From assembly GCA_937625935.1 (NCBI GenBank), contig OW569373.1:409357-473356 (forward strand): 64,000 nucleotides of DNA, given 5' to 3'. A program made the position numbers and the translations under genes. This document shows positions 1 to 64,000 of this stretch, one piece after another. The notes beneath the pieces are model-generated. The model searched no databases, was not told the origin of the DNA, and saw only the letters and a list, made by a program, of their open reading frames with translations. The DNA is from Tetramitus jugosus (Eukaryota > Heterolobosea > Eutetramitea > Acrasida > Vahlkampfiidae). Position 1 is the first letter of the stretch. Each line of letters opens with the position of its first letter.

Positions 1-1
1 A

Positions 2-802
2 AAGAACCAGAGAAAAGGTGATCATTCTGCAGATATCACAGTCATGCTCATTGGTATAGATAATGCTGGTAAAACGAGCATACTATCAGCTCTACAGGGA
101 GAGTGTGACACGAATACGACGCCTACGGTCGGATTCAACAGAGAAACAATCAAGTTTGGCAAGTACAATATTACGTATTTTGATCTGGGTGGAGGCAAGA
201 GCATACGGAAGATTTGGAGAAAGTACTATGCAGCGATTCATGCAGCCATCTTTGTCGTGGACTCTTCAGATGAACAGAGGTTGGAAGAAGCGAGAGAAGT
301 GTTGTTTGAGGCCGTACAGAATCCATTCTTTTGTGGCAAGAGTGTTCTAATACTGGCGAACAAGCAAGATGTGAAAACAGCTCTATCACCGGGTGAGATT
401 GCAGATCACTTACGATTGACTGAATTGACTCAATATGTGTCTAGGTACAATATTCTGCCATGCTCGGCAGTTAACTTTGATAAGAAGGGTGTTGATCCCC
501 AAATCAAAAAGGGTCTTTCGTGGCTTTCTGACTCGATTGACGAAGATTTTGAAGCGTTGAGCAGTCGAATTGACAAGGAGGCAAAGGAGGAGGAAGAACG
601 AGAGAGAAAAGAAAAGGAGGAGAAGATGCAGAGAATACGGGAGAGAAAGGAACGAGAGGCCAGAGAAGAAGAAGAGAGAATCCAAAGAGAAAGGAAAGAA
701 GAAGAGGCTGTCATGGAGAGCCAAGCCAAGGAAGCACATAACAATGCTGTAGCGTCGACAACAGCTACCAGCAGCAGTGTGCAGGACGAATCAAATAAAT
801 AA
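2..802 (+). CDS. ARL13: ARL13-type small GTPase (5' end outside window)
   Basis: This is an ARF-like GTPase of the ARL13 type, a family that acts in ciliary or flagellar membrane trafficking as an exchange factor for ARL3. The P-loop GIDNAGKT is at the start, followed by PTVGF and a G3 motif reading DLGGG. ARL13 proteins lack the catalytic Gln of other ARFs at this place. NKQD supplies G4. After the G domain (about 180 residues) comes a Glu/Lys/Arg-rich helix of about 55 residues, as in the coiled coil of ARL13B. The frame is open to the left edge, and the residues before Met-44 (ending ADITV) form the expected first beta strand, so the real start lies upstream. The tail is shorter than in animal ARL13B. 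A cilium-related gene fits an amoeboflagellate. The family call is firm. Confidence 0.85.
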   Translation, partial: KNQRKGDHSADITVMLIGIDNAGKTSILSALQGECDTNTTPTVGFNRETIKFGKYNITYFDLGGGKSIRKIWRKYYAAIHAAIFVVDSSDEQRLEEAREVLFEAVQNPFFCGKSVLILANKQDVKTALSPGEIADHLRLTELTQYVSRYNILPCSAVNFDKKGVDPQIKKGLSWLSDSIDEDFEALSSRIDKEAKEEEERERKEKEEKMQRIRERKEREAREEEERIQRERKEEEAVMESQAKEAHNNAVASTTATSSSVQDESNK

Positions 803-988
803 CAGGCTGTCATAAGATTCGCATCTCGTTATTACTATTATTCTCATTTATATGATTGATGATGAGACAATCGTTCATGCAAAGTTTGATAGATAAATCA
901 AAAATATCTCTTTACATGTTTCATTTCGAAAACAACCCACAATATAAGGTGAAATATACAACAACCGAACAATTTCATTCAAAGATTT

Positions 989-2384
989 TTAGAGCTTGCC
1001 TCCCTTTTGAATTCTCAAAAGCTCAGCCTCGGCTTGACCTCTGATTTCAGCGTCAGCCTTGGCCCATTCGTTAACTTGATCTCTGGTCATGTGCTATAAA
1101 ATGGAAAAGTGTCAATTACACCTGGTACAACAAAAATTATGAAAAAAAAGAAACTAAAAATCATCAACATACCTTGAAATCTCTCAAGTCAGTCTCAACA
1201 GTTTGGAATGATCCAAGCAAGCCTTCCCAATCGGAATCCTTGAATCCACCTTCTTGAGCATCTTCCTTCTTCTCACCTTCCTTAGCCTTTTGTTCATCAG
1301 CTTCGAATTCTCTTTGGAGTCTCAAGGAGGAGACTTCAGCTTCAAGAACCTTGGCCTTTCTGTGCATTTCCATAACCTCCTTGAAGACGAGTTCTTCTTC
1401 TCTCTTTTGTGGGGTCAAACCAGCACCACCTTCAATCTTGATGGCATCGGATTCTTCTTGCTTGGCAGACTCTGCTGTGATCCATTCTCTGTTGTATTCA
1501 GTGAGATCATCAGGACCCATTCTCAACTTCTTTCTTTCAGCAGTGTAGTTGGTATCCCAGACGTCATCTTCAATTTCTTGAATAATTTCATCTCTTTGTT
1601 GTGGATAGTATTCATCGAGGAAGTATGGTGAATCAAAGTTGATGATTGGCATACCAAACTCGTCAACTCTCAATAGTTGAGATTCCTTGACAAGTGATTG
1701 AGTGTGAGCCTTGACTAATGGAAGTTTGTCAACCAATTCATCCTTGACAGCATCAAGAATAGGTTGCAAATTCTTGTCAAAACATGTCTCAATGGCATTC
1801 AATTCCAATGTAGGTTGGCTGACCTCAAAAGTCTGATCAAAGTGAGCCTTGATCTCTGAAGCAGTCTTGACACCAATTCTCTTTTCCCAGTCCTTCCAGT
1901 CAATGTCCTCAGTGGATTGAGCAGACTCTTCCAGAGCAGTCTCAACACTGGATGCAGTTCTAAAGAACTTTTCCAATTCGTCCATTCTGGTGGTTTCTCT
2001 GTCAGTTCTGGAGAAAGTCTCAAGGACAATTTTCCAGTCAATGTCAATGGAACCGTCAGCTCCGGTGTGAGTGAAAGCTGGCATCTTGCCACTGAAGCCT
2101 TGTCTCACTTCAGTTTCTGAGAAATCCAAAGCAGAGCGCACAAGCTTAACCATCTCTTCGTCATAGTAAACAGGTTTTGAAAGCTCAGCATTCAAGCTTT
2201 CTTCGTATTGTTCAAAGGTGATGCCAGGATGGCGGCTGACGTATGTTGCTGGACCAAGAGTGGCATTCAACTCCTTGACAACAAGATCAGTTGTCATTCT
2301 TGGAGCATCAGTCAACACTTGCAATGTGGATTGATATCGCTTTTGAGTCGCTTTGACGATTGGTTGATGAACTCTGCGCAACAT
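989..2384 (-). CDS. Mitochondrial protein resembling ATP synthase subunit d, two exons
   Basis: The main exon is 1173-2384. A 79-nt intron (1094-1172, GTATGT...TTTATAG, phase 0) leads to a last exon at 989-1093 that adds 34 residues ending in GGKL. The product has 438 residues. The N-terminus is a typical mitochondrial presequence, rich in Arg and free of acidic residues (MLRRVHQPIVKATQKRYQS). Residues about 110-190 hold two IDW-centred helical segments (IDWKIVLETFSR and IDWKDWEKRIG) in the spacing of F1Fo ATP synthase subunit d of the peripheral stalk. Conventional subunit d has about 160 residues, so this protein is much longer, as reported for peripheral-stalk subunits in other discobans. 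The C-terminal half is charged and partly coiled coil. The subunit d assignment is an inference from motif spacing, and another respiratory-complex subunit is possible. Confidence 0.5.
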
Positions 2385-2679
2385 TTTTTTTTATTGTTTT
2401 GTAGGAGTAGTGAAAGGGTGAATTGCTGGGTAATGAGCGTTGTGTTGATTTTTTCGATGCATCACGACCGCGAAATTGTGGTCAACTAATTTTTCATTGT
2501 AAGCGGAATAATAATTTATGCCGATGCGGAAGATGTCAAACGAAAAAATGTTTGTTAGTTTTCCAACAATGTATCGAACCACTGCATTATTTGGAGGCAA
2601 ACAACGATGAATACAGACAGCAAGGCCAAAAAAGAGGCAAAGAAAAAAATGAACATTTTAAGTGTTAGATTAACATCCA

Positions 2680-2762
2680 GCACTCTTGTCCGAGCGGTCA
2701 AGGAGCCTGACTAGAAATCAGGTACGGGAAACCGTGCGTAGGTTCAAATCCTACAGAGTGCG
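2680..2762 (+). tRNA. tRNA-Ser(AGA)
   Basis: The acceptor arms GCACTCT and AGAGTGC pair perfectly, and a G discriminator follows. The anticodon stem CTGA/TCAG encloses a loop with anticodon AGA. There is an extra variable arm of the class II type (ACGGGAAACCGT) and a T arm GTAGG-TTCAAAT-CCTAC. The length of 83 nt and the long variable arm both fit serine. No intron is visible. Confidence 0.95.
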
Positions 2763-2821
2763 ATCAATGTTTTAATTTTCTGAGAAACTTCAATTAATCT
2801 AGTTGCCTGACTCTTCCGTGT

Positions 2822-4308
2822 TCAAGGCAGCAATTTTATTACAAGCTCATACACAGCGAAACCGATGCCAGAGGCAGGGAAACTGCGCAAGACAGTTGGT
2901 CCAATACCTCCAGCAAAGCCCTTCAATCCGTGGCTCTTGTAAATAGCATTGGCACATTGGAAAATGTTCTTGAATTGTTTAGGTCGACCCTTGTCATCAG
3001 TTTCCTGAATCTGAATAATTGATTTGCACACGTCGATTGGATGAACAGACGCATGGTACACCATACCCGCCAATCCACCTGACAGAATGACAGTGGCAAT
3101 ATTGGCACCACCATGTGAACTTCCATTCTCGGATCCTTCATTGTCATGCTCCGATATTCCAAACTGTCTCTTTAACGATTCATACACGAAAAAGTAGACA
3201 CCATAACCAGGAACATCGCGCAATAAAGTGGGCACCATACCGAGATAAATACCTCTCAGACCTCCTGCTCTCATTGTGCTCTTGAACACATCAAAGGTTG
3301 TTAGTTGTTTTACACTGGTGGATGCAGCAGAGGAACCGTGCCCCAGACCCATGACTTGCATCTTGTTCTTGACAACATCGACTGGACAGGTCACAATGGT
3401 CGATGCCAATCCTCCAATGGCACCCGCATAGAAATAGTAGGGCAGAGGGAGAGCAGTCATCGGATGACCGTGTTCGCTCTTGAAGAAGGTCTTTTGGAAG
3501 TGAGCCAACGATCTCTCATATCCTCCGAATCTATATTATTTCACATTCACCAATAATAACAATAAAAACAATTACAAAAGTTAAATCTCTGGATATCATC
3601 GCCTTTTCATCAACAGAAAATCAAACTTACAGAACAGCATTTAGTAAGGCACTACCGGCCAATGGCGACGCCAAACCACTAAATAATCCCTTATACTATG
3701 GGAGCACAGTGTCAGTGTACGTTCGTTCAACGTTGTATCAAACAAATTAGTCCTCTTGAAAATGCAACAACAAACAAAATGCACACACGTATCGATCTAA
3801 CATTCCACACATACACCTTCATGTTTGACAATATTTTTCATAACAGAAAAAGTGCCTTGCTTGGCAGCTTCACGATGAATCTTCATTCTCGTTGACACAA
3901 TATCCAACGGATAACCAGCAACCTCTTCACTCATACCTGCTAACGTTCCAGAAATACCAGATTTTCCAATCGAGGCAACCACTCTTGTCAACGCACGTCT
4001 TTAATCATTGACACAACAAACGCAACAAAAGTTAGTAAAGCGTAAATGCAAAATTTTCAGCGACAAGGAAAAAAATCAATGGTACTCACGTTAAACCAGC
4101 GGCCATGCCACCAATTGGGGACTCCTTAGCTCTCGCCTCTTGAAATGTGAAAAATGGAGGACACTGTAAGCAATAAACTCAAAGTACACAAAAAACAAAA
4201 AGACACAATGCGAATCATACCTTGCTCTTCAATTGTGTGAACTCCAGGAATTGAAGTGATCGGCACATGTTCATGGTCCTTACGACGATGATCTGATGAT
4301 GATGTCAT
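2822..4308 (-). CDS. Mitochondrial carrier family (SLC25) protein, five exons
   Basis: The spliced model has exons 4221-4308, 4090-4138, 3815-3998, 3631-3695 and 2822-3530, all with GT-AG borders and consistent phase, giving 364 residues. Three mitochondrial-carrier signatures appear in order: PLDIVSTRMK, PVDVVKNKMQ and PIDVCKSIIQ. These define the tripartite fold of six membrane helices that exchanges metabolites across the inner mitochondrial membrane. Exon 4 supplies the EGYKGLFSGLASPLAG segment typical of the first repeat, which supports the splice choices. The N-terminal 35 residues are a polar extension. The VTCPVDVVKNKMQ context and the FGGYERSL stretch resemble the carnitine/ornithine-like branch, but I cannot assign the substrate. 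Its 3' end lies close to tRNA-Ser. It is more intron-rich than any neighbour. Confidence 0.88.
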
Positions 4309-4552
4309 TATTTACTTGTTGTTTTTTGTTTGTGGTGAAGCTTGAGCTTGCAATTCAATTTTTTATTTTTGGGGAATTTTGTTCCAAAAGCTTGACAGAT
4401 GAGGCTGAACATCCCTCTTCCTTCGAGGGAGAATACCCGAACTCCTAACAAGTGGACATTGACATACAACTAGTGAATTGGGGTCATATGGTGGTGTGAC
4501 CTGTGTGTGGGTTAACATGAATGAAGAGATCTCTCAATTGTAAATTTTGGTG

Positions 4553-6965
4553 ATGTTATCCCGCAAACTTGGACTCTCAAAAGCCCGACTTTTGTCCCAT
4601 CTGAACGTGTTCAATCTGAACAATAAAAAAAAACGAAACCACTCTCAAGATATGGCGTCACCATCATCAGATAGAGAAGTAGCTTTAAAAAAGGTCCGGG
4701 AAGATTTACTGAAGCTTGCTGATGACAGAAAAAATAACTATGAAAAGTTTCTGCAGACTCTGTACGGTTCAGAGTATGGAAACTCAGAGGAAGACTTGCG
4801 CAGGATTATCGAAGGGGTAGGTATAAGTTAGTGCTTTATTATTATTATTTTTGCTGTTGGTTTTTTGAGCTGTACAGGTTACTGACTGAACAATTTTAGG
4901 ATGCAAGCACGGTAGGTATTTTTTTGTAATCCATTACATTTTTTTTTCAGTTGTTGTTTCAATAGGAGGCTTAGTTGTGTGTGTTATGCTATTATTGGTT
5001 CAGCTTCAAAATCTTTTCTCTGCGGTTGTGGAGCACGAAAACTTGGATGTCCTGCATCTCATATGTGGTCAGTGTAAAAATCAAGTATGTCACTTTGTTT
5101 ATTGTGTCTTGGTGAACAACGAACCAACAATATTCACTCACTCACTCATCCTATCTGAACAGAATTCTGCTTCCGTGCTTCTCTCTGTTGCAGCCGATTT
5201 TGGAGATACGGATATGATCACTGAAGTGTTGAAAGAATATCCTGCCATTTTCCCCCCAGCCGAAACCCATGATAGCGAAGAAAATACTGAAGAGGATAAG
5301 AGTGAAAATGAAGAGACATCGGACGTGACGACTTGTTCTACACAACAGGACATGTCAATGCCTGCATGTGTCTCTCCTGGATCTCCAGCAACCGCTACAA
5401 CATTTGAGAGTGTAGTTGATGATGACAATAAGATGAATATCATAGATACTACAGATGCGAGAGCGACACTGACATTGTCTGAAATGTACGAACAAAATAA
5501 TTATTTGGATTTTGATCAGAACTTGTCAAAGAATGAATTTTGGAGTTTCACCAGAGGGGATGGCAGTTGGAAGGACACGATATCGGAATATGCTTCGGAG
5601 CCACGACCGAACCCTGATCGCAAATATGAAGTTATCTATGTAAATTATAAGAAGGATTGGAAGCTTCAAAAGATAGTGACCGGCGCAAAGAAAATATTTA
5701 AAAAGAGCACTGATTTTGTTACGCTTCTCATGAACTTAACAGACTATGTACATGACAAAATGGGCGGCGACAACTCTAGTAACATCATTCAGTTCGCTAC
5801 TGAGAGGAGCAAACAATACAGACACTATATTGACAATTTAATGAAGGTCAACTCGTCGTGCGTAGTCCATCTTGGGGATATCCAGTTTGGTGTATGTAAA
5901 CACCGAGCAATGTTGTTTAAAGTTATTTGTGACAAGTGGTACAACAGTGAATATGGCTGCAAGTTTCGGGTAATGTCTCGTCTTGTGAGAGGACATTATA
6001 GTGATCAGAAACTCTCTCAGCCTCACGCGTGGAATACTGTTTATAATCCAGAGGATGGGAGATATTATGTCGTTGATTGCATGATGCCACATAGCTCTAG
6101 AGTTTTTGCTGCGGACGATGCACTTTCATCCAGGTACTCCTTCGATCGCACAAAGGGAAGTGTTGGGGGATCATCAATTCGGAATATGTCTTCCCTTGAT
6201 CTCAACACTCTCAAAACCATACCCAATCATCCTAAAATAAGTACCCGTTTAGACAATAATGTGGAAATTGAGTTTGTGTCGAGTAGTTCTGGACAACAAG
6301 AATATGCGAAAAAGATTCTTTCGATGGATAACAAACTTCGCCAACACTCGTTACGTGAGTTGGAGATTATGACATTTCTGAATCATGAATACTTGCTCAG
6401 CCCTCAATATATTCAAGTGACAAAGGACAGTGCAATTGTCATCACAAAGCGAATGACAATGAGCTGTGACAAATTCTTGAATGAAGAACGTTCGTTTGAT
6501 CCTAGCAAGCAGCAAGTGATTCATATACTGCGGAAGGTTGCTATAGCAGTTGAATATATGCACAACGTTGGTATCATACATTATGACATCAAGCCAGCCA
6601 ACATTTTACTGAATGTTCAAGATGGAGACATTGAGTCTGTGAAGTTGATCGACTTTGGTGCAGCGAGGTTGAAAAGTGAAACCATGATGAATGTTCGTCA
6701 TGAGCTCACGCATCGATATGCTCCACCAGAAGCCAAGCAACCAGGAAATCAAGCTACTTTTAGCAAGGAGTTTGATTGCTTCAGTTTTGGAGTGACTTTG
6801 GGAGAATTGTGCACAAAAAAGAAATCCAAGGGTGCATTAACGCGTGAAGACTTTCCAGAAGAATTCAAAGACCTGGTTGCTCTCTACAAGGAATGTACTT
6901 GCTCCAACCGAATATGTCGTCCTCCTTTCACTTCTATTGTCGCCAAACTGGAAGAGCGAGAATAA
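4553..6965 (+). CDS. EDR1-like transglutaminase-fold plus protein kinase, four exons
   Basis: Proposed exons are 4553-4816, 4900-4911 (a 12-nt microexon), 5004-5084 and 5163-6965, giving about 719 residues. The N-terminal 190 residues include helical, ankyrin-like segments (DASTLQNLFSAV and a repeat starting SVLLSVAADFG). Residues about 270-430 match the EDR1 domain of plant Raf-like kinases, a transglutaminase-like fold. Cys364 (GVCKHR), His407 (PHAWN) and Asp424 (VVDC) are spaced like its catalytic triad. A kinase domain follows: a VAIK-like Lys, HYDIKPANILL in place of HRD, DFGAARL, and a final lobe. The Tyr in HYD is unusual, but the catalytic Asp and DFG are present, so activity is possible. 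An alternative start is Met at 4652. The first 35 residues are basic and could be a targeting segment. The domain calls are good and the 5' splicing is inferred. Confidence 0.75.
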
Positions 6966-7127
6966 TTGAGGATGTATTTCTCTGAATTGTAAAACGATAA
7001 CATTACAAAAATAGCTCAACCATTTGATGATTCCCCGAGGCTCGCTTCCACATAAAACTGGACGAATTATTTACTTGCAAGCAACTCAACTCTCGACTGG
7101 CCAAAAGAAATAGTTCAACTCGACATC

Positions 7128-8447
7128 ATGGCATCTCTGGGCTCAAGAAAGAAGCAAGTGCTCCTCATTCCCACAACCTCTGATTTTCACTTTTACACGA
7201 CTATACGAAGCTTTGGTTTCTATGCTTTGGCACCCAACGTGTTTGATAAGGTGAATGAAATCTTTTCTCGTCCAATGCACATTGGTCAAAAAGTTGTTCA
7301 TATCCAAGTGAAGCATGTCACTCCTCCCAACGGTAGTGATACCAAGGAGAATACAATTGGTGAGAGTGCAAACAAAGGAGAAGAAACCCCGCTGTCACCA
7401 TCACAGTCACAGTCAGATGCAAACTCTCAGGAAACATCGTCAGTAGATTCTTTGAGTGGTCAACCCTTGTTACATCACTTGAGAGTCGATTGTAGCTTAT
7501 TGAGTGGAGATGCAGCCGAAAGTGTTGCTGTTGAGCAATCGTCCTCGGTCATTAGTGATTCAACAGAATTGCTCGACAAGCAAGGAATTGACATGTTAAA
7601 GGGTCAGTTGAATCGCATGTTTCGTCTGGACTTTGACATAACCGAGTTCCACTCAGTGTTTCCTACTGCTAAGACTGTTGGTTTTGGTCGTTCTTTTCGA
7701 TCCCCCAATCTCTTTGAAGATTGCATCAAAACCTTTACAAATTGCAATACAACATTCCAAAACACCAAAATGATGAATAAGTTGTTGTGCGAACAAGTGG
7801 GAACTCATGGAGCGTTTCCAACTGTTGCACAATTGGCCAATATTGATGAAAAGGAATTGATGGAAAAGTGTAAAGTGGGTTACCGTGCCAAGAGAATGAT
7901 TCAATTTGCAAAGGGAGTAGAAGATGGATCCATTGACTTGAATTGGTTGGAGAGAGCCGATACAACATCAGATGAAGTCAAGAAAAAGTTGTTATCATTG
8001 AATGGATTTGGTGAATTCTCGGCCAACAATGTGTTACAACTGCTGGGCCATTATGAGCAAATTCCAGCTGATTCAGAAACGGCTAGGTATTTGAGAGAAA
8101 GACACAACCACTCCCTAACATCCAAGGAGTCAAAGATGGTGGCTCAGAAGGCACAAGAAGTGTTTCAAGTCTACTCACCATATCAGTTTCTGGTCTACTG
8201 GTTCGAGTTGTACAAGTTCCATAACAGGGCACAGAACGATCAAGTACTAACCCAAGCAGAAGAAAAGGGCTTTGGTCGAGGTTCTAAAACACCACCCAAA
8301 AAGAAGAGAACAAAGAATAATAACGAAGACGACAGCAACAAAAAGCCCAGGAAGTCACCCAGAAAAACTCCACCTCCATCACCAGCAACACCGACTCGAA
8401 TTACACGAAGCATGTCTAAGCTGAGTACGAACACAATTACACCGTAA
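7128..8447 (+). CDS. HhH-GPD superfamily DNA glycosylase-like protein
   Basis: This single-exon protein of 439 residues belongs to the HhH-GPD base-excision-repair superfamily (AlkA, OGG1 and 3-methyladenine glycosylase relatives). These enzymes cut the N-glycosidic bond of damaged bases in the nucleus. The helix-hairpin-helix reads LLSLNGFGEFSANNVL, and the GPD-loop Asp lies in IPADSETARYL about 20 residues later, as in the family. Residues 20-150 form a variable N-terminal domain interrupted by a Ser/Gln-rich insert. The last 60 residues are Lys/Pro-rich with PPKKKRTK-type stretches that look like nuclear localisation signals. No iron-sulfur cluster cysteines follow the GPD, so it is not an EndoIII/MutY type. 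It resembles the plant and bacterial DNA-3-methyladenine/8-oxoG-like group; substrate unknown. Confidence 0.8.
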   Translation: MASLGSRKKQVLLIPTTSDFHFYTTIRSFGFYALAPNVFDKVNEIFSRPMHIGQKVVHIQVKHVTPPNGSDTKENTIGESANKGEETPLSPSQSQSDANSQETSSVDSLSGQPLLHHLRVDCSLLSGDAAESVAVEQSSSVISDSTELLDKQGIDMLKGQLNRMFRLDFDITEFHSVFPTAKTVGFGRSFRSPNLFEDCIKTFTNCNTTFQNTKMMNKLLCEQVGTHGAFPTVAQLANIDEKELMEKCKVGYRAKRMIQFAKGVEDGSIDLNWLERADTTSDEVKKKLLSLNGFGEFSANNVLQLLGHYEQIPADSETARYLRERHNHSLTSKESKMVAQKAQEVFQVYSPYQFLVYWFELYKFHNRAQNDQVLTQAEEKGFGRGSKTPPKKKRTKNNNEDDSNKKPRKSPRKTPPPSPATPTRITRSMSKLSTNTITP

Positions 8448-8457
8448 ATATGTTTCC

Positions 8458-9810
8458 TTACACCTCGTCTTCGGCTTTATTTCGAATATTATGCTGTTCT
8501 CTGTATTCATCCACCTCCTTCTTCAAATCATTCAACTTCTTTTGAATTCGATTAGCAATGAGAATGTATGTATCATCCTGGTTTGTCTTTCCATTCTTGA
8601 AATCCTCAATCAGATCATCAAATCGAATTTCTCTACCGAGCTTGACAACGACATGCGCTCCAAAGCTTGGAAGCCACTTTCGTTCACTCTTCACACCTTC
8701 CATACCTCTATGATAGATTGGATAGACTCTTGGAGTGGGATCACTGTCTAGAATGAGCTTACCGACACCACGACGAATCGTATGAATCTCACCATCCTGC
8801 TTTATATATCCCTCTGGAAATACACTGATCCAGTGACCAGAACTCAGCTTGTTAATCGCAATATCCATTGCAGATTGATTAATGGAACCTCCACGTTGCA
8901 TTGGCAGAATACGCAACGTTTTTGCCACTTCAGCAAACACAAAATTGGCAAAACATTGATCGGCAGCACAGATGGGAGAACGCAAAATTTCAGGATTGAA
9001 ATACCACGTGCTAGGAATCAAATTGGCAAACAAGAATGGTTCATCCATCATACTGGCATGATTCAACACTGTCAACAAGCCTGGAACTTTGACGTGCGAC
9101 TCTGTTAGCTCTTGTTGTTCTTGACCACCTCCATTGTCCTTGTTTTCTTGTTGTTCACCATGCTCTGTCAATGAAGAAGAAGAAGCAGCAGCTGCTTCTC
9201 TTTTGATTCTCTGCAGGTTCAACCAATGAACCCAAACCAAATCTTCAAAAGACTCTCTATTGATAAATGTAATGGTATGGAAGAGCTTCATCCATGCTTT
9301 GCACATGTAACCAAAGAAGACTGTGGCAGCTATTGAAAAGATTTTTCTTGTTGTGGTCACATTGTCAAACTCAAAGTGATGTGGCTGCTTGTAGTCCCAA
9401 TAGTTGTGAATCTCTGAGCTTTTTGCTTTTGCGTCATTGTCATCGTTGCCGTTGCCGCCGCCACTACTGCTGTTGCTTGATTCATGATTATTGGCGCCAA
9501 TCGTTGCGGAGTCGGAGGAATTGCGGAAAAATAGAGAGTTCAAGTTTTGGATGGTGTGATGTGGATGATGAGATGAAAACATTGGTGACATCAATGACTG
9601 AGAGGAGTTGTTGCTGGTGGTAGTGAAACGAGAGAAGAATGAAGTCTTGTCAGAGGATGACGCCAAAAAAGATTGAAAAGCTTGACGCATCGAGTCCCAT
9701 GGGATCACTTCATCATTGTTGTTATTCGCTGTTGTTGGAAAAATATGATGTTTGCTTGTTTTAAAGGTAAACAGTGATGATGGTGTTGGAGGATCGTTGT
9801 TGCTGGACAT
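8458..9810 (-). CDS. TAZ: Tafazzin-like phospholipid acyltransferase
   Basis: This 450-residue protein is a PlsC-family acyltransferase of the tafazzin type. Tafazzin is the mitochondrial transacylase that remodels cardiolipin. The catalytic HxxxxD motif is His251-Asp256 (NHASMMDEP), and FPEG follows about 80 residues later in the context HWISVFPEGYIK. The segment after it (IRRGVGKLI, then YPIYHRGM) also follows tafazzin rather than glycerol-phosphate acyltransferases. Residues about 155-185 contain a hydrophobic interfacial segment before the domain. The first 140 residues are a low-complexity Ser/Asn-rich extension not found in animal tafazzin, and an internal Ser/Glu/Gln-rich loop precedes the HxxxxD motif. 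The ATG start has an A-rich leader. It is convergent with the glycosylase gene, with 10 bp between stop codons. Confidence 0.88.
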   Translation of the reverse strand: MSSNNDPPTPSSLFTFKTSKHHIFPTTANNNNDEVIPWDSMRQAFQSFLASSSDKTSFFSRFTTTSNNSSQSLMSPMFSSHHPHHTIQNLNSLFFRNSSDSATIGANNHESSNSSSGGGNGNDDNDAKAKSSEIHNYWDYKQPHHFEFDNVTTTRKIFSIAATVFFGYMCKAWMKLFHTITFINRESFEDLVWVHWLNLQRIKREAAAASSSSLTEHGEQQENKDNGGGQEQQELTESHVKVPGLLTVLNHASMMDEPFLFANLIPSTWYFNPEILRSPICAADQCFANFVFAEVAKTLRILPMQRGGSINQSAMDIAINKLSSGHWISVFPEGYIKQDGEIHTIRRGVGKLILDSDPTPRVYPIYHRGMEGVKSERKWLPSFGAHVVVKLGREIRFDDLIEDFKNGKTNQDDTYILIANRIQKKLNDLKKEVDEYREQHNIRNKAEDEV

Positions 9811-9887
9811 TTGCTTTTTTTTTTATTCTTGTGTGGAAAATTGTTTTTTCCGATTGATCACTTTTTGTTTCCTTCCTTGTTGAGTGT

Positions 9888-11785
9888 TTAGTAGGCAACG
9901 CCTTCAATGAGAGATTTGGATGTTGGATCGTAGAAGCGAAGCAAGATTTGATCGTACATGTTCTCTGCAATTTGCTCACGTGCATCCACATCATTGATCG
10001 TGTTCAAGTATTGTTCCTTGGCATCAGTGACTGTCTCCTTTGTTAATTCGTGCATGCCTATACCAGATGGATAGAATGGCTCACCATCAATGCCAATGAT
10101 AACAGGTATCCAGTTGATCTTGTTTGCCCTAATGAGCGCCATCTTCTTAAACTTGGCACTTAATTCCTCAGCAATCACTTCAAAGTCTTCAACTGAGCTT
10201 GTTCTAATGAATCGTTCAGCGTAGGCACGAAGTTCTTCTTGGTTTGCAGGATTACTGACATATTCCTTTTGAATAGGTGACAAATAATCAGTCATTTCAT
10301 CTTCCATCAGAGAAGGGTTCAACACTTGTTCATTAAATAGTTCTGCACCAGCATTCATAAAGGTTTGAATTCCTTGCTGTATCATGGAATCCATTCTTGG
10401 GTTTTGCAAATGGATAGTACTCTTCAATGCAAACTTTGGATTCAATACTCGGCGAAGCTCACTTGGTAGAGCAAGGGCGTTCTCTGCACCAGAGAGATTC
10501 TCACCATATGCAGCGTGCACTCTTTGAGAGAAGGATTGTCCGTTATTGGACAGGGAGTCTAGTGCGGAAATATAGTGTGTATCCTCATAGAATCCAAGGG
10601 CGCGGCTCTCACTTTGACGAAGTGCCTCATCAAAATCGTTCAACACAATGTGTTCATAGACATCTTCAGTCTTCTTTTCCTCCAACGTACTTCTGAAATG
10701 AACCTTAATCTTCTCGTTGATGGCAATCCAAAATTCGTTCTGTTCTGCTTCGGATAGTTTCGGCAATGCATTTTTGATTAGGGAGATAGGAACATGCTTC
10801 TTCGAATATTTTTCTTGGTCATATGGTGGTAGAGTAAAGAACTTTCTATCCAACATCACCTGATAAACTTCGAGAACTCTCACTGGATTATAAAGCTTGT
10901 GACATAATTGGATCAATTGATAGAAAACGGATAAATAAGCAGGGTTTGGTTTCGAGTTTCTTGTCACCCGCAACATCTCCTTCAAGAAGAAGAATCCTCT
11001 GCCCAAGTGTTCATTCAAGATGCAACAATCCATCAATCTGTTGAAAGTGACACTACTTGGTGTTATTCTTTGCTTTTGCATGTCGTTATAAATCTGAACC
11101 ACTTCGCCCATATAACCAATGTTCTTTGAGAATGTTTTGATGAGAGCAGTGTAAACTCTAACATCAGGTGATGCGGTAAATCGATGATATGCCTCAACAG
11201 CTGATTTGGTATCACCCGTCTTTGAAGCATCAAAAATTTGTTTTGCTAATTCCTTATTTCTATTGTTCATCTGGTGATCCTTTTGAACACCACTTGGGTT
11301 CAATTCCTTGTTCTTCTCAGCCAAAATCTTCTTGTTAGCTTTTGCGTTTGGAGTGAATCCATACACTGTTCTTGGTTGATTTGCCTTGTATTCGAACGAG
11401 TTCTTTCTTGGTCCTTCGACTCTATCCATTTCAACCTTGCCAAAATCCACTTTCGGGAAAAGTGTTCTGTGTGGCTTGCCCTTTGCTGGTTTACGTGGTC
11501 CCTTTGATCGACCCTTCTTTGTTCTCAACTGCGTTTGGAATGCGGCTAAACATTTGAGAAAAGGTGGTGGTTATTTAGCAATCGCTCAATCATTATCCAA
11601 TCGTCTCACACACAAGAATGAAAAAATGCAACTTGCATTTTCACACAAAAAAGCAAAAAGTGCGATGAGAGACATTGCAAAAGAATGCACATACCTGGAA
11701 ACAAAACTGATGAGGAGTGAGTAGTATGGCTCAATGGTTTGCCACAAATGAGTGCATTCTTAAATAACAGCTGTCTGGTCAACAT
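9888..11785 (-). CDS. Mitochondrial PPR-repeat protein, two exons
   Basis: A short first exon (11695-11785) encodes MLTRQLLFKNALICGKPLS and more, a clear mitochondrial presequence. A GTATGT...TTTAG intron (11546-11694) joins it in phase 1 to exon 2 (9888-11545), giving 582 residues. The first part of exon 2 is very basic (KKGRSKGPRKPAKGK). Pentatricopeptide-like helical pairs follow from about residue 115: VRVYTALIKTFSK, EVVQIYNDMQKQRITPSSVTFNRLMDCC, and further weaker repeats. PPR proteins bind single RNA strands and act in organelle RNA processing, editing or translation. The C-terminal 250 residues have no domain I recognise. No DYW or SMR tail is seen. It could be a mitoribosome-associated PPR protein, but that is not shown by the sequence. 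Confidence 0.75.
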
Positions 11786-11988
11786 TTTTCACAGGGTGAT
11801 GTCGTCTTGTTCGATTTCTGCGCTGCAAAAATTTTTGTTGTAACAGGTTGACTTTGCTTTTTTTTACTTTGGTTGAAGTTTCAATGCGAAAAATTTGCTC
11901 GCGACAGTCGGATTCTTTGCTGGCGAACGTTTTGTATTATTTTGATCTCTCTGCCCACACAAAGAAACTACAATAACTAGTTCAAATT

Positions 11989-13157
11989 ATGGTATGTGCA
12001 TCAATATAATTGAGGTGTGAACTGTGTTTAGTTCTCGATTGCCTTAATGCTGCATTTTATGTTTGAATCTATATAACTGTATCATCAACTGATTTCCTAA
12101 CAACAACAACAATGCTTTCATTTCTACTCTGACTTTCAACCCTATTTGCACACAACTCACCAATAATAATAGTCCAATTATTCTCCAAAGTCTCCAGTAG
12201 ACCCACGAAATTTCCCAAATTCTCCACAACAGCAGCAATACTCCTCTCCTATGGGTGGTAGTGCAGACAACAAGGACAACAACAACGTTGGTGGTAACAA
12301 CAATGAGCCAGTTCCTATTGACAAGACCAATTCCACGACTTTGTTTGTTGGTAACTTGCCATTCAACATGCGTGAGAATGAAATGGGAGACTTGTTTAGC
12401 AAGTTTGGAAAGATTAGACACGTCAAGGTTGGTATTGACAAGTACAGTGGAAAGAGCAGAGGTTATGGCTTTGTTGAATTTGAAGACAGAGTGGATGCTG
12501 AAGCTGCATTCAAAAAGTACAATGGTTATGATTTGATGGGCAGAGTGTTGCGTCTTGATTGGGACTTGGGTTTCGAAAAGAAGAGAGAAATGGGATACTC
12601 TGGTGAGCGTGGTGGTGATCGCGGTGGTGGTGACCGTGGCGGCAGAGGTGGCGGTGGCAGCAGAAGAGGCTTCGGAAGACCAATGTTCTCACGTGGAAGA
12701 AGATACTCTCCATATGGTGGTGCTGGTGGTGGTGGTGCCGGTGCTGGTGGTGGCAGAGGAAGAAGTCCTAGAAGATATTCCAGATCTCCTCCTCCAAGAA
12801 GACGCTACTCCAGATCTCCACCAAGAAGATATGAGAGAAATGAGAGAGGTTATGACAGATATGATAGATATGAAAGAAGACCACAATACAGTCCAAGAAG
12901 ACGTAGTCCAAGTCCACGTATGGGTGGTTCTCCTCCTCGCAGAGGTATGTTTCTTTAATGGATGATGAGTTGCGACAGTGAGCGCAAACAACACTTGATT
13001 CGAATGCTAACAATTTTTTTGTTTGTTTTTAGAGGCTTATCCAGGTGATCGCAGAAGCCCAGCCTACGATAGAAGATATTCCGGTTCTCCAGGATCACCT
13101 CCAAGAGGCGATGGACGCCGTGGTGGTTCTCCTCCAATGCAAGATATGAGACAATAG
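11989..13157 (+). CDS. RRM, RGG and RS-domain RNA-binding protein, three exons
   Basis: The coding model is an ATG at 11989-11991 directly followed by an intron (11992-12172), then exons 12173-12944 and 13033-13157. An RRM spans about residues 50-135, with RNP2 LFVGNLPF and RNP1 SRGYGFVEF. A Gly/Arg-rich RGG tract follows, and then RS/SP-rich repeats (RYSRSPPPRR and similar) to the end. This is the composition of SR-type splicing regulators and of hnRNP-like proteins, which bind pre-mRNA in the nucleus. The first intron lies exactly between the start codon and the rest, so the upstream end depends on which acceptor (12171-12172 or 12180-12181) is used; both are in frame. The last intron uses GTATGT and TTTTTAG. 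The long intron in the 5' coding region could allow autoregulated splicing, which is common in SR genes, but this is inference. Confidence 0.82.
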
Positions 13158-14059
13158 TTTCATCATATGATCACGAAAAATTGTCGATTGAGTCATTGAT
13201 TTGTTGCGCAAAATGAAGTCTAGAGTCTGATCGCGTCACACATGATTGCTCGATGTGTGACCTCCTCGTTTGTATGCACAAGACTATTTCTGGCCGTTGA
13301 ACAAGACATCCGACAACAACAGGACAACAACATTGTTTATCAACAGCAATATTATACAACACACTGTACAATACAATTTAGAAGACCAGCAACAAAGGTA
13401 ATCAAGAGAATCAAGAAGTTGTGTGGGCATATGCAATGATATTTCATTTGACGAAGGCGATTCGTCATCTTGTGGTCCATTCGTTCGTGTTTAAGGGAGC
13501 TATTGAAGGCAAGAAGTTGTTTGCATGTCAGTCATTATTTCTGGTTGGCAAGTTGGCAAGAGGAAAAGGTTTTCGTGTGTTTCAAGGAGAGGTTTCTAAT
13601 TAGATTTTGAGTGTTAAGACTATTCGCCTGAAGAGAAGATTTAGTGTTTGTGGAATAAATATGATGAGATTGACAAAATGGGATGATGAGTGAAAAACAA
13701 GGAGTGGGTTGAAAATGGATTGTATGTAGCTTGTAGTGTCCGTATCTGTTGTGCTTGTGTTCGACATGTCATAACAAACACAGCTTGTTGGTATTGCACT
13801 TGTCTTTCGTGTGTTGCTGAATTGGTATGTATACATATGCTCATCCTTCAAACAACTTATTTCTTTTGTGCTGTAATAAAACCACTGGTAAATAAGGCTC
13901 CACTGTCGTCATAACATTTGGTGTTTTCTTTCTTGGATTTTCCCGGCACGATGCAAAAAAACAGTCCAGTCCACACTTGAAGTTCAAAATTGCGAACGCA
14001 CCAACATTAATTGTGGGCAAATTTCTTTCAGTCAACATACCCAGAAACCCACAAACAAC
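13158..14059. other. Intergenic region, no gene seen
   Basis: The 902 bp between the RNA-binding protein and the MYND protein hold no ORF with recognisable features. It probably contains the 3' UTR of the former and the promoter and 5' leader of the latter. No repeat or RNA gene was recognised. Confidence 0.5.
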
Positions 14060-16021
14060 ATGAGCAACCTTTTACTGAAAGAAATTGAAGATTACTTCAA
14101 CGGTAAATATGGAGCTGGAGACAAGCCGCGTCTAGGACAAACCCAGGTAACTTTTGATGACCACGACAAAGCTTGCGACTTTTTGCAGAGGTTACGCCAA
14201 ATAGAACCTGTAACCAATGATGTAGCCGTCTTTATTGACTGCCTTACCTCTATTCAGACAATGACTCATCTTCATCTACCAAAACGTGCATCTCGAAACT
14301 TATTCGAAAAACACAAGGAAGCCTACAACTGTGTTTTATGTCACAGTGCAACACCTATTAGTGATAGCCATGTTATCTCCAAATGTCTCTTCAAACAACA
14401 TTGTTGGGGGTACAACAACGTACCATTTGCAGTTTCAGGATTGAAGGCTTCGTCTGGCGAGGATTCACTCTTTTGTGCTCCTCTGCTATGCAACAAGTGT
14501 GAGCAGCTGTTCAGTAGGTTTGAAGGACATGAAGATATAATTGCCAGAGACTTGAAGGAAAAGAAAGAGTGCACCTACGATTGGAAGTTTGTGAGTTTTG
14601 TTCTCTCTCTCAGTTTTAGAGCATTTTTTAGAAAGTCGTTGTTCGGGGGTGAAGAGTTGAAGTACTATCTGGAGGCATGGCGTTCTTTTCATCCTATGGT
14701 ATCACAACTTAGATCCGTGTTCAAATGGATGAGTACAAATATTAAGAGCTTCTCAGAAGCTCAACCAGATTTTACGCTGGAAGAGTGTGAAGGTATTGAT
14801 GAGTTTCTACCACTCTTTGTCATTGGTGCTCAACCATATGCGAGCCAACCAATATTTTCTGACGTACAAATTCTCAAAAAAGACATCAACTCAGCCGAAG
14901 GGGGGATTTGTACGTTTACACACACGAGATTCTTATCGTTTGCGGTTGCCTGGCCAAGGTTTACACATGGTTATATTATCCAAGAAGATGGTCTCCTGTA
15001 TCCTGATTGGTTCGGATATCAGAGAATTTTACCAAACGGTTGGAGGCACCAAAAATTGGGGTTGAAGTACGGATCACCGAATGTACTGAACAAGTTAGTT
15101 GTAGCTGATTCTGAGGCAAGTGAGAGTTCTAACCATTCAGATAAGATGTTAAGGTATGTTGAGAACTACAGTAGGACTCAAGCTCTCAAGATTGCCACAA
15201 CAATCACGCTTCCTACCAGGATTGGTTGCTTTTTCTTTTATGACCCGTGCAAATTGGAATTGCACATCAATAAGTACCAAACAGATATCGAGTGGAAGAC
15301 CGAGAAACAGCGCGCCTATGCAAATTTTACTGATATGAGCTACTGGCGTGTAGTTCAAATAGGAGTTAAGAACTTTATCCTCTTCCATATTTTTAATCCT
15401 CGACCAACGGCCATTCAAATTGAGTTATTCGAAATGAAAGGAGGCAGGCTCTACCATCACAACTACGGTCTTGTTGAATGGAGTCAAATAGATAAAATCT
15501 ACGGCTTAAGGGACTATCTCCTACGAGAAAGCAGATCTGAGAACTTACCAAAAGAGTTACCTGCAAGCTGGATGGAAAACATTCAAGCGCCAATAGAGGC
15601 AAATGAAATCGGTGACTACTTTAGCTATTTCAAATATCAATCACAAATGGGTGATACAAGCTTCAAAATGGGTGAATACTGCCTTGCACTTGTGTGTTTC
15701 AAGAGGGCGTTGTTAGCACTAGAAGCAATCGAATGTTCAAACCTTCAAATGGTTCGCTACTTTAAGCTACTGACGTATACCCAGTTACACGGGGCCGTAG
15801 ACAAACACCACATGTTGTTTGGTGACAAATTTATGTCATACCTGCCTGATGAGAGTAGCACTGCGGTCGATTTATCATGCAGACATTGTCAAAAACAACA
15901 TACCAGTAATTTTCCACTCAAGAGATGCATGGCATGCAAGAACGTGCTTTATTGCACTAGCAATTGCCAGAGAGATGATTGGCCGAGACACAAGACTGAG
16001 TGCGCTCAGCTGAAGAGGTAA
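14060..16021 (+). CDS. Zinc-binding protein with HNH-like region and C-terminal MYND finger
   Basis: This single-exon protein has 653 residues. Residues about 93-160 carry a Cys/His arrangement (NCVLCHSATPISDSHVISK, later LLCNKCEQLFSRFEG) that resembles an HNH-type zinc module, with a candidate catalytic-type His in SDSHVIS. The middle 430 residues have no domain I can name. The last 45 residues are a MYND zinc finger: CRHCQ, then CMACKNVLYCTSNCQRDDWPRHKTEC, with the full C4-C2HC ligand set. MYND fingers usually bind proline-rich peptides in transcription and signalling partners. Residues about 525-600 contain helical TPR-like pairs (FKYQSQMGDTSFKMGEYCLALVCFKRALLAL), a frequent companion of MYND. 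Whether the HNH-like part is a nuclease or only structural cannot be decided here. Convergent with the RCC1 gene, 63 bp away. Confidence 0.7.
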   Translation: MSNLLLKEIEDYFNGKYGAGDKPRLGQTQVTFDDHDKACDFLQRLRQIEPVTNDVAVFIDCLTSIQTMTHLHLPKRASRNLFEKHKEAYNCVLCHSATPISDSHVISKCLFKQHCWGYNNVPFAVSGLKASSGEDSLFCAPLLCNKCEQLFSRFEGHEDIIARDLKEKKECTYDWKFVSFVLSLSFRAFFRKSLFGGEELKYYLEAWRSFHPMVSQLRSVFKWMSTNIKSFSEAQPDFTLEECEGIDEFLPLFVIGAQPYASQPIFSDVQILKKDINSAEGGICTFTHTRFLSFAVAWPRFTHGYIIQEDGLLYPDWFGYQRILPNGWRHQKLGLKYGSPNVLNKLVVADSEASESSNHSDKMLRYVENYSRTQALKIATTITLPTRIGCFFFYDPCKLELHINKYQTDIEWKTEKQRAYANFTDMSYWRVVQIGVKNFILFHIFNPRPTAIQIELFEMKGGRLYHHNYGLVEWSQIDKIYGLRDYLLRESRSENLPKELPASWMENIQAPIEANEIGDYFSYFKYQSQMGDTSFKMGEYCLALVCFKRALLALEAIECSNLQMVRYFKLLTYTQLHGAVDKHHMLFGDKFMSYLPDESSTAVDLSCRHCQKQHTSNFPLKRCMACKNVLYCTSNCQRDDWPRHKTECAQLKR

Positions 16022-16084
16022 TTTGGTCAACTTTGTTTGACTTGATGTTCTTCATGATTGCTCTCACATATTCAGATACTGTTT

Positions 16085-17595
16085 TCATTCACCAGGAGTT
16101 TGCCCAATACAAATTGAAATGTCGCAAAAATTGCCCATTGACAAAACTTTCAGTAAATTCCTCGAGAACTCTTGAGACTTCATTTTGCTTCTGACGAAGT
16201 AAAGCACAGAATGTTGTTGACCACATGCAACTCTCATCTCCAAATCACGAGACATATTCATCTTGTTTTCAACAAACGATAATTTAAAAATACAAGCCCT
16301 TTGAAGTGTCACTGCTTGAGGAAGACTGAAAAATAATTGATCTGATTTTAAAAGGTCAGTGAACAACTCGTTGGTTATTGTGTCCCAATGAAATCATAAA
16401 ATATGTACATACTCACAGAATTGTATCCGCATGCAATAATTCTGTTGTCATCTGTCGTGCAGATTGAATGCCACGATCCGGCAGCAATTGTTTGAATACG
16501 ACTCGGTGGGTCCTTCATGACTGAATCAACAGAATCTGGAAATATTATACTCTTTCTATCCAGTGCATCCCGACTCGAAGTCATACCTACCAACTTTTGA
16601 ATAAGTGGTGATTCTCTAACCGACTGACATCGACGTTCTGCCTTCGGCTCCTGACCACACTCACCGTGGAAATTATTACCACAGAATAGAACTCTCTTCT
16701 GATAATCGAGAAACATGGTGTGATTATTACCACATTTCACATCTTCAATAAACGAATCATGCTGTATCTTGATCATATGTGGTACATGTTTGGTTCGATT
16801 TCTCTCGAGTGTCTGCTCCAATCCCAACTGACACGAGTCATTCATTCCAATTCCATAACACTGACCTGTCACAGTCAAAAATATTGTGTGACTATAACCG
16901 AGAGCAATACTCTTGATTGCATGAGGTATTGAACTGAGATACTCAAATCGCGTAAACTCCATTAGATACTGCGGTTGACGAGAGAGAGACGTATCGGATT
17001 CATCACTAATCTCACCCAGATTGCCACCTCGACTACATCCAGCGAACCACACGGACCCATCAGCACACAGAACAGCAGATGCCTGTGGTCCACAAAACAC
17101 ATTGACAACCACTGGAAAATCATCGTGATTCAACTGTGGATGAACAATGGGTCGATCCACTGATGCTGGCGATCCCAAACCAGAACTATGCTGTCCCTGA
17201 ACGCCCATTGTCAAAATAACAGGTTTACTTTGACGATCTCCCATGGAAACAGATGAACCATAGTACTCATTCTTTGCTTGACAAACGAAAAAGACATGAT
17301 TCTCTCCACATGCGACATCATGAACAAAGTACGTTTCATTCAATTCTTCGAGACCGAGTTGTGAGATGGCATTTGGTGGAATTGCACTATTGGACACGGT
17401 GACTATCCTTACCACATGTTCACCACTACCATATACTTGACCATTCTCACACAAGTACCAGGTCCTCGAGTTACCACAGACAATTTTTTTGATGGGTGCG
17501 GGCAATTGTGTGGAGGTTGTTGTGCTATCGTTGTTCACCTTGCTACTCTCGTAGGCAGTGTTCAAGATGTTATCATCATAGTACAGCTTTGTCAT
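16085..17595 (-). CDS. RCC1-repeat protein with a truncated BTB-like tail
   Basis: The large exon ends near 16424 at a GTGAGT donor. It encodes at least six RCC1 blades, for example ACGENHVFFVC, VFCGPQASAVLCADGSVWFAG, IALGYSHTIFLT, VKCGNNHTMFLD and IAAGSWHSICTTDDNRIIACGYNS. A second exon (about 16085-16320) continues with VACGQQHSVLYFVRSK and then FSRNLLKVLSMGNFCDISI, which looks like the first 20 residues of a BTB domain before a stop. RCC1 propellers act as exchange factors or protein scaffolds, and RCC1-BTB fusions are common in this kind of organism. The intron acceptor is uncertain: the obvious TTTTTCAG does not keep frame with the GTGAGT donor. The start is taken as the Met at 17595; an upstream exon is possible because the frame stays open to 17703 with no ATG. 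A decayed copy of the last exon lies at 23.2 kb on the opposite strand. Confidence 0.7.
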
Positions 17596-17703
17596 TGGTT
17601 GATCTCCTTGTTTTTTTCTCGTGTTCGCTCTCTGGCCAGATTTTTTTTTGTGCACGAGCGGAGAAAACTGTTCGCAAGGATCTGGAACTTGAGAAAAATA
17701 CAA

Positions 17704-18270
17704 AGCAAGAAAATCAGATCTCTGGAAGCAATCCCACTAATTCCTACCATGTTCACAAGTTTCGACAGAACCTTAGAAAATTACTAAAACTCTTTCAAGG
17801 TTGTGTTGTCAAAGAGGAATGAACAGAAATGATGCCAAAGTTATCCATGTTTCACCAGTATTGTTACCTCACCCAAGCCATTACACATAATTTCAGTCGA
17901 ATACTTAATCGATCGTAACTTCGATCCTGATTGTTAGTCTGTAATAAACATTCCTCCATACTGTATCGTGCGATCGATTAAGTATTGGCTTCATTCTATA
18001 TAGAACATTGAAAAGGTCCAGATATTACGAAGTATTTTCCCACTACTCCCTCAAATGAATAGATTTTCAAGTAGAAAAGCCTATTCAACGATAATAAGTA
18101 GACCTACAATGAATTAGATTCTTTGACTCTCCACACATGGAGGTAGTTCTAAAATGCTATAAAAGAACATACTTTGATTCACACACTATCAATATCAGGT
18201 GAGTTCATTAATGGTTATTGGGCATCAAAACTCTCATAGAAAGAAACATTGAAGATGACATTCTCCCTCT
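17704..18270. other. Intergenic region with a 16-bp inverted repeat
   Basis: No coding region is recognised. The 16-base sequence at 17900-17915 (AATACTTAATCGATCG) recurs as its exact reverse complement at 17971-17986, separated by 55 bases. This could be a hairpin, or the ends of a very small non-autonomous element. Confidence 0.5.
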
Positions 18271-18830
18271 TTTCTCTCGAGAATTTGTATGAACAGGCTT
18301 CTTTTCCGTCGAAAGAGAATCTTTCACATAGCATACAAGAGAATGATTGCTCAACTGAAGAGAAACTGGCTTCAATTTACCTGTCCAAAACTTCGTTTGC
18401 ATCGAATCACCATATCCTTTATCTTATTCTCTCCACTCATAGGTTTCATCACCATGACCAAAAGTTTTGTCACGCTTCTTGAGCACACTGGAAACATTCT
18501 CAGGTCCCAATAGCTTCTTAATGTCGTCCACTGACATGTTTTCATGCCATGGACGACCACCTTTCTTGTGTAATCAATACTGCGCTTGGGATCTTGTCAG
18601 TCCTCCTCTCTTTGTCACAGAATTCAACAAACTTATAGATACGGTCACCTTGGCCATCACACATGCAACAAAATATTGGTATTATTGTTTACCAGTTTTC
18701 CTTTACTAGTTAGTTGTGCACCTACCATTGCACCACTGTTGATTATCAACTTGTACAGTCACATTGAGCTCTATTTCGCAGATAAATCGTTTGAAATTCA
18801 GACAGGATCTGTGTTTAGATGTAAGAGATA
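18270..18830 (-). pseudogene. Coding-like fragment with a frame break, unrecognised
   Basis: On the minus strand three coding-like pieces line up. One ends VQVDNQQWCNG before a GTAGGT donor. Next comes GDRIYKFVEFCDKERRTDK after a possible CCAAG acceptor. The third is KKGGRPWHENMSVDDIKKLL, continuing to GHGDETYEWRE and a stop, which requires a one-base frame change near 18570. The residue composition is protein-like and unlike random AT-rich sequence. No family was recognised. It lies just beyond the 3' end of the LINE-like element and may be a host gene broken by it. Confidence 0.35.
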
Positions 18831-18841
18831 GCCGGGCTTTT

Positions 18842-18853
18842 CTGCGTACGCAG
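18842..18853. repeat. Perfect palindrome CTGCGTACGCAG
   Basis: This 12-base perfect palindrome sits directly beside a run of nine T on the plus strand (18854-18862). Read on the minus strand the order is poly(A) followed by the palindrome. It marks the likely 3' junction of the LINE-like element with the flank. Confidence 0.5.
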
Positions 18854-21060
18854 TTTTTTTTTAATTCAACAAATGGTGCTCACGCACCACGTTGCGGAAC
18901 TTTTATTTTTCTTTTGCGTGAGACCTGGCTTGCCTGCTCTCAATTGCCTAACATGATGTGGAGCTTGCCCAGTGGAGTGGCAGGATTCATTCGCTTCTTG
19001 GAATGTTGTTTTAATCCCTTCATGACTTTCTCACACCTTCCCTTCCAAAGATCTCTGTAGCCTTTGTGCTTAGGACCTTAGTAATAGTAACACATTGTTC
19101 ATTCGTGTCGTCCATCCGTTCCACTCGGTGCCTTGACAAATCATCAAGCACTTGTGTTGCATAGGTTATCCACCGTTTGTCGTTCTTGTTCTTCGGGAAT
19201 AGGAGGTTAGGTCGTTCTACCTCCACTTCTTCCTGATGTACAATTTCCACTGATACCCGAGTTGAGATATGGTCACTTATTGCGCCATTACAAACTATAG
19301 GCTCCACGTTGCCGATCAAAGTCAGCGCAGCTCTGTTCGCCCATGTGGAATCAATGCGGGAGACATTGTTCTATTATAGTAGGTGTGAAACCTATGTACG
19401 CCCAGTGCTTGGTTGATGTCATGCATATTGCAGCTGCTGACCATAGTATTCAATGAATTAGTGTTTGGGTCCTTTCTCTTCGACGTCCTATCTTCCTCTG
19501 ATACCACCGCATTATGGTCACCACCAAATAAAACTTTGCCAGCGACGGATACTCTGCACAGGATCAGGCTGATGCTCTCATAATGCTCTTTGTTTGCTTT
19601 ATGTGGACCGTAGTGGTTCCCTATCGTGAGTGTTTCGTTGCCACATATCACTGTGACTACTTGTAAACGGTCATCACTGTAAACAATCACATGACTTGAT
19701 ACCTACCTTGTGTTGATAATTGTTGCAACATACTTGCTAGGGAATTCGCAGAGGAGTATGCAGTCTATAGCTGCAAGTTGTTTCGTCAGCTTTGTCAGCT
19801 GATCCTGGTGTAAAATTCTTGTTTCTTGCAACAAGAGAATGTCCACATTCCCTTGCTTCAACATATTAATAATGTCAACGACCTTACCAGGTAGACCGTT
19901 GACATTGTACCAGACAACTCCTAACATAATGTAGAGTCGCCTCTTGGGGCTCTCGTTAAAGAGGCGTCCCTCTGTCGAATCGTTGGTAAGCGAGCAGGGG
20001 TATTGATCAATTGCCTTTAACCTCTCATTCATCTCATCCAGTTGAGAGCTTGCGCACCTTTTACCCCTCTTAACTGGTGTGTCTTGATTGTTCAGACATA
20101 TTTCTGCCAATTCATGGAATGCAGATGTGCTTGTTATAGCGCTAGTGCTCTTGCTGCGGCTACACTGCGGATATAGTGCCTGCTCGTCCTGCATCACTTC
20201 ATTACTCTGTGGTTGCAATGTGGATTCCCAGTTGCTTGCTTCGTCTTCCTGTCGAGGCTGAGTGTCGTCACTGCGTCTTGATTCTTCATTAGTTCGTCTA
20301 AGAGGTGTTCTCTTCGTCTTTCTCTTGGTCTTCGCTTGCAGGTTCTTAATGTCTTAGAGTTTTCATCATTTGCTCCATTTGAGCAACCTTTCTACTGAGT
20401 GCTTCGACCATCAGGATTAACTCCTTTCTAGTACTCTCTATCCTTTTGTAAACAGTGTAAAGTTACACATGAGGTTCCACTTTGTGTTCCATGTATTTGC
20501 TTACCTTCATTGACAACGAGGAATCTCCAACTACCGCTTGAGCATATGTTTATGACTTCATTGTCACAAACGCTGTGCTGTTTGTTAATACCACTTGCTG
20601 CACTTTGTCAGCACCGACCAGTGCTGAAACCTCTTCCTCTTTTTTGCCTTCTACCCCATACATGACAAGCTTTTTGTCGTTGTCAAGTCCTCTCTTGATA
20701 AATGCCTTGGCATTTTTCACACACTTTCTTGCATTGAAATGAGCCACAAACTCATATATTTCATCCTTCTTGATGTTGAGCCATGCAATGAACTCATTCT
20801 TCTCCCATTTGATTACCTGTACCCTTGTCACCCACGGGGCACACTTGCTTGCAATGTGTCTCGCTACCTCCCATGCAGACCCCTGTTGGTCGTTGCCCTT
20901 GATTACTACTTCACGGCGGTTGACTGAACCACCTTTTGGAAGTGTTGTCCACACTGCATGCCTGTTTTTGACATACTCACGTACCTCCATTGGAGAGGAT
21001 GGAATTTCCGTTTGTTTGCATTCGTTTTTTTTGAAATATTTCAAAAAAATTAAGCCTTTC
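18854..21060 (-). mobile_element. Degenerate LINE-like non-LTR retroelement
   Basis: Read on the minus strand, an ORF1-like protein (20550-21092) is followed by an endonuclease/exonuclease/phosphatase domain broken into three pieces. 20218-19703 has VVWYNVNGLPGK and DILLLQETR. 19690-19322 has VTVICGNETLTIGNHYGP and GGDHNAVV. 19319-19020 has the final SDH motif (GAISDHIS). The order N...QET...GDHN...SDH is that of the APE-type endonuclease of LINEs. A stop and a frameshift separate the pieces, and no reverse-transcriptase domain follows, so the element is internally deleted or 3'-truncated. The downstream end shows a nine-base poly(A) tract. The 5' end lies roughly 40-80 bp from tRNA-Val. A second copy of the same family lies at 22.4-22.8 kb. 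Confidence 0.75.
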
Positions 21061-21092
21061 TGCATATTCCAAATAAGGAAATTGGTGAACAT
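20550..21092 (-). CDS. LINE ORF1-like protein, probably non-functional
   Basis: This open frame of up to 180 residues contains MEVREYVKNRHAVWTTLPKG and a segment KCAPWVTRVQVIKWEKNEFIAW, followed by an alpha/beta-like stretch ending at a stop. The position upstream of the endonuclease in the same orientation suggests an ORF1 nucleic-acid-binding protein. The Pro-Met at about residue 35 may be the true start, since sequence conservation with the second copy begins just before it. I see no zinc knuckle. The tail ends before the endonuclease frame with about 330 bp of interrupted sequence between. Confidence 0.5.
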   Translation of the reverse strand: MFTNFLIWNMQKGLIFLKYFKKNECKQTEIPSSPMEVREYVKNRHAVWTTLPKGGSVNRREVVIKGNDQQGSAWEVARHIASKCAPWVTRVQVIKWEKNEFIAWLNIKKDEIYEFVAHFNARKCVKNAKAFIKRGLDNDKKLVMYGVEGKKEEEVSALVGADKVQQVVLTNSTAFVTMKS

Positions 21093-21102
21093 AACAATAT
21101 GA

Positions 21103-21176
21103 GCGGTTGTAGATCAGTTGGTTAGATCGTGAGCTTAACACGCTCAAGGTCGCCGGTTCGATCCCGGTCAATCGTA
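21103..21176 (+). tRNA. tRNA-Val(AAC)
   Basis: The 74-nt cloverleaf has acceptor arms GCGGTTG and CAATCGT (with two G-U pairs) plus an A discriminator. The D stem is GATC/GATC. The anticodon stem TGAGC/GCTCA encloses loop TTAACAC with anticodon AAC. The T arm is GCCGG-TTCGATC-CCGGT. No intron is seen. The gene is followed by a run of T (21178-21181). Confidence 0.9.
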
Positions 21177-21229
21177 GCTTTTTCCTTGATGGGAACACTC
21201 CTCCAAAAAAGTTTTCAGTTTTTGTAATA

Positions 21230-21800
21230 ATGCAAGGAATCTTTGTTCCAACTTCACAATTTTCTTGTTCTGTTCATCGATGAATCGCCTCCAAAATGGC
21301 ATCCAATTTCATTTCAAGATCAGAATTCGACGGACCAAATCCCGTTAATCCAAATGAGTAGTTCTGAATATCAGACAACACACTGTCGTGTAAAACTGAT
21401 CTCAGACTTGTTCCTTTTCGCAGCGTATTCTTCTTTCGGTTCTTCTGCTTCCTTTCTTTCTTTTCTTTTCTGTAATGCACTATCGGGAATGCTTGATGAC
21501 TTACTGTTTTTTTGGGGTGTGTCATCTTCCTCGAGCTCATTTTCCTTTTCCTGCAATATGGGCTGCACTTTGGTGAGAAAGAGCTTCTCAAACTCAGCTT
21601 TTGAAACCTTGTCTCTTGATCCGAGTAATTTTCAGATCGAAATTTCCCTCTCAGGTTGAGCTCGCTTCGATTCCTTGAGGTTGGTGAATTTCGCTTTCTT
21701 CGCTGGACATTTTTCCCAAAGACAAGTTGCATCACAATTGATTGGCTTTTTTGGACAAACCAGCTTATGTCCAACTGAAAAATGTTTATGGCATCACCAA
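21230..21800 (-). pseudogene. Interrupted Lys/Glu-rich coding remnant
   Basis: Two overlapping minus-strand frames each carry part of a protein-like sequence. One reads HKLVCPKKPINCDATCLWEKCPAKKAK, a Cys-rich segment that could be a zinc knuckle, and then stops. Another ends SDLEMKLDAILEAIHR, a short helix resembling the end of transposon accessory proteins. Stops and frame changes separate them. I cannot name the family. Its setting between tRNA-Val and transposon remnants suggests a decayed mobile-element gene. Confidence 0.35.
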
Positions 21801-22039
21801 CATCACTTTGTTCGCCATCAAAAGTATGATTATTTACTTGTTGTATTGATGATGGACTCCGTTGTTGTTGTGTCGATGCTTGTAATACTGGAGTAGTGGA
21901 TAATATGTGCTAATTATCATCCAAATGGTCACGGTGGGCACTGGTATCGAAAACTGACAGATATCAAAGGTTAGCAGTCCTGATTAGTTTCTCTCCATTG
22001 AAGGACTCATCAAATTTACCGGTAGATATTATATGCACT

Positions 22040-22414
22040 TCTATGTGTACTTCGTACAGAACAATCCTAACACAGAATTTTTACGACTACTGGTGAACAT
22101 CAACAAAGAAGTCCACGAAAATAAGTTAACACCTCAGAAAGTTGTGAAACACTTTGGTAACCAGTTCGATGTGGCATGTCTTTGTCATAGATAACTACTA
22201 TGGTAGTCTTGGTCTTGCACAAGAGATGTATGAAGAGGGCAGATACTTTTTGATGTCATGCAAGTCTGATCGTCCATCAGATACCTTCAAGAACTTTGGG
22301 ATGCAGGGAGTGGACAAGTTTGATTATGCTGTAATTTCAAGTTATTCAGCTGTAATCGACATCCCACCCGACGGATTATCGGCATCCTACAACTCATCAA
22401 TTCGAAACAAATAG
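22040..22414 (+). pseudogene. piggyBac-like transposase remnant (DDE_Tnp_1_7)
   Basis: The frame from about 22190 reads DNYYGSLGLAQEMYEEGRYFL, then MSCKSDRPSDTF and ends at a stop at 22412. The pattern DN-Y-S--LA---YEEG-Y------S-RPS is that around the second catalytic Asp of piggyBac-type transposases. Just upstream another frame reads LTPQKVVKHFGNQFDVACLC before a stop, so a frame break separates the parts. The conserved N-terminal and C-terminal parts are absent. The fragment ends exactly where the second LINE fragment begins. Confidence 0.55.
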
Positions 22415-22417
22415 ATA

Positions 22418-22780
22418 CAAACGAAAGAAATCATTCCATCCTCTCGGGGTGCGCGAGTATGTCAAGAACAGGCATGTGATATGGACTTAACTTCCCACAG
22501 AAGTGAATTATGCAATTCTATACGAATATTCTAGACGATATCTAGTTACGATTATCACCGTTTTCGACTAAAACTAAGTCAAAGACACAATGAGCAATAT
22601 TGTATCATCTGATAATATTCTGTAAGGGGGTGATCATAATGCAGTGGTTGTTAAAGATTATAGAACATTGGGTGGTAAATATCCGAATACGAATGTAAGT
22701 TGCAATATGAAGATTATCAACCAGGATTGTGTAAGTTCCACACCTACTTCCTGTTCCTGGAGAGTTGTAAAATATTTAGC
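22418..22780 (+). mobile_element. Second LINE-like fragment, opposite orientation
   Basis: This plus-strand fragment matches the LINE-like element at 18.9-21.1 kb. At 22420-22500 the sequence encodes VREYVKNRH in the same context as ORF1 of the first copy. At 22626-22770 it encodes GDHNAVVVKDYRTLGGKYPNTN, then SCNM--INQ and a HTYF-like end, matching GGDHNAVVSEEDRTSKRKDPNTN and SCNMHDINQ of the first copy. The parts in between are missing. Stops interrupt all frames. Confidence 0.65.
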
Positions 22781-23170
22781 CTTTCTAAGATGGAAATGAA
22801 CAATTCATAAAAACTATTTCAGTTAGCAAAAGGTAAATCGAGGATTGCACAGAGGGTTTATTGAAAAGGTTTTGGATCGGTGGGTCACTCATCTTTGTTT
22901 TTGTGGTTAAGAAACCTTCCGACGATGCATATGATTGCAAAATGCACCAAGGATAAGGTAAAGGGGCGGTGTGTTTCGTTGCTCCACATGCAAGGCTGGA
23001 GTATTTTTGTCGAACATACAAACTCTGGTGCGCCTTGAATGTGCCTATCGTTTTCATCATAAATTATTGGATGTGAGACACAATAGTCAGCAAATTACCT
23101 TTGAGAAAATGTGTGTTTATGAAAAAATGTGACGGACCATTTACAATCTCCTGAATAAATTTTACTATGA

Positions 23171-23292
23171 TAATGCATCGTGATCTGGAGAAGTCATGAG
23201 AGTTGCATGTGGTGGCAACATTCAGTTCTTTATTTCGTCAGAAGCAAAATGAATCTCTAGAATTCCCGAGGAATCTACTGTGTTGTCAATAG
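23171..23292 (+). pseudogene. Decayed inverted copy of the RCC1 gene 3' exon
   Basis: This stretch matches, base by base with scattered changes and small indels, the minus-strand exon at about 16131-16258. Shared blocks include CGTGAT-TGGAGA, AGAGTTGCATGTGG, TTCGTCAGAAGCAAAATGAA and the following GTTGTCAAT region. The reading frame is broken by several indels. It is therefore a gene fragment, not a functional RCC1 blade. Confidence 0.7.
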
Positions 23293-23536
23293 GTCCTTTA
23301 TTCGCGAGAATGCTTGTTCTTCTTTGGTCTTCCTTTTGTTGGAATCCCCACAAAGAAATGAAAAAAAAGTATCTTATTCGCTCAACAATTTATTTTTGAA
23401 GGTTCAAAAACCACATTGCATTTTTTTTTTTTTTTTTACTATGATGAGGATCAGAATGGTGAGGTGGAATATCAGCCACAGTGGTGAGTACTCTCTCATG
23501 ACCAATATGATTGTATGACGCAAATGTACCGACTGT

Positions 23537-23626
23537 GCTGTGCTGGAACTAGTGAGTGACCGTAGGAGCGGGCTCTGGCACGGCTTAAATATCGACCCTT
23601 GCACTTACTCGTAGATCCAGCACAGC
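23537..23626. repeat. 11-bp inverted repeat pair near the Harbinger element
   Basis: GCTGTGCTGGA at 23537-23547 recurs inverted as TCCAGCACAGC at 23616-23626. It lies just beyond the 3' end of the Harbinger transposase and could be part of a terminal structure. I did not find a matching copy on the other side of the element, so it may be only a local hairpin. Confidence 0.35.
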
Positions 23627-23691
23627 CGATTCACAAATGCACATTCAATCATCCAGTGTCATCTGTACAGTGCACCACAAAAACCTCAAGG

Positions 23692-24693
23692 TCAGCAGTA
23701 ATGACCCAAACCTTTTTTCCACATAAACATCCCACATGCCACAAACACACAACCAGTCAGTAGGGCATGATTGTGTCTAAACTCTGTGCTCAGTGACCTG
23801 CATGTTTTAATAAAGCAATTCACATGTTCAACTACTATCTGCTCAGACCTTGTCACCCTCAAAAATTCACGACAACCGTCGCCGTGAATCATGTTGCTTT
23901 TCAACCCTGCAACGACATAGTCCACATTCTGGAAGCCGGGATCACCCAAAGCAAAGTTTTGTCCTTCTTCATTGCAAATACGTTGGAACAAGCCACATCG
24001 CCTCGCACATGCCGAATCCGACAATCTTCCTGGATAATTAGTGCTAAAAGCAATGATGTTGCCATCGAAATCCACAAGCAACAACGTTTGAATCCAGTGA
24101 CCATTCTTATCGTTGCGATACCATCTGTGTTGTGCAGCAGACGGTTTCTGAATCATATGTGCAGTCCCATCAATAACAAATATGATGCGCTGACTGACAG
24201 ACGAAGATAAGTCACTTAGCTTTTTGTTAGGAATATATTGTATAAAGTGTTCAACCATATAAGGGATCGTTGCGTTGATACATTTGGAAACAACATATTC
24301 CGAGACGCCAAACTCGGATGATAGAATAGAATATCTCGGGTACTGGATGATCCAGTACATTGTCAATAGGATCTGGTTTTCAAAAGTGAGGCATTTGGAT
24401 TCATCACTCATAATGAGTTCAAATCTTCGCATTGCTCCAACAATCTCGTCAAACTCATTCTGAGTAATGTGGAGTAGCTGCTTGAACTGGCGATCGGAGC
24501 CAGAAGACCATCTATTGTAAACATCGTTTCCCTTGTACGACTGCCTCCTCTTGTTCTTGACCACACCGCGTCCAAGGCCATGATTTGTTTGGGATCTTCT
24601 CATGGCTGATCGCCCATAATCAATCGACTCTTCACTCAAGCATGAAAGGAGAAGTAAGATTGTTGCCGCCTTCACCTTTTTGTTGCTGTTCAT
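23692..24693 (-). CDS. PIF/Harbinger (DDE_Tnp_4) transposase
   Basis: From the inner Met at 24693 this is a 333-residue protein, near the usual 350-400 of Harbinger transposases. The DDE nuclease core is visible: VIDGTAHMIQKPS with the first Asp, the segment RWYRNDKNGHWIQTLLLVDFDGNIIAFS, then PGRLSDSACARR with the second acidic position, ALGDPGFQ, and EHVNCFIKTCRSL with the final Glu. A helix-turn-helix-like region lies before (YSILSSEFGVSEYVVSKCI). It catalyses cut-and-paste movement of its own element. The frame is intact end to end, unlike all other elements here. A further in-frame Met at 24756 would leave only 6 bp to the divergent partner, so the inner Met is preferred. Confidence 0.85.
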   Translation of the reverse strand: MNSNKKVKAATILLLLSCLSEESIDYGRSAMRRSQTNHGLGRGVVKNKRRQSYKGNDVYNRWSSGSDRQFKQLLHITQNEFDEIVGAMRRFELIMSDESKCLTFENQILLTMYWIIQYPRYSILSSEFGVSEYVVSKCINATIPYMVEHFIQYIPNKKLSDLSSSVSQRIIFVIDGTAHMIQKPSAAQHRWYRNDKNGHWIQTLLLVDFDGNIIAFSTNYPGRLSDSACARRCGLFQRICNEEGQNFALGDPGFQNVDYVVAGLKSNMIHGDGCREFLRVTRSEQIVVEHVNCFIKTCRSLSTEFRHNHALLTGCVFVACGMFMWKKGLGHYC

Positions 24694-24762
24694 TGTTTTG
24701 TTGAAGACGAGGTTGACTTCAACAAAAGCTTTGAAAACCAAACCAAGAAAAAACATCTCGAC

Positions 24763-25764
24763 ATGTTCACAACCGATATCAGCGCTGCACTACTTAGTGT
24801 ACGATCGACAACATCATCACAACAATCATTACCTGGTATCTCATCATCACCACCATCAGCACCATCAAACGGTGCCAGTCAATTAGACCAGTCATCATCA
24901 AATCAGTCACAGGATTCTCGAGTATCTGATGCTCTTGGATTCCCTTCAGATGATGAGGATTTACTTGATAAGGCTATTTCTCCCGTTACACTCAGAAGTT
25001 CTAAATCTCCTCGTCAACCGGTCGTTCGGATCAATAAAAAATGGTCGCGCATTCTTTGTTCCGCATATGTCATGTGCGATCTGAAAATGGATTCGCTGTT
25101 CCGAGAAAATCGCGTTCGAACCGTCATGGCCCAAATAAAGAAGGCTATGGAGGAGAAGACAAAACAGCCTGTCGACGAAGAGACCGTGAAATTGAAGATT
25201 CAAAATCACATCTATTCAAAGAACACAGCCAGAAATGAGAAACAGGGGAACAGGTTGGGAACGAAGAAACGAAGCGCTGTCATTGCCGGATTGAATGAAG
25301 ATACCTCCGAGGACGAGGTTGATATTGTGCCCGATGTGGTTCGACCCCTGAGTGATCTTGAGCAACTGCTCGAAGATGGAGAGGATGATCATGCGTCGTC
25401 ATCCGTTGACAGTGAAACAATCCGAACAGCAGATAATTTCTTGGAGTTCTCTCGACAGGAGAAATCGAACACCCAAATTAGGAATGAAGCGATCTCCGAG
25501 AAACGAGGCGAGAAAATTTCTCTGTCAAACAAGATCAGGCGCCAAGAGGAATCTCGCGACAGAATGGAAGAGATGAAGACCATGGTCATGGCTTCATGTA
25601 TGAGAATTCTTGAAGGTGGTCAAGCGACCACCACAGAAGATGAATTTTCGTCCAGGCTTTCAAGGATTGAGCAAGCCCACAAGGACACTCAAAGAGATGT
25701 TGTTGCTATCAGGCAGTTGATGGACCGCTTGTTGCAACACTTGGATGGCGAAGAACAACAATAA
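24763..25764 (+). CDS. Harbinger accessory (Myb/SANT-like) protein
   Basis: This 333-residue protein starts 69 bp from the transposase start and is transcribed divergently. That is the usual layout of the second Harbinger ORF, which binds DNA and brings the transposase to the nucleus and to the ends. The central region INKKWSRILCSAYVMCDLKMDSLF, followed by a basic helix (KSHIYSKNTARNEK-like), occupies the place of the SANT/trihelix domain. The N-terminal 80 residues are Ser/Gln-rich. The C-terminus (LSRIEQAHKDTQRDVVAI to the end) is a coiled coil suited to self-association. The match to the SANT family is weak by eye; the assignment leans on the neighbour and layout. Confidence 0.65.
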   Translation: MFTTDISAALLSVRSTTSSQQSLPGISSSPPSAPSNGASQLDQSSSNQSQDSRVSDALGFPSDDEDLLDKAISPVTLRSSKSPRQPVVRINKKWSRILCSAYVMCDLKMDSLFRENRVRTVMAQIKKAMEEKTKQPVDEETVKLKIQNHIYSKNTARNEKQGNRLGTKKRSAVIAGLNEDTSEDEVDIVPDVVRPLSDLEQLLEDGEDDHASSSVDSETIRTADNFLEFSRQEKSNTQIRNEAISEKRGEKISLSNKIRRQEESRDRMEEMKTMVMASCMRILEGGQATTTEDEFSSRLSRIEQAHKDTQRDVVAIRQLMDRLLQHLDGEEQQ

Positions 25765-25957
25765 ATTGAATGGAACCTTCCACTTTATTTTACAACGAAT
25801 AAGATCTGCAGAACCATCCCCAACAGCTTGGAAGATTTTGGGTGCCCAAAATCTTGTCAAACAAAATTCAGAATAAAAGCCCTAATGGCGACATTACCAT
25901 CTGTGTTGGTCCCTGGAAAATGAAGGTACTGTTCCCTGAATACTGCTGATGTATCGT

Positions 25958-28339
25958 TTACGTTTGAGATTGTTGCTCTTGTTGTTGCATTCTGTCTCGT
26001 TGTTGTTGTCTTTGTTCAGTGACTTGCTGACGTCTGATTCTGATTCGCCGCCGTATCGTTATCTCATTCATGATAAAGTATGCTACAATGAAGCCAACCA
26101 ATAAGTATAGCTGCCAGTTCTCAGAGAAACTGTATCCCCATTCATCCAATTCTTCTTCAGTTTCATTACTGAGTTTGCTCTTGGGTTGTGTGGTTACTTG
26201 ACGAATAGAATAGATGGACACCGAGGAATCTTCATACAGAACCAGCAACTTTGATGATTCACCAATGAACTGTGCATCAATCACTCTCAGCAATGTCTTT
26301 GGTGTCGTTGAAGTTGTCTGGGAAGATAGAAGACGAGACAAGAAACCATCGGCATCTGATTTCGTTTTCACATCGAGAGAAGTTGCGTTCGGTGTAATAA
26401 ATCGATGAATGATCTGATGTACGGTCCATAAGTCTCCGGCTTGAGAAATCACATATATCGAATCCAAATTCTGCATTACTAGGGCAATTAAGTTACCCTG
26501 ATGATTAATGACAATTTTTGATGGCATCGAATATCTGTTCAGCTGAAGAAGTTGTTGCTTCTGTTTCTGCAATAATTCGCTCACTAACCTTTCAATGGAA
26601 GAGCTATGATCATGCGTGTACATTCGACTATAGTAACTGCTTCTCATTTGGAGTGACATGTCGTTCGAAGGACTTATGTTCTGTTGTGTGACATACTTTG
26701 AAAAATCAAATGTCTTGACAGATATGAACTTTCGAATGTCTGAATCGAACATGTTTTCAGGTATTTCGATCGGCCCTTGTATCTCTGGCCTTATTTTAGC
26801 AATCACAAGCTCTCCAGTCTCTGAGCAAAACACAGCTGTCTTTGCATCACCTGACTGATACGTTGGTCTCTTGCCATAAAAATAAATATCATTGAGAGAG
26901 TTTCCAGTGTGTCTCACAATGTTGGACATGACTCTTTTCACTCTACCATATGTCGAACTCTTCCAATGAACATTTCTCGTCTCCTCGTGATTCTTTGAAC
27001 TGTCTGCCGAAGACGTAACATAATAGATTCGCAAGTACAGATCAATCCCATCTTCTTCATAGTCTTCTCGATCGGAATTTCGAATACTATCGACATCAGA
27101 AACCAATTCCCACGTGAAAATAAACTGATTACTCATCTCTTGAGCAGAAATGACCTGATGAATCATTTTGGAGTCATCATTACCCAATATTAAATCAACA
27201 TTGGATGACAATTGTTGATGAGGATGATTCGCTTCTTCTTGATTGTCTCTGCACACATACCGGAATGCATAACGATCATTTACAAGACTCAAATAAGCAC
27301 AATTATTGTGATAAATTGAATTTCCAACGGACATGACACTGCGAGAGCCCTTGACTGGCCAATCATACGTTCTTGAAGTCACCTCTCTCAATTGATCCTT
27401 CTTCGAATCATCATCATCATCATCATCATGTTCATGTTCAACAACACAATAGGACTTCAAATGCGATTTGACATTCAATCCATCATCTTCCTCCGTCTCA
27501 AAACTCACAATGACACAATTCGGAGAAGAAACATCTTGTTGTGCAAACACGACTCTACCCACCATCAACTCATGCTCTTGAACCAGTTTCCACTCGTGTC
27601 GTGATTCACTACTCAAAATCGCTTCAAATTGCTGTATCAAACAAGTAGTACCAGTCGATTTACCTTTTGACAATGTCGTATTATTTGAACCAACCATGAT
27701 AACTCTAGGAGAAACAACAGTCAGAAACACACGTGTTGTCATCATCATCTTCTTGACTGACTCTTCTTGTTGTTGCTTCTTGTTAGAGTCATGCTGAACA
27801 ATATGAGTAAAATACCATGATCTCGACAATTTGTTATTATTTTTACTCGTCATGGTTTTATGAAAATTGGTCGAATAGAATTTTGAGTCTTCCATGTACT
27901 TTTGTTTCGTTGCATCATCATGATCTTCATCAACAATAGGAGAAGTAGTAGTAGTCGTATTAATTGAAATGGAGGAATGATCCATTGTTGATGAGTGATG
28001 ATGATGATGATGATGCATGAGAATACTAGGAGAAGAAATGCATGATTTTGCATCGTGATCACTCTCACTCTGCGACACGAGTAATTTTTGTGCGTGTAAA
28101 GGTAATGATTGACGCCAAAAATCATAGGATAATTGTTGATTGGATGATGATGTGAGGAGTGATGATGATGATTTTTGATGATGATTGTTTGTAGGAGAAG
28201 CAGAATGATAATAGTAATCATCATCATCGAGGTCAGTTGGTGATGGATCAAAGTAGGATGATAGGGCCATCAAGAGAAAAAAAATGGCAATGACAATGAA
28301 GATGGCTTTGGATTGTTGGTTGGGTAGGAACACGGCCAT
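25958..28339 (-). CDS. Membrane protein with N- and C-terminal TM segments, unknown function
   Basis: This single-exon protein has 793 residues. A hydrophobic segment at residues 11-29 (AIFIVIAIFFLLMALSSYF) acts as signal anchor or signal peptide. A second at about 725-745 (WQLYLLVGFIVAYFIM) is followed by a strongly basic tail (RRRIRIRRQQ) that fits a cytosolic end. The region between would be lumenal or extracellular. It has Ser/His/Asp-rich low-complexity parts and, toward the end, beta-strand repeats such as GDAKTAVFCSETGELVIAKI and LDSIYVISQAGDLWTVHQII that suggest a propeller-like fold. The layout recalls ER/Golgi type I receptors and EMC1-like proteins, but I cannot name a family. The 5' leader on this strand is an (AAC)n repeat. 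Confidence 0.6.
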   Translation of the reverse strand: MAVFLPNQQSKAIFIVIAIFFLLMALSSYFDPSPTDLDDDDYYYHSASPTNNHHQKSSSSLLTSSSNQQLSYDFWRQSLPLHAQKLLVSQSESDHDAKSCISSPSILMHHHHHHHSSTMDHSSISINTTTTTSPIVDEDHDDATKQKYMEDSKFYSTNFHKTMTSKNNNKLSRSWYFTHIVQHDSNKKQQQEESVKKMMMTTRVFLTVVSPRVIMVGSNNTTLSKGKSTGTTCLIQQFEAILSSESRHEWKLVQEHELMVGRVVFAQQDVSSPNCVIVSFETEEDDGLNVKSHLKSYCVVEHEHDDDDDDDSKKDQLREVTSRTYDWPVKGSRSVMSVGNSIYHNNCAYLSLVNDRYAFRYVCRDNQEEANHPHQQLSSNVDLILGNDDSKMIHQVISAQEMSNQFIFTWELVSDVDSIRNSDREDYEEDGIDLYLRIYYVTSSADSSKNHEETRNVHWKSSTYGRVKRVMSNIVRHTGNSLNDIYFYGKRPTYQSGDAKTAVFCSETGELVIAKIRPEIQGPIEIPENMFDSDIRKFISVKTFDFSKYVTQQNISPSNDMSLQMRSSYYSRMYTHDHSSSIERLVSELLQKQKQQLLQLNRYSMPSKIVINHQGNLIALVMQNLDSIYVISQAGDLWTVHQIIHRFITPNATSLDVKTKSDADGFLSRLLSSQTTSTTPKTLLRVIDAQFIGESSKLLVLYEDSSVSIYSIRQVTTQPKSKLSNETEEELDEWGYSFSENWQLYLLVGFIVAYFIMNEITIRRRIRIRRQQVTEQRQQQRDRMQQQEQQSQT

Positions 28340-28360
28340 TATTCTTTGTATTTTTTTTTG

Positions 28361-28361
28361 G

Positions 28362-28405
<44 letters not shown>
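28361..28405. repeat. (GTT)n microsatellite
   Basis: About 14 uninterrupted GTT units lie immediately upstream of the start codon of the minus-strand membrane-protein gene. On its mRNA this would be an unstructured AAC/CAA-rich leader. Confidence 0.9.
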
Positions 28406-29514
28406 ATGTTGTTTGTTTGGTGTGTTGCGATTGTGTGTGTGTATGTGAGTGGAATGAGAGGATGTTGCGAATACACACGTGTGATTTTTTTTATTTGATT
28501 AAGCTACTCGGCGAAATGGGAAGGAGCTTTGTGGAAAGTTGGTGGATAAGCAACCACAGCCATTTTTGCATCGACGGGGTTACAAAATGCCAAACATTGA
28601 AAGCAGGCCGAAAATTGGCTTTGAGGGTAATAAGAAGTGAAGATCAATAAAGACAAGTTGCACAGGTCGTCTTCTGAGGTCTTGAAACTAAGAAAACTCG
28701 GCTTCTATCACTCTCGAAATGTCACAAAGGTTTTCTTCTGTTAATTTGATTGATGTGGCGGATGCCAGGCTTTTGGCTCCTAACCACACACCTGTTTTGA
28801 ACAGGCTGAACTGCGAAATGAAGTAGTTTTGAAGAAGGACTTTAGTTCTGCTTTGTTATTAGTTGTAGCCCTTTGAGATTCAAATATATTGAGCAAGGAT
28901 CACGACTCTCCAACCAGAATAATTGTGGTTTGGGGGAAGTCGGAATCAAGGATAAGGCTGAAGAAGAGATGGTTTCAAGAGAATTTGTTCTTGTTTTCCG
29001 AAGATTGCACTTCTCTTTGTTCTGAATAAGAAGCCCGTCAGTATGACCAGGACGCTGTTCGTTTGGTGGTTGAGGAGTAAAATAATATCTCTTGAGTTTA
29101 ACGAAACCGGAGTAATTATCGGGAATTTTGGGTTACTTCCATTTTAGTCGTGGAAAATTTCACACCTGAAAAACAATGGAAATACTGTAGTCCAAGTGGG
29201 AGAGGGAATACCTGTGTGGAAGGGCGGATGTCAGAAGATATTTTGTTCATACCCGGTGCGGTCACGTTTTTAACAGATCAGAACAATAATCAATAATCTC
29301 CTAAGGTCTAGTGCGGGGCCGCACAGACGGATCATTTCTGTTTCATTGGATGGAAGAGTCATCTAAGAGCACACGTGGTTCTTTTTGCCACGTCAACAGG
29401 ACAACCTGCAACACTTTGTAGTAAGTATTTAAGTGCTTATGATTAACACAAACACCACAAAGAACACATATATAACACCAGAACAAAATCAACAACCACA
29501 CTGATCAATCAACA
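28406..29514. other. Long intergenic region upstream of methionine synthase
   Basis: No gene is recognised in these 1.1 kb. All frames contain frequent stops. It contains the promoters of two divergent genes. Candidate regulatory palindromes near 29.3 kb are listed separately. Confidence 0.5.
29311..29393. promoter_or_regulatory. Palindromic sites upstream of methionine synthase
   Basis: Two symmetric sites lie 120-200 bp before the start codon. GTGCGG-GG-CCGCAC is a perfect 14-base palindrome at 29311-29324. CACGTG at 29372-29377 is an E-box core, and CCACGT at 29388-29393 repeats its half-site in inverted orientation. CACGTG is the Cbf1 site of methionine genes in yeast, but there is no evidence here that a similar factor acts in this organism. 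Confidence 0.3.
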
Positions 29515-31827
29515 ATGACAACAACAATTCACAACCTTGGATTTCCTCGTATTGGAGCTAAACGCGAGCTCAAGAGTGCAGTAGAAGCCTATTGGGCAGG
29601 TAAATTATCTGCTGTTGAGCTGGAGGCAGTTGGCGCTGAATTGCGTAAACGACATTGGCAACAACAAGCAAGCTCAGGAGTTCAGAAGATTCCTGTTGGT
29701 GATTTTGCCTGGTATGATCAGATCTTGGAGTGGTCAACAACAATTGGTGCTATTCCAAAGCGTTTCGGACAAGATGAAAAAGAACCAGTTTCTATCGACA
29801 CACTGTTCAGAATGGGTCGTGGAAGAGCTCCAACTGGTACACCAGCAGCTGCTTGTGAGATGACCAAGTGGTTTGATACCAACTATCATTTCATCACTCC
29901 AGAGATCTGGTCTGGTCAGAAGTATAGACTTGCGCGCGATGACCTCTTCAAGCATGTTTCAGAAGCTCAAACAGATGGACACAATGTCAAGGTTGTCATC
30001 CCAGGACCTCTTACTTGGCTTTGGTTTGCCAAGGGAGATGAATTTGAAGGTAATTCCGATGCAACTAAGCTATCCCTGTTGGATAATCTGTTACCAGTTT
30101 ACTCTGAGGTGTTGAAGCGTTTATCTGGACAAGGAGTGGAATGGGTTCAAATTGATGAGCCAATTTTGATTCTTGATCTTCCTTTGGAATGGAGAGATGC
30201 ATTCTCGAGAGTGTACAACAGTTTCTCTGAGTTATCAGGTATTAAACTACTTGTCGCCACCTACTTTGGAGGACTGAGAGATAATATTGACCTCGCACTA
30301 TCATTGAAGGTTAATGCGTTGCATATTGATGCAGTGAGAGATAGAGAACAACTCAATCAAGTTGTTGAGAAGATTGGAGCAGGTAAGATTCTGTCTGTTG
30401 GAATAATCGATGGAAGAAATATTTGGAGAACTGATTTGGATTCAGCTCGCTCAACATTGCTTGTAGCAGCTGAAAAACTTGGAGATCGTCTGTGGATAGC
30501 TCCATCTTGTTCTTTGCTTCATGTACCAGTCGATCTCTCTTTTGAGAATGAATTGGACGAAGAAGTTAAGTCTTGGTTGAGTTTTGCCATTCAGAAAATA
30601 GAGGAATTGTCTCTGTTGGGTTCATACTTGGATGGAGGTTTGAATGTTTCAGAGGAGGTATCTTCAAAAGTGTTAACACAACGAAATGCGTTAAACTCTC
30701 GTTGCTCTTCGAGCAGAACACACAATCCAGTTGTGAGAGAAAAGGTGGACAGTATCAAGTCGATTTCATTGAATCGTGTTGACTTCAGTCAAAGACGCTC
30801 TGCTCAGCAGAAGAAGTACAATCTTCCTCTCTTCCCCACAACAACCATTGGTTCATTCCCACAAACGGCTGATATCCGATCTCTTCGTCGTCGGTGGAAG
30901 AATGGTTCCCTTAACACCAAGGATTATGAAGCTTGTTTGCGCAAAGAAGTTGCACAAGTAATCGGCTTACAAGAAGAAATTGGATTGGATGTTTTGGTTC
31001 ATGGTGAGCCTGAGCGTAATGATATGGTCGAATACTTTGGAGAATTGCTCGATGGATTCGCATTCACTAAGAATGGTTGGGTTCAAAGTTATGGATCACG
31101 TTGCGTGAAGCCGCCAATTATCTTCGGTGACATCTATCGTCCTTCTGCTATGACTGTTGAATGGTCATCGTATGCTCAATCTCTCACAAGTTTGCCAGTA
31201 AAGGGAATGTTGACCGGACCAGTTACTATGCTCCAATGGTCATTTGTGAGAGATGATCAACCAAGAGAATTCACTTGCAAACAACTCGCTATTGTTTTGA
31301 GAGAGGAGGTTCTGGATCTGGAGAAGGCTGGAATTAGTATTATTCAAATCGATGAACCAGCGATCAGAGAAGGACTCCCATTGCGTAAATCAGATTGGGA
31401 ACACTACTTACAATGGGCAGTTGATTGTTTCAAGGTGACAACATCCGGTGTTCATGAAGAGACTCAAATTCACACTCATATGTGCTATTCTGAGTTCAAT
31501 GACATAATTGAATCAATTGCGGCAATGGATGCTGATGTGATCACCATTGAAACATCAAGATCCAACATGGAGTTGCTCAAAGTGTTCGAAAAGTTCTCAT
31601 ATCCAAATGAAATTGGACCTGGTGTCTATGATATCCATTCTCCAAATGTTCCAACTGTTGATTGGATGGTTCAATTGATCAAGAGAGCTACTTCCTTCTT
31701 GCCAAAGGAGCAAATATGGGTGAATCCTGATTGTGGATTGAAAACCAGAGGTCCTGTCGAAACCAAAGAGGCGTTGGTTGCCATGGTCGAAGCAGCTAGA
31801 CTGTTGAGGAAAGAATTTACTAACTAA
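29515..31827 (+). CDS. metE: Cobalamin-independent methionine synthase
   Basis: This 770-residue enzyme transfers the methyl group from 5-methyltetrahydropteroyl-polyglutamate to homocysteine, the last step of methionine synthesis in the cytosol. Length and layout match MetE/Met6: two homologous barrels, with the N-terminal one starting LGFPRIGAKRELK and the C-terminal one starting TTIGSFPQTADIR. Zinc ligands are seen in IHTHMCYSEF (His and Cys) and NPDCGLKTRG (Cys). The homocysteine-binding IDEPAIREG is also present. The ATG start is preceded by an A/C-rich leader. There are no introns. Presence of the B12-independent enzyme implies that methionine can be made without cobalamin. Confidence 0.97.
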   Translation: MTTTIHNLGFPRIGAKRELKSAVEAYWAGKLSAVELEAVGAELRKRHWQQQASSGVQKIPVGDFAWYDQILEWSTTIGAIPKRFGQDEKEPVSIDTLFRMGRGRAPTGTPAAACEMTKWFDTNYHFITPEIWSGQKYRLARDDLFKHVSEAQTDGHNVKVVIPGPLTWLWFAKGDEFEGNSDATKLSLLDNLLPVYSEVLKRLSGQGVEWVQIDEPILILDLPLEWRDAFSRVYNSFSELSGIKLLVATYFGGLRDNIDLALSLKVNALHIDAVRDREQLNQVVEKIGAGKILSVGIIDGRNIWRTDLDSARSTLLVAAEKLGDRLWIAPSCSLLHVPVDLSFENELDEEVKSWLSFAIQKIEELSLLGSYLDGGLNVSEEVSSKVLTQRNALNSRCSSSRTHNPVVREKVDSIKSISLNRVDFSQRRSAQQKKYNLPLFPTTTIGSFPQTADIRSLRRRWKNGSLNTKDYEACLRKEVAQVIGLQEEIGLDVLVHGEPERNDMVEYFGELLDGFAFTKNGWVQSYGSRCVKPPIIFGDIYRPSAMTVEWSSYAQSLTSLPVKGMLTGPVTMLQWSFVRDDQPREFTCKQLAIVLREEVLDLEKAGISIIQIDEPAIREGLPLRKSDWEHYLQWAVDCFKVTTSGVHEETQIHTHMCYSEFNDIIESIAAMDADVITIETSRSNMELLKVFEKFSYPNEIGPGVYDIHSPNVPTVDWMVQLIKRATSFLPKEQIWVNPDCGLKTRGPVETKEALVAMVEAARLLRKEFTN

Positions 31828-31938
31828 CAAATGCTGTCCTTTTGAGTAAATATTGGATAAAACATTCTCTATGCGAGCTGAGGAATAATACTCACACTGA
31901 AGTTTTATTGATAAAATAGAATATATGCGTGATCGTGC

Positions 31939-32415
31939 TTAAGCTTGATTTTCCTCCAATTTCTGAATCGTATTCAGCACTTCTGTAACATGGCTCTTGA
32001 AGAATATTTGACTATCATATGAAAGAGCAATCTTACCCTGCTTATCAACAAGGAATGTCTTTCTTCCTCTCACTAGTCCAAACAAATTGCCAGTCACTCC
32101 ATAATCACCTGCCACCTTTTGATCAGGATCCGACAATAGACTGAAGGGCAGTTTATACTTTTCCTTGAATTGTTGATGGTCTTCGACAGTGTCAATGCTC
32201 ACACCATAGACAGCGACATTTTCAGATGCCATTCCTTTAATGGCAGTCCAGTTGTCTCTAAAATGGCACGCTTGTTTTGTGCAGCCTGTTGTGTTATCTT
32301 TTGGATAAAAGTAAATAACAATGTACTTGTCTCCAATGAGTTTCGACAGAGTTACATCGTTATTGTTTTCGTCCTTCAGAGTGAAATCTGGGGCTTGATC
32401 ACCTACTTGTACCAT
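31939..32415 (-). CDS. Peroxiredoxin, Bcp/PrxQ type
   Basis: This 158-residue peroxiredoxin reduces hydrogen peroxide and alkyl peroxides with electrons from thioredoxin. The peroxidatic Cys45 sits in TTGCTKQAC (TPGCTxEAC in most relatives), and Cys50, five residues later, is the resolving Cys of the PrxQ subtype. The thioredoxin fold elements are present: YFYPKDN, VYGVSIDTVEDHQQFKEKY, PFSLLSDPDQKVAGDYGV and the C-terminal RKTFLVDKQGKI. No targeting peptide is evident, so a cytosolic site is likely. Full length, one exon. Convergent with methionine synthase, 111 bp apart. Confidence 0.95.
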   Translation of the reverse strand: MVQVGDQAPDFTLKDENNNDVTLSKLIGDKYIVIYFYPKDNTTGCTKQACHFRDNWTAIKGMASENVAVYGVSIDTVEDHQQFKEKYKLPFSLLSDPDQKVAGDYGVTGNLFGLVRGRKTFLVDKQGKIALSYDSQIFFKSHVTEVLNTIQKLEENQA

Positions 32416-32660
32416 GGTTCTCTCGTTCTTGTTGGTTTTGTTTGTTGTGGTTTTGTTTGTGTTTTTTCGGGAGGAAAATTGGAAAAGATTCTGCGCGGTA
32501 TGATGGGCAGCAACAAGAAAAGGTTGTGATCGACCAATCTATTTTTGTTCTTCCTAAAAAACATTATGACCTTTTCTTAACTGTTGTAAACGACTCGGGG
32601 AATCTCAAATACTCCTCCTTGACAGCCTGTTGTAAAAAAAATCCAAAGGAAAACAATCCA

Positions 32661-33719
32661 ATGACACACAGCATCTCCCCAAGAAACAAACAATCATCAG
32701 GATCAATAGGAAAAGATAGGGACTTGCACAGAGTTACTTTCAAGCTGCTCCTTCTAAATAAACGTTTGAGAAGTCGGAATGAACAATTAAAGAGAGAAAA
32801 CTTCCATCTGCAAGTTCGAGTCAAGGAATGCGATCCATTGGAAAGCGCCAAAACAACCGAGATGATAGAAAAACTTCATCATATAGCGACTAATCATCAT
32901 TTCTTGACTTTTCTGAACAATTGTGTTGATTCGACTCAGAATCCCATGTACAACGTGGGCCAAGAAGATAAAAACCTTTTGGATAATCATTCATTGGACG
33001 AACAAAACAAGTCTGCGGCAAAGGAGAAGAATTATCAAGCAATTATTGATGAGAGAGCACTCAATGATAGTTCAATCGAATCTCGAGGTTTGGATGATGG
33101 AATAGATCATATCCGACCGAGAGACACAAGAGAACAATTCGATGAATTGATGAGTTCAATATCTGACCTTCAGTCTCTGATTGTGCAACAGCTAGATTCG
33201 TCTTGCCAATCCGTTGAGAAGAAAAGGAGAAAGATTTACAGTAGGCTCGTTGACTCTTTGTTCGATCCTGGTATCTGGAAAGTGTTGAACAGTGCAATGA
33301 CTCGTAAGAAGACGACAAAACATTGTGTTGTAAAACTGATTCACCAACAAAGGGGGGGAATGACCAACGATAAGGACAACCAATTGGATTACCTCGCTTC
33401 CCATGTTGAAAACTATCTTATCAGATTAATAGAGGATGAGTTTGGTCAAGAGGCTCCAGGTGAGATAAAAGAAAGCATCAGAGAGTGCTCTGCTCTTTCA
33501 ATACGATTGGCATGTTACTTGATTATGTGCAAACCGAAAATGAGTATGATAATGCCCAAAAGAGGAGATACATTTAATTCAGATAAACATGAGAATGCCT
33601 CCTATGAATGTGATGTAATCGTCCAATCATTGAAAAGACCAGGGTTAGTATGCATCAGTGATAATAGAGTGTTCACCAAAGCACTAGTTGAATCAGAAAT
33701 TCGGAAGATTACCGTATAA
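32661..33719 (+). CDS. Coiled-coil protein A with GrpE-like C-terminal domain
   Basis: The start is set at the Met at 32661 after an A-rich leader (frame open further upstream without a better ATG), giving 352 residues. Residues 20-60 and about 120-150 are coiled coil. A conserved block reads YQAIIDERALNDSSIES, and then come DLQSLIVQQLDS and LFDPGIWKVLNSAMTRKKTTKH. The end carries KPKMSMIMPKRGDTFNSDKHENAS, later KRPGLVCISDNRVFTKALVES. The pattern FxxDKHExA, KxxG, R, A-V is that of the GrpE beta-domain that contacts the Hsp70 ATPase domain. The closest relative in the window is protein D (40758-41768). It is the outer left gene of the mirror-image Hsp70 locus. A nucleotide-exchange role for the neighbouring Hsp70s is inferred. 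Confidence 0.6.
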   Translation: MTHSISPRNKQSSGSIGKDRDLHRVTFKLLLLNKRLRSRNEQLKRENFHLQVRVKECDPLESAKTTEMIEKLHHIATNHHFLTFLNNCVDSTQNPMYNVGQEDKNLLDNHSLDEQNKSAAKEKNYQAIIDERALNDSSIESRGLDDGIDHIRPRDTREQFDELMSSISDLQSLIVQQLDSSCQSVEKKRRKIYSRLVDSLFDPGIWKVLNSAMTRKKTTKHCVVKLIHQQRGGMTNDKDNQLDYLASHVENYLIRLIEDEFGQEAPGEIKESIRECSALSIRLACYLIMCKPKMSMIMPKRGDTFNSDKHENASYECDVIVQSLKRPGLVCISDNRVFTKALVESEIRKITV

Positions 33720-33897
33720 TCTTTCGGTCTATCAAGATAAGAAACTAAAGTGTACTCGACTGGAGATCCTGCAAATTAGCAAATTTCCAAAAATCCACCA
33801 ACATCGGAAAAATTTTACAAGGAACCACCAGACTTGACACCAGGAATTGTAACATGTAAACCAACAAACCAAACCAAAAGCAAAAACACGAACAGCC

Positions 33898-35202
33898 ATG
33901 ACAACAAAAAATTATCGACCCACACCTACGAAAGCAGAACTAAAAAAAGAGGAGAAAACACCAATAAATAAGAAGTCATTACCTGAAGAGAAGGAAGAGA
34001 TCTCAATGCAGGCCAAGATTGAAGAATTATCGAGAGGGAAGGAAGAACTTTCAAAAAAGTTGGAAAAACTGACAAACAGAAATGAAGAATTACTGAAAGA
34101 AAGGGAAAACTTGGGTTCTAGATGTGATCAACTCGAAGAGAAGCTTCTTTTGTGTTCTGTAAATTCTGGATTTGTTGAATTTGTCAAGACCAACCAAGTA
34201 AAAAGAGTTGAAAGTTTAGAGAAACAAGTTGAGGAGTTGAAGAAAACGAATGAAACATTAAGAGCAGATATTGGAAAGAAAAACTCGAACAAGAAATGTC
34301 AAGAATTGCAGAATACCCTTAACATCCTTCAAAGATCAATGGACGAACTAAAGAAGGAGATTGAGGAGAGAGAAAAAACCTCAAGAAGGGAAAGGGAACA
34401 ACTCGAATCACAAATGAAGAATCAAAGTCTAACCTTTCATGCTGAAAAAGTCGGACTGTTAGAAGAGAAAGAAGCATCCCATCTCCTTTGCGAACAAAAA
34501 GACAAGGAAATAGCTGAACAAAAGCAACTACTCATAAATGAGAGAGCTCGTAATGACAGTTCCATAGGTAGTCATTGCTCCAGCAATGGAGAAATCAAAA
34601 TTCCTCTGGTTAGAGAAGTATTTGAGGAAGCGGTCAATTCTCTTTCTGAATTACTCACTTCTTTCTCCAGTTCCTATATTGGTACTGATGTCTGTAGTTT
34701 CCAAAAGAGCAAGAAGAATTTCCACCAGAAAATGATTGTTTCGCTCTTTGGCGAAGGATTATGGAAGATAGTAAAGAAAAAAGAGAAGCGAACAGAAATG
34801 AGAATCTCTAGTATTTTGACAGGAAAGGAGGGAAATGAAGATGAAAAGAAGATTTTGGAAACATCTCTGATGTCAACAATTGAGACTACTATTTATCGTT
34901 TCATTGAAGCAGAATTTCAATGGATGGTTCAAAGATCTGATGAGATCCAAACATGCATCAAGGCTTGCGCTCAACACGCATTACTCCTGGCTACCCATAT
35001 GACTCTTTGTGAGCCCAAAATGGGAGTGATAGTACCAAAATTTGGTAAGAAAGAGACTTTTAATCCTGAAAAGCATGAAGATGCTTCAGGCACCCACCAA
35101 ATGATTGTCAGTTTTACAAAGAGACCAGGTTTGATATGTACAATTGATAACAGAGTTGTAACAAGAGCATCAGTCGAGACTGTCCTAAAGAATTTAGAAT
35201 GA
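33898..35202 (+). CDS. Coiled-coil protein B with GrpE-like C-terminal domain
   Basis: This 434-residue protein has no introns. Residues 10-215 form a nearly continuous Glu/Lys-rich coiled coil. The linker block NERARNDSSIGS is shared with the other three paralogs, and VREVFEEAVNSLSELLTSF matches protein C. The last 70 residues read CEPKMGVIVPKFGKKETFNPEKHEDAS, then KRPGLICTIDNRVVTRASVETVLKNLE. These fit the GrpE pattern: GV-V-P, a loop, F[DN]P--HE-A, a hydrophobic strand, G, R, R-A-V. GrpE also pairs a long N-terminal helix with a small C-terminal beta-domain. It is convergent with Hsp70-like H1 and 169 bp from it. The GrpE relation is my inference from sequence pattern. Confidence 0.6.
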   Translation: MTTKNYRPTPTKAELKKEEKTPINKKSLPEEKEEISMQAKIEELSRGKEELSKKLEKLTNRNEELLKERENLGSRCDQLEEKLLLCSVNSGFVEFVKTNQVKRVESLEKQVEELKKTNETLRADIGKKNSNKKCQELQNTLNILQRSMDELKKEIEEREKTSRREREQLESQMKNQSLTFHAEKVGLLEEKEASHLLCEQKDKEIAEQKQLLINERARNDSSIGSHCSSNGEIKIPLVREVFEEAVNSLSELLTSFSSSYIGTDVCSFQKSKKNFHQKMIVSLFGEGLWKIVKKKEKRTEMRISSILTGKEGNEDEKKILETSLMSTIETTIYRFIEAEFQWMVQRSDEIQTCIKACAQHALLLATHMTLCEPKMGVIVPKFGKKETFNPEKHEDASGTHQMIVSFTKRPGLICTIDNRVVTRASVETVLKNLE

Positions 35203-35371
35203 CCTGAAAGCAGCAACATATGCTCCAATAATAAAAAATGGTCCTCTCTTCCCACTAACAATTATTCTTTACAACAAGTTATGAACTTTGATGGTGGTTG
35301 CTCAATAAAGTTGTAAGGTCACTCTCAATCTCCCAGCCAGTCGTCAGTTTTTTTGAATTGTTTGTACTTTT

Positions 35372-37753
35372 TTATTCCAATCTCCCAGCCAGATGAGTAT
35401 AGGTTTGTTTCATCTCCGTCAGATTCAAACCTGAAGAAGAAAAGGAACCTCCTCCAATATCTGCAAAGAGCCGTAGTAATGCATGATTGCTAGATGATCC
35501 CACTCCAACCGTATGCAACTTAAAACCTAGATGAGAGTACGTCGTCATCATGTTGTGTAGAGTGGATGAGGATCCTCCATCACTACATTCACCATCGGTC
35601 ATAAATAAGGCGATAGGTGTGTATCCATGAGGAGATCTTGATAAAATAGATTCGATGGATTTCATAGGTGACAGAAAATCGGTTCCACCATCAGCGTTGT
35701 GATTCATCATGTAATCTCGGACTAAACTGGTACTTAATAGTTTTTGTTCAAAACAAATACTAGCAGAACTCTGGTAGAGAACACAGGATACGATATCATT
35801 GGAAGCCGATCTTTGATCTAAAAAGGCATAGCAAGCTTCATAAAGAGCTCCAACACGGTTTCCATGACTGTACTTAAGGAAGTCGAGGGACGGTTGGACA
35901 TCTCTTCCACCCATCGAGCCAGAAATATCATTAGCAAAAATGACGTGATAGTTATGTTCGGGTTCTTGTGGTGGCACTTCTGTTGTTTCAAAAAGTCCTC
36001 CTTCAAACCTGATCACAGCCTCATACTTCTTACCAGAATTCTTCTCGATTGCATTCAGTTTAATTTCTGATTTTCCAAAGAACATTGTGACATCAACAGC
36101 TCTGTTGATACCCCCAGTTGTATCACTCATGTCAACGATAATCTCACCAATCTTTTTGCCAGCGGGTTCATCCACATAAGTCATGTTTGTTACAAGAGTT
36201 CCGAAAACAGCGATCGACATCGATTTTTGATTTGCAAATGAAGCTTTGTAAATCCTGGAAATTCCCTTATCGAACTCAACTTCTTCTCCAATTGTAACAT
36301 ACTTGTCAAAACAATCCATGCAATAATCCTTCGCTCCAATAGTTTTCTTCTTTTGAGAGTTGTGGGTTCCAAGAATAAATGGTTTTAAAGAAGAACAGCC
36401 ATACGTCATTCTCATTCTTCTAGAGTAAATTATACTAGGATCAGCACCAAGATATAAAGCCCCATCCACAATTGCCTCTCCTGGTTCAGGAGGTACAACT
36501 ATTCCTTTTTTCACTCTTGTACCGAACTTGTCCCTGACTAACTTCTGGAGGACTACCGATCCTCCAAAACCTCCAACAATAAATACATAGTCAAAAGGGG
36601 AATTCGTTTCACTGATACATGATGAGAATTGATCTTCTATCAGTGAAGAGATTTGATCGAGGGTGTCGACGTAAATCTTGGTCATATGATCTGAGGGCAA
36701 AATGATTGTATTACAGTCAGAATCAAAGTTCGCACTCTTCACCCCATTCTTTTTGAGAAGTGAATTAAGAACGCCGGGTGCTGTGATGAAAGCTTTCTCC
36801 CCCAAATCCTTCGTTCGACACTTAGTGCTCTCCCAATTACTCATTAACTCAAAGTGCTGAATGGGATACTTTCTTTTGAAATCGTTAATCAATTGTTCTC
36901 CAAACAATTCACACAAAAGAGTTTCAAACTTCCTATCAAGAACAGAGGAACCGCATACTCCTCCAGTACCACTTGTAATCTCCTTCAACTTTCCTTTGGT
37001 ATAGGTATGAGCTGTCAAATCAACAGTTCCACCTCCCGCATCCAAAACCAAGAACTTTTCGCCTTCTCTCAAAGGACTTCCTTGGCGCTTCAATTGCATC
37101 ATACAATAGACAGCAGCAGCCTCTGGTTCCAGCACTAACATAAAAGCATCCTCTGGAGGATCCTCGACTTCAATCATCCCAGCTCTGTATGCAGCCTTAC
37201 GCATAGCCGCCTTCTCAGAATCTTTCCAAATGGCAGGAATTGTCAAACACCAAATAATCTCACCCGGTTCAATTTCTTTTCCAATCTTTCTTGTTAGGTC
37301 CTCTTTGATCTTGTCAAACAATAACGTGAGATAATCAACAATTACATCATTTGCGTTTTTTTCCGCAGTTCCACTCGTGTCTTTCACGATATGATCGTGA
37401 GTCTGAAGTCCCATCTTGAAAAACTCAAATAGACGCAAGGTCTTGTCCTCATCACCATCCAACATTTCTTTCCAAGCAGTAAAACCCCAATATTCAGGTT
37501 CATCGTCCTCATTGTACGCAATCTTGGTCAGAGTTTTACAATATTTCACTGGTGAGTCCTCCCAGTTCAATTCCTTGTTGCTCTTCATGCATGATTCTCC
37601 AGGGAAACCATATGAATAACCTATTTAGAAAGATTTAGTGATGATGTCCTCCAATACTTGTCAAAAGAATAATTGATTACCTGTTCGTGATGTTCCAAAA
37701 TCAACTGCGATCACAATGGTTTTGGTTACTGTAATATTATCGATGATAGACAT
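35372..37753 (-). CDS. HSPA12-like Hsp70 ATPase fused to a von Willebrand A domain (H1)
   Basis: A short exon (37681-37753) encodes the phosphate-1 motif AVDFGTSRTG. A GTAATC...AAATAG intron joins it in phase 1 to exon 2 (35372-37620), giving 773 residues. The actin-like ATPase motifs are complete: LDAGGGTVDLTAHT (phosphate 2), LVLEPEAAAVYC, and VFIVGGFGGSVVL (adenosine). The divergent, long form resembles HSPA12 rather than canonical DnaK/HSC70, and no EEVD tail or normal peptide-binding domain is seen. Residues about 580-773 are a vWA domain with an intact MIDAS: NDISGSM, GGTD and MTDGE. vWA domains bind proteins through a metal ion, so this may replace the substrate-binding part. It is divergently transcribed from H2 and is the left half of the mirror-image locus. 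Confidence 0.85.
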
Positions 37754-37873
37754 TTTTGATGTTTGAAAGAAACCAATATGAGAAAAATGACCTCACAGCA
37801 AAAATCTTGACAAGTGATTGTTGTAACACTGCAGAAAAGAGAAAAGAGGGAGGCTTCCTTCGTTTTTTGACAG
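37754..37873. promoter_or_regulatory. Bidirectional promoter region between the two HSPA12-like genes
   Basis: Only 120 bp separate the start codons of H1 (minus) and H2 (plus). Both promoters must lie in or overlap this gap, so the pair is likely co-regulated. I see no clear TATA box or heat-shock element. It is the symmetry axis of the mirror-image locus. Confidence 0.5.
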
Positions 37874-39706
37874 ATGACGCCCACCATCGCAAAAGTGAAG
37901 GGAAGAAAAATGGATTTTTCGTTTGGTGGGAAACCAAAAAACATCAACATGGCTGACAAGAGTATTATTGACGAAAGTAGTGGTAATCACAAGAAAGTGG
38001 TTGTTGGTGTGGACTTTGGAACTAATGGAACTGGTTTTTCTTTTTCCTTTACTGGAGATACTGGAAAAACTGTTCATAATTTTCAGGATTGGGATGACTG
38101 TGGAGATGCGAGGTATTGCAAAAATCTGAGTTCTATTCTATATGAAAGATCAGAGGAGATTGCTTCTTCTTGGGGTTACACTGCTGAAAGAGATTATTTA
38201 ACCCAAGATGAAGATTCTGATTCTGATTCTGATTTAGATGTGGCCTCTTCTGTCCATCAGTCACCTACTCAGAAAGTTCTTTTTAAACAATTCAAGATCC
38301 ATATGAAAAAGAATCCTCACGGTAACATTTCCGAAAACGGTCTCGAACTTCCACTAACCAAGGTTATTTCAGATTACTTATACTTTGTTAAGGAGTTGAT
38401 AATGGATAGGGTTACAACATTGGACGCGACCATTGATATCAAGGATATTAGATGGTGTTTTTCTGTACCCGTTGTTTGGGAAGAAATTCACAAGAAACAA
38501 TTAAGAAAGATTGCATTTGAAGCTGGATTTATTGACGACGAAAATTGCCAGGAGAATGATTTTTTGATGGTTTCGGAACCAGAAGCTGCCGCAATTTATT
38601 GCATTGACAATGATATGAAAACAGGAGCAAAGAGTTTGAAACCTGGACAGTTGATTATGATTGTTGATGCTGGAGGAGGTACAGTAGATCTTACAGTCCA
38701 TACTCTCGATACACTGCAACGATTGAAAACAGTGACTATTCCTTCTGGTAACACACTTGGTTCCACAGCATTGGATGATGAATTCCTTTCCATTTTGAGA
38801 GAAAACTTTGGTGAAAAGAACATGGATAACTTCAAAAAAGAGAATCCCTTGATGTTCTTGGAACTCATGTCAAACTGGGAGAAAGCGAAGAGAGATGCAA
38901 AAGATTTCACAAAATCTCTCAAGTTGAATGTTCCTCCCAAATTAATGAAGATAGGAAGAGGATCACCTCTGATGAATGAGGACACCGGAAAGTTAATTCT
39001 GTCTGTCACTCATGTTGAAAGAATTTTCAAGACACCAATCAATGATACTATCCAACAGGTAAAGAAGCAACTATCTGAAACCAAGAAGACGGCTAGAAAA
39101 CCAGTTGATTACATCTTTTTGGTTGGTGGATTCGGACAAAACGAAATATTGAGAAAAAGACTGAAAGAAGAATGTGAGAAAGGTACTACAAAAATTGTGA
39201 TGCCCAAGTTTTGTGGTGAAGCAGTTGTGAACGGTGCTTGTATGCTCGGAAGAGATCCCAGTCTAATTCAAACAAGAAGATCGAGGTACTCATATGGTAT
39301 AGAAGTAGAACAACCTTTCAATCCTTCTATTCACGAAAGTGGACGATGTGTAGCCAAACACGGTGAATATTTATGTACCGGGGTATTCAAGACTTATGCA
39401 AAGAGAGGCCAAGAAGTTGAAACTGACAAGACACAGAGACATTCTTTTTTCATCGCACCCAATCAGGCTGAAGTTGAAGTTAAGATCTATTTCTCACCAA
39501 AAGAAAGAGTAAAGTATGTGGATGAAGTGAATGTTGCTCAGTTGCTTATTATCCCGATAAAGGTACAACCTAAGAATGGGACACAAGAAGTTGGAGTTTT
39601 AATGAAGTTTGGAAAAGCAGAGGTCATCATTGAAGTTGAACTAGAGGATGGCACAGTTACACAAGGAAAAGCGAAATTTTCCTCTGACAGTTTGAAGTTG
39701 TGCTGA
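37874..39706 (+). CDS. HSPA12-like Hsp70 ATPase (H2)
   Basis: This single-exon protein has 610 residues. It has the three nucleotide-binding signatures of the Hsp70/actin fold: VGVDFGTNGTGFSFSF, MIVDAGGGTVDLTVHT and IFLVGGFGQNEIL, along with VSEPEAAAIYC. Residues about 100-120 are an Asp/Ser-rich insert. After the ATPase domain comes a beta-rich region of about 130 residues that aligns in place with the corresponding part of H1 (SRYSYGIEVEQPFNPS, a KRGQEVETDK loop), but the protein ends there with no vWA domain. Later in-frame Met residues at positions 13 and 26 are alternative starts. With H1 it forms a divergent pair. It probably acts as an ATP-driven chaperone or scaffold in the cytosol. 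Confidence 0.85.
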   Translation: MTPTIAKVKGRKMDFSFGGKPKNINMADKSIIDESSGNHKKVVVGVDFGTNGTGFSFSFTGDTGKTVHNFQDWDDCGDARYCKNLSSILYERSEEIASSWGYTAERDYLTQDEDSDSDSDLDVASSVHQSPTQKVLFKQFKIHMKKNPHGNISENGLELPLTKVISDYLYFVKELIMDRVTTLDATIDIKDIRWCFSVPVVWEEIHKKQLRKIAFEAGFIDDENCQENDFLMVSEPEAAAIYCIDNDMKTGAKSLKPGQLIMIVDAGGGTVDLTVHTLDTLQRLKTVTIPSGNTLGSTALDDEFLSILRENFGEKNMDNFKKENPLMFLELMSNWEKAKRDAKDFTKSLKLNVPPKLMKIGRGSPLMNEDTGKLILSVTHVERIFKTPINDTIQQVKKQLSETKKTARKPVDYIFLVGGFGQNEILRKRLKEECEKGTTKIVMPKFCGEAVVNGACMLGRDPSLIQTRRSRYSYGIEVEQPFNPSIHESGRCVAKHGEYLCTGVFKTYAKRGQEVETDKTQRHSFFIAPNQAEVEVKIYFSPKERVKYVDEVNVAQLLIIPIKVQPKNGTQEVGVLMKFGKAEVIIEVELEDGTVTQGKAKFSSDSLKLC

Positions 39707-39774
39707 GCGCAGTTTCGAACTGACAGTACCTAATCAAATCAATAAAAATCAATGACACTCTTTATTCTGTTGCA

Positions 39775-40665
39775 TTATTCCAGTTTTCTTGCAACAGTCT
39801 CCACAGACGCTCTAGCAAACACTCGATTGTCCACTCTGCAGATAAGCCCAGGTCTCTTTACGAATGTAATTACTATCTCCTGTTCGAAAGAAGCATCTTC
39901 GTGCTTGTCAGGATTAAACGATTCTCCATTCGCCCCACTTTTGGGTACAAAAACCGTCATTCGAGGCTCAGAGAGTATTAATGTGCCAGCAAGGTGTAAT
40001 GCATTTCTTGTGAGTGTGTTAATACAAGCAAGTATTTCGACATCTAATCCTATCTCTAGCCCAATCTCTTCACGAATCAACCTCTCAACACTACTGTTCA
40101 AGACACGAAGTAAAGATTCGCAATATCTTTCACTTCCTTTGATTTCTTCTAAAGATATCATTCTCGAAATCTCTGTTTTGCTCATTTTCTTACTTTCCAT
40201 TGTTCTCTTCAACAACTTCCAAATTCCTTCACCAAACAAGGATTCTATCAACCTCTGGTGACACGCTCTCTTGCGCTCTACAAAATCAGAAGTACAGAAT
40301 TCAAACTTTGAGGCAAGAGTTGAAAGAAAGTCAGATAGAGAATTAACTGCTTCATCAAAAACATCTGTCACTTGATTGCTAACACTGCCCAAAGAACTAT
40401 CATTTCTTGCTCTTTCATTAACAATCAATTGGTTTTTCTCATGTATTATCTTGTCTTTCTCTTCTACAATTGTTTTCAATTGTTTTTCCATCAGAATTCT
40501 ACTCTCCTTGAGTTCTCTTCTGAAATTCTCGTTCTGATCGTACAACACTCTCTTTTCGTTTTCCAATCTCTCAATTTCTCTTTTCTTCTCTTGAATTTCA
40601 TTCTCAAGTTCCTCAACTTTTTTTTCATTGCTTTTGTTGTTGCCCCATCCAATCAGAGTAAACAT
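39775..40665 (-). CDS. Coiled-coil protein C with GrpE-like C-terminal domain
   Basis: This 296-residue protein starts MFTLIGWGNNK. Residues 15-75 are coiled coil, much shorter than in its closest paralog B. The shared linker reads VNERARNDSSLGS, followed by VFDEAVNSLSDFLSTL and LFGEGIWKLLKRTMESKKMSKT. The end reads SEPRMTVFVPKSG, FNPDKHEDAS, FVKRPGLICRVDNRVFARASVETVARKLE, the clearest GrpE-like end of the four. It is convergent with H2, 68 bp away, as B is with H1, which supports the inverted-duplication reading. Confidence 0.6.
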   Translation of the reverse strand: MFTLIGWGNNKSNEKKVEELENEIQEKKREIERLENEKRVLYDQNENFRRELKESRILMEKQLKTIVEEKDKIIHEKNQLIVNERARNDSSLGSVSNQVTDVFDEAVNSLSDFLSTLASKFEFCTSDFVERKRACHQRLIESLFGEGIWKLLKRTMESKKMSKTEISRMISLEEIKGSERYCESLLRVLNSSVERLIREEIGLEIGLDVEILACINTLTRNALHLAGTLILSEPRMTVFVPKSGANGESFNPDKHEDASFEQEIVITFVKRPGLICRVDNRVFARASVETVARKLE

Positions 40666-40757
40666 GTTTCTTGCTTTTTGTCGAAATCAAAACTTTATCT
40701 GAGAAAATCAGTTACAATTTCTTTTCTCCGTGACACTACGAATTTTTTTTGGACAAC

Positions 40758-41768
40758 TCAGGTGGATTTGTTGGAAGTTTCAACAAAAGCTTTGCAGAAA
40801 ACTTTGTTGTCCTTTTTGCATATTAATCCAGGTCTCTTCATCAACTCAACAACCATTCTGAATTCTGAAGTTGCATCCTCGTGTTTGTCCGGATTGAATT
40901 CACTGCCTTTCTTTGGTGAAATGATTCCCATTTGAGGTTCAGATACCACCAGGTGAGCCGCGAGAAGAAGAGATTGGCGAGAGCACTCTTGAACCAAAGG
41001 ATCTATCATTTTCATCTCTTTACCAACTTCTTTGTCAATCATAGTTTGGATATGGACTCCAATGTGTGTCTGAAAGAGACATTCCAATTCCTTCTTATCC
41101 AGTCCCTTTTCATCACCTTGTTTTCCAGACAATACCATTGCAACACCGTGTTTGGTTACCTTCTTGGTGTCCATTGGCTTCTTCAAAATCTTCCATATAC
41201 CGGGATCAAGGAGTGATTCAAGAAGCTTTTTGTAAATATTCTTCACTATCCTTTTAGAATCATCTAGAGAATCGGAGCCAAGTTCATTCCTCAAAGTACT
41301 TTGTAGATCTGTAATTGAGTCCATCAACAAGTTAAATTGCTCCTGGACTATTTGAGGCCTGATCGAACCGTCGTTCGAATTGCTAGAAACAATTGAACTG
41401 TCATTACTTGCTTTTGCATTGATTATTGCTTGATTTTTCTCGGCTATTATCTTATCTTTTGCTTCAATAGTAGTTTTCATTGCTTCACACTCTTTCAAAA
41501 GTTGATCTCTTTCGGTAGTACTCGTCTTGCATAAAATTTGGTATCTAGAGTTTAGATCTTGTATATCCGCTTCCTTCTCATTCAATACTTGTACCTGCTT
41601 CTCTTTTTCCTCCTTCAATTGTTGCAGTTGTTGTTGAAAATCTTGAATTTGTTTTTGTTGCTCTTGTAGTTTGAAAGAGTCGTCCGGAGCTGATGGTTCT
41701 AACTCGATTTCTGGAGTCTCCTCCTGCTTTTGAGTCACCCTTGTTCTTCTTGACAGTGATTGACCCAT
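40758..41768 (-). CDS. Coiled-coil protein D with GrpE-like C-terminal domain
   Basis: This 336-residue protein begins MGQSLSRRT. Gly2 and Ser6 fit the N-myristoylation pattern, so it may be membrane-anchored; the paralogs A to C lack this. Residues 30-120 are Gln/Glu/Lys-rich coiled coil. The block INAKASNDSSIVSSN, then DLQSTLRNEL and LLDPGIWKILKKPMDTKKVTKHGV, matches protein A more closely than B or C. The end reads SEPQMGIISPKKGSEFNPDKHEDA, then MKRPGLICKKDNKVFCKAFVE, GrpE-like. It lies 92 bp upstream of C in the same orientation, mirroring A and B. Confidence 0.6.
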   Translation of the reverse strand: MGQSLSRRTRVTQKQEETPEIELEPSAPDDSFKLQEQQKQIQDFQQQLQQLKEEKEKQVQVLNEKEADIQDLNSRYQILCKTSTTERDQLLKECEAMKTTIEAKDKIIAEKNQAIINAKASNDSSIVSSNSNDGSIRPQIVQEQFNLLMDSITDLQSTLRNELGSDSLDDSKRIVKNIYKKLLESLLDPGIWKILKKPMDTKKVTKHGVAMVLSGKQGDEKGLDKKELECLFQTHIGVHIQTMIDKEVGKEMKMIDPLVQECSRQSLLLAAHLVVSEPQMGIISPKKGSEFNPDKHEDATSEFRMVVELMKRPGLICKKDNKVFCKAFVETSNKST

Positions 41769-41954
41769 GCTGAAGTTGATTTGTTATTTTTCTTTCAATC
41801 GTGATGTGTGTCACTTTACAACTATTTTTTTTCAGGCCTGAAATTTGAAGGTTCTCCTGTCCTGGACAGGCTTGTTTCATTCTCCGCATTTTTATCTCCC
41901 GACAACAGTTTCCGCTCCAAAAAAAAGTATGAAGTGTTCTGTGACAGCTCTCCA

Positions 41955-42240
41955 ATGGCCAAGCACAAGAAAGGAGGAGAATACTTTAAATATCTTCACG
42001 GCATTCATACACTCAGCATGAAGGATCTGAATATCTCACATCTGGCATTTCCTCATTTGATTGGTATTCTCACGCTCGATATGAGAGGTTGCCATCATGT
42101 GTCTGGCTAAGCATTTGCTCATTTGGCTAGTGTTCATTCACTCAACATCAGTCGTTGCAAAAAATCACATTTAACGTGTTTCCTCATTTGTTTGGCATTC
42201 ACACACTCCTTATGGACGCTTGCGAGCTAAGTTACTCTCC
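41955..42240 (+). pseudogene. Leucine-rich-repeat-like fragment
   Basis: About four units of roughly 22 residues follow the pattern F-HL-GIHTL-M--C: FKYLHGIHTLSMKD, FPHLIGILTLDMRGCHH, AFAHLASVHSLNISRCKK and FPHLFGIHTLLMDACEL. An in-frame stop lies between the second and third units, and a frame change precedes the fourth. This is a decayed fragment of a leucine-rich-repeat or F-box-type protein. The function is not recoverable. Confidence 0.5.
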
Positions 42241-42917
42241 TCCAGTCAATTTTTTCAGGATCCTCCTCGAGATACACAAAAATACAGGGGGAGATATCCG
42301 CAGACTCCCTTGGTACATCTGTAGACAAGATAAGACTTTCATCGAAAGGGTGGTTGAGCATTGTGAATCCAGTTCCGTGTAGAGATACTGGTAATCGAAC
42401 ATTCCAAGTTTTCTGGCAATAGCACCTCCTAGGCCTCAGACTGCCAGTATGAACTTTCTTTGCTTCCTCTAGACCAGCGATATATGACCACTTTACTCCA
42501 GTGCTAATTTGCAGGACATCACGACTCATCTCCACTAACTCTTGATCAGACGGGTTTCATGCGACAAATTTCTTGGGAACTGGCGTCTCATCGTGTTCAG
42601 TACTGCTGTTTGTTTTCTTTTCTCCTGCTTTGTTAATAGATGATACAGCAGATTTTCTTCCGGGTCGGTTCAGTGGTTGTTTGGCATTACTATTCAACCT
42701 CGAGCATTGGTTTCAATCTGTTTCGCTGCCATCCTCTATTTAGGTCAAAGAAAGTTAGATATGTTCTGATAACAAGATTAAGTCACTTTGAACTGACCCT
42801 ATCTGAAGAAACTTGTTCTTCCAGTGAACCTTGAATATATCATCACTGTTGCCATTGTCAGCAGTAGGATCCCTTCTAAAGGAGTTTGTCGTCGTTTCTC
42901 GACCACAATCCATTGCA
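42241..42917. other. Intergenic region
   Basis: No gene is recognised between the repeat fragment and the metallophosphoesterase. Short ORFs on both strands lack coding character. It holds the promoter of the next gene. Confidence 0.45.
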
Positions 42918-43099
42918 TGAAGCAATCGTTCTGCCATCACTCCGACACGCGACGGAATTCCGTTAGTTCAAAAAAAAGCTACGGTGATTGGAATAACCAA
43001 CGGTTGAATAATCAAACCAAGGCATCCATTTTCGGTTGGTTGGCAAGAAGAGAAAGGAAAGGACCAACAAAAAGAAGCAACAACACTGTAACCTCAATA

Positions 43100-44182
43100 A
43101 TGGTGAGCTGGTGGTCAAAACCAACAACAATCGCGCTCTTTGTAGCGTCATTTACTGTCGTTTCTCTTTTCTTAATGTATCATGTAACAGCAGTGTCGTG
43201 CAGTCGAACACTTCGTTTCCAATCCAATGGTAAATTTAAGATTGTTCAATTCACGGATATGCACTTTGGTGAGAATGGGCAAAATGATGAAAAAACAATG
43301 AAACAACAAGCTCAGATTCTTAAGTGGGAACAACCAGATTTCGTGGTCATATCTGGAGACTCCATCAGTGGTCATCACTATTCCCAAAAAGTTGGTTGCA
43401 TGAAGGATGGAGTCGCTGGTTGCTATCCATTGACTGTCCGAGCAATGATGGATGCCAACATTACTTGGGCATACATTCTAGGGAATCACGACGGAGAAGG
43501 AAATTTGTCTCGTGAGCAAGTTATGAAGCTCGATTTGGGATATCCATTGAGTATGAGTCAAATGGGACCCAATTCGATTAGTGGTCACTCGAATTATGTG
43601 CTCCAAGTTCTTGGATCCAATAGTGACAAAGCTGTCAGTCACCTGTACTTTATGGACACTGGAAACAGAGAATGTATGGGTGTTCCTGGATGGAGTTGTA
43701 TGATGCCTGATCAAGTAGAGTGGTATCGAACAACTTCGATGGAATTGAGAAGAAAACATGGTGCTATTCTTCCTTCTTTGGCCTTTTTCCACATTGCTTC
43801 TCAGGAGTACATGACTTCGCTCAACAATTTACAAGGAAGAGGAACAAAGAAGGAGACAGTGTGCTGTTCATCGGTCAACACTGGAATATTGGGAGCATTC
43901 AAGGAGATGCAGGATGTGAAAGCAACGTATGTTGGTCACGATCACAACAATGACTACATTGTCGATTACAACGGTGTGACACTCAACTATGGAAGAAAGA
44001 CTGGCTTTGGTGGTTACTTTGGTAAGCATTTCAAGAGAGGTGCCAGAGTGATTCAAATCACTGAATCTCCCTTCAAGATCGACACATGGGTGAGACAAGA
44101 AGATGGAACCATTGATAGGCAAACCGACACTCTCACCACATCCAAGTCTCCACAGTTAAAATGTGGTGGCGCAAATTCGTAA
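43100..44182 (+). CDS. Calcineurin-like metallophosphoesterase with signal anchor
   Basis: From the Met at 43100 the product has 360 residues. It starts with a signal anchor (TTIALFVASFTVVSLFLMYHV). The five metallophosphoesterase blocks follow in order: QFTDMHFG, SGDSISG, ILGNHDGEG, an FFH segment, and YVGHDHNND. These bind the two metal ions. The spacing resembles the purple-acid-phosphatase-29/Dcr2 group, so a secreted or endomembrane phosphatase is likely. The frame remains open upstream with another ATG at 42918, which would add 60 polar residues before the anchor; the inner Met is preferred because the anchor then begins the protein. Full length and single-exon. Confidence 0.85.
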   Translation: MVSWWSKPTTIALFVASFTVVSLFLMYHVTAVSCSRTLRFQSNGKFKIVQFTDMHFGENGQNDEKTMKQQAQILKWEQPDFVVISGDSISGHHYSQKVGCMKDGVAGCYPLTVRAMMDANITWAYILGNHDGEGNLSREQVMKLDLGYPLSMSQMGPNSISGHSNYVLQVLGSNSDKAVSHLYFMDTGNRECMGVPGWSCMMPDQVEWYRTTSMELRRKHGAILPSLAFFHIASQEYMTSLNNLQGRGTKKETVCCSSVNTGILGAFKEMQDVKATYVGHDHNNDYIVDYNGVTLNYGRKTGFGGYFGKHFKRGARVIQITESPFKIDTWVRQEDGTIDRQTDTLTTSKSPQLKCGGANS

Positions 44183-44391
44183 TTCTCATTTCTATCGCAA
44201 GTACATGTAAATATATGACAAGAGCTTAAGTATTTCGAACGATCCCTTACTGTCTTTTGTTTGATCATCCACTCACTCCAACCACTGAGACTTTAAGTTT
44301 TAACTCAGTTGTTTCGACACCACATATGTACGTAAGAAGAAAGCAGCCATACTAAACTATATACACAGAATTCGCTACCGAATAGATTGAC

Positions 44392-45309
44392 TTAATTGCG
44401 TCCATATTTGTTGCCAGTCAAAAAATCACCCCAAGAACTTCTCGATCCATGCAAATCCAATTTCCACTTCTTGGCCAACAGGCTCAACACACTCTGATCA
44501 TGTCTGTGATCCTTGAAACCTGGATCATTCGGCAATCCGAACGTGTTTTCGTCATCAGTACTTGCTCTCGTATCCTGCATGTACGTTAACCATTCACCAA
44601 TGAATCTCCGAGCTTTGAATGTGTTCTTGACGACGATCGATGCAGCGTTCATTTGCCCTGACAACTTGATTTCCGTATCAGAGTCCATTCCCATCAACAC
44701 AAATAAATCTCGCTTCGTATAATGCCCCTCCGGATACCCCATTGGGAATATAACAATATTCTGTGTGTTTAACAATTTCTCGACGCCATTTCCTGGTACA
44801 ATAAATGGGCTCTTGTTCTCCTTGCCAGAATCCGCGTATATAATGTAGTCATCTGGTTTTGCGACATTGAGCATCGTGTGAAGTATAATATAAGGCTTCC
44901 ACAACCAGTAACCAGAACCTCTCTTCCTTGATAGGATATCCTTGTTCTTCTCTCTAAATTCATTGTCCAACGAGTTCATATTGAACATGAGACACTCATC
45001 GACTTTTCCCTTGGATAGTGCGCACTCACAGTTTCGTTTCTGAGCATTTTTGAAACCTCGATCAGCAAAGTTTATATGATAAATATATCCTGGTTTCGTT
45101 TTTGCTTTTGAATCTGCTGACTGCTGCTGTTGTTGTTGATCGAGAGTGGTGATGGTGACAGATTCATTTGTGGATGTTGTGTCGATAAAGTCACGATAGT
45201 TTATGACCCAAACAACACTCACAACAACGAGAACAATGAAGATAGTAAGTGCCAGTTTGACTCGCGAAGATGAGAGAGCCAATTTTTGAAAATGCGATGA
45301 TGACAACAT
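44392..45309 (-). CDS. Golgi-type glycosyltransferase-like type II membrane protein
   Basis: From the Met at 45309 the product has 305 residues. A signal anchor lies at about residues 18-38 (LALTIFIVLVVVSVVWVI), followed by a Gln/Ser-rich stem. The core has RGSGYWLWKPYIILHTM, then DDYIIYADSGKEN, a pattern found in nucleotide-sugar transferases in which YADSG gives a DxD-like acidic site. The later part, GMDSDTEIKLSGQMNAASIVV and the final HDQSVLSLL, is typical of the same group. It probably adds a sugar to glycoproteins or glycolipids in the secretory pathway. Donor and acceptor are unknown. Confidence 0.7.
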   Translation of the reverse strand: MLSSSHFQKLALSSSRVKLALTIFIVLVVVSVVWVINYRDFIDTTSTNESVTITTLDQQQQQQSADSKAKTKPGYIYHINFADRGFKNAQKRNCECALSKGKVDECLMFNMNSLDNEFREKNKDILSRKRGSGYWLWKPYIILHTMLNVAKPDDYIIYADSGKENKSPFIVPGNGVEKLLNTQNIVIFPMGYPEGHYTKRDLFVLMGMDSDTEIKLSGQMNAASIVVKNTFKARRFIGEWLTYMQDTRASTDDENTFGLPNDPGFKDHRHDQSVLSLLAKKWKLDLHGSRSSWGDFLTGNKYGRN

Positions 45310-45688
45310 GATTTGGTTTTGTTGTGAACAAAAATGCCAAACCAACTCTCATGTGTGTCAATTGTCGGGCTCACGCGATAATTTTAGGAGAATTGTTTCG
45401 AGTACCTCACAATCCAGATCGCAGATGTGGACGAGGGTACGAGAGATATGTTGATTATGATTGTTTGACCGAAGACTTCAATTCTCAACATCATGGTTGT
45501 ATGAGTGGGAAAGTCACGATGTCTGCAATCCGAGTCAAAACACAATAACAACCAAAACTTCATAATCAACCTTCTTCAGAGACCTGACGCGAGTGTATTT
45601 CGAAGATTCTTTCGTAAGTGAACGAAATTCTTGAAGACACGACCCATTTTCATTGGCCAATTGCAAATAATTTGGTTGAATAACGTTC
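45310..45688. other. Intergenic region
   Basis: Divergent promoter region for the glycosyltransferase and the small protein that follows. No further gene is seen. Confidence 0.45.
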
Positions 45689-46198
45689 ATGATTGTTATC
45701 CTACACCCATTTGAAGCTTTGAACATTTTGGGCGTTATCCACAAGAAAAAAACACAAAAAATAAAATACGTCACGCCATTTGTTGTAGTCAGATTCACAA
45801 GCCCAACTGAAGGAGTATCCGTAGAGGGTATAAACAAACCTGATTTGCCAGCATTTTTGAGAGCTGTACATCAACAACATCAATTACAGACGAGCGATAA
45901 TGGTGCTCTAAAACAATTGTCGGACGATGAATTGGCAAAAAAATATTTGGAAATGAATTTATTAGGGGGGGGAATTTTTGGAATGGCCCCTTGTGTAACC
46001 TTGGGCGAGTATAAAAACGATACTGGCCAACACTATATCAAGTGTAGACCCACACCTGTTCTAAACTCATTGGAGAGTCTTGGATGGACTCTCAAAACAA
46101 TGAAATTAACATCTCATTCTTGGGACCTCTCTTATTGCGAAGAGAATGAAGAAAAAACAGATGAGTCAGAAACCACTGTTTATCTCTTCACAAAATAA
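45689..46198 (+). CDS. Small protein, possibly GFRP-like
   Basis: This 169-residue single-exon protein has no membrane segment. The second half (APCVTLGEYKNDTGQHYIKCRPTP, VLNSLESLGWTLKTMKLTSHSWDLSYCEEN, TTVYLFTK) has the order of strands and helix seen in GTP cyclohydrolase I feedback regulatory protein: a polar strand, P--VL--LE--G, then a final W-L or Y-F strand. GFRP-like proteins bind GTP cyclohydrolase and tune pterin synthesis. The match is weak, and the first 85 residues do not match. It may simply be a lineage-specific protein. Confidence 0.45.
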   Translation: MIVILHPFEALNILGVIHKKKTQKIKYVTPFVVVRFTSPTEGVSVEGINKPDLPAFLRAVHQQHQLQTSDNGALKQLSDDELAKKYLEMNLLGGGIFGMAPCVTLGEYKNDTGQHYIKCRPTPVLNSLESLGWTLKTMKLTSHSWDLSYCEENEEKTDESETTVYLFTK

Positions 46199-46379
46199 AC
46201 ACAACCTCTTCATATGCCAGTAAACACCTTGGTTTTTGTTTGAGTCAGATAGTGTTGCACAAAGCTTCCTCAAAAGATGATTGACTGATGAGGTCAATAC
46301 AGACTCTTTTGGTGGCGAACCCATTGTTTTTATTAATTTCGGGTCAAGCAGCAACAAGGCCTTCCAGTGGAAAAGAGAT

Positions 46380-48180
46380 GCCCACACCCATTGCACCCAC
46401 TGTTGAGAACATTGGATTTCAGGATCCATAGATGACTTGTTGTACCTTCTCAAGAGTCAGCCATATTGGCCTCACGGTCAAGAACTATTCCTATATTTCT
46501 GTCCTCAATTCCACCCTCTCTGGCAAGCATCGCTTCTGTATTCACGCCTTGATGCTCGATGTGATTGGTCAGGGTGTTGATATCGAACAGCACACCTTTG
46601 ATGAAAGGTACTCTCCATATGAAACTTGTTTGGTGGTCGAGGTTCGCTCCAAAGCCACCCAGCGATTCATTGAGCGTTTCAATCACATGACTGGAGAAAA
46701 GGTCAAGCCATCTTCCATCCACATGACAGTTGGTGCTCGCTATCGCAAAACCTGAACTCCACCCTCACACTAATAAACCATAACAAATCCGTCACTATCT
46801 TTGTTGACAACCCACAATGAATTCATCCACTGCTCAGGTGCTTCATACTTGAAGTGAGATTGCAATGAAAATCAACGTGGATTAGATTATGCGATATGTC
46901 CAAGCTGTTACGGAGCAAATGGCCATTTCATTCTTGACACTCGAGCATGACACTACAGCCATTCCATTCTTGCCAACAGAGCACTGCACTAAAGCTAGTA
47001 CCCCATTCACATACAAAACAGGCCTCCACAATCCACCATCTGTTGCTTCTTTGCATCGTGATTTGTTGTTGCATGATGAAGAGTCCAACCTTGGTTTGTT
47101 CTCTCATGCTTTTGCTCCCAAGAAAGTGGAGCTCACTAGTCCCATGTCTTTTGGTTTGACTAGTCATCAAGGCATCAAGGAAACAAGAGACGATGACACA
47201 GTGACCATCATGCCACTTTCATTGACTGACAGAGGGCAAGAGTTGTCAACTGCAAGTGCTTCAGAAGCAGACGAAAATGGTACTTGCAACAGCACATGCG
47301 ACTCGATGAATGAGACGCCGAACAAGGATGAGACACTGGAGATCATCATTGGTGTTGATCGAGCGACCAATCACTGCCAACACTTGGAAATTGACCTCTC
47401 CCAGTTGGAAGCCTCACACACCAAACGATCCAACATTGTGTCACTCTACCAGTGTCAAGTCAATCCGACCAACCAAGAAGAAACGATGGAAAAAAAGTTG
47501 GAGCGAGTGTTTTGTGGCGAACTGAATCTTGACCAGTCCCACTTGTCATGCTTACATCACACACGAACCAAGGGCACTGATGTTGTGGATCACTATCACC
47601 CTGCTCACGAGTATGGTTATGTGCTACAAGTCGATGGCCACGACGAGTTGATTGTGGTGCCCTACTCTACACAATAACAGCCTCACATCACAATGGAGCG
47701 ACGACTCAAGAATGGAGTGGACAACTTCGATTCATAGCCTCAACAAGTCAGTGTTGAACTTCCTCGAGCACCAACACCAGGTTTGCAAAGTCTGACACCG
47801 ACCCATCCAAACAACAACAAGCACCAACGGGAAGAAGCCATTGCTATTGTGCCATCAGTGGAACCGATCAAGACTACCTGGTGCACATTCAGTGGGGTGA
47901 TCGAAGCCGGAAGCTCATGTTTATTTCGGCACCTATGTCTACGTGAGGTACTACAACAGCATGACAGTCATTCACACGGACAGCCTCAAGCAAGTGTTTG
48001 ACTGCGAGAGCAAGGTGCAAATGGATCATTGCTTGCCGTTGATTGAGACCATTCTGTACAAGCGACAACTCACTCTGGATGCACTGGCCGAGGAACTCTT
48101 CTCTCACTTGTTCACGATGATTGACTACAGGCACTTTGCGCAGAAAGACCAGTGGAAGAAGATGCTTGCCCAGTTCCAAA
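46380..48180 (+). pseudogene. Interrupted coding region, family not recognised
   Basis: Three plus-strand frames (46432-46755, 46889-47677 and 47943-48239) have protein-like composition and richer GC than their neighbours, but stops separate them and none starts convincingly. Phrases such as CLVVEVRSKATQRFIERFNHM, VDHYHPAHEYGYVLQVDGHDE and CLPLIETILYKRQLTLDALAEELF look like real protein. I cannot name a family. It could be one gene broken by frameshifts or several fragments brought together. A small region of similar character is at 53.5-53.8 kb. Confidence 0.35.
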
Positions 48181-48189
48181 CTCGACGAA

Positions 48190-49482
48190 GAGGGTCCATA
48201 CATTTATTACAGCAGGAGAATATCACACGACGATTTTAACACAAGATGGTCATATTTATTCTTGGGGTTGGACAGATTTTGGTGCACCTTTCTCTGTTGA
48301 CAATGTACCTGTCCGAGTGAGTATGAATGGGTTGTTAAACGAAAAGACAGTATCTCAATTTATAGTGAAATGATTTTGATATGCTTGCTTTGACCAATGG
48401 TGGAAAGTTAGGTTACCTGAAGAGTAACTATTCCACGCGGGTCAACATGAACAATGTTGATTCTGAACAAACCTTAACTAGCTTTTTCATTGGTGCAAAC
48501 ACAATGGGATTCCTTGGAGCCATATGTGAGCAAGGGTATTTTGGTTAAGAGTGTAATCTTTTCAACTGACTGCTATGATGTAGAACGCGAGGATGAAACA
48601 AGGGTCTGCTTTTGGGTGTGTTCAAATGAAAAGATGTTAAATTGATCAGTCGTATCTCGGAAGGAGCGTTCGGTGTTGTATTCGAAGGAGAGTGGAAAAG
48701 TAACACCGTGGCTGTAAAAAAGATGAAAGTATCGGATGATGAATCTTTTGTCAGACAAGTTTGCGTCATCCAAATATTCTCTACTTGTATGGATACTCTT
48801 CTGAATGATAATGGAGACAAGTTTTTGATAACGGAATTCGCTGTGAATGAATGGGAGTTTGCACAAAGTTCTTCATTCAAGCAATGTCACTCTCAAACCT
48901 TTTGATCAGAAGATGAATATCTTATGTCAGATTGCAGATACAATGGCTTATTTGCATGGAAGAAGTTCTCGAATTGTTCACAGAGACTTGAAGCCACAGA
49001 ATATTTTATTAGGTGAGAATTATCATGCCAGAATATGTGACTTTGGTTTGAGTAAAAGCAATGATACATCTTTTACAATCGGGAGATCCTACGGAACAAT
49101 TGAGTACTGTGCTACGGAGCTTTTGAAACATCGAGAACATGATGAAACGTGTGACACTTACAGTTTTGGAATTATTATGCTTGAAATTTTTATCTTGGAT
49201 GCTCCCTATTGCCAGATTTCATACTCATCAGTATTTACGCTTGGATTGGATATTGTGAGAGGATTGAGACCACCCATACAATCAAATGACTCTCAATCAC
49301 TTTTGAACTTCTTCCCAAAGAGTAACACAACGAACATGCCTTCATCCGACATTCCTTCCATTGTGCAAGATTTTTCTCCATTTCCACACGGTGTTGGAAT
49401 GCAGATGCAACCAAGCGTCTGTCATTTGAAGAAATAACAACAGAATTGGACAAAATAGAGAGGAGTAGCAAAAACTTTTAAG
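48190..49482 (+). pseudogene. Broken RCC1-repeat plus TKL-like protein kinase gene
   Basis: It begins with one RCC1 blade (TAGEYHTTILTQDGHIYSWGWTDFG) and, after interrupted sequence, a kinase: SRISEGAFGVVFEGEWKSNTVAVKKM, HRDLKPQNILL, CDFGLSKS, then TYSFGIIMLEI. The motifs would be catalytically sound, but at least three frame changes break the gene. RHPNILYLYGYSSE lies out of frame. GAATGAATGG near 48850 contains a 4-base duplication of AATG that shifts the frame before NGSLHKVLHSS. The end (ADATKRLSFEEI) is again in another frame. Plus-strand order RCC1 then kinase suggests a former receptor-like fusion. Confidence 0.7.
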
Positions 49483-49554
49483 TTAACTTGGGACTCAAAT
49501 TTTGTTGTTCATGTCATATCTCCGCTCGTTTGACAAATCAAAAACTTGAAAAAA

Positions 49555-52500
49555 ATGGGTCAGGGTTCAGCCACCAAGTACGCTTGGGATGTCGATGAAT
49601 TATTGAGACAACATGAAAAAGAGATTCAAGTATGGAAGATGAAATACGTTCAATCTCTGACAACTATTCAGCAGATACAGAAGGAGCATAATGATTACAA
49701 ACTTGCCACAAAATCCGAAGTAGATCGTTTAGAGCAAGATAAAAGTGAATATATACAGCAGATGCAAGAGGAGCATAATGATTTCAAACTTGCCACAAAA
49801 TCCGAAGTAGATCGTTTAGAGCAAGATAAAAAAGAATTAAGTTCTAAAATACAGAACCAAGCGAATGAAATTAATCGTTTATCAGGAAAGCATAGTCAAA
49901 CTATGAGAAATTTGAATCAGATAAAGAAAAAGTACGATACTTGCAAGGAGGACACGGAAGTTGCAATCAAGAAATTAACCAAAAAGAAGAACAAATTAGA
50001 AACGGAAATGCAAGATCTGAGACGCCAAATGGAGGAGCAAATGCATGAGATCCATAACTTGAAAGAAAGGGGTGAAGGGTATAACATGATGGATGCCTTT
50101 CCTAAAGAGATAAGCGAGGTCATACACATTGAAACTGATTGGATTGCAAACAACAAGTTTGAAGCTCTACGATCACTCTACAGTGTGCACAATGTTTTGA
50201 AAGAACGATCATCTGGGAAAAGATTATCAGGTGATGAAGTAGATGAGAAATTGGTTATCCAAATTGAAGACAATAGAAAGAAACATATGTCCATAAACGC
50301 AAGCATAATGGATGCGAAACCAATTGAAAGAAAAAGAGTGATAGAAGAGAGGTCACACAATCTGAGAGATCTATTAATGAAATTGGATAAGCTTGAATCA
50401 ATTCATACATCGAGAATGGATAAATTATTGTGTCAACTCCAGCATTTAACAACTTATACTCATGTTCAGAGTGGAACAAAGAAAAAAGCTGATTATGAAT
50501 TCGACAAGTTTTATGGTAATGATGCTCAATATAATGAATTGCTGTCTCGAAAGGAGGAATATAAGAAACAGCTAGTGAAACTTGTTAGAAAAGCTTGTTC
50601 TTATTCCGATTGTTTGAAGAAAAACGGTCAAGAGATGATGAAATTAACTGAGGATGAACCAATATTGGATAGTATAGAGAAAGAAGTTAGTCAGGTCAAC
50701 GAAGAGATTGAAAATCTTTTGATCTTACAGGATTCGTATGGAGGATTGAAGCAACAAATGAAAGCATTCGAAAGAGATTCTTGTGAAGTTCAAACACTCA
50801 TGGAGCAACTATTGACGATCACTAAAAAAGAGAAGCAGATGAATTTGGATTGCAGGAAAATTGATCTCGAGATTGACACAATAGCTTGTGATTTAGATGA
50901 CGAAGATACAGAGGAGAAGATGAAAAATTTGAACCGAATGAAAGAGAGAGAAGAAAGACTTCTTATGGAAGTCAAAAAACAAAAACAACGACTGGAAATA
51001 GCATTCCACAACTATGGAGATTACGGTGAGGTTAGGACATTATTACCAAAATCCAAGTCAACTGGAGTCAAACTAAAGGACTATATATTTGTGAGAGATG
51101 TTGGTGGAAGACATAGTAATGTGAAACTATATCGAAATTACAAAGAGGAATTTGTAGTCTTAAAGAAATTTTCTATTGACCATAATCGTAGGGCACTTAT
51201 GAGAGAGTCCTCAAGGATTAATTCTCATCATCATTTGATTCTACCGATTAACAATATTTTTTATCACGATGACGCGGCGTATGTTGAAACTCCGTTCATT
51301 GAAGGAGGTACGCTTCGAGATTGGATGAACAATGGTAAAGAAAAAACAGCAATTGAAATTCAAAATATTATTCGTCTCATTGCTCAAGGAATTCAATATT
51401 TGCACGATCGTGGTACCATTCATTGTGATTTGAAACCAGAGAATATCTTAGTGAAAAAGAATGTATATGATGAAACATGCATTCCAATTCTTTTTAATTT
51501 TGGGATGAGTCGAAACAAAGGTATGAGTAACGATTCAATGATGCAAGGAGGTGAGAAAAACAAGTACATGAGTCCAGAGAGATTAGTAAACAATGAAGAA
51601 CCAACGACAAAAGCTGATATTTGGTCTCTAGGTGTGATTGCCTTAGAGTTAATATCTTTTCCCAATGATGTCACGACACTCATCGCAACTAATTTTAATA
51701 ACACATCATTCTTGAATACTCATCAATGGAATGCCCAGTTGCAGTCAGATACGTCATTGTATGAATTATTAGTGAAAATGTTCAACGAAAGAGTTAAAGA
51801 CAGATATGATATAAATGATGTTCTTCATCATGCTTTTTTGAACAAAGTGATTGATCACAATATAAGCAGTCAAGAATTAAGACCTGATTCCAAGAGTAGA
51901 ATTAATCAAATCAAACTATTTATTGCTGAAAAATCTCGTTCTACCCAGCGGGACTCAAAATTGTTAAGAGTTCAAGATCATCCCAATTGGATTAATTCGA
52001 CTTTGAACTGCTTTTATACAATGACTTCTAGTAATATGATGAAGAGGTTAGTTGTTACATTCGAGGGTGAAGAAGGAATTGATGGCGGCGCACTGACAAC
52101 TGCATTTTATGCAAGAATATTTAACAATATTGCAGAGAAGTTGTTCGAGAAGGTTGACAACAATAATCTATTTGTACCGATTTGTGATGATAAAAACGCA
52201 AAGCAACAAATCAAGAATGAAAGATTGTTCGAAAGTATAGGTAAAGTGTTGATCAAAATGATATTTGATCAAAGAACAATGTCTATATGTTTAGCACCAT
52301 ATTTTATGAGATATTTACTCTGTCCTGATGACAAGGAGAGTGAGTTCGAGCATTCAATGATACATATGAAAGATGTTGATATGGTTGATGCAGAATTTGG
52401 ACGCAATATGAGACAACTACTGGCGATGGATGATATTGGAGCAATGTGTTTAGATTTTGAAGAGATAAATTACACTGATAAGAGAGATGTGAATAACTCG

Positions 52501-53049
52501 AACAAACATGAATTTATAAAGAAGAAAATGCAGAAAAAACTTTTTAGTGATCGGATGAAAAATATGAAATCCATTCGTAGAGGATTTCGAAGTCTTCCAG
52601 AGTTGACATCCTATCTTGACAACATGAATGAAAGAGACATGGCTCTACTTATTACGGATCAACAATTTATTGATAGGCAATTGTTGTTGGAGAGCCACAT
52701 AGATTTCATCGGTGATGCAACTAGTAATGATTGTTCAAGATTAGCAGATGTACTAAAGTCATTGAACAATGAACAATTACAAATGCTAATATACTTTGCA
52801 ACTGGACAAACGGGAATGTTCAATGGCGGATCAAGCGAACCTTTTTGGAATCCCAACGACTCGACACCAAACAGAAGAAATTGTATCACATTTAACTTTT
52901 ATATTGCAAGAAACAAGAATGCCCTACCGGCTGCCCATGTGTGTTTTTACAGTATTGACATGCCCAAGTATAATTCCAGTGACATTATGAAACAAAAACT
53001 GATCAGGGCAATGGAAGAAATGAAGCATGGTGGTTTTACATTATCGTAG
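49555..53049 (+). CDS. Coiled coil, pseudokinase-like and HECT ubiquitin-ligase fusion protein
   Basis: The ATG at 49555 follows an A-rich leader and gives 1164 residues in one exon. MGQGSAT at the start fits an N-myristoylation site. Residues about 15-500 are mostly coiled coil. A kinase domain spans about 505-790: VVLKKF supplies the ATP-site Lys, HCDLKPENIL replaces HRD at about 622, and LFNFGMSR replaces DFG at about 646. The Asp-to-Asn change at the metal-binding site suggests a pseudokinase. Residues about 830-1164 are a HECT domain: VTFEGEEGIDGGALTTAFY at its start and LPAAHVCF with catalytic Cys1130 near the end, then a normal HECT tail. HECT enzymes take ubiquitin onto this Cys and pass it to substrates. 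The protein looks intact. I know of no family with this order. Confidence 0.88.
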   Translation: MGQGSATKYAWDVDELLRQHEKEIQVWKMKYVQSLTTIQQIQKEHNDYKLATKSEVDRLEQDKSEYIQQMQEEHNDFKLATKSEVDRLEQDKKELSSKIQNQANEINRLSGKHSQTMRNLNQIKKKYDTCKEDTEVAIKKLTKKKNKLETEMQDLRRQMEEQMHEIHNLKERGEGYNMMDAFPKEISEVIHIETDWIANNKFEALRSLYSVHNVLKERSSGKRLSGDEVDEKLVIQIEDNRKKHMSINASIMDAKPIERKRVIEERSHNLRDLLMKLDKLESIHTSRMDKLLCQLQHLTTYTHVQSGTKKKADYEFDKFYGNDAQYNELLSRKEEYKKQLVKLVRKACSYSDCLKKNGQEMMKLTEDEPILDSIEKEVSQVNEEIENLLILQDSYGGLKQQMKAFERDSCEVQTLMEQLLTITKKEKQMNLDCRKIDLEIDTIACDLDDEDTEEKMKNLNRMKEREERLLMEVKKQKQRLEIAFHNYGDYGEVRTLLPKSKSTGVKLKDYIFVRDVGGRHSNVKLYRNYKEEFVVLKKFSIDHNRRALMRESSRINSHHHLILPINNIFYHDDAAYVETPFIEGGTLRDWMNNGKEKTAIEIQNIIRLIAQGIQYLHDRGTIHCDLKPENILVKKNVYDETCIPILFNFGMSRNKGMSNDSMMQGGEKNKYMSPERLVNNEEPTTKADIWSLGVIALELISFPNDVTTLIATNFNNTSFLNTHQWNAQLQSDTSLYELLVKMFNERVKDRYDINDVLHHAFLNKVIDHNISSQELRPDSKSRINQIKLFIAEKSRSTQRDSKLLRVQDHPNWINSTLNCFYTMTSSNMMKRLVVTFEGEEGIDGGALTTAFYARIFNNIAEKLFEKVDNNNLFVPICDDKNAKQQIKNERLFESIGKVLIKMIFDQRTMSICLAPYFMRYLLCPDDKESEFEHSMIHMKDVDMVDAEFGRNMRQLLAMDDIGAMCLDFEEINYTDKRDVNNSNKHEFIKKKMQKKLFSDRMKNMKSIRRGFRSLPELTSYLDNMNERDMALLITDQQFIDRQLLLESHIDFIGDATSNDCSRLADVLKSLNNEQLQMLIYFATGQTGMFNGGSSEPFWNPNDSTPNRRNCITFNFYIARNKNALPAAHVCFYSIDMPKYNSSDIMKQKLIRAMEEMKHGGFTLS
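49684..49835 (+). repeat. 87-nt tandem duplication inside the coiled coil
   Basis: Two copies of a 29-codon unit lie in tandem; GAGCATAATGATT begins at 49684 and again at 49771. Over the shared 65 bases they differ by a single base (TAC versus TTC). The near identity means the duplication is recent or under homogenisation. Confidence 0.85.
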
Positions 53050-54050
53050 GTTTCTTTGCTTGTTGGAATATGCAACAACATGAAAGGAGAGGCGGCGTTA
53101 GGGATGTCAAAAATAAGATGGGCACTGCAAGACCAAAAGAGCAATTGTTCAGATTTTCACCCGTTTTTTAGACCTCTTGCAATTTTCCAAAAAGTCCGAT
53201 TTTGATGACCAATCCACTTCATCTGATGAGGAAGAGTGACTATCAGGTTCCAGAAGAGAAGTGATATGTATGTGGATCTGTGTTTACCCTAAAACAAAAT
53301 CATCGTGGACAAGTTCAAATTAGAAGATTAAATTTGACTTGCCTTGTATGAAGAGGCTGTCCAACTGTGAAGAAAGGAATGTACGACCAATAAACTCATC
53401 CAGTCCTTTTGGTGTGTCGTCAAAATGCTTCAAACATCTTCTGTTAATGCCTCTGTAGCGAAAGTGTTCGTTTGTGTGAAAGTACAACAAAATGGCAAGA
53501 ACCAATCAGTCTTCCATTTTTTGGATTGGTGTTTCTCAAATTGGTGTTTGTTCAATTTGTGTTTTGGGCTTCTTCCTCATTTTTGTGAAGTATGTGATAC
53601 CGTCCATGAACAACTGGGACAGGCTATTGTTTTGCCTATTCAGCTCTGTGGTCAGTGTTTGGAGCTCAAGAAGAACAACTCCATGCTTCACAAAGTGATT
53701 GACCTTGGTTACAGAAACATGTTCCACAGTTTGTGGGATTCTGATGTAACAGCGATCACTGTCGATTGAGTGGATCGCTACAAGAGTACCTCATCGTTGC
53801 CACCAACAAATCACGTGTTTGTCACTGTGACATCTGTGCGTTTAAGGTGCACTCAAGAATGTCTCCATTTTCGGTGGCGTTTAAGGTGCACTCAAGTTCC
53901 GGTCTGCCTTAAAAGGTTTATCGGAATTATTTTCTCATGAGACATGTCATTGCAAAATGTTTGTGGAGACATGTCTTGGTGGGTTTTTGTTCCTCTTTGT
54001 TTTTTCTAAACCAACAACACACAGCTTTTTGGTCAGAAAAAAACAAACAA
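53050..54050. other. Intergenic region with coding-like remnant and a short direct repeat
   Basis: A plus-strand frame around 53560-53770 reads TVHEQLGQAIVLPIQLCGQC and HKVIDLGYRNMFHSLWDSDV before a stop. It looks like a protein fragment but has no start, and its family is unknown. The 20-base sequence GCGTTTAAGGTGCACTCAAG occurs at 53838-53857 and again at 53877-53896. The rest is promoter of the RGS gene. Confidence 0.45.
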
Positions 54051-55310
54051 ATGGATTTCACAAACTATATTATTGATTTCGATTGTGTGCTGAAAGAAGA
54101 GAAAGTAGTTGATGCTTTCTTGAAACATTTGAAGAAGGAGTTAAATTCAGATTCACTGGAATTTCTCAAGGATCATGAACGGTTCCTAAACCTTATTGAC
54201 TCTATGGAGAAGTTGGATGTTGCAAAGAGATTGTTCAATACCTATATAGCTGCAACAGCAAGTAAGCAAGTAAATTTGTCCAGTAGTTCATTGAGGCACA
54301 TTAATACCCAAATGAACCAATTGTCCAAGGAAACGGATTTCAACACATTATTTGCACCCGCTATTGTCAATGTATTGACCTCCTTGAAAATAGATGCGTT
54401 ACCAAGGTTCGTTAGAAGTGCATCCTTTGAATCTCTGTTGAGGAAAAATCCCAACTTGATGAAATCAATAGCCATATTGAAACCATTGTTTTATTTGGAT
54501 ACATCCAGTCTTACTGATGATGATTTTATGAGACCTGTGGTACGAGACACAGATTTCAAGCTATTTGATTTGCTACAAACCGACTCCTTCAACTGGAAGA
54601 TGATTGGATCATCAGATATCAAATCGAAAACTAGATATAATCTACTCAAGTTAAATACTCAACTATTTCCCAATGTTTCAGCATTCAAGAACACTATTAT
54701 GACAAAGTTTCAAACCACTTATGACTGGAACATTGTCAATATAGCCAAGATCATATTAGTAGCCAAAAATTTCAAATTTTATGATTCCAATGTGGCTGGA
54801 ATGGAATTAGTGAGACATTACACACATGAAGAATTATCTACTCTTTTTCCAGAAGTGGAAATGAGGGAGAAAAGATCATGCTCAGTTTATATACAGCACG
54901 TGAAACTTTCGTGGCCTCTTTCATACTCTCCAAAGCATATGACAGTTGTTACGAGTGTGTCATATAATCCCCAAAAAAGAGTATTGATGATGATAGGAAA
55001 AACTCTACTTCCACATGCTAACGTCAATGGAAGTGATCCCATTATCAACTATTATTGCATCAGAATCCAAAGTATTGATGATAACTCTGTGCTATATACA
55101 CTTTTTGGAATGTTGAATTTAAAAGGAATCGCACACAAATTGTTGAAGCCAATCATATTGAGGAGAGCTACAGTTTGTGCAAAGATGTTTGGAAAGTTAC
55201 TTGAGGAATCGAAAACGAATCCTGCACTATGTATGGATCAGAATCTGGATGACAAGTGGGCTGAATCTACCAAGCAGATACTTCTTGATCATGGATTGAT
55301 TGAAAATTGA
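54051..55310 (+). CDS. RGS-domain protein with START-like lipid-binding region
   Basis: From the Met at 54051 (leader ACAAACAA) the product has 419 residues. Residues about 10-135 are an RGS domain: FLKHLKKELNSDSLEFLKDHERFL, AKRLFNTYIAAT, the VNLSSSSLRHINTQM helix, and LPRFVRSASFESLL. RGS domains speed GTP hydrolysis by heterotrimeric G-protein alpha subunits. Residues about 165-390 resemble a START lipid-transfer fold (SFNWKMIGSSDIKSKTRYNLLK, VVTSVSYNPQKRVLMMIG, and a final long helix). The combination suggests G-protein signalling coupled to a membrane lipid. An upstream ATG at 53937 would add 38 unconserved residues. The RGS call is fairly firm and the START call is weaker. Confidence 0.7.
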   Translation: MDFTNYIIDFDCVLKEEKVVDAFLKHLKKELNSDSLEFLKDHERFLNLIDSMEKLDVAKRLFNTYIAATASKQVNLSSSSLRHINTQMNQLSKETDFNTLFAPAIVNVLTSLKIDALPRFVRSASFESLLRKNPNLMKSIAILKPLFYLDTSSLTDDDFMRPVVRDTDFKLFDLLQTDSFNWKMIGSSDIKSKTRYNLLKLNTQLFPNVSAFKNTIMTKFQTTYDWNIVNIAKIILVAKNFKFYDSNVAGMELVRHYTHEELSTLFPEVEMREKRSCSVYIQHVKLSWPLSYSPKHMTVVTSVSYNPQKRVLMMIGKTLLPHANVNGSDPIINYYCIRIQSIDDNSVLYTLFGMLNLKGIAHKLLKPIILRRATVCAKMFGKLLEESKTNPALCMDQNLDDKWAESTKQILLDHGLIEN

Positions 55311-56329
55311 ATTCTTTTTACTCTAAGTTCCAAGAAGAAATCATGCAGTTCAGAGAACATGTCGTTGTTCATTGCTGGTATGATGGTCGACTTGTAGGTT
55401 TAAAGAAGCACGATATACTTCTTCCCTGTGTCAAGTAGGTGCTTGAGAAATTTTGCACACAAATTTCATTACTAAAAAGAGATTTTAGTAATGAAATTCT
55501 TAAGGTATCACCTGGCCATGTATATGTGTATTGTTCTGCCTGTCATTCTATACAGCAACTGTATCGAAAATGATTGGCTGGACAGAGATGAAAAGAAAAA
55601 ACTCTGGCTCTGGCACTTCGCGACTGCCAACTGAATTCTATAATCTGAGAGTAGCAAAGGCATAAGTTCGGAGGAGTGATGAGATAAAGAGCCCCTATCA
55701 AACAAGAAACCTGTTCTCACTTATACGCAAAGTCATGTGGAGGAACTTCATCGAAGAAAAGGTGTTTCAGTGTACCTGTACTGGGAGAAAACTATGGGAT
55801 TACATTCAGAAAGAAAACTATGCAGGTATCATATGCCAATGATCAGCAGCTTACTCTGGGAGGTAAACTATTTGAAGACTGATTGTCAGGGAAGGACGAA
55901 TACAAGAAGCTACTACTCAGAACACTGGAAGAGATAACTCTTTAGCGATTGAATGTTTTTTCAAATAAAACAGATCGACATGCATAACCAATTAACATCA
56001 TTCTGGCTGACCAACAAGGAATTGCACGATATTAATAAAGATAGAGTGCTGCAGATCATTGTGATTGTGATAATCATTGCCTGTTTATGCATTAATTGTT
56101 GCAGTATTACTGGTAATCGCACTACTCTCCTACTTTTTGGTGTACATGCAATAAACATACATCAGAAAGCTTTTGTGCATGAATTAAACCATTATTGACA
56201 GCCTTTCTCAGCGTATCCTAAGTAATTCTACACTGTTCACTACAGAATGCATCCTGTCATATCTGTTACAATTACTGTGTATCGTTGTACGGAGAGTCTT
56301 TAGGATAGATATTGTTGCAGAATAGATCA
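55311..56329. other. Start of the subtelomeric region, no gene recognised
   Basis: AT-rich sequence with short ORFs on both strands. Nothing here has a convincing start or family. Intact host-type genes end at 55310, apart from the truncated SWIM gene. Confidence 0.45.
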
Positions 56330-56331
56330 TT

Positions 56332-56940
56332 AGAGCTTATCAGGCTTATTGTTTCTGTAGTAGTTCTGCACATAGCTATTACCTATATGAGCAATCTGTT
56401 TGCGTCTATTGGTGTAGATATAGTCAATCAGAGTCATTAATTTCTCTTCACAGTTTACTACTCTGGCTACTATTTCAACTTCTGAAGCATTCGGACCAAG
56501 TAGCTGAATAGTATACTGTCTGCATCTGTCAATACCAACTTCTCCCAATGCCTCTATTCTATCTGCATCTGATACTATGTTCAAAAGGAGTCTGCTCCCA
56601 TATTCTGTCTCTTGTTGTTTACTTCCTTTGAATACGAGACATGATCGATAATAGCAATCACTCTCTTAGCATCTGTCTTGTCAAACAGATTATGAATGAA
56701 CTTGTGCAATTCCTGCTCAGATACACACTTATCCTTGTACTTATGATCTCTGACATCATGTAGGAGGGCAGCTGCTGCAACGATATCGGTTCTGAGTACA
56801 CCCTCGTGTTCCGCAATGTCCATAGCATTGTTATAGATAGCTAATGCGTGTTCTACACCATGAGAACTATCAAAATGTTGCGTGTGCTTTTGTACGCTGG
56901 ATACATATTTGTTTCTTATTCTGAGGTTTGACTGCTCAGT
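56332..56940 (-). pseudogene. HD-domain phosphohydrolase with a frame break
   Basis: The first frame gives YVSSVQKHTQHFDSSHGVEHAL, EHEGVLRTDIVAAAALLHDVRDHKY and HVSYSKEV. The second frame gives RLLLNIVSDADRIEALGEVG and RCRQYTIQ. Together these are the H...HD...D pattern of small bacterial-type HD hydrolases (YedJ-like group), which act on nucleotides or other phosphates. A one-base frame change near 56590-56610 separates the halves, and the first frame has no Met before the conserved part. It is therefore a broken gene, possibly of transferred origin. Confidence 0.6.
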
Positions 56941-57654
56941 GTGTTAAATACTATATATGTTCTGTTGTTTCTCAACTATGAACAAGTCACCAGAGATTGT
57001 AAAGTTTACAGTTGCACACTACAGTCTAACGGCTATAAATGTGAAGATAATGACGACGTCGAAGAAAACCAACAGCAGAGTTTGATAGAATAAGTCATTT
57101 CAATGATAGATATTCCTGAATACTACGTCTGGTGCTTCATACAACTTCAATAATGAATGTATTAAGATTCATAAAGCATTGGTTGAGATTATGGAGCAGT
57201 ATGAAGCATAGACTGTTGACCGAGCTGAGAAGAGAAGAATAGCAGCAACATCTACAGCATCATTACAACGAATACAATCATTTAGCAAACGTGGATGAAA
57301 CAAGGAATAGCAAAAGGGGATATTGTAATAGTTGCATTGTACACTATCTATCTCTATGGCCAATCACAGCAAGCACAAGACAATTGGTGGTGAGTACCAA
57401 GTCTATAGTAATTATTGGTTGTAAAGTTGTCGCATCATGTGCCTGATACTCTGCAAATCCTAGCTCTTTGTTCAGCTCTTCTAGTGCATAAGATCCCATA
57501 CCAGGAACAAATATCTGACGAGCTTCAGGGCACTAAAATAGTACAGCGTACTAGGATAGGTTACACCACTCTCTTCCAAAGCATCATTAAAAATATTCAT
57601 GTCGAAGTTATATGTTGCCCAGAACCAAGCTAATACACCAGATGTTGCGTTCAG

Positions 57655-58000
57655 TTACTGATCGTATTGAACTGAAACATTCATCACTTCTGCGGGCTGT
57701 GGTGCAGTTGTAATCACAGTATCATTAGCTGTGATATTGAACTTCTGTGCATTCTTAGCTGTTTTGGGAAGTGGCTGTATGTAATCTCGATAAGCAAATG
57801 AACCTATACCCTTTTGATTAAATGCACTGAGCTGAGCTATCTGATAGAACTGCTTACCACCTCTACGCTTGATTGTAGACTTTCTGTAGTTAGCGCTTCT
57901 GTAGCACGATTCAAAGTCCAAAAAATATGATCGAACTGTTGCTACCAAGTCTGTTGCACCTAATGCTCGCACATTCGAGTGTCTCAGAGATCCCACAGAT
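57655..58000 (-). other. Open coding-like fragment, unrecognised
   Basis: A minus-strand frame of about 113 residues reads ALGATDLVATVRSYFLDFESCYRSAN, then GKQFYQIAQLSAFNQKGIGSF and ends MNVSVQYDQY before a stop. It has protein-like composition but no Met start; a stop precedes it. I do not recognise the family. It may belong with the neighbouring interrupted frames at 58.1-58.5 and 59.0-59.3 kb. Confidence 0.3.
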
Positions 58001-58119
58001 GTTCGAAGTCATGAGCTTGTATTATTTCCATTCTATGATAATTGGTCAGAGTCTGGTAACATGATGGTGAAAAGGATCATTGATAGATGCAGTACTCTAG
58101 CAGAATTTGTTGATGAATT

Positions 58120-59900
58120 GGTTACTTTGGTTTGGAACGTGCATATGTTTTGAGTCGTGCTGGATTCGGTACTCGTGTTTTGGTAGAAGAATTGAGGCTG
58201 AAAGTGAAGGATGCTTTAGAATACAAGGTTGCCAGCATCAGGAAGGAACTACTAGATCTTTTCAGAGAAGAAGAATGCGATGATGATCCAGTGAATAATG
58301 AAGTTACAGATCTTAGCATAGATCCAGTACAGCATTGCACATTGAATGCCAACATTGTCAACAACTGGATACTTTAGAGATATTGAATGCTAAAGAATGT
58401 ATTGTTGAAGGAGTGGTCACCACGAATGGAAACTCTTTTATGGTAAGAGACAATTACAATGATAACATGGTAGCACTAGTTCAGATTGTGAAGAAGAATG
58501 ACAAGCGATCACTATTCTGTATTTGTGAAGAGAAGAAGAAAAAATAAATGTCAATGTGTCCTGCATTCAGGTGTAAATTGAGAAATTACCCAGGGAAAAT
58601 TTTCGAACTCCAAAAGGTTTTGGACCATCACAGAGTTACCCTTAACATGGAAGATAATTCCATCACGGTACTTTTCTTATCATAGACCACCGTCAGATTA
58701 ACTAAAAATTCCCCGAATATCTCTTGAAAAAGCATTGAGTTCCGAGCAGTTGGGATCTCTTTTCTTCAAGGTCTGGAAGAGTTATTGTCCCTCCAACTTA
58801 AGCTCCTTTTTTCTGATATCATATCTCATGCAGGTTTGTTTCAGGACAACAACTCATATCATCAGGACCCAGGAGGCAACCCAAACAGAAGCATGGAGAA
58901 AAACATTTGATCACTGTATTCTGCGCTGCACATGTAGCAAATACTGCTGTTCAACTTGCCAGCAGAATGAGAAGAAAGACGGAAGATGGTTATAAAGATC
59001 TGGGATATTTGTCAGAACTCTCACCAAAGAGTACAGAGCATCACAGGTTATGCAGGGGTTTATATTTGAGGCGACAGGCCATTATAGTCCCTTTTACCAG
59101 AATCTGGCTGATTTCAAAGTGATATATGATAATCTGGATACATTTAGAGAAGCTATTGAAATTACAGGACAGTATGCAACTATTCAGAAGAAGCCGCATC
59201 CAGAGTTAACTATACTTCAAACTATGTTTTTGTGCCGATACTGTAACGGCACTCTATGTCAATGTGATCGAAGTAAAATAATGAGACCATATCTGAATAT
59301 GCTGGGAGAAAAGAAAAGAAGCATTTGACGTTTATCCAGCTCGAGGACATATTGTAGAGAAGGTGAAGGTTATCAATGTGGAACAATTGCTTGTTAACTC
59401 TGAATCTCAGATATTTAACTCTGAATATGTTTCTGAGAAGGACATCACTTGCACTCGAAAGATACTTAAGGTCAGAGAAGCTGTATCATTGATGGAGAAG
59501 ACTCTAAAAGCGTGGTGTGACTAGAAGAAGTTATTGGACAGTTCAAATCATCTGGAGCATACCCCAACATTACTGACAAAATCTTGTTCTTTTCTCAGAT
59601 CAAACCTTTCTGCTTCAAAGAAAAGTTAGCAACAGTCATTCTGTACTTCTTGCCTTCCAACACTAGTTCTTTGGTAGGTGTGCCAGTTTTCAGCCACTTG
59701 CCACAACGATCATGTATCCTTCACATCATACTTCTTTACAGAGTCCTTCTTCATTGAGACAAAGAATACAATTGCTTGGAACTCGTCAGGATATGTCAAA
59801 GTAAGAGTGCTTTTGGTGGTTGAACTCCATTTGTTAATCAATAAGTTTAGTGCCTCAGTGTAGATCAGGTGTTTTGTTTCGTTATGGTACTCGCTCAGTG
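58120..59900. other. Block of interrupted coding-like fragments
   Basis: Plus-strand frames at 58132-58377, 58335-58547, 58907-59122 and 59050-59328 and a minus-strand frame at 59600-59922 each run 60-100 residues. They read like protein (for example RLKVKDALEYKVASIRKELLDLF; MQGFIFEATGHYSPFYQNLADFKV; HTLSEYHNETKHLIYTEALNLL). The minus-strand one continues in another frame with KTGTPTKELVLEGKKYRMTVANF. No family is recognised. The density of broken frames suggests a decayed insertion, such as a virus or large transposon, but nothing diagnostic was seen. Confidence 0.3.
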
Positions 59901-60445
59901 TATGTACTACTTGTTGTGACATGTTTTGTTGTGCTGTTTTGTTGATGAGTGGAGCGCCACAAGTCAAATTTCAATTTGCATAGCTGTAAGTTTTTGGCGC
60001 CATGACTTGGAGAAAACCGGGAATTTACAGGACCTACCAGGATCCCAGGTTTTGCACAAAATGGGAATCCCACGGAAAAACTGGGAATTCCTGGGAATCC
60101 CGCTCCCACATTTCGGTTGACCCTCGCTTAAATAAATAAAATTGTTTAGAAAATTCTTCTACTGGAGTGAATATATTTTTCGGACCCTTCTCAAAAATCG
60201 ACGGACCTATTGAGCATTTTTTGAGTACATGTGACCTTTTATGTCGGATTTCATGCTATCATGGTTAATAGATACTCTTTCCCTCATTTTAATTGATTAT
60301 TGTTATTAAGAAATTTTCGATTATTATTTCGTTGAGTTGGGAAATTTGTTGATTTTGCTGACTATCTCGTTTGATCAATATCTTAAGCATGTACTTGTTC
60401 AATGGTTTCTGGTAGACATTTAAATTAAAAGTACCATAAGTCAAC

Positions 60446-60763
60446 TCATAATATTTTTATAATTAGATGTATAAATCCAGGAAAACATTGTGCAAGCGAT
60501 GAATAGGTCGTCAATATGGAATCTATTGTATAGTGCTGCAACTCATATGCAAGTAGTACAAGGTTGGCTAATTCTGGTGCACAATTTTTTTTCCATGGAA
60601 GGCCGATTACTTGCTTAATAATGGTGTTGTTGAGTTCCTCACACCTAATGTAGGTGCAGATTAGTATGAAGTGCAACAACAATTTTATTGAACTTATTTT
60701 TTGTGTTGGTGGTTGCTTTTTGTGAGTGCGGAGTTTCTGGAAAAACTCCGATTGGATGATCAA
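60446..60763 (-). pseudogene. Reverse-transcriptase fragment, Penelope/non-LTR type
   Basis: The frame reads FILICTYIRCEELNNTIIKQVIGLP, then NCAPELANLVLLAYELQHY. The block Q--GLP---NCAPELANL-L--YE is the region of reverse transcriptase (motif B, usually QI-GIPMGTNCAPELANL) found in Penelope-like and related elements. The MGT is changed to WKK here, and the active-site YxDD part is missing, so it is a dead fragment. It lies about 2.5 kb from the telomere. Confidence 0.55.
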
Positions 60764-60959
60764 CTGTCCAAATGGTGTCCTGGAGGTCTCTTTAGTGGCT
60801 CAGTGAATGAACAAGCCTTGGATTATTGATTTGTCTTGGAATCGGCAGAAAATTGGGCATAAATTTCCCTTTCTTTGGGACCGATTTTTTCCTCTCCGAT
60901 GTCTTTGCTTGTATGTTTTATTGTTTTGTTTGCTGCTTTTTTTTTGCTCTTCCAATAAT

Positions 60960-61105
60960 CACTCCGAGGCAATGAAAGCAAACAACATACAAAACCCAAA
61001 CTGCACAATCGTACAAGGGGAAAAGTCAGACAATGACTTTATATTGAGAACAAAAAACATTACACCAGAAGATGCAGCACAAATTATCAGATTCCTAAAA
61101 AACAA
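60960..61105 (+). other. Short coding-like fragment
   Basis: A plus-strand frame from the ATG at 60972 reads NCTIVQGEKSDNDFILRTKN, then PEDAAQIIRFLKNNYNPT and runs into the antisense of the next gene. The composition is protein-like. It may be the start of a transposon or viral gene cut by the SWIM gene. Not recognised. Confidence 0.3.
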
Positions 61106-61873
61106 CTACAACCCTACAGTGCTGAATTCTATCTCTTCTTCATCACTGGAGACTTGCTTTGCCTTCTTCTTTGGACGATCAGATTCAACAGGTTGTCTCC
61201 GTTTCCTCTTTTCAGTTCCATTCTTCTTTGCTCCAGTCGCAGACGATCCTGCGGAACTTTGCTCGAATGATGACAGCCCACCAACATATTGCATTACTTG
61301 TGCAACAGAATGCTTGCATGCAACTGCCACAGGACAAGAACACTTGGAAGTATGGATCTTGTCTGAAGTGAAGAATGTCTCAACATCATAGATGGTGTTC
61401 TCAATGTTTCCAATACACGATCCACATATAACAAACCCTTTATCCTTTTCACGAACGGAGAGTTGTACAATCTTACCATCCTCATGATATTGTGTGCCTC
61501 GAGCCATCACTGCTTCACCATAAAAGATGGACAAATCTTGTCTACTAACAGCAGAGGTTATGACAGTCTTGTACTTGGACAGATCAGCTGTAGCAAATGC
61601 AGGAACTACCTTCTGAGACTTATCTCCATCATCATTTTCATCTTCATCAGATGGAACAAAATCAGCATCGTCATCATCTTGAACTTCCCTGGAAGCTACT
61701 ACCACTCTCCGATCTTTGTTGTTCTTTAACTCCTGCAACAACCTGGGAATGATTGACATATCAACGTTTCTTGGAGCAGGGAGACCTCGGGCCACAGTAT
61801 CCATTGGTCTTTCATCGAAAATGTCACGATCGGTTTCATAAGCGTCATTTTTACCTGTCCTTCTCTTGTTCAA
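61106..61873 (-). CDS. SWIM zinc-finger protein, 5' end probably missing
   Basis: The frame of up to 255 residues contains a SWIM zinc finger SKCSCPVAVACKHSVAQVM (CxC-x6-CxH). SWIM fingers occur in transposase-related, ubiquitin-ligase and chromatin proteins. A Glu/Asp-rich stretch (DDDDADFVPSDEDENDDGD) precedes it, and the C-terminus is basic (KKNGTEKRKRRQPVE, PKKKAKQ), suggesting nuclear location. The frame runs upstream to a stop near 61918 without an ATG. The first available Met is at 61804. The upstream part coincides with telomere-like CCCAA repeats, so the original 5' end may have been lost or lie in another exon. Confidence 0.6.
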   Translation of the reverse strand: MNKRRTGKNDAYETDRDIFDERPMDTVARGLPAPRNVDMSIIPRLLQELKNNKDRRVVVASREVQDDDDADFVPSDEDENDDGDKSQKVVPAFATADLSKYKTVITSAVSRQDLSIFYGEAVMARGTQYHEDGKIVQLSVREKDKGFVICGSCIGNIENTIYDVETFFTSDKIHTSKCSCPVAVACKHSVAQVMQYVGGLSSFEQSSAGSSATGAKKNGTEKRKRRQPVESDRPKKKAKQVSSDEEEIEFSTVGL

Positions 61874-61879
61874 CTCGTC

Positions 61880-62190
61880 TCTGGCCTCTTGGGTTGGGTT
61901 GGATTTGGGTCTGTGACTTTATATTCGCTTCTGAACCGACAAAATATTGCCTTTTATGGAAGAGGAGTGTCTAAATATGGTTTTGGGAGAGTTTTGAGTT
62001 TGGGTCGGGATTTATGTCATAAGTCCAATCCCAACCCAAAGGGTTTGGGTTTGGGTTTGGGACTTTATATTCGCTTCTGAACCGACAAAACATTGCCTTT
62101 TATGGAAGAGGAGTGTCTAAATATGGTTTTGGGAGGTTTTTGAGTTTGAGTTTGGGGTTCATGTCATAAGTCCAGACCCAACCCGAAGGA
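61880..62190 (+). repeat. Subtelomeric 146-bp tandem repeat with interstitial TTTGGG units
   Basis: Two tandem copies begin GACTTTATATTCGCTTCTGA at 61915 and at 62061. They are nearly identical for the first 85 bases and then diverge slightly. Between and before them are short telomere-like tracts: GGGTTGGGTTGGATTTGGG at about 61890 and three TTTGGG units at 62042-62060. Directly before the latter, CCCAACCCAAA sits head to head with the G-rich strand. Confidence 0.85.
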
Positions 62191-63256
62191 ATTTTCAGTA
62201 CAAATACTTCATCTCAACGAGCTCTAACAGGATTTAACAGGATTAAAACTCTATCGTCTCGAAGAGACGATCGCTCCCTGCTGTAACTAACAGATTTTCT
62301 CTGCAACAGGATAAAAACTGCAACAGACTTCTATGAAAGGATTTTTCAGAAAAGCTTGAGATTATCACTGGACTGTATGATAAGAGAACAGTTTTTACAG
62401 ATTTTAGACTGAAATTTTAGACCTCTAGTATTCATTTGAAGCATTAATTCAGTTATTTCTGTTCTTTTTTGTTGTTGTTTGACATATTGAGTTGCATTTC
62501 GGTGCTCTGGCTTTTGATTGACTTAAAATTCTCTTGACCTGAAGATTATCACCGGTTTTAGAGATATTACGGATAAAATTGAGATATTTCATTGTTGAAT
62601 GAAATAGTTTAGGTCTAATAGGCTCATTTTTTGAATTTCATTTTGTGAATCATATGAAACACTCTTGAACTGGAGAAATCAACTAATTTGTACCGAATTA
62701 TTGATGATGAACGAGAGATTTCATTCTTGAAGGGAATATTTTGACATATTTGACAGGCAGAATGAGATTTAAACTTCTCAGTTCGTAAGATGAGTGCAGA
62801 GTAATAGTCCAGACCCAATCTTCATAAAATAAGAGTAGATCTTGCTTGTTGATAAGAATTCATACCTATGAACGTAATTGACTGAGAAATATTGCAGAAA
62901 ATACTATTTTGGAGTGAGATTGGCTCGTGAGAGAAATATATTTCTATTATTCAGACTTCCTTGGATGCAGAGTTGAATACCCAGACACAACCTGTCATTA
63001 CTGAAGAGAAATAGAAATGATTACATGTAAAACGTGTATATGACTCACTTGATTGCCTCTAAGCTTTCCAGATGTTGAGCTTTTTATGAGGATATTTCTG
63101 TTTTGGACAAAAGCTGAGGAGTGAATGTCAAATGATGGAAATAGAAATGGGGCGAGTGGTTTAACTTCCATTTATCTTATTTGATCAGATTTTAGATGAT
63201 AGATCGGTTCTGTTTTGAATTCGAATGAAATTTTTGATTTTTGGGAAGAAAGTTCA
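62191..63256. other. Subtelomeric non-coding spacer
   Basis: About 1.07 kb of AT-rich sequence with no ORF of coding character. No internal repeat is obvious beyond scattered TTTGGG-like words. This is the spacer between the 146-bp repeat and the telomere. Confidence 0.6.
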
Positions 63257-64000
63257 TTTGGGTTTGGGTTTGGGTTTGGGTTTGGGTTTGGGTTTGGGTT
63301 TGGGTTTGGGTTTGGGTTTGGGTTTGGGTTTGGGTTTGGGTTTGGGTTTGGGTTTGGGTTTGGGTTTGGGTTTGGGTTTGGGTTTGGGTTTGGGTTTGGG
63401 TTTGGGTTTGGGTTTGGGTTTGGGTTTGGGTTTGGGTTTGGGTTTGGGTTTGGGTTTGGGTTTGGGTTTGGGTTTGGGTTTGGGTTTGGGTTTGGGTTTG
63501 GGTTTGGGTTTGGGTTTGGGTTTGGGTTTGGGTTTGGGTTTGGGTTTGGGTTTGGGTTTGGGTTTGGGTTTGGGTTTGGGTTTGGGTTTGGGTTTGGGTT
63601 TGGGTTTGGGTTTGGGTTTGGGTTTGGGTTTGGGTTTGGGTTTGGGTTTGGGTTTGGGTTTGGGTTTGGGTTTGGGTTTGGGTTTGGGTTTGGGTTTGGG
63701 TTTGGGTTTGGGTTTGGGTTTGGGTTTGGGTTTGGGTTTGGGTTTGGGTTTGGGTTTGGGTTTGGGTTTGGGTTTGGGTTTGGGTTTGGGTTTGGGTTTG
63801 GGTTTGGGTTTGGGTTTGGGTTTGGGTTTGGGTTTGGGTTTGGGTTTGGGTTTGGGTTTGGGTTTGGGTTTGGGTTTGGGTTTGGGTTTGGGTTTGGGTT
63901 TGGGTTTGGGTTTGGGTTTGGGTTTGGGGTTTGGGTTTGGGTTTGGGTTTGGGTTTGGGTTTGGGTTTGGGTTTGGGTTTGGGTTTGGGTTTGGGTTTGG
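63257..64000 (+). repeat. Telomeric array (TTTGGG)n
   Basis: About 124 head-to-tail TTTGGG units run to the end of the window. The only irregularity I see is one extra G (TTTGGGG) near 63929. The G-rich strand runs 5' to 3' toward the end, as at a chromosome terminus. The array is as uniform as expected from telomerase. Confidence 0.95.

Follow-up and report, generated by a model that had tools for sequence, protein, structure and literature searches.

HSPA12-like Hsp70 genes clustered with candidate GrpE-type exchange factors in a heterolobosean genome

Introduction

GrpE dimerises by a long N-terminal helix and acts on Hsp70 through its C-terminal beta domain. To our knowledge, no exchange factor has been established for the HSPA12-type Hsp70s. 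The nearest described arrangement is that of the GAP1-N2 GTPase-centric conflict systems. In the accessible parts of their description, HSP70 and GrpE occur in one neighbourhood, as in the locus reported here, and some neighbourhoods hold a second HSP70 without the peptide-binding domain (PMC7159879). The accessible parts of two HSPA12 papers name no partner of the kind described below (PMC13149161, PMC2266713). In the openly licensed literature searched, no pairing of an HSPA12-type Hsp70 with a GrpE-like partner was found, nor any described eukaryotic module of this kind, in agreement with an earlier sequence-only reading of the locus. Here, we describe a cluster of two HSPA12-like Hsp70 genes (H1 and H2) and four partner genes (A to D), whose products are probably dedicated GrpE-type nucleotide-exchange factors for H1 and H2.

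Organization of the Six-Gene Cluster

The window, that is, the whole stretch of 64,000 nucleotides analysed (C30:409357-473356), forms the right-hand end of its contig, and the genome holding A-D, H1, and H2 comprises 26.3 Mb. A run of TTTGGG repeats closes the window (62000-64000), and the contig end is probably a telomere; the start of D lies about 22 kb from it. Just beyond D (42048-42223), a 45-base match occurs three times at a spacing of 65-66 bases. As listed in Table 1, the six genes follow the order and strands A+ B+ H1- H2+ C- D- that had been read from the sequence, with the expected 120 bases between the starts of the divergent H1 and H2. B and H1 are arranged tail-to-tail, as are C and H2. 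A-D each consist of a single open frame, and the two predicted exons of H1 together encode 773 aa, with the predicted intron just 3' of the first phosphate loop.

Table 1: Features of the cluster and of related sites; positions refer to the window unless another contig or locus is named.
Feature	Position	Strand	Basis or remark
A: alpha-subfamily coiled-coil/GrpE-like, 352 aa	32661-33719	+	open frame; alpha clade; C-terminal domain in family alignment
B: beta-subfamily coiled-coil/GrpE-like, 434 aa	33898-35202	+	open frame; beta clade
H1 exon 2: HSPA12-like Hsp70 and C-terminal vWA	35372-37620	-	Pfam HSP70; VWA just below cut-off
H1 putative intron, 60 bases, GT-AG	37621-37680	-	sequence reading
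H1 exon 1, 73 nt: start codon and phosphate-1 loop VDFGTSRTG	37681-37753	-	sequence reading
H2: HSPA12-like Hsp70, 610 aa, without vWA	37874-39706	+	open frame; Pfam HSP70
C: beta-subfamily coiled-coil/GrpE-like, 296 aa	39775-40665	-	open frame; beta clade
D: alpha-subfamily coiled-coil/GrpE-like, 336 aa	40758-41768	-	open frame; AlphaFold mean pLDDT 79.6
D C-terminal domain: last helix and six-strand beta domain, GrpE beta-domain fold	40761-41024	-	AlphaFold pLDDT 89.2; Foldseek, VIA-align, HMM/profile comparison
H2'	C50 232353-234095	-	divergent Hsp70 pair
H1'	C50 234495-236732	+	divergent Hsp70 pair
H1 remnant	C52 244288-244554	+	tail-to-tail with beta remnant
Beta remnant	C52 244629-245128	-	same arrangement as H1/B in window
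MGxxx-start sites	41768 (D); L032 1194-2444; L034 7349-8719; P0002; P0003		

HSPA12-Like ATPases H1 and H2

The Pfam HSP70 model matched both H1 (E 1.4e-6) and H2 (E 4.5e-11) above its cut-off, and the phosphate loops DFGT and DAGGGTVD were found, placing an Hsp70/actin-type ATPase core in both proteins. Although the PDB sequence matches were DnaK, Hsp70, and BiP, H1 and H2 are nearer to HSPA12 than to canonical Hsp70. About 57-72% of the length of H1 was matched by HSPA12A-like proteins from molluscs and fungi and by an Anabaena Hsp70 family protein, and many HSPA12A-like proteins were present among its named metazoan matches (120 of 151 matches listed). The closest named relatives among the matches listed were from Naegleria fowleri (44% identity) and Willaertia magna (38%). 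For H2, only one Hsp70-like frame of the same genome beyond those on C30 and C50 was present among the matches listed (C5, E 4e-4).

At its C-terminus, H1 carries a vWA domain, which scored just below the Pfam VWA cut-off (E 1.3e-4, 22.7 bits versus 23.8) and also fell below that of VWA_2 (22.1 bits versus 27). The alignment placed in this domain a DISGS motif, which we take to be the vWA DxSxS metal-site motif. The H1 homologues P0007, P0009, and P0011 are annotated with both PF00012 and PF00092; P0010 (N. fowleri) has no Pfam VWA annotation yet aligns with the H1 vWA, and P0011 (W. magna) also has a stretch matching it. The vWA is present in H1 only, and the left and right halves of the locus are therefore not equivalent.

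Phylogenetic trees of the Hsp70s, all with long branches, were built from P0006-P0050 of 120 listed plus five rows (first tree) and from 24 rows (second tree). In the 24-row tree, H1 grouped with P0010, P0009, and P0013 without H2 (support 87/83), and an exclusive, lineage-specific H1+H2 clade cost 15.1 lnL units (AU p 0.046); on these alignments, H1 and H2 look like non-sister genes. The placement of P0011 shifted from the H1 side in the first tree to no firm place in the 24-row tree; in a third tree, flagged for long branches, it was drawn to the long branch of H2. If P0011 truly belongs with H2, the vWA would be older and would have been lost from H2.

Partner Family A-D

In a tree of 13 rows, from which P0001 (99% like D) was left out, A fell with D (alpha) and B with C (beta), the split being supported at 100/99; the proposed pairing therefore holds at the level of subfamilies. 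The GrpE-like nature that had been suggested for A-D was borne out by HMM/profile comparison and by predicted-fold matches: the last approximately 85 residues of the partners have both the sequence pattern and the predicted fold of the GrpE beta domain. Null sets comprised 200 per set in the GrpE-like HMM comparison and 400 per test in one analysis. When full-length D was searched with Foldseek, GrpE was absent from the best 50 rows; the C-terminal domain was then predicted and searched in isolation, and its best Foldseek and VIA-align rows were GrpE. A PDB profile search by sequence returned mostly coiled-coil proteins, with no GrpE in nine rows nor in the best 60 of 176. Because D scored only 8.6 bits with the Pfam GrpE model PF01025 (cut-off 25.8), A-D are called GrpE-like rather than GrpE. 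Ten bacterial partners gave no Pfam GrpE match at E<=1, and no Pfam or NCBIfam name was obtained for the family among the members tested.

The AlphaFold model of D contains a single helix of 92 residues plus a large extra helical region. D begins with MGQSLS, and a comparison of eight alpha proteins showed an MGxxx start in five (D, C50_247, C50_273, P0002, and P0003), against none of five beta genes; we take it to be a possible N-myristoylation signal.

Bacterial ATPase-Partner Pairs

A search for ATPase relatives across bacterial and archaeal genomes gave 48 loci. L110 and L111, both at 22% identity (E 2e-8 and 3e-5, respectively), were excluded, and the neighbours of the other 46 were read. 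With an HMM built solely from amoeba partners, 5 of 3498 neighbour ORFs were matched, at E-values between 3e-6 and 5e-3. Each of them lay on the same strand as the ATPase gene and at most 0.75 kb downstream, and their matches fell in the conserved C-terminal half of the partner family. Iteration of the HMM found 17 loci in the first rounds and, at full iteration, a neighbouring partner in 39 of the 46 loci, one of them (L095) by a weak match over 34 residues. The HMM behind the iterated E-values contains its own matches, so position is the better control; besides these 39 matches, the full-iteration model picked up only three more ORFs, a single one in L064 and a small pair in L073. In four further loci of the 39 (L064, L073, L076, and L108), 154-460 bases separate the ATPase match from the start of the first frame that matched, and the frames of L064, and perhaps of others, are broken. 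The 25 loci placed on a tree belong to Cyanobacteriota, Pseudomonadota, Actinomycetota, Myxococcota, and one Bacteroidota MAG (five phyla). Across 25 hand-chosen loci of the 39, pairwise ATPase and partner distances were correlated (r 0.84, n=25, 0 of 2000 permutations), as expected of genes inherited together.

A search starting from the partner found its domain in 3 of 292 cyanobacterial genomes (E<=1e-4). Two were already known; in the third, G250, the partner adjoins an HSPA12-like gene with 55% identity to the query, the sole close one in that genome, and three other frames there gave weak matches. The same domain model was blank in two actinobacterial genomes whose partners had been found by iteration, so this search undercounts. 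These neighbours, together with co-location in the protist genome, support the link between A-D and HSPA12-like ATPases that had been proposed from gene order.

No separate vWA gene was detected near the bacterial ATPases when all 3498 ORFs were searched with an amoeba-vWA HMM (cut-off E<=1). Ten other bacterial neighbours gave two AAA, one phosphatase, and one beta-flower match in Pfam, and six had no match at 0.001. AAA ATPase genes occur in two cyanobacterial HSPA12-partner loci (L065 2149-4875 and L080 11606-13624). Of eight bacterial-locus proteins submitted to PADLOC, seven lacked a match at 1e-5 (three ATPases, two partners, and two other neighbours); the eighth, an AAA protein encoded upstream in the Oscillatoria locus L065, matched ten models. 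A tblastn search of plasmids with the partner of the Thiomargarita locus L074 gave no match. Viral origin and a defence-system annotation were both considered and set aside: neither A2 nor H1, each used in one scan of viral contigs, found a relative, and PADLOC matches were only weak for three of four window proteins.

Other Clusters in the Same Genome

At least nine intact partner genes are present in the genome, four in the window and five on C50, together with a remnant on C52; these counts and those of Hsp70 frames are lower bounds. Every partner found shares its locus with HSPA12-like genes, the distance being about 22 kb at most, and a canonical GrpE gene lies separately at C6:629866. 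The C50 cluster (C50:232353-276221) keeps a divergent H2/H1 pair, but its alpha and beta genes are arranged unlike those of the window: at 247.2-253.7 kb, a broken H2 (-) and H1'' (+) have one alpha (+) and one beta (-) gene as neighbours, and the interval 266-276 kb holds more partner genes (beta, alpha, and beta). The C50 copies are recent, with cores 93-95% alike and the broken H2 at 250.6-251.1 kb; an integrase-like frame was recognized by eye between them. The partner family on C50 seems to turn over fast. Its open frames reach 647 and 706 aa, with long and variable coiled coils. A vWA fragment at C30:11453-11794, consisting of two overlapping fragments of the H1 vWA region on opposite strands, was the only HSPA12-like trace without a partner gene in the 10 kb around it. 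The genome clusters may go back to one ancestral linkage and are weak evidence when taken alone.

Alternative Explanations

The sequence-only reading held that the right half of the cluster, when rotated, restores the left, and that an ancestral A-B-H unit copied in inverted orientation was the source of both. Order and orientation do mirror each other at the subfamily level, a layout expected in 48 of 5760 label/strand arrangements (0.8%), or in 8 of 96 (8.3%) given the divergent H/H centre; beyond that level, the symmetry breaks down. Inverted DNA matches were short, the longest being 81 nt at 70% (B/C), and they also linked the non-mirror pairs B/D (74 nt) and A/C (46 nt), with 25 of 35 pairs listed. 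D is the nearest row to A by identity (41%); in the best tree, D joined other alpha copies, separate from A. An exclusive A+D clade cost 9.2 lnL units (AU p 0.074) and is thus disfavoured, though not rejected at 0.05, whereas an exclusive B+C clade (AU p 0.245) is neither favoured nor rejected. The pull of the W. magna vWA protein towards H2 in one tree would suit a single inverted copy, with the vWA lost from H2, but the H1/H2 tree, the cost of A+D, the different layout on C50, and a vWA limited to H1 and shared with P0010 all speak against it. We therefore regard such a copy as quite improbable, and the mirror image is a poor guide to history.

Two further explanations concern the partners themselves. 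A-D might be scaffolds or adaptors that keep the GrpE-derived domain for docking only and hold the ATPase at membranes or polymers without exchange, as the long C50 coiled coils, the extra helical region of D, and a beta domain too diverged from GrpE for a Pfam call could suggest. However, most invariant residues of the family sit in the GrpE-like C-terminal domain, the part acting on Hsp70, and not in the coiled coil, which makes this explanation rather unlikely. The linkage might also be hitch-hiking, in which a single chance adjacency was amplified by segmental duplication; recent duplications did occur on C50, and the integrase-like frame could point the same way. Recurrence in distant organisms was looked for and found, with the same neighbour pairing in 39 of 46 bacterial loci and five phyla, so that hitch-hiking is hardly credible. 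Dedicated GrpE-type exchange factors for the HSPA12-like H1 and H2 remain our preferred reading of A-D, with a probability of roughly 0.75.

Discussion

The occurrence of ATPase and partner side by side in bacteria, together with a protist cluster encoding GrpE-like domains, implies that HSPA12-type Hsp70s probably have their own dedicated exchange factor. In the mechanism we infer, H1 and H2 would cycle ATP, and the long N-terminal helix of the partner would form a dimer, as in GrpE. The beta domain would act as a wedge in the nucleotide-binding cleft of either Hsp70 and expel ADP, after which ATP would reset the ATPase. Targeting may differ between the two Hsp70s, the vWA of H1 probably binding a client or membrane partner. 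The alpha partners with MGxxx starts (D and four others) could be membrane-anchored, and beta partners could serve a soluble pool; the H1 vWA and the MGxxx starts suggest that some components of the system are attached to membranes or partners. The bacterial two-gene pair would represent the simplest form, which the protist may have expanded into clusters.

A broader scenario is offered tentatively, with somewhat more doubt than belief. The HSPA12 class may have had its own GrpE-type lineage since bacteria, with the two-gene unit passed between bacteria and heteroloboseans and turned in amoebae into a membrane-tethered, vWA-equipped, fast-turnover chaperone switch whose role is perhaps self/non-self or anti-parasite sensing. 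If so, human HSPA12A and HSPA12B would be survivors whose partner was lost or replaced.

A partner family with the working domain of GrpE is a concrete exchange-factor candidate for HSPA12-type Hsp70s and suggests that GrpE-type factors reach beyond DnaK and mitochondrial Hsp70. The bacterial two-gene units should express easily.

Compared with known systems, the cluster differs from the GAP1-N2 neighbourhoods, whose HSP70s are not called HSPA12-like in the accessible parts of that description, which also report no vWA-HSP70 fusion (PMC7159879). It differs from HSPA12A and HSPA12B in the fused C-terminal vWA of H1. The partners resemble GrpE/GRPEL, the factors of DnaK and mitochondrial Hsp70, in having a long N-terminal helix followed by a C-terminal beta domain of the same predicted fold, and share with GrpE the pattern G..F[DN]P..HE ... 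PG[YL] ... RV...A.V. Unlike GrpE, they are missed by the Pfam GrpE model, have an extra helical bundle between the coiled coil and the beta domain, and adjoin HSPA12-like ATPases rather than DnaK.
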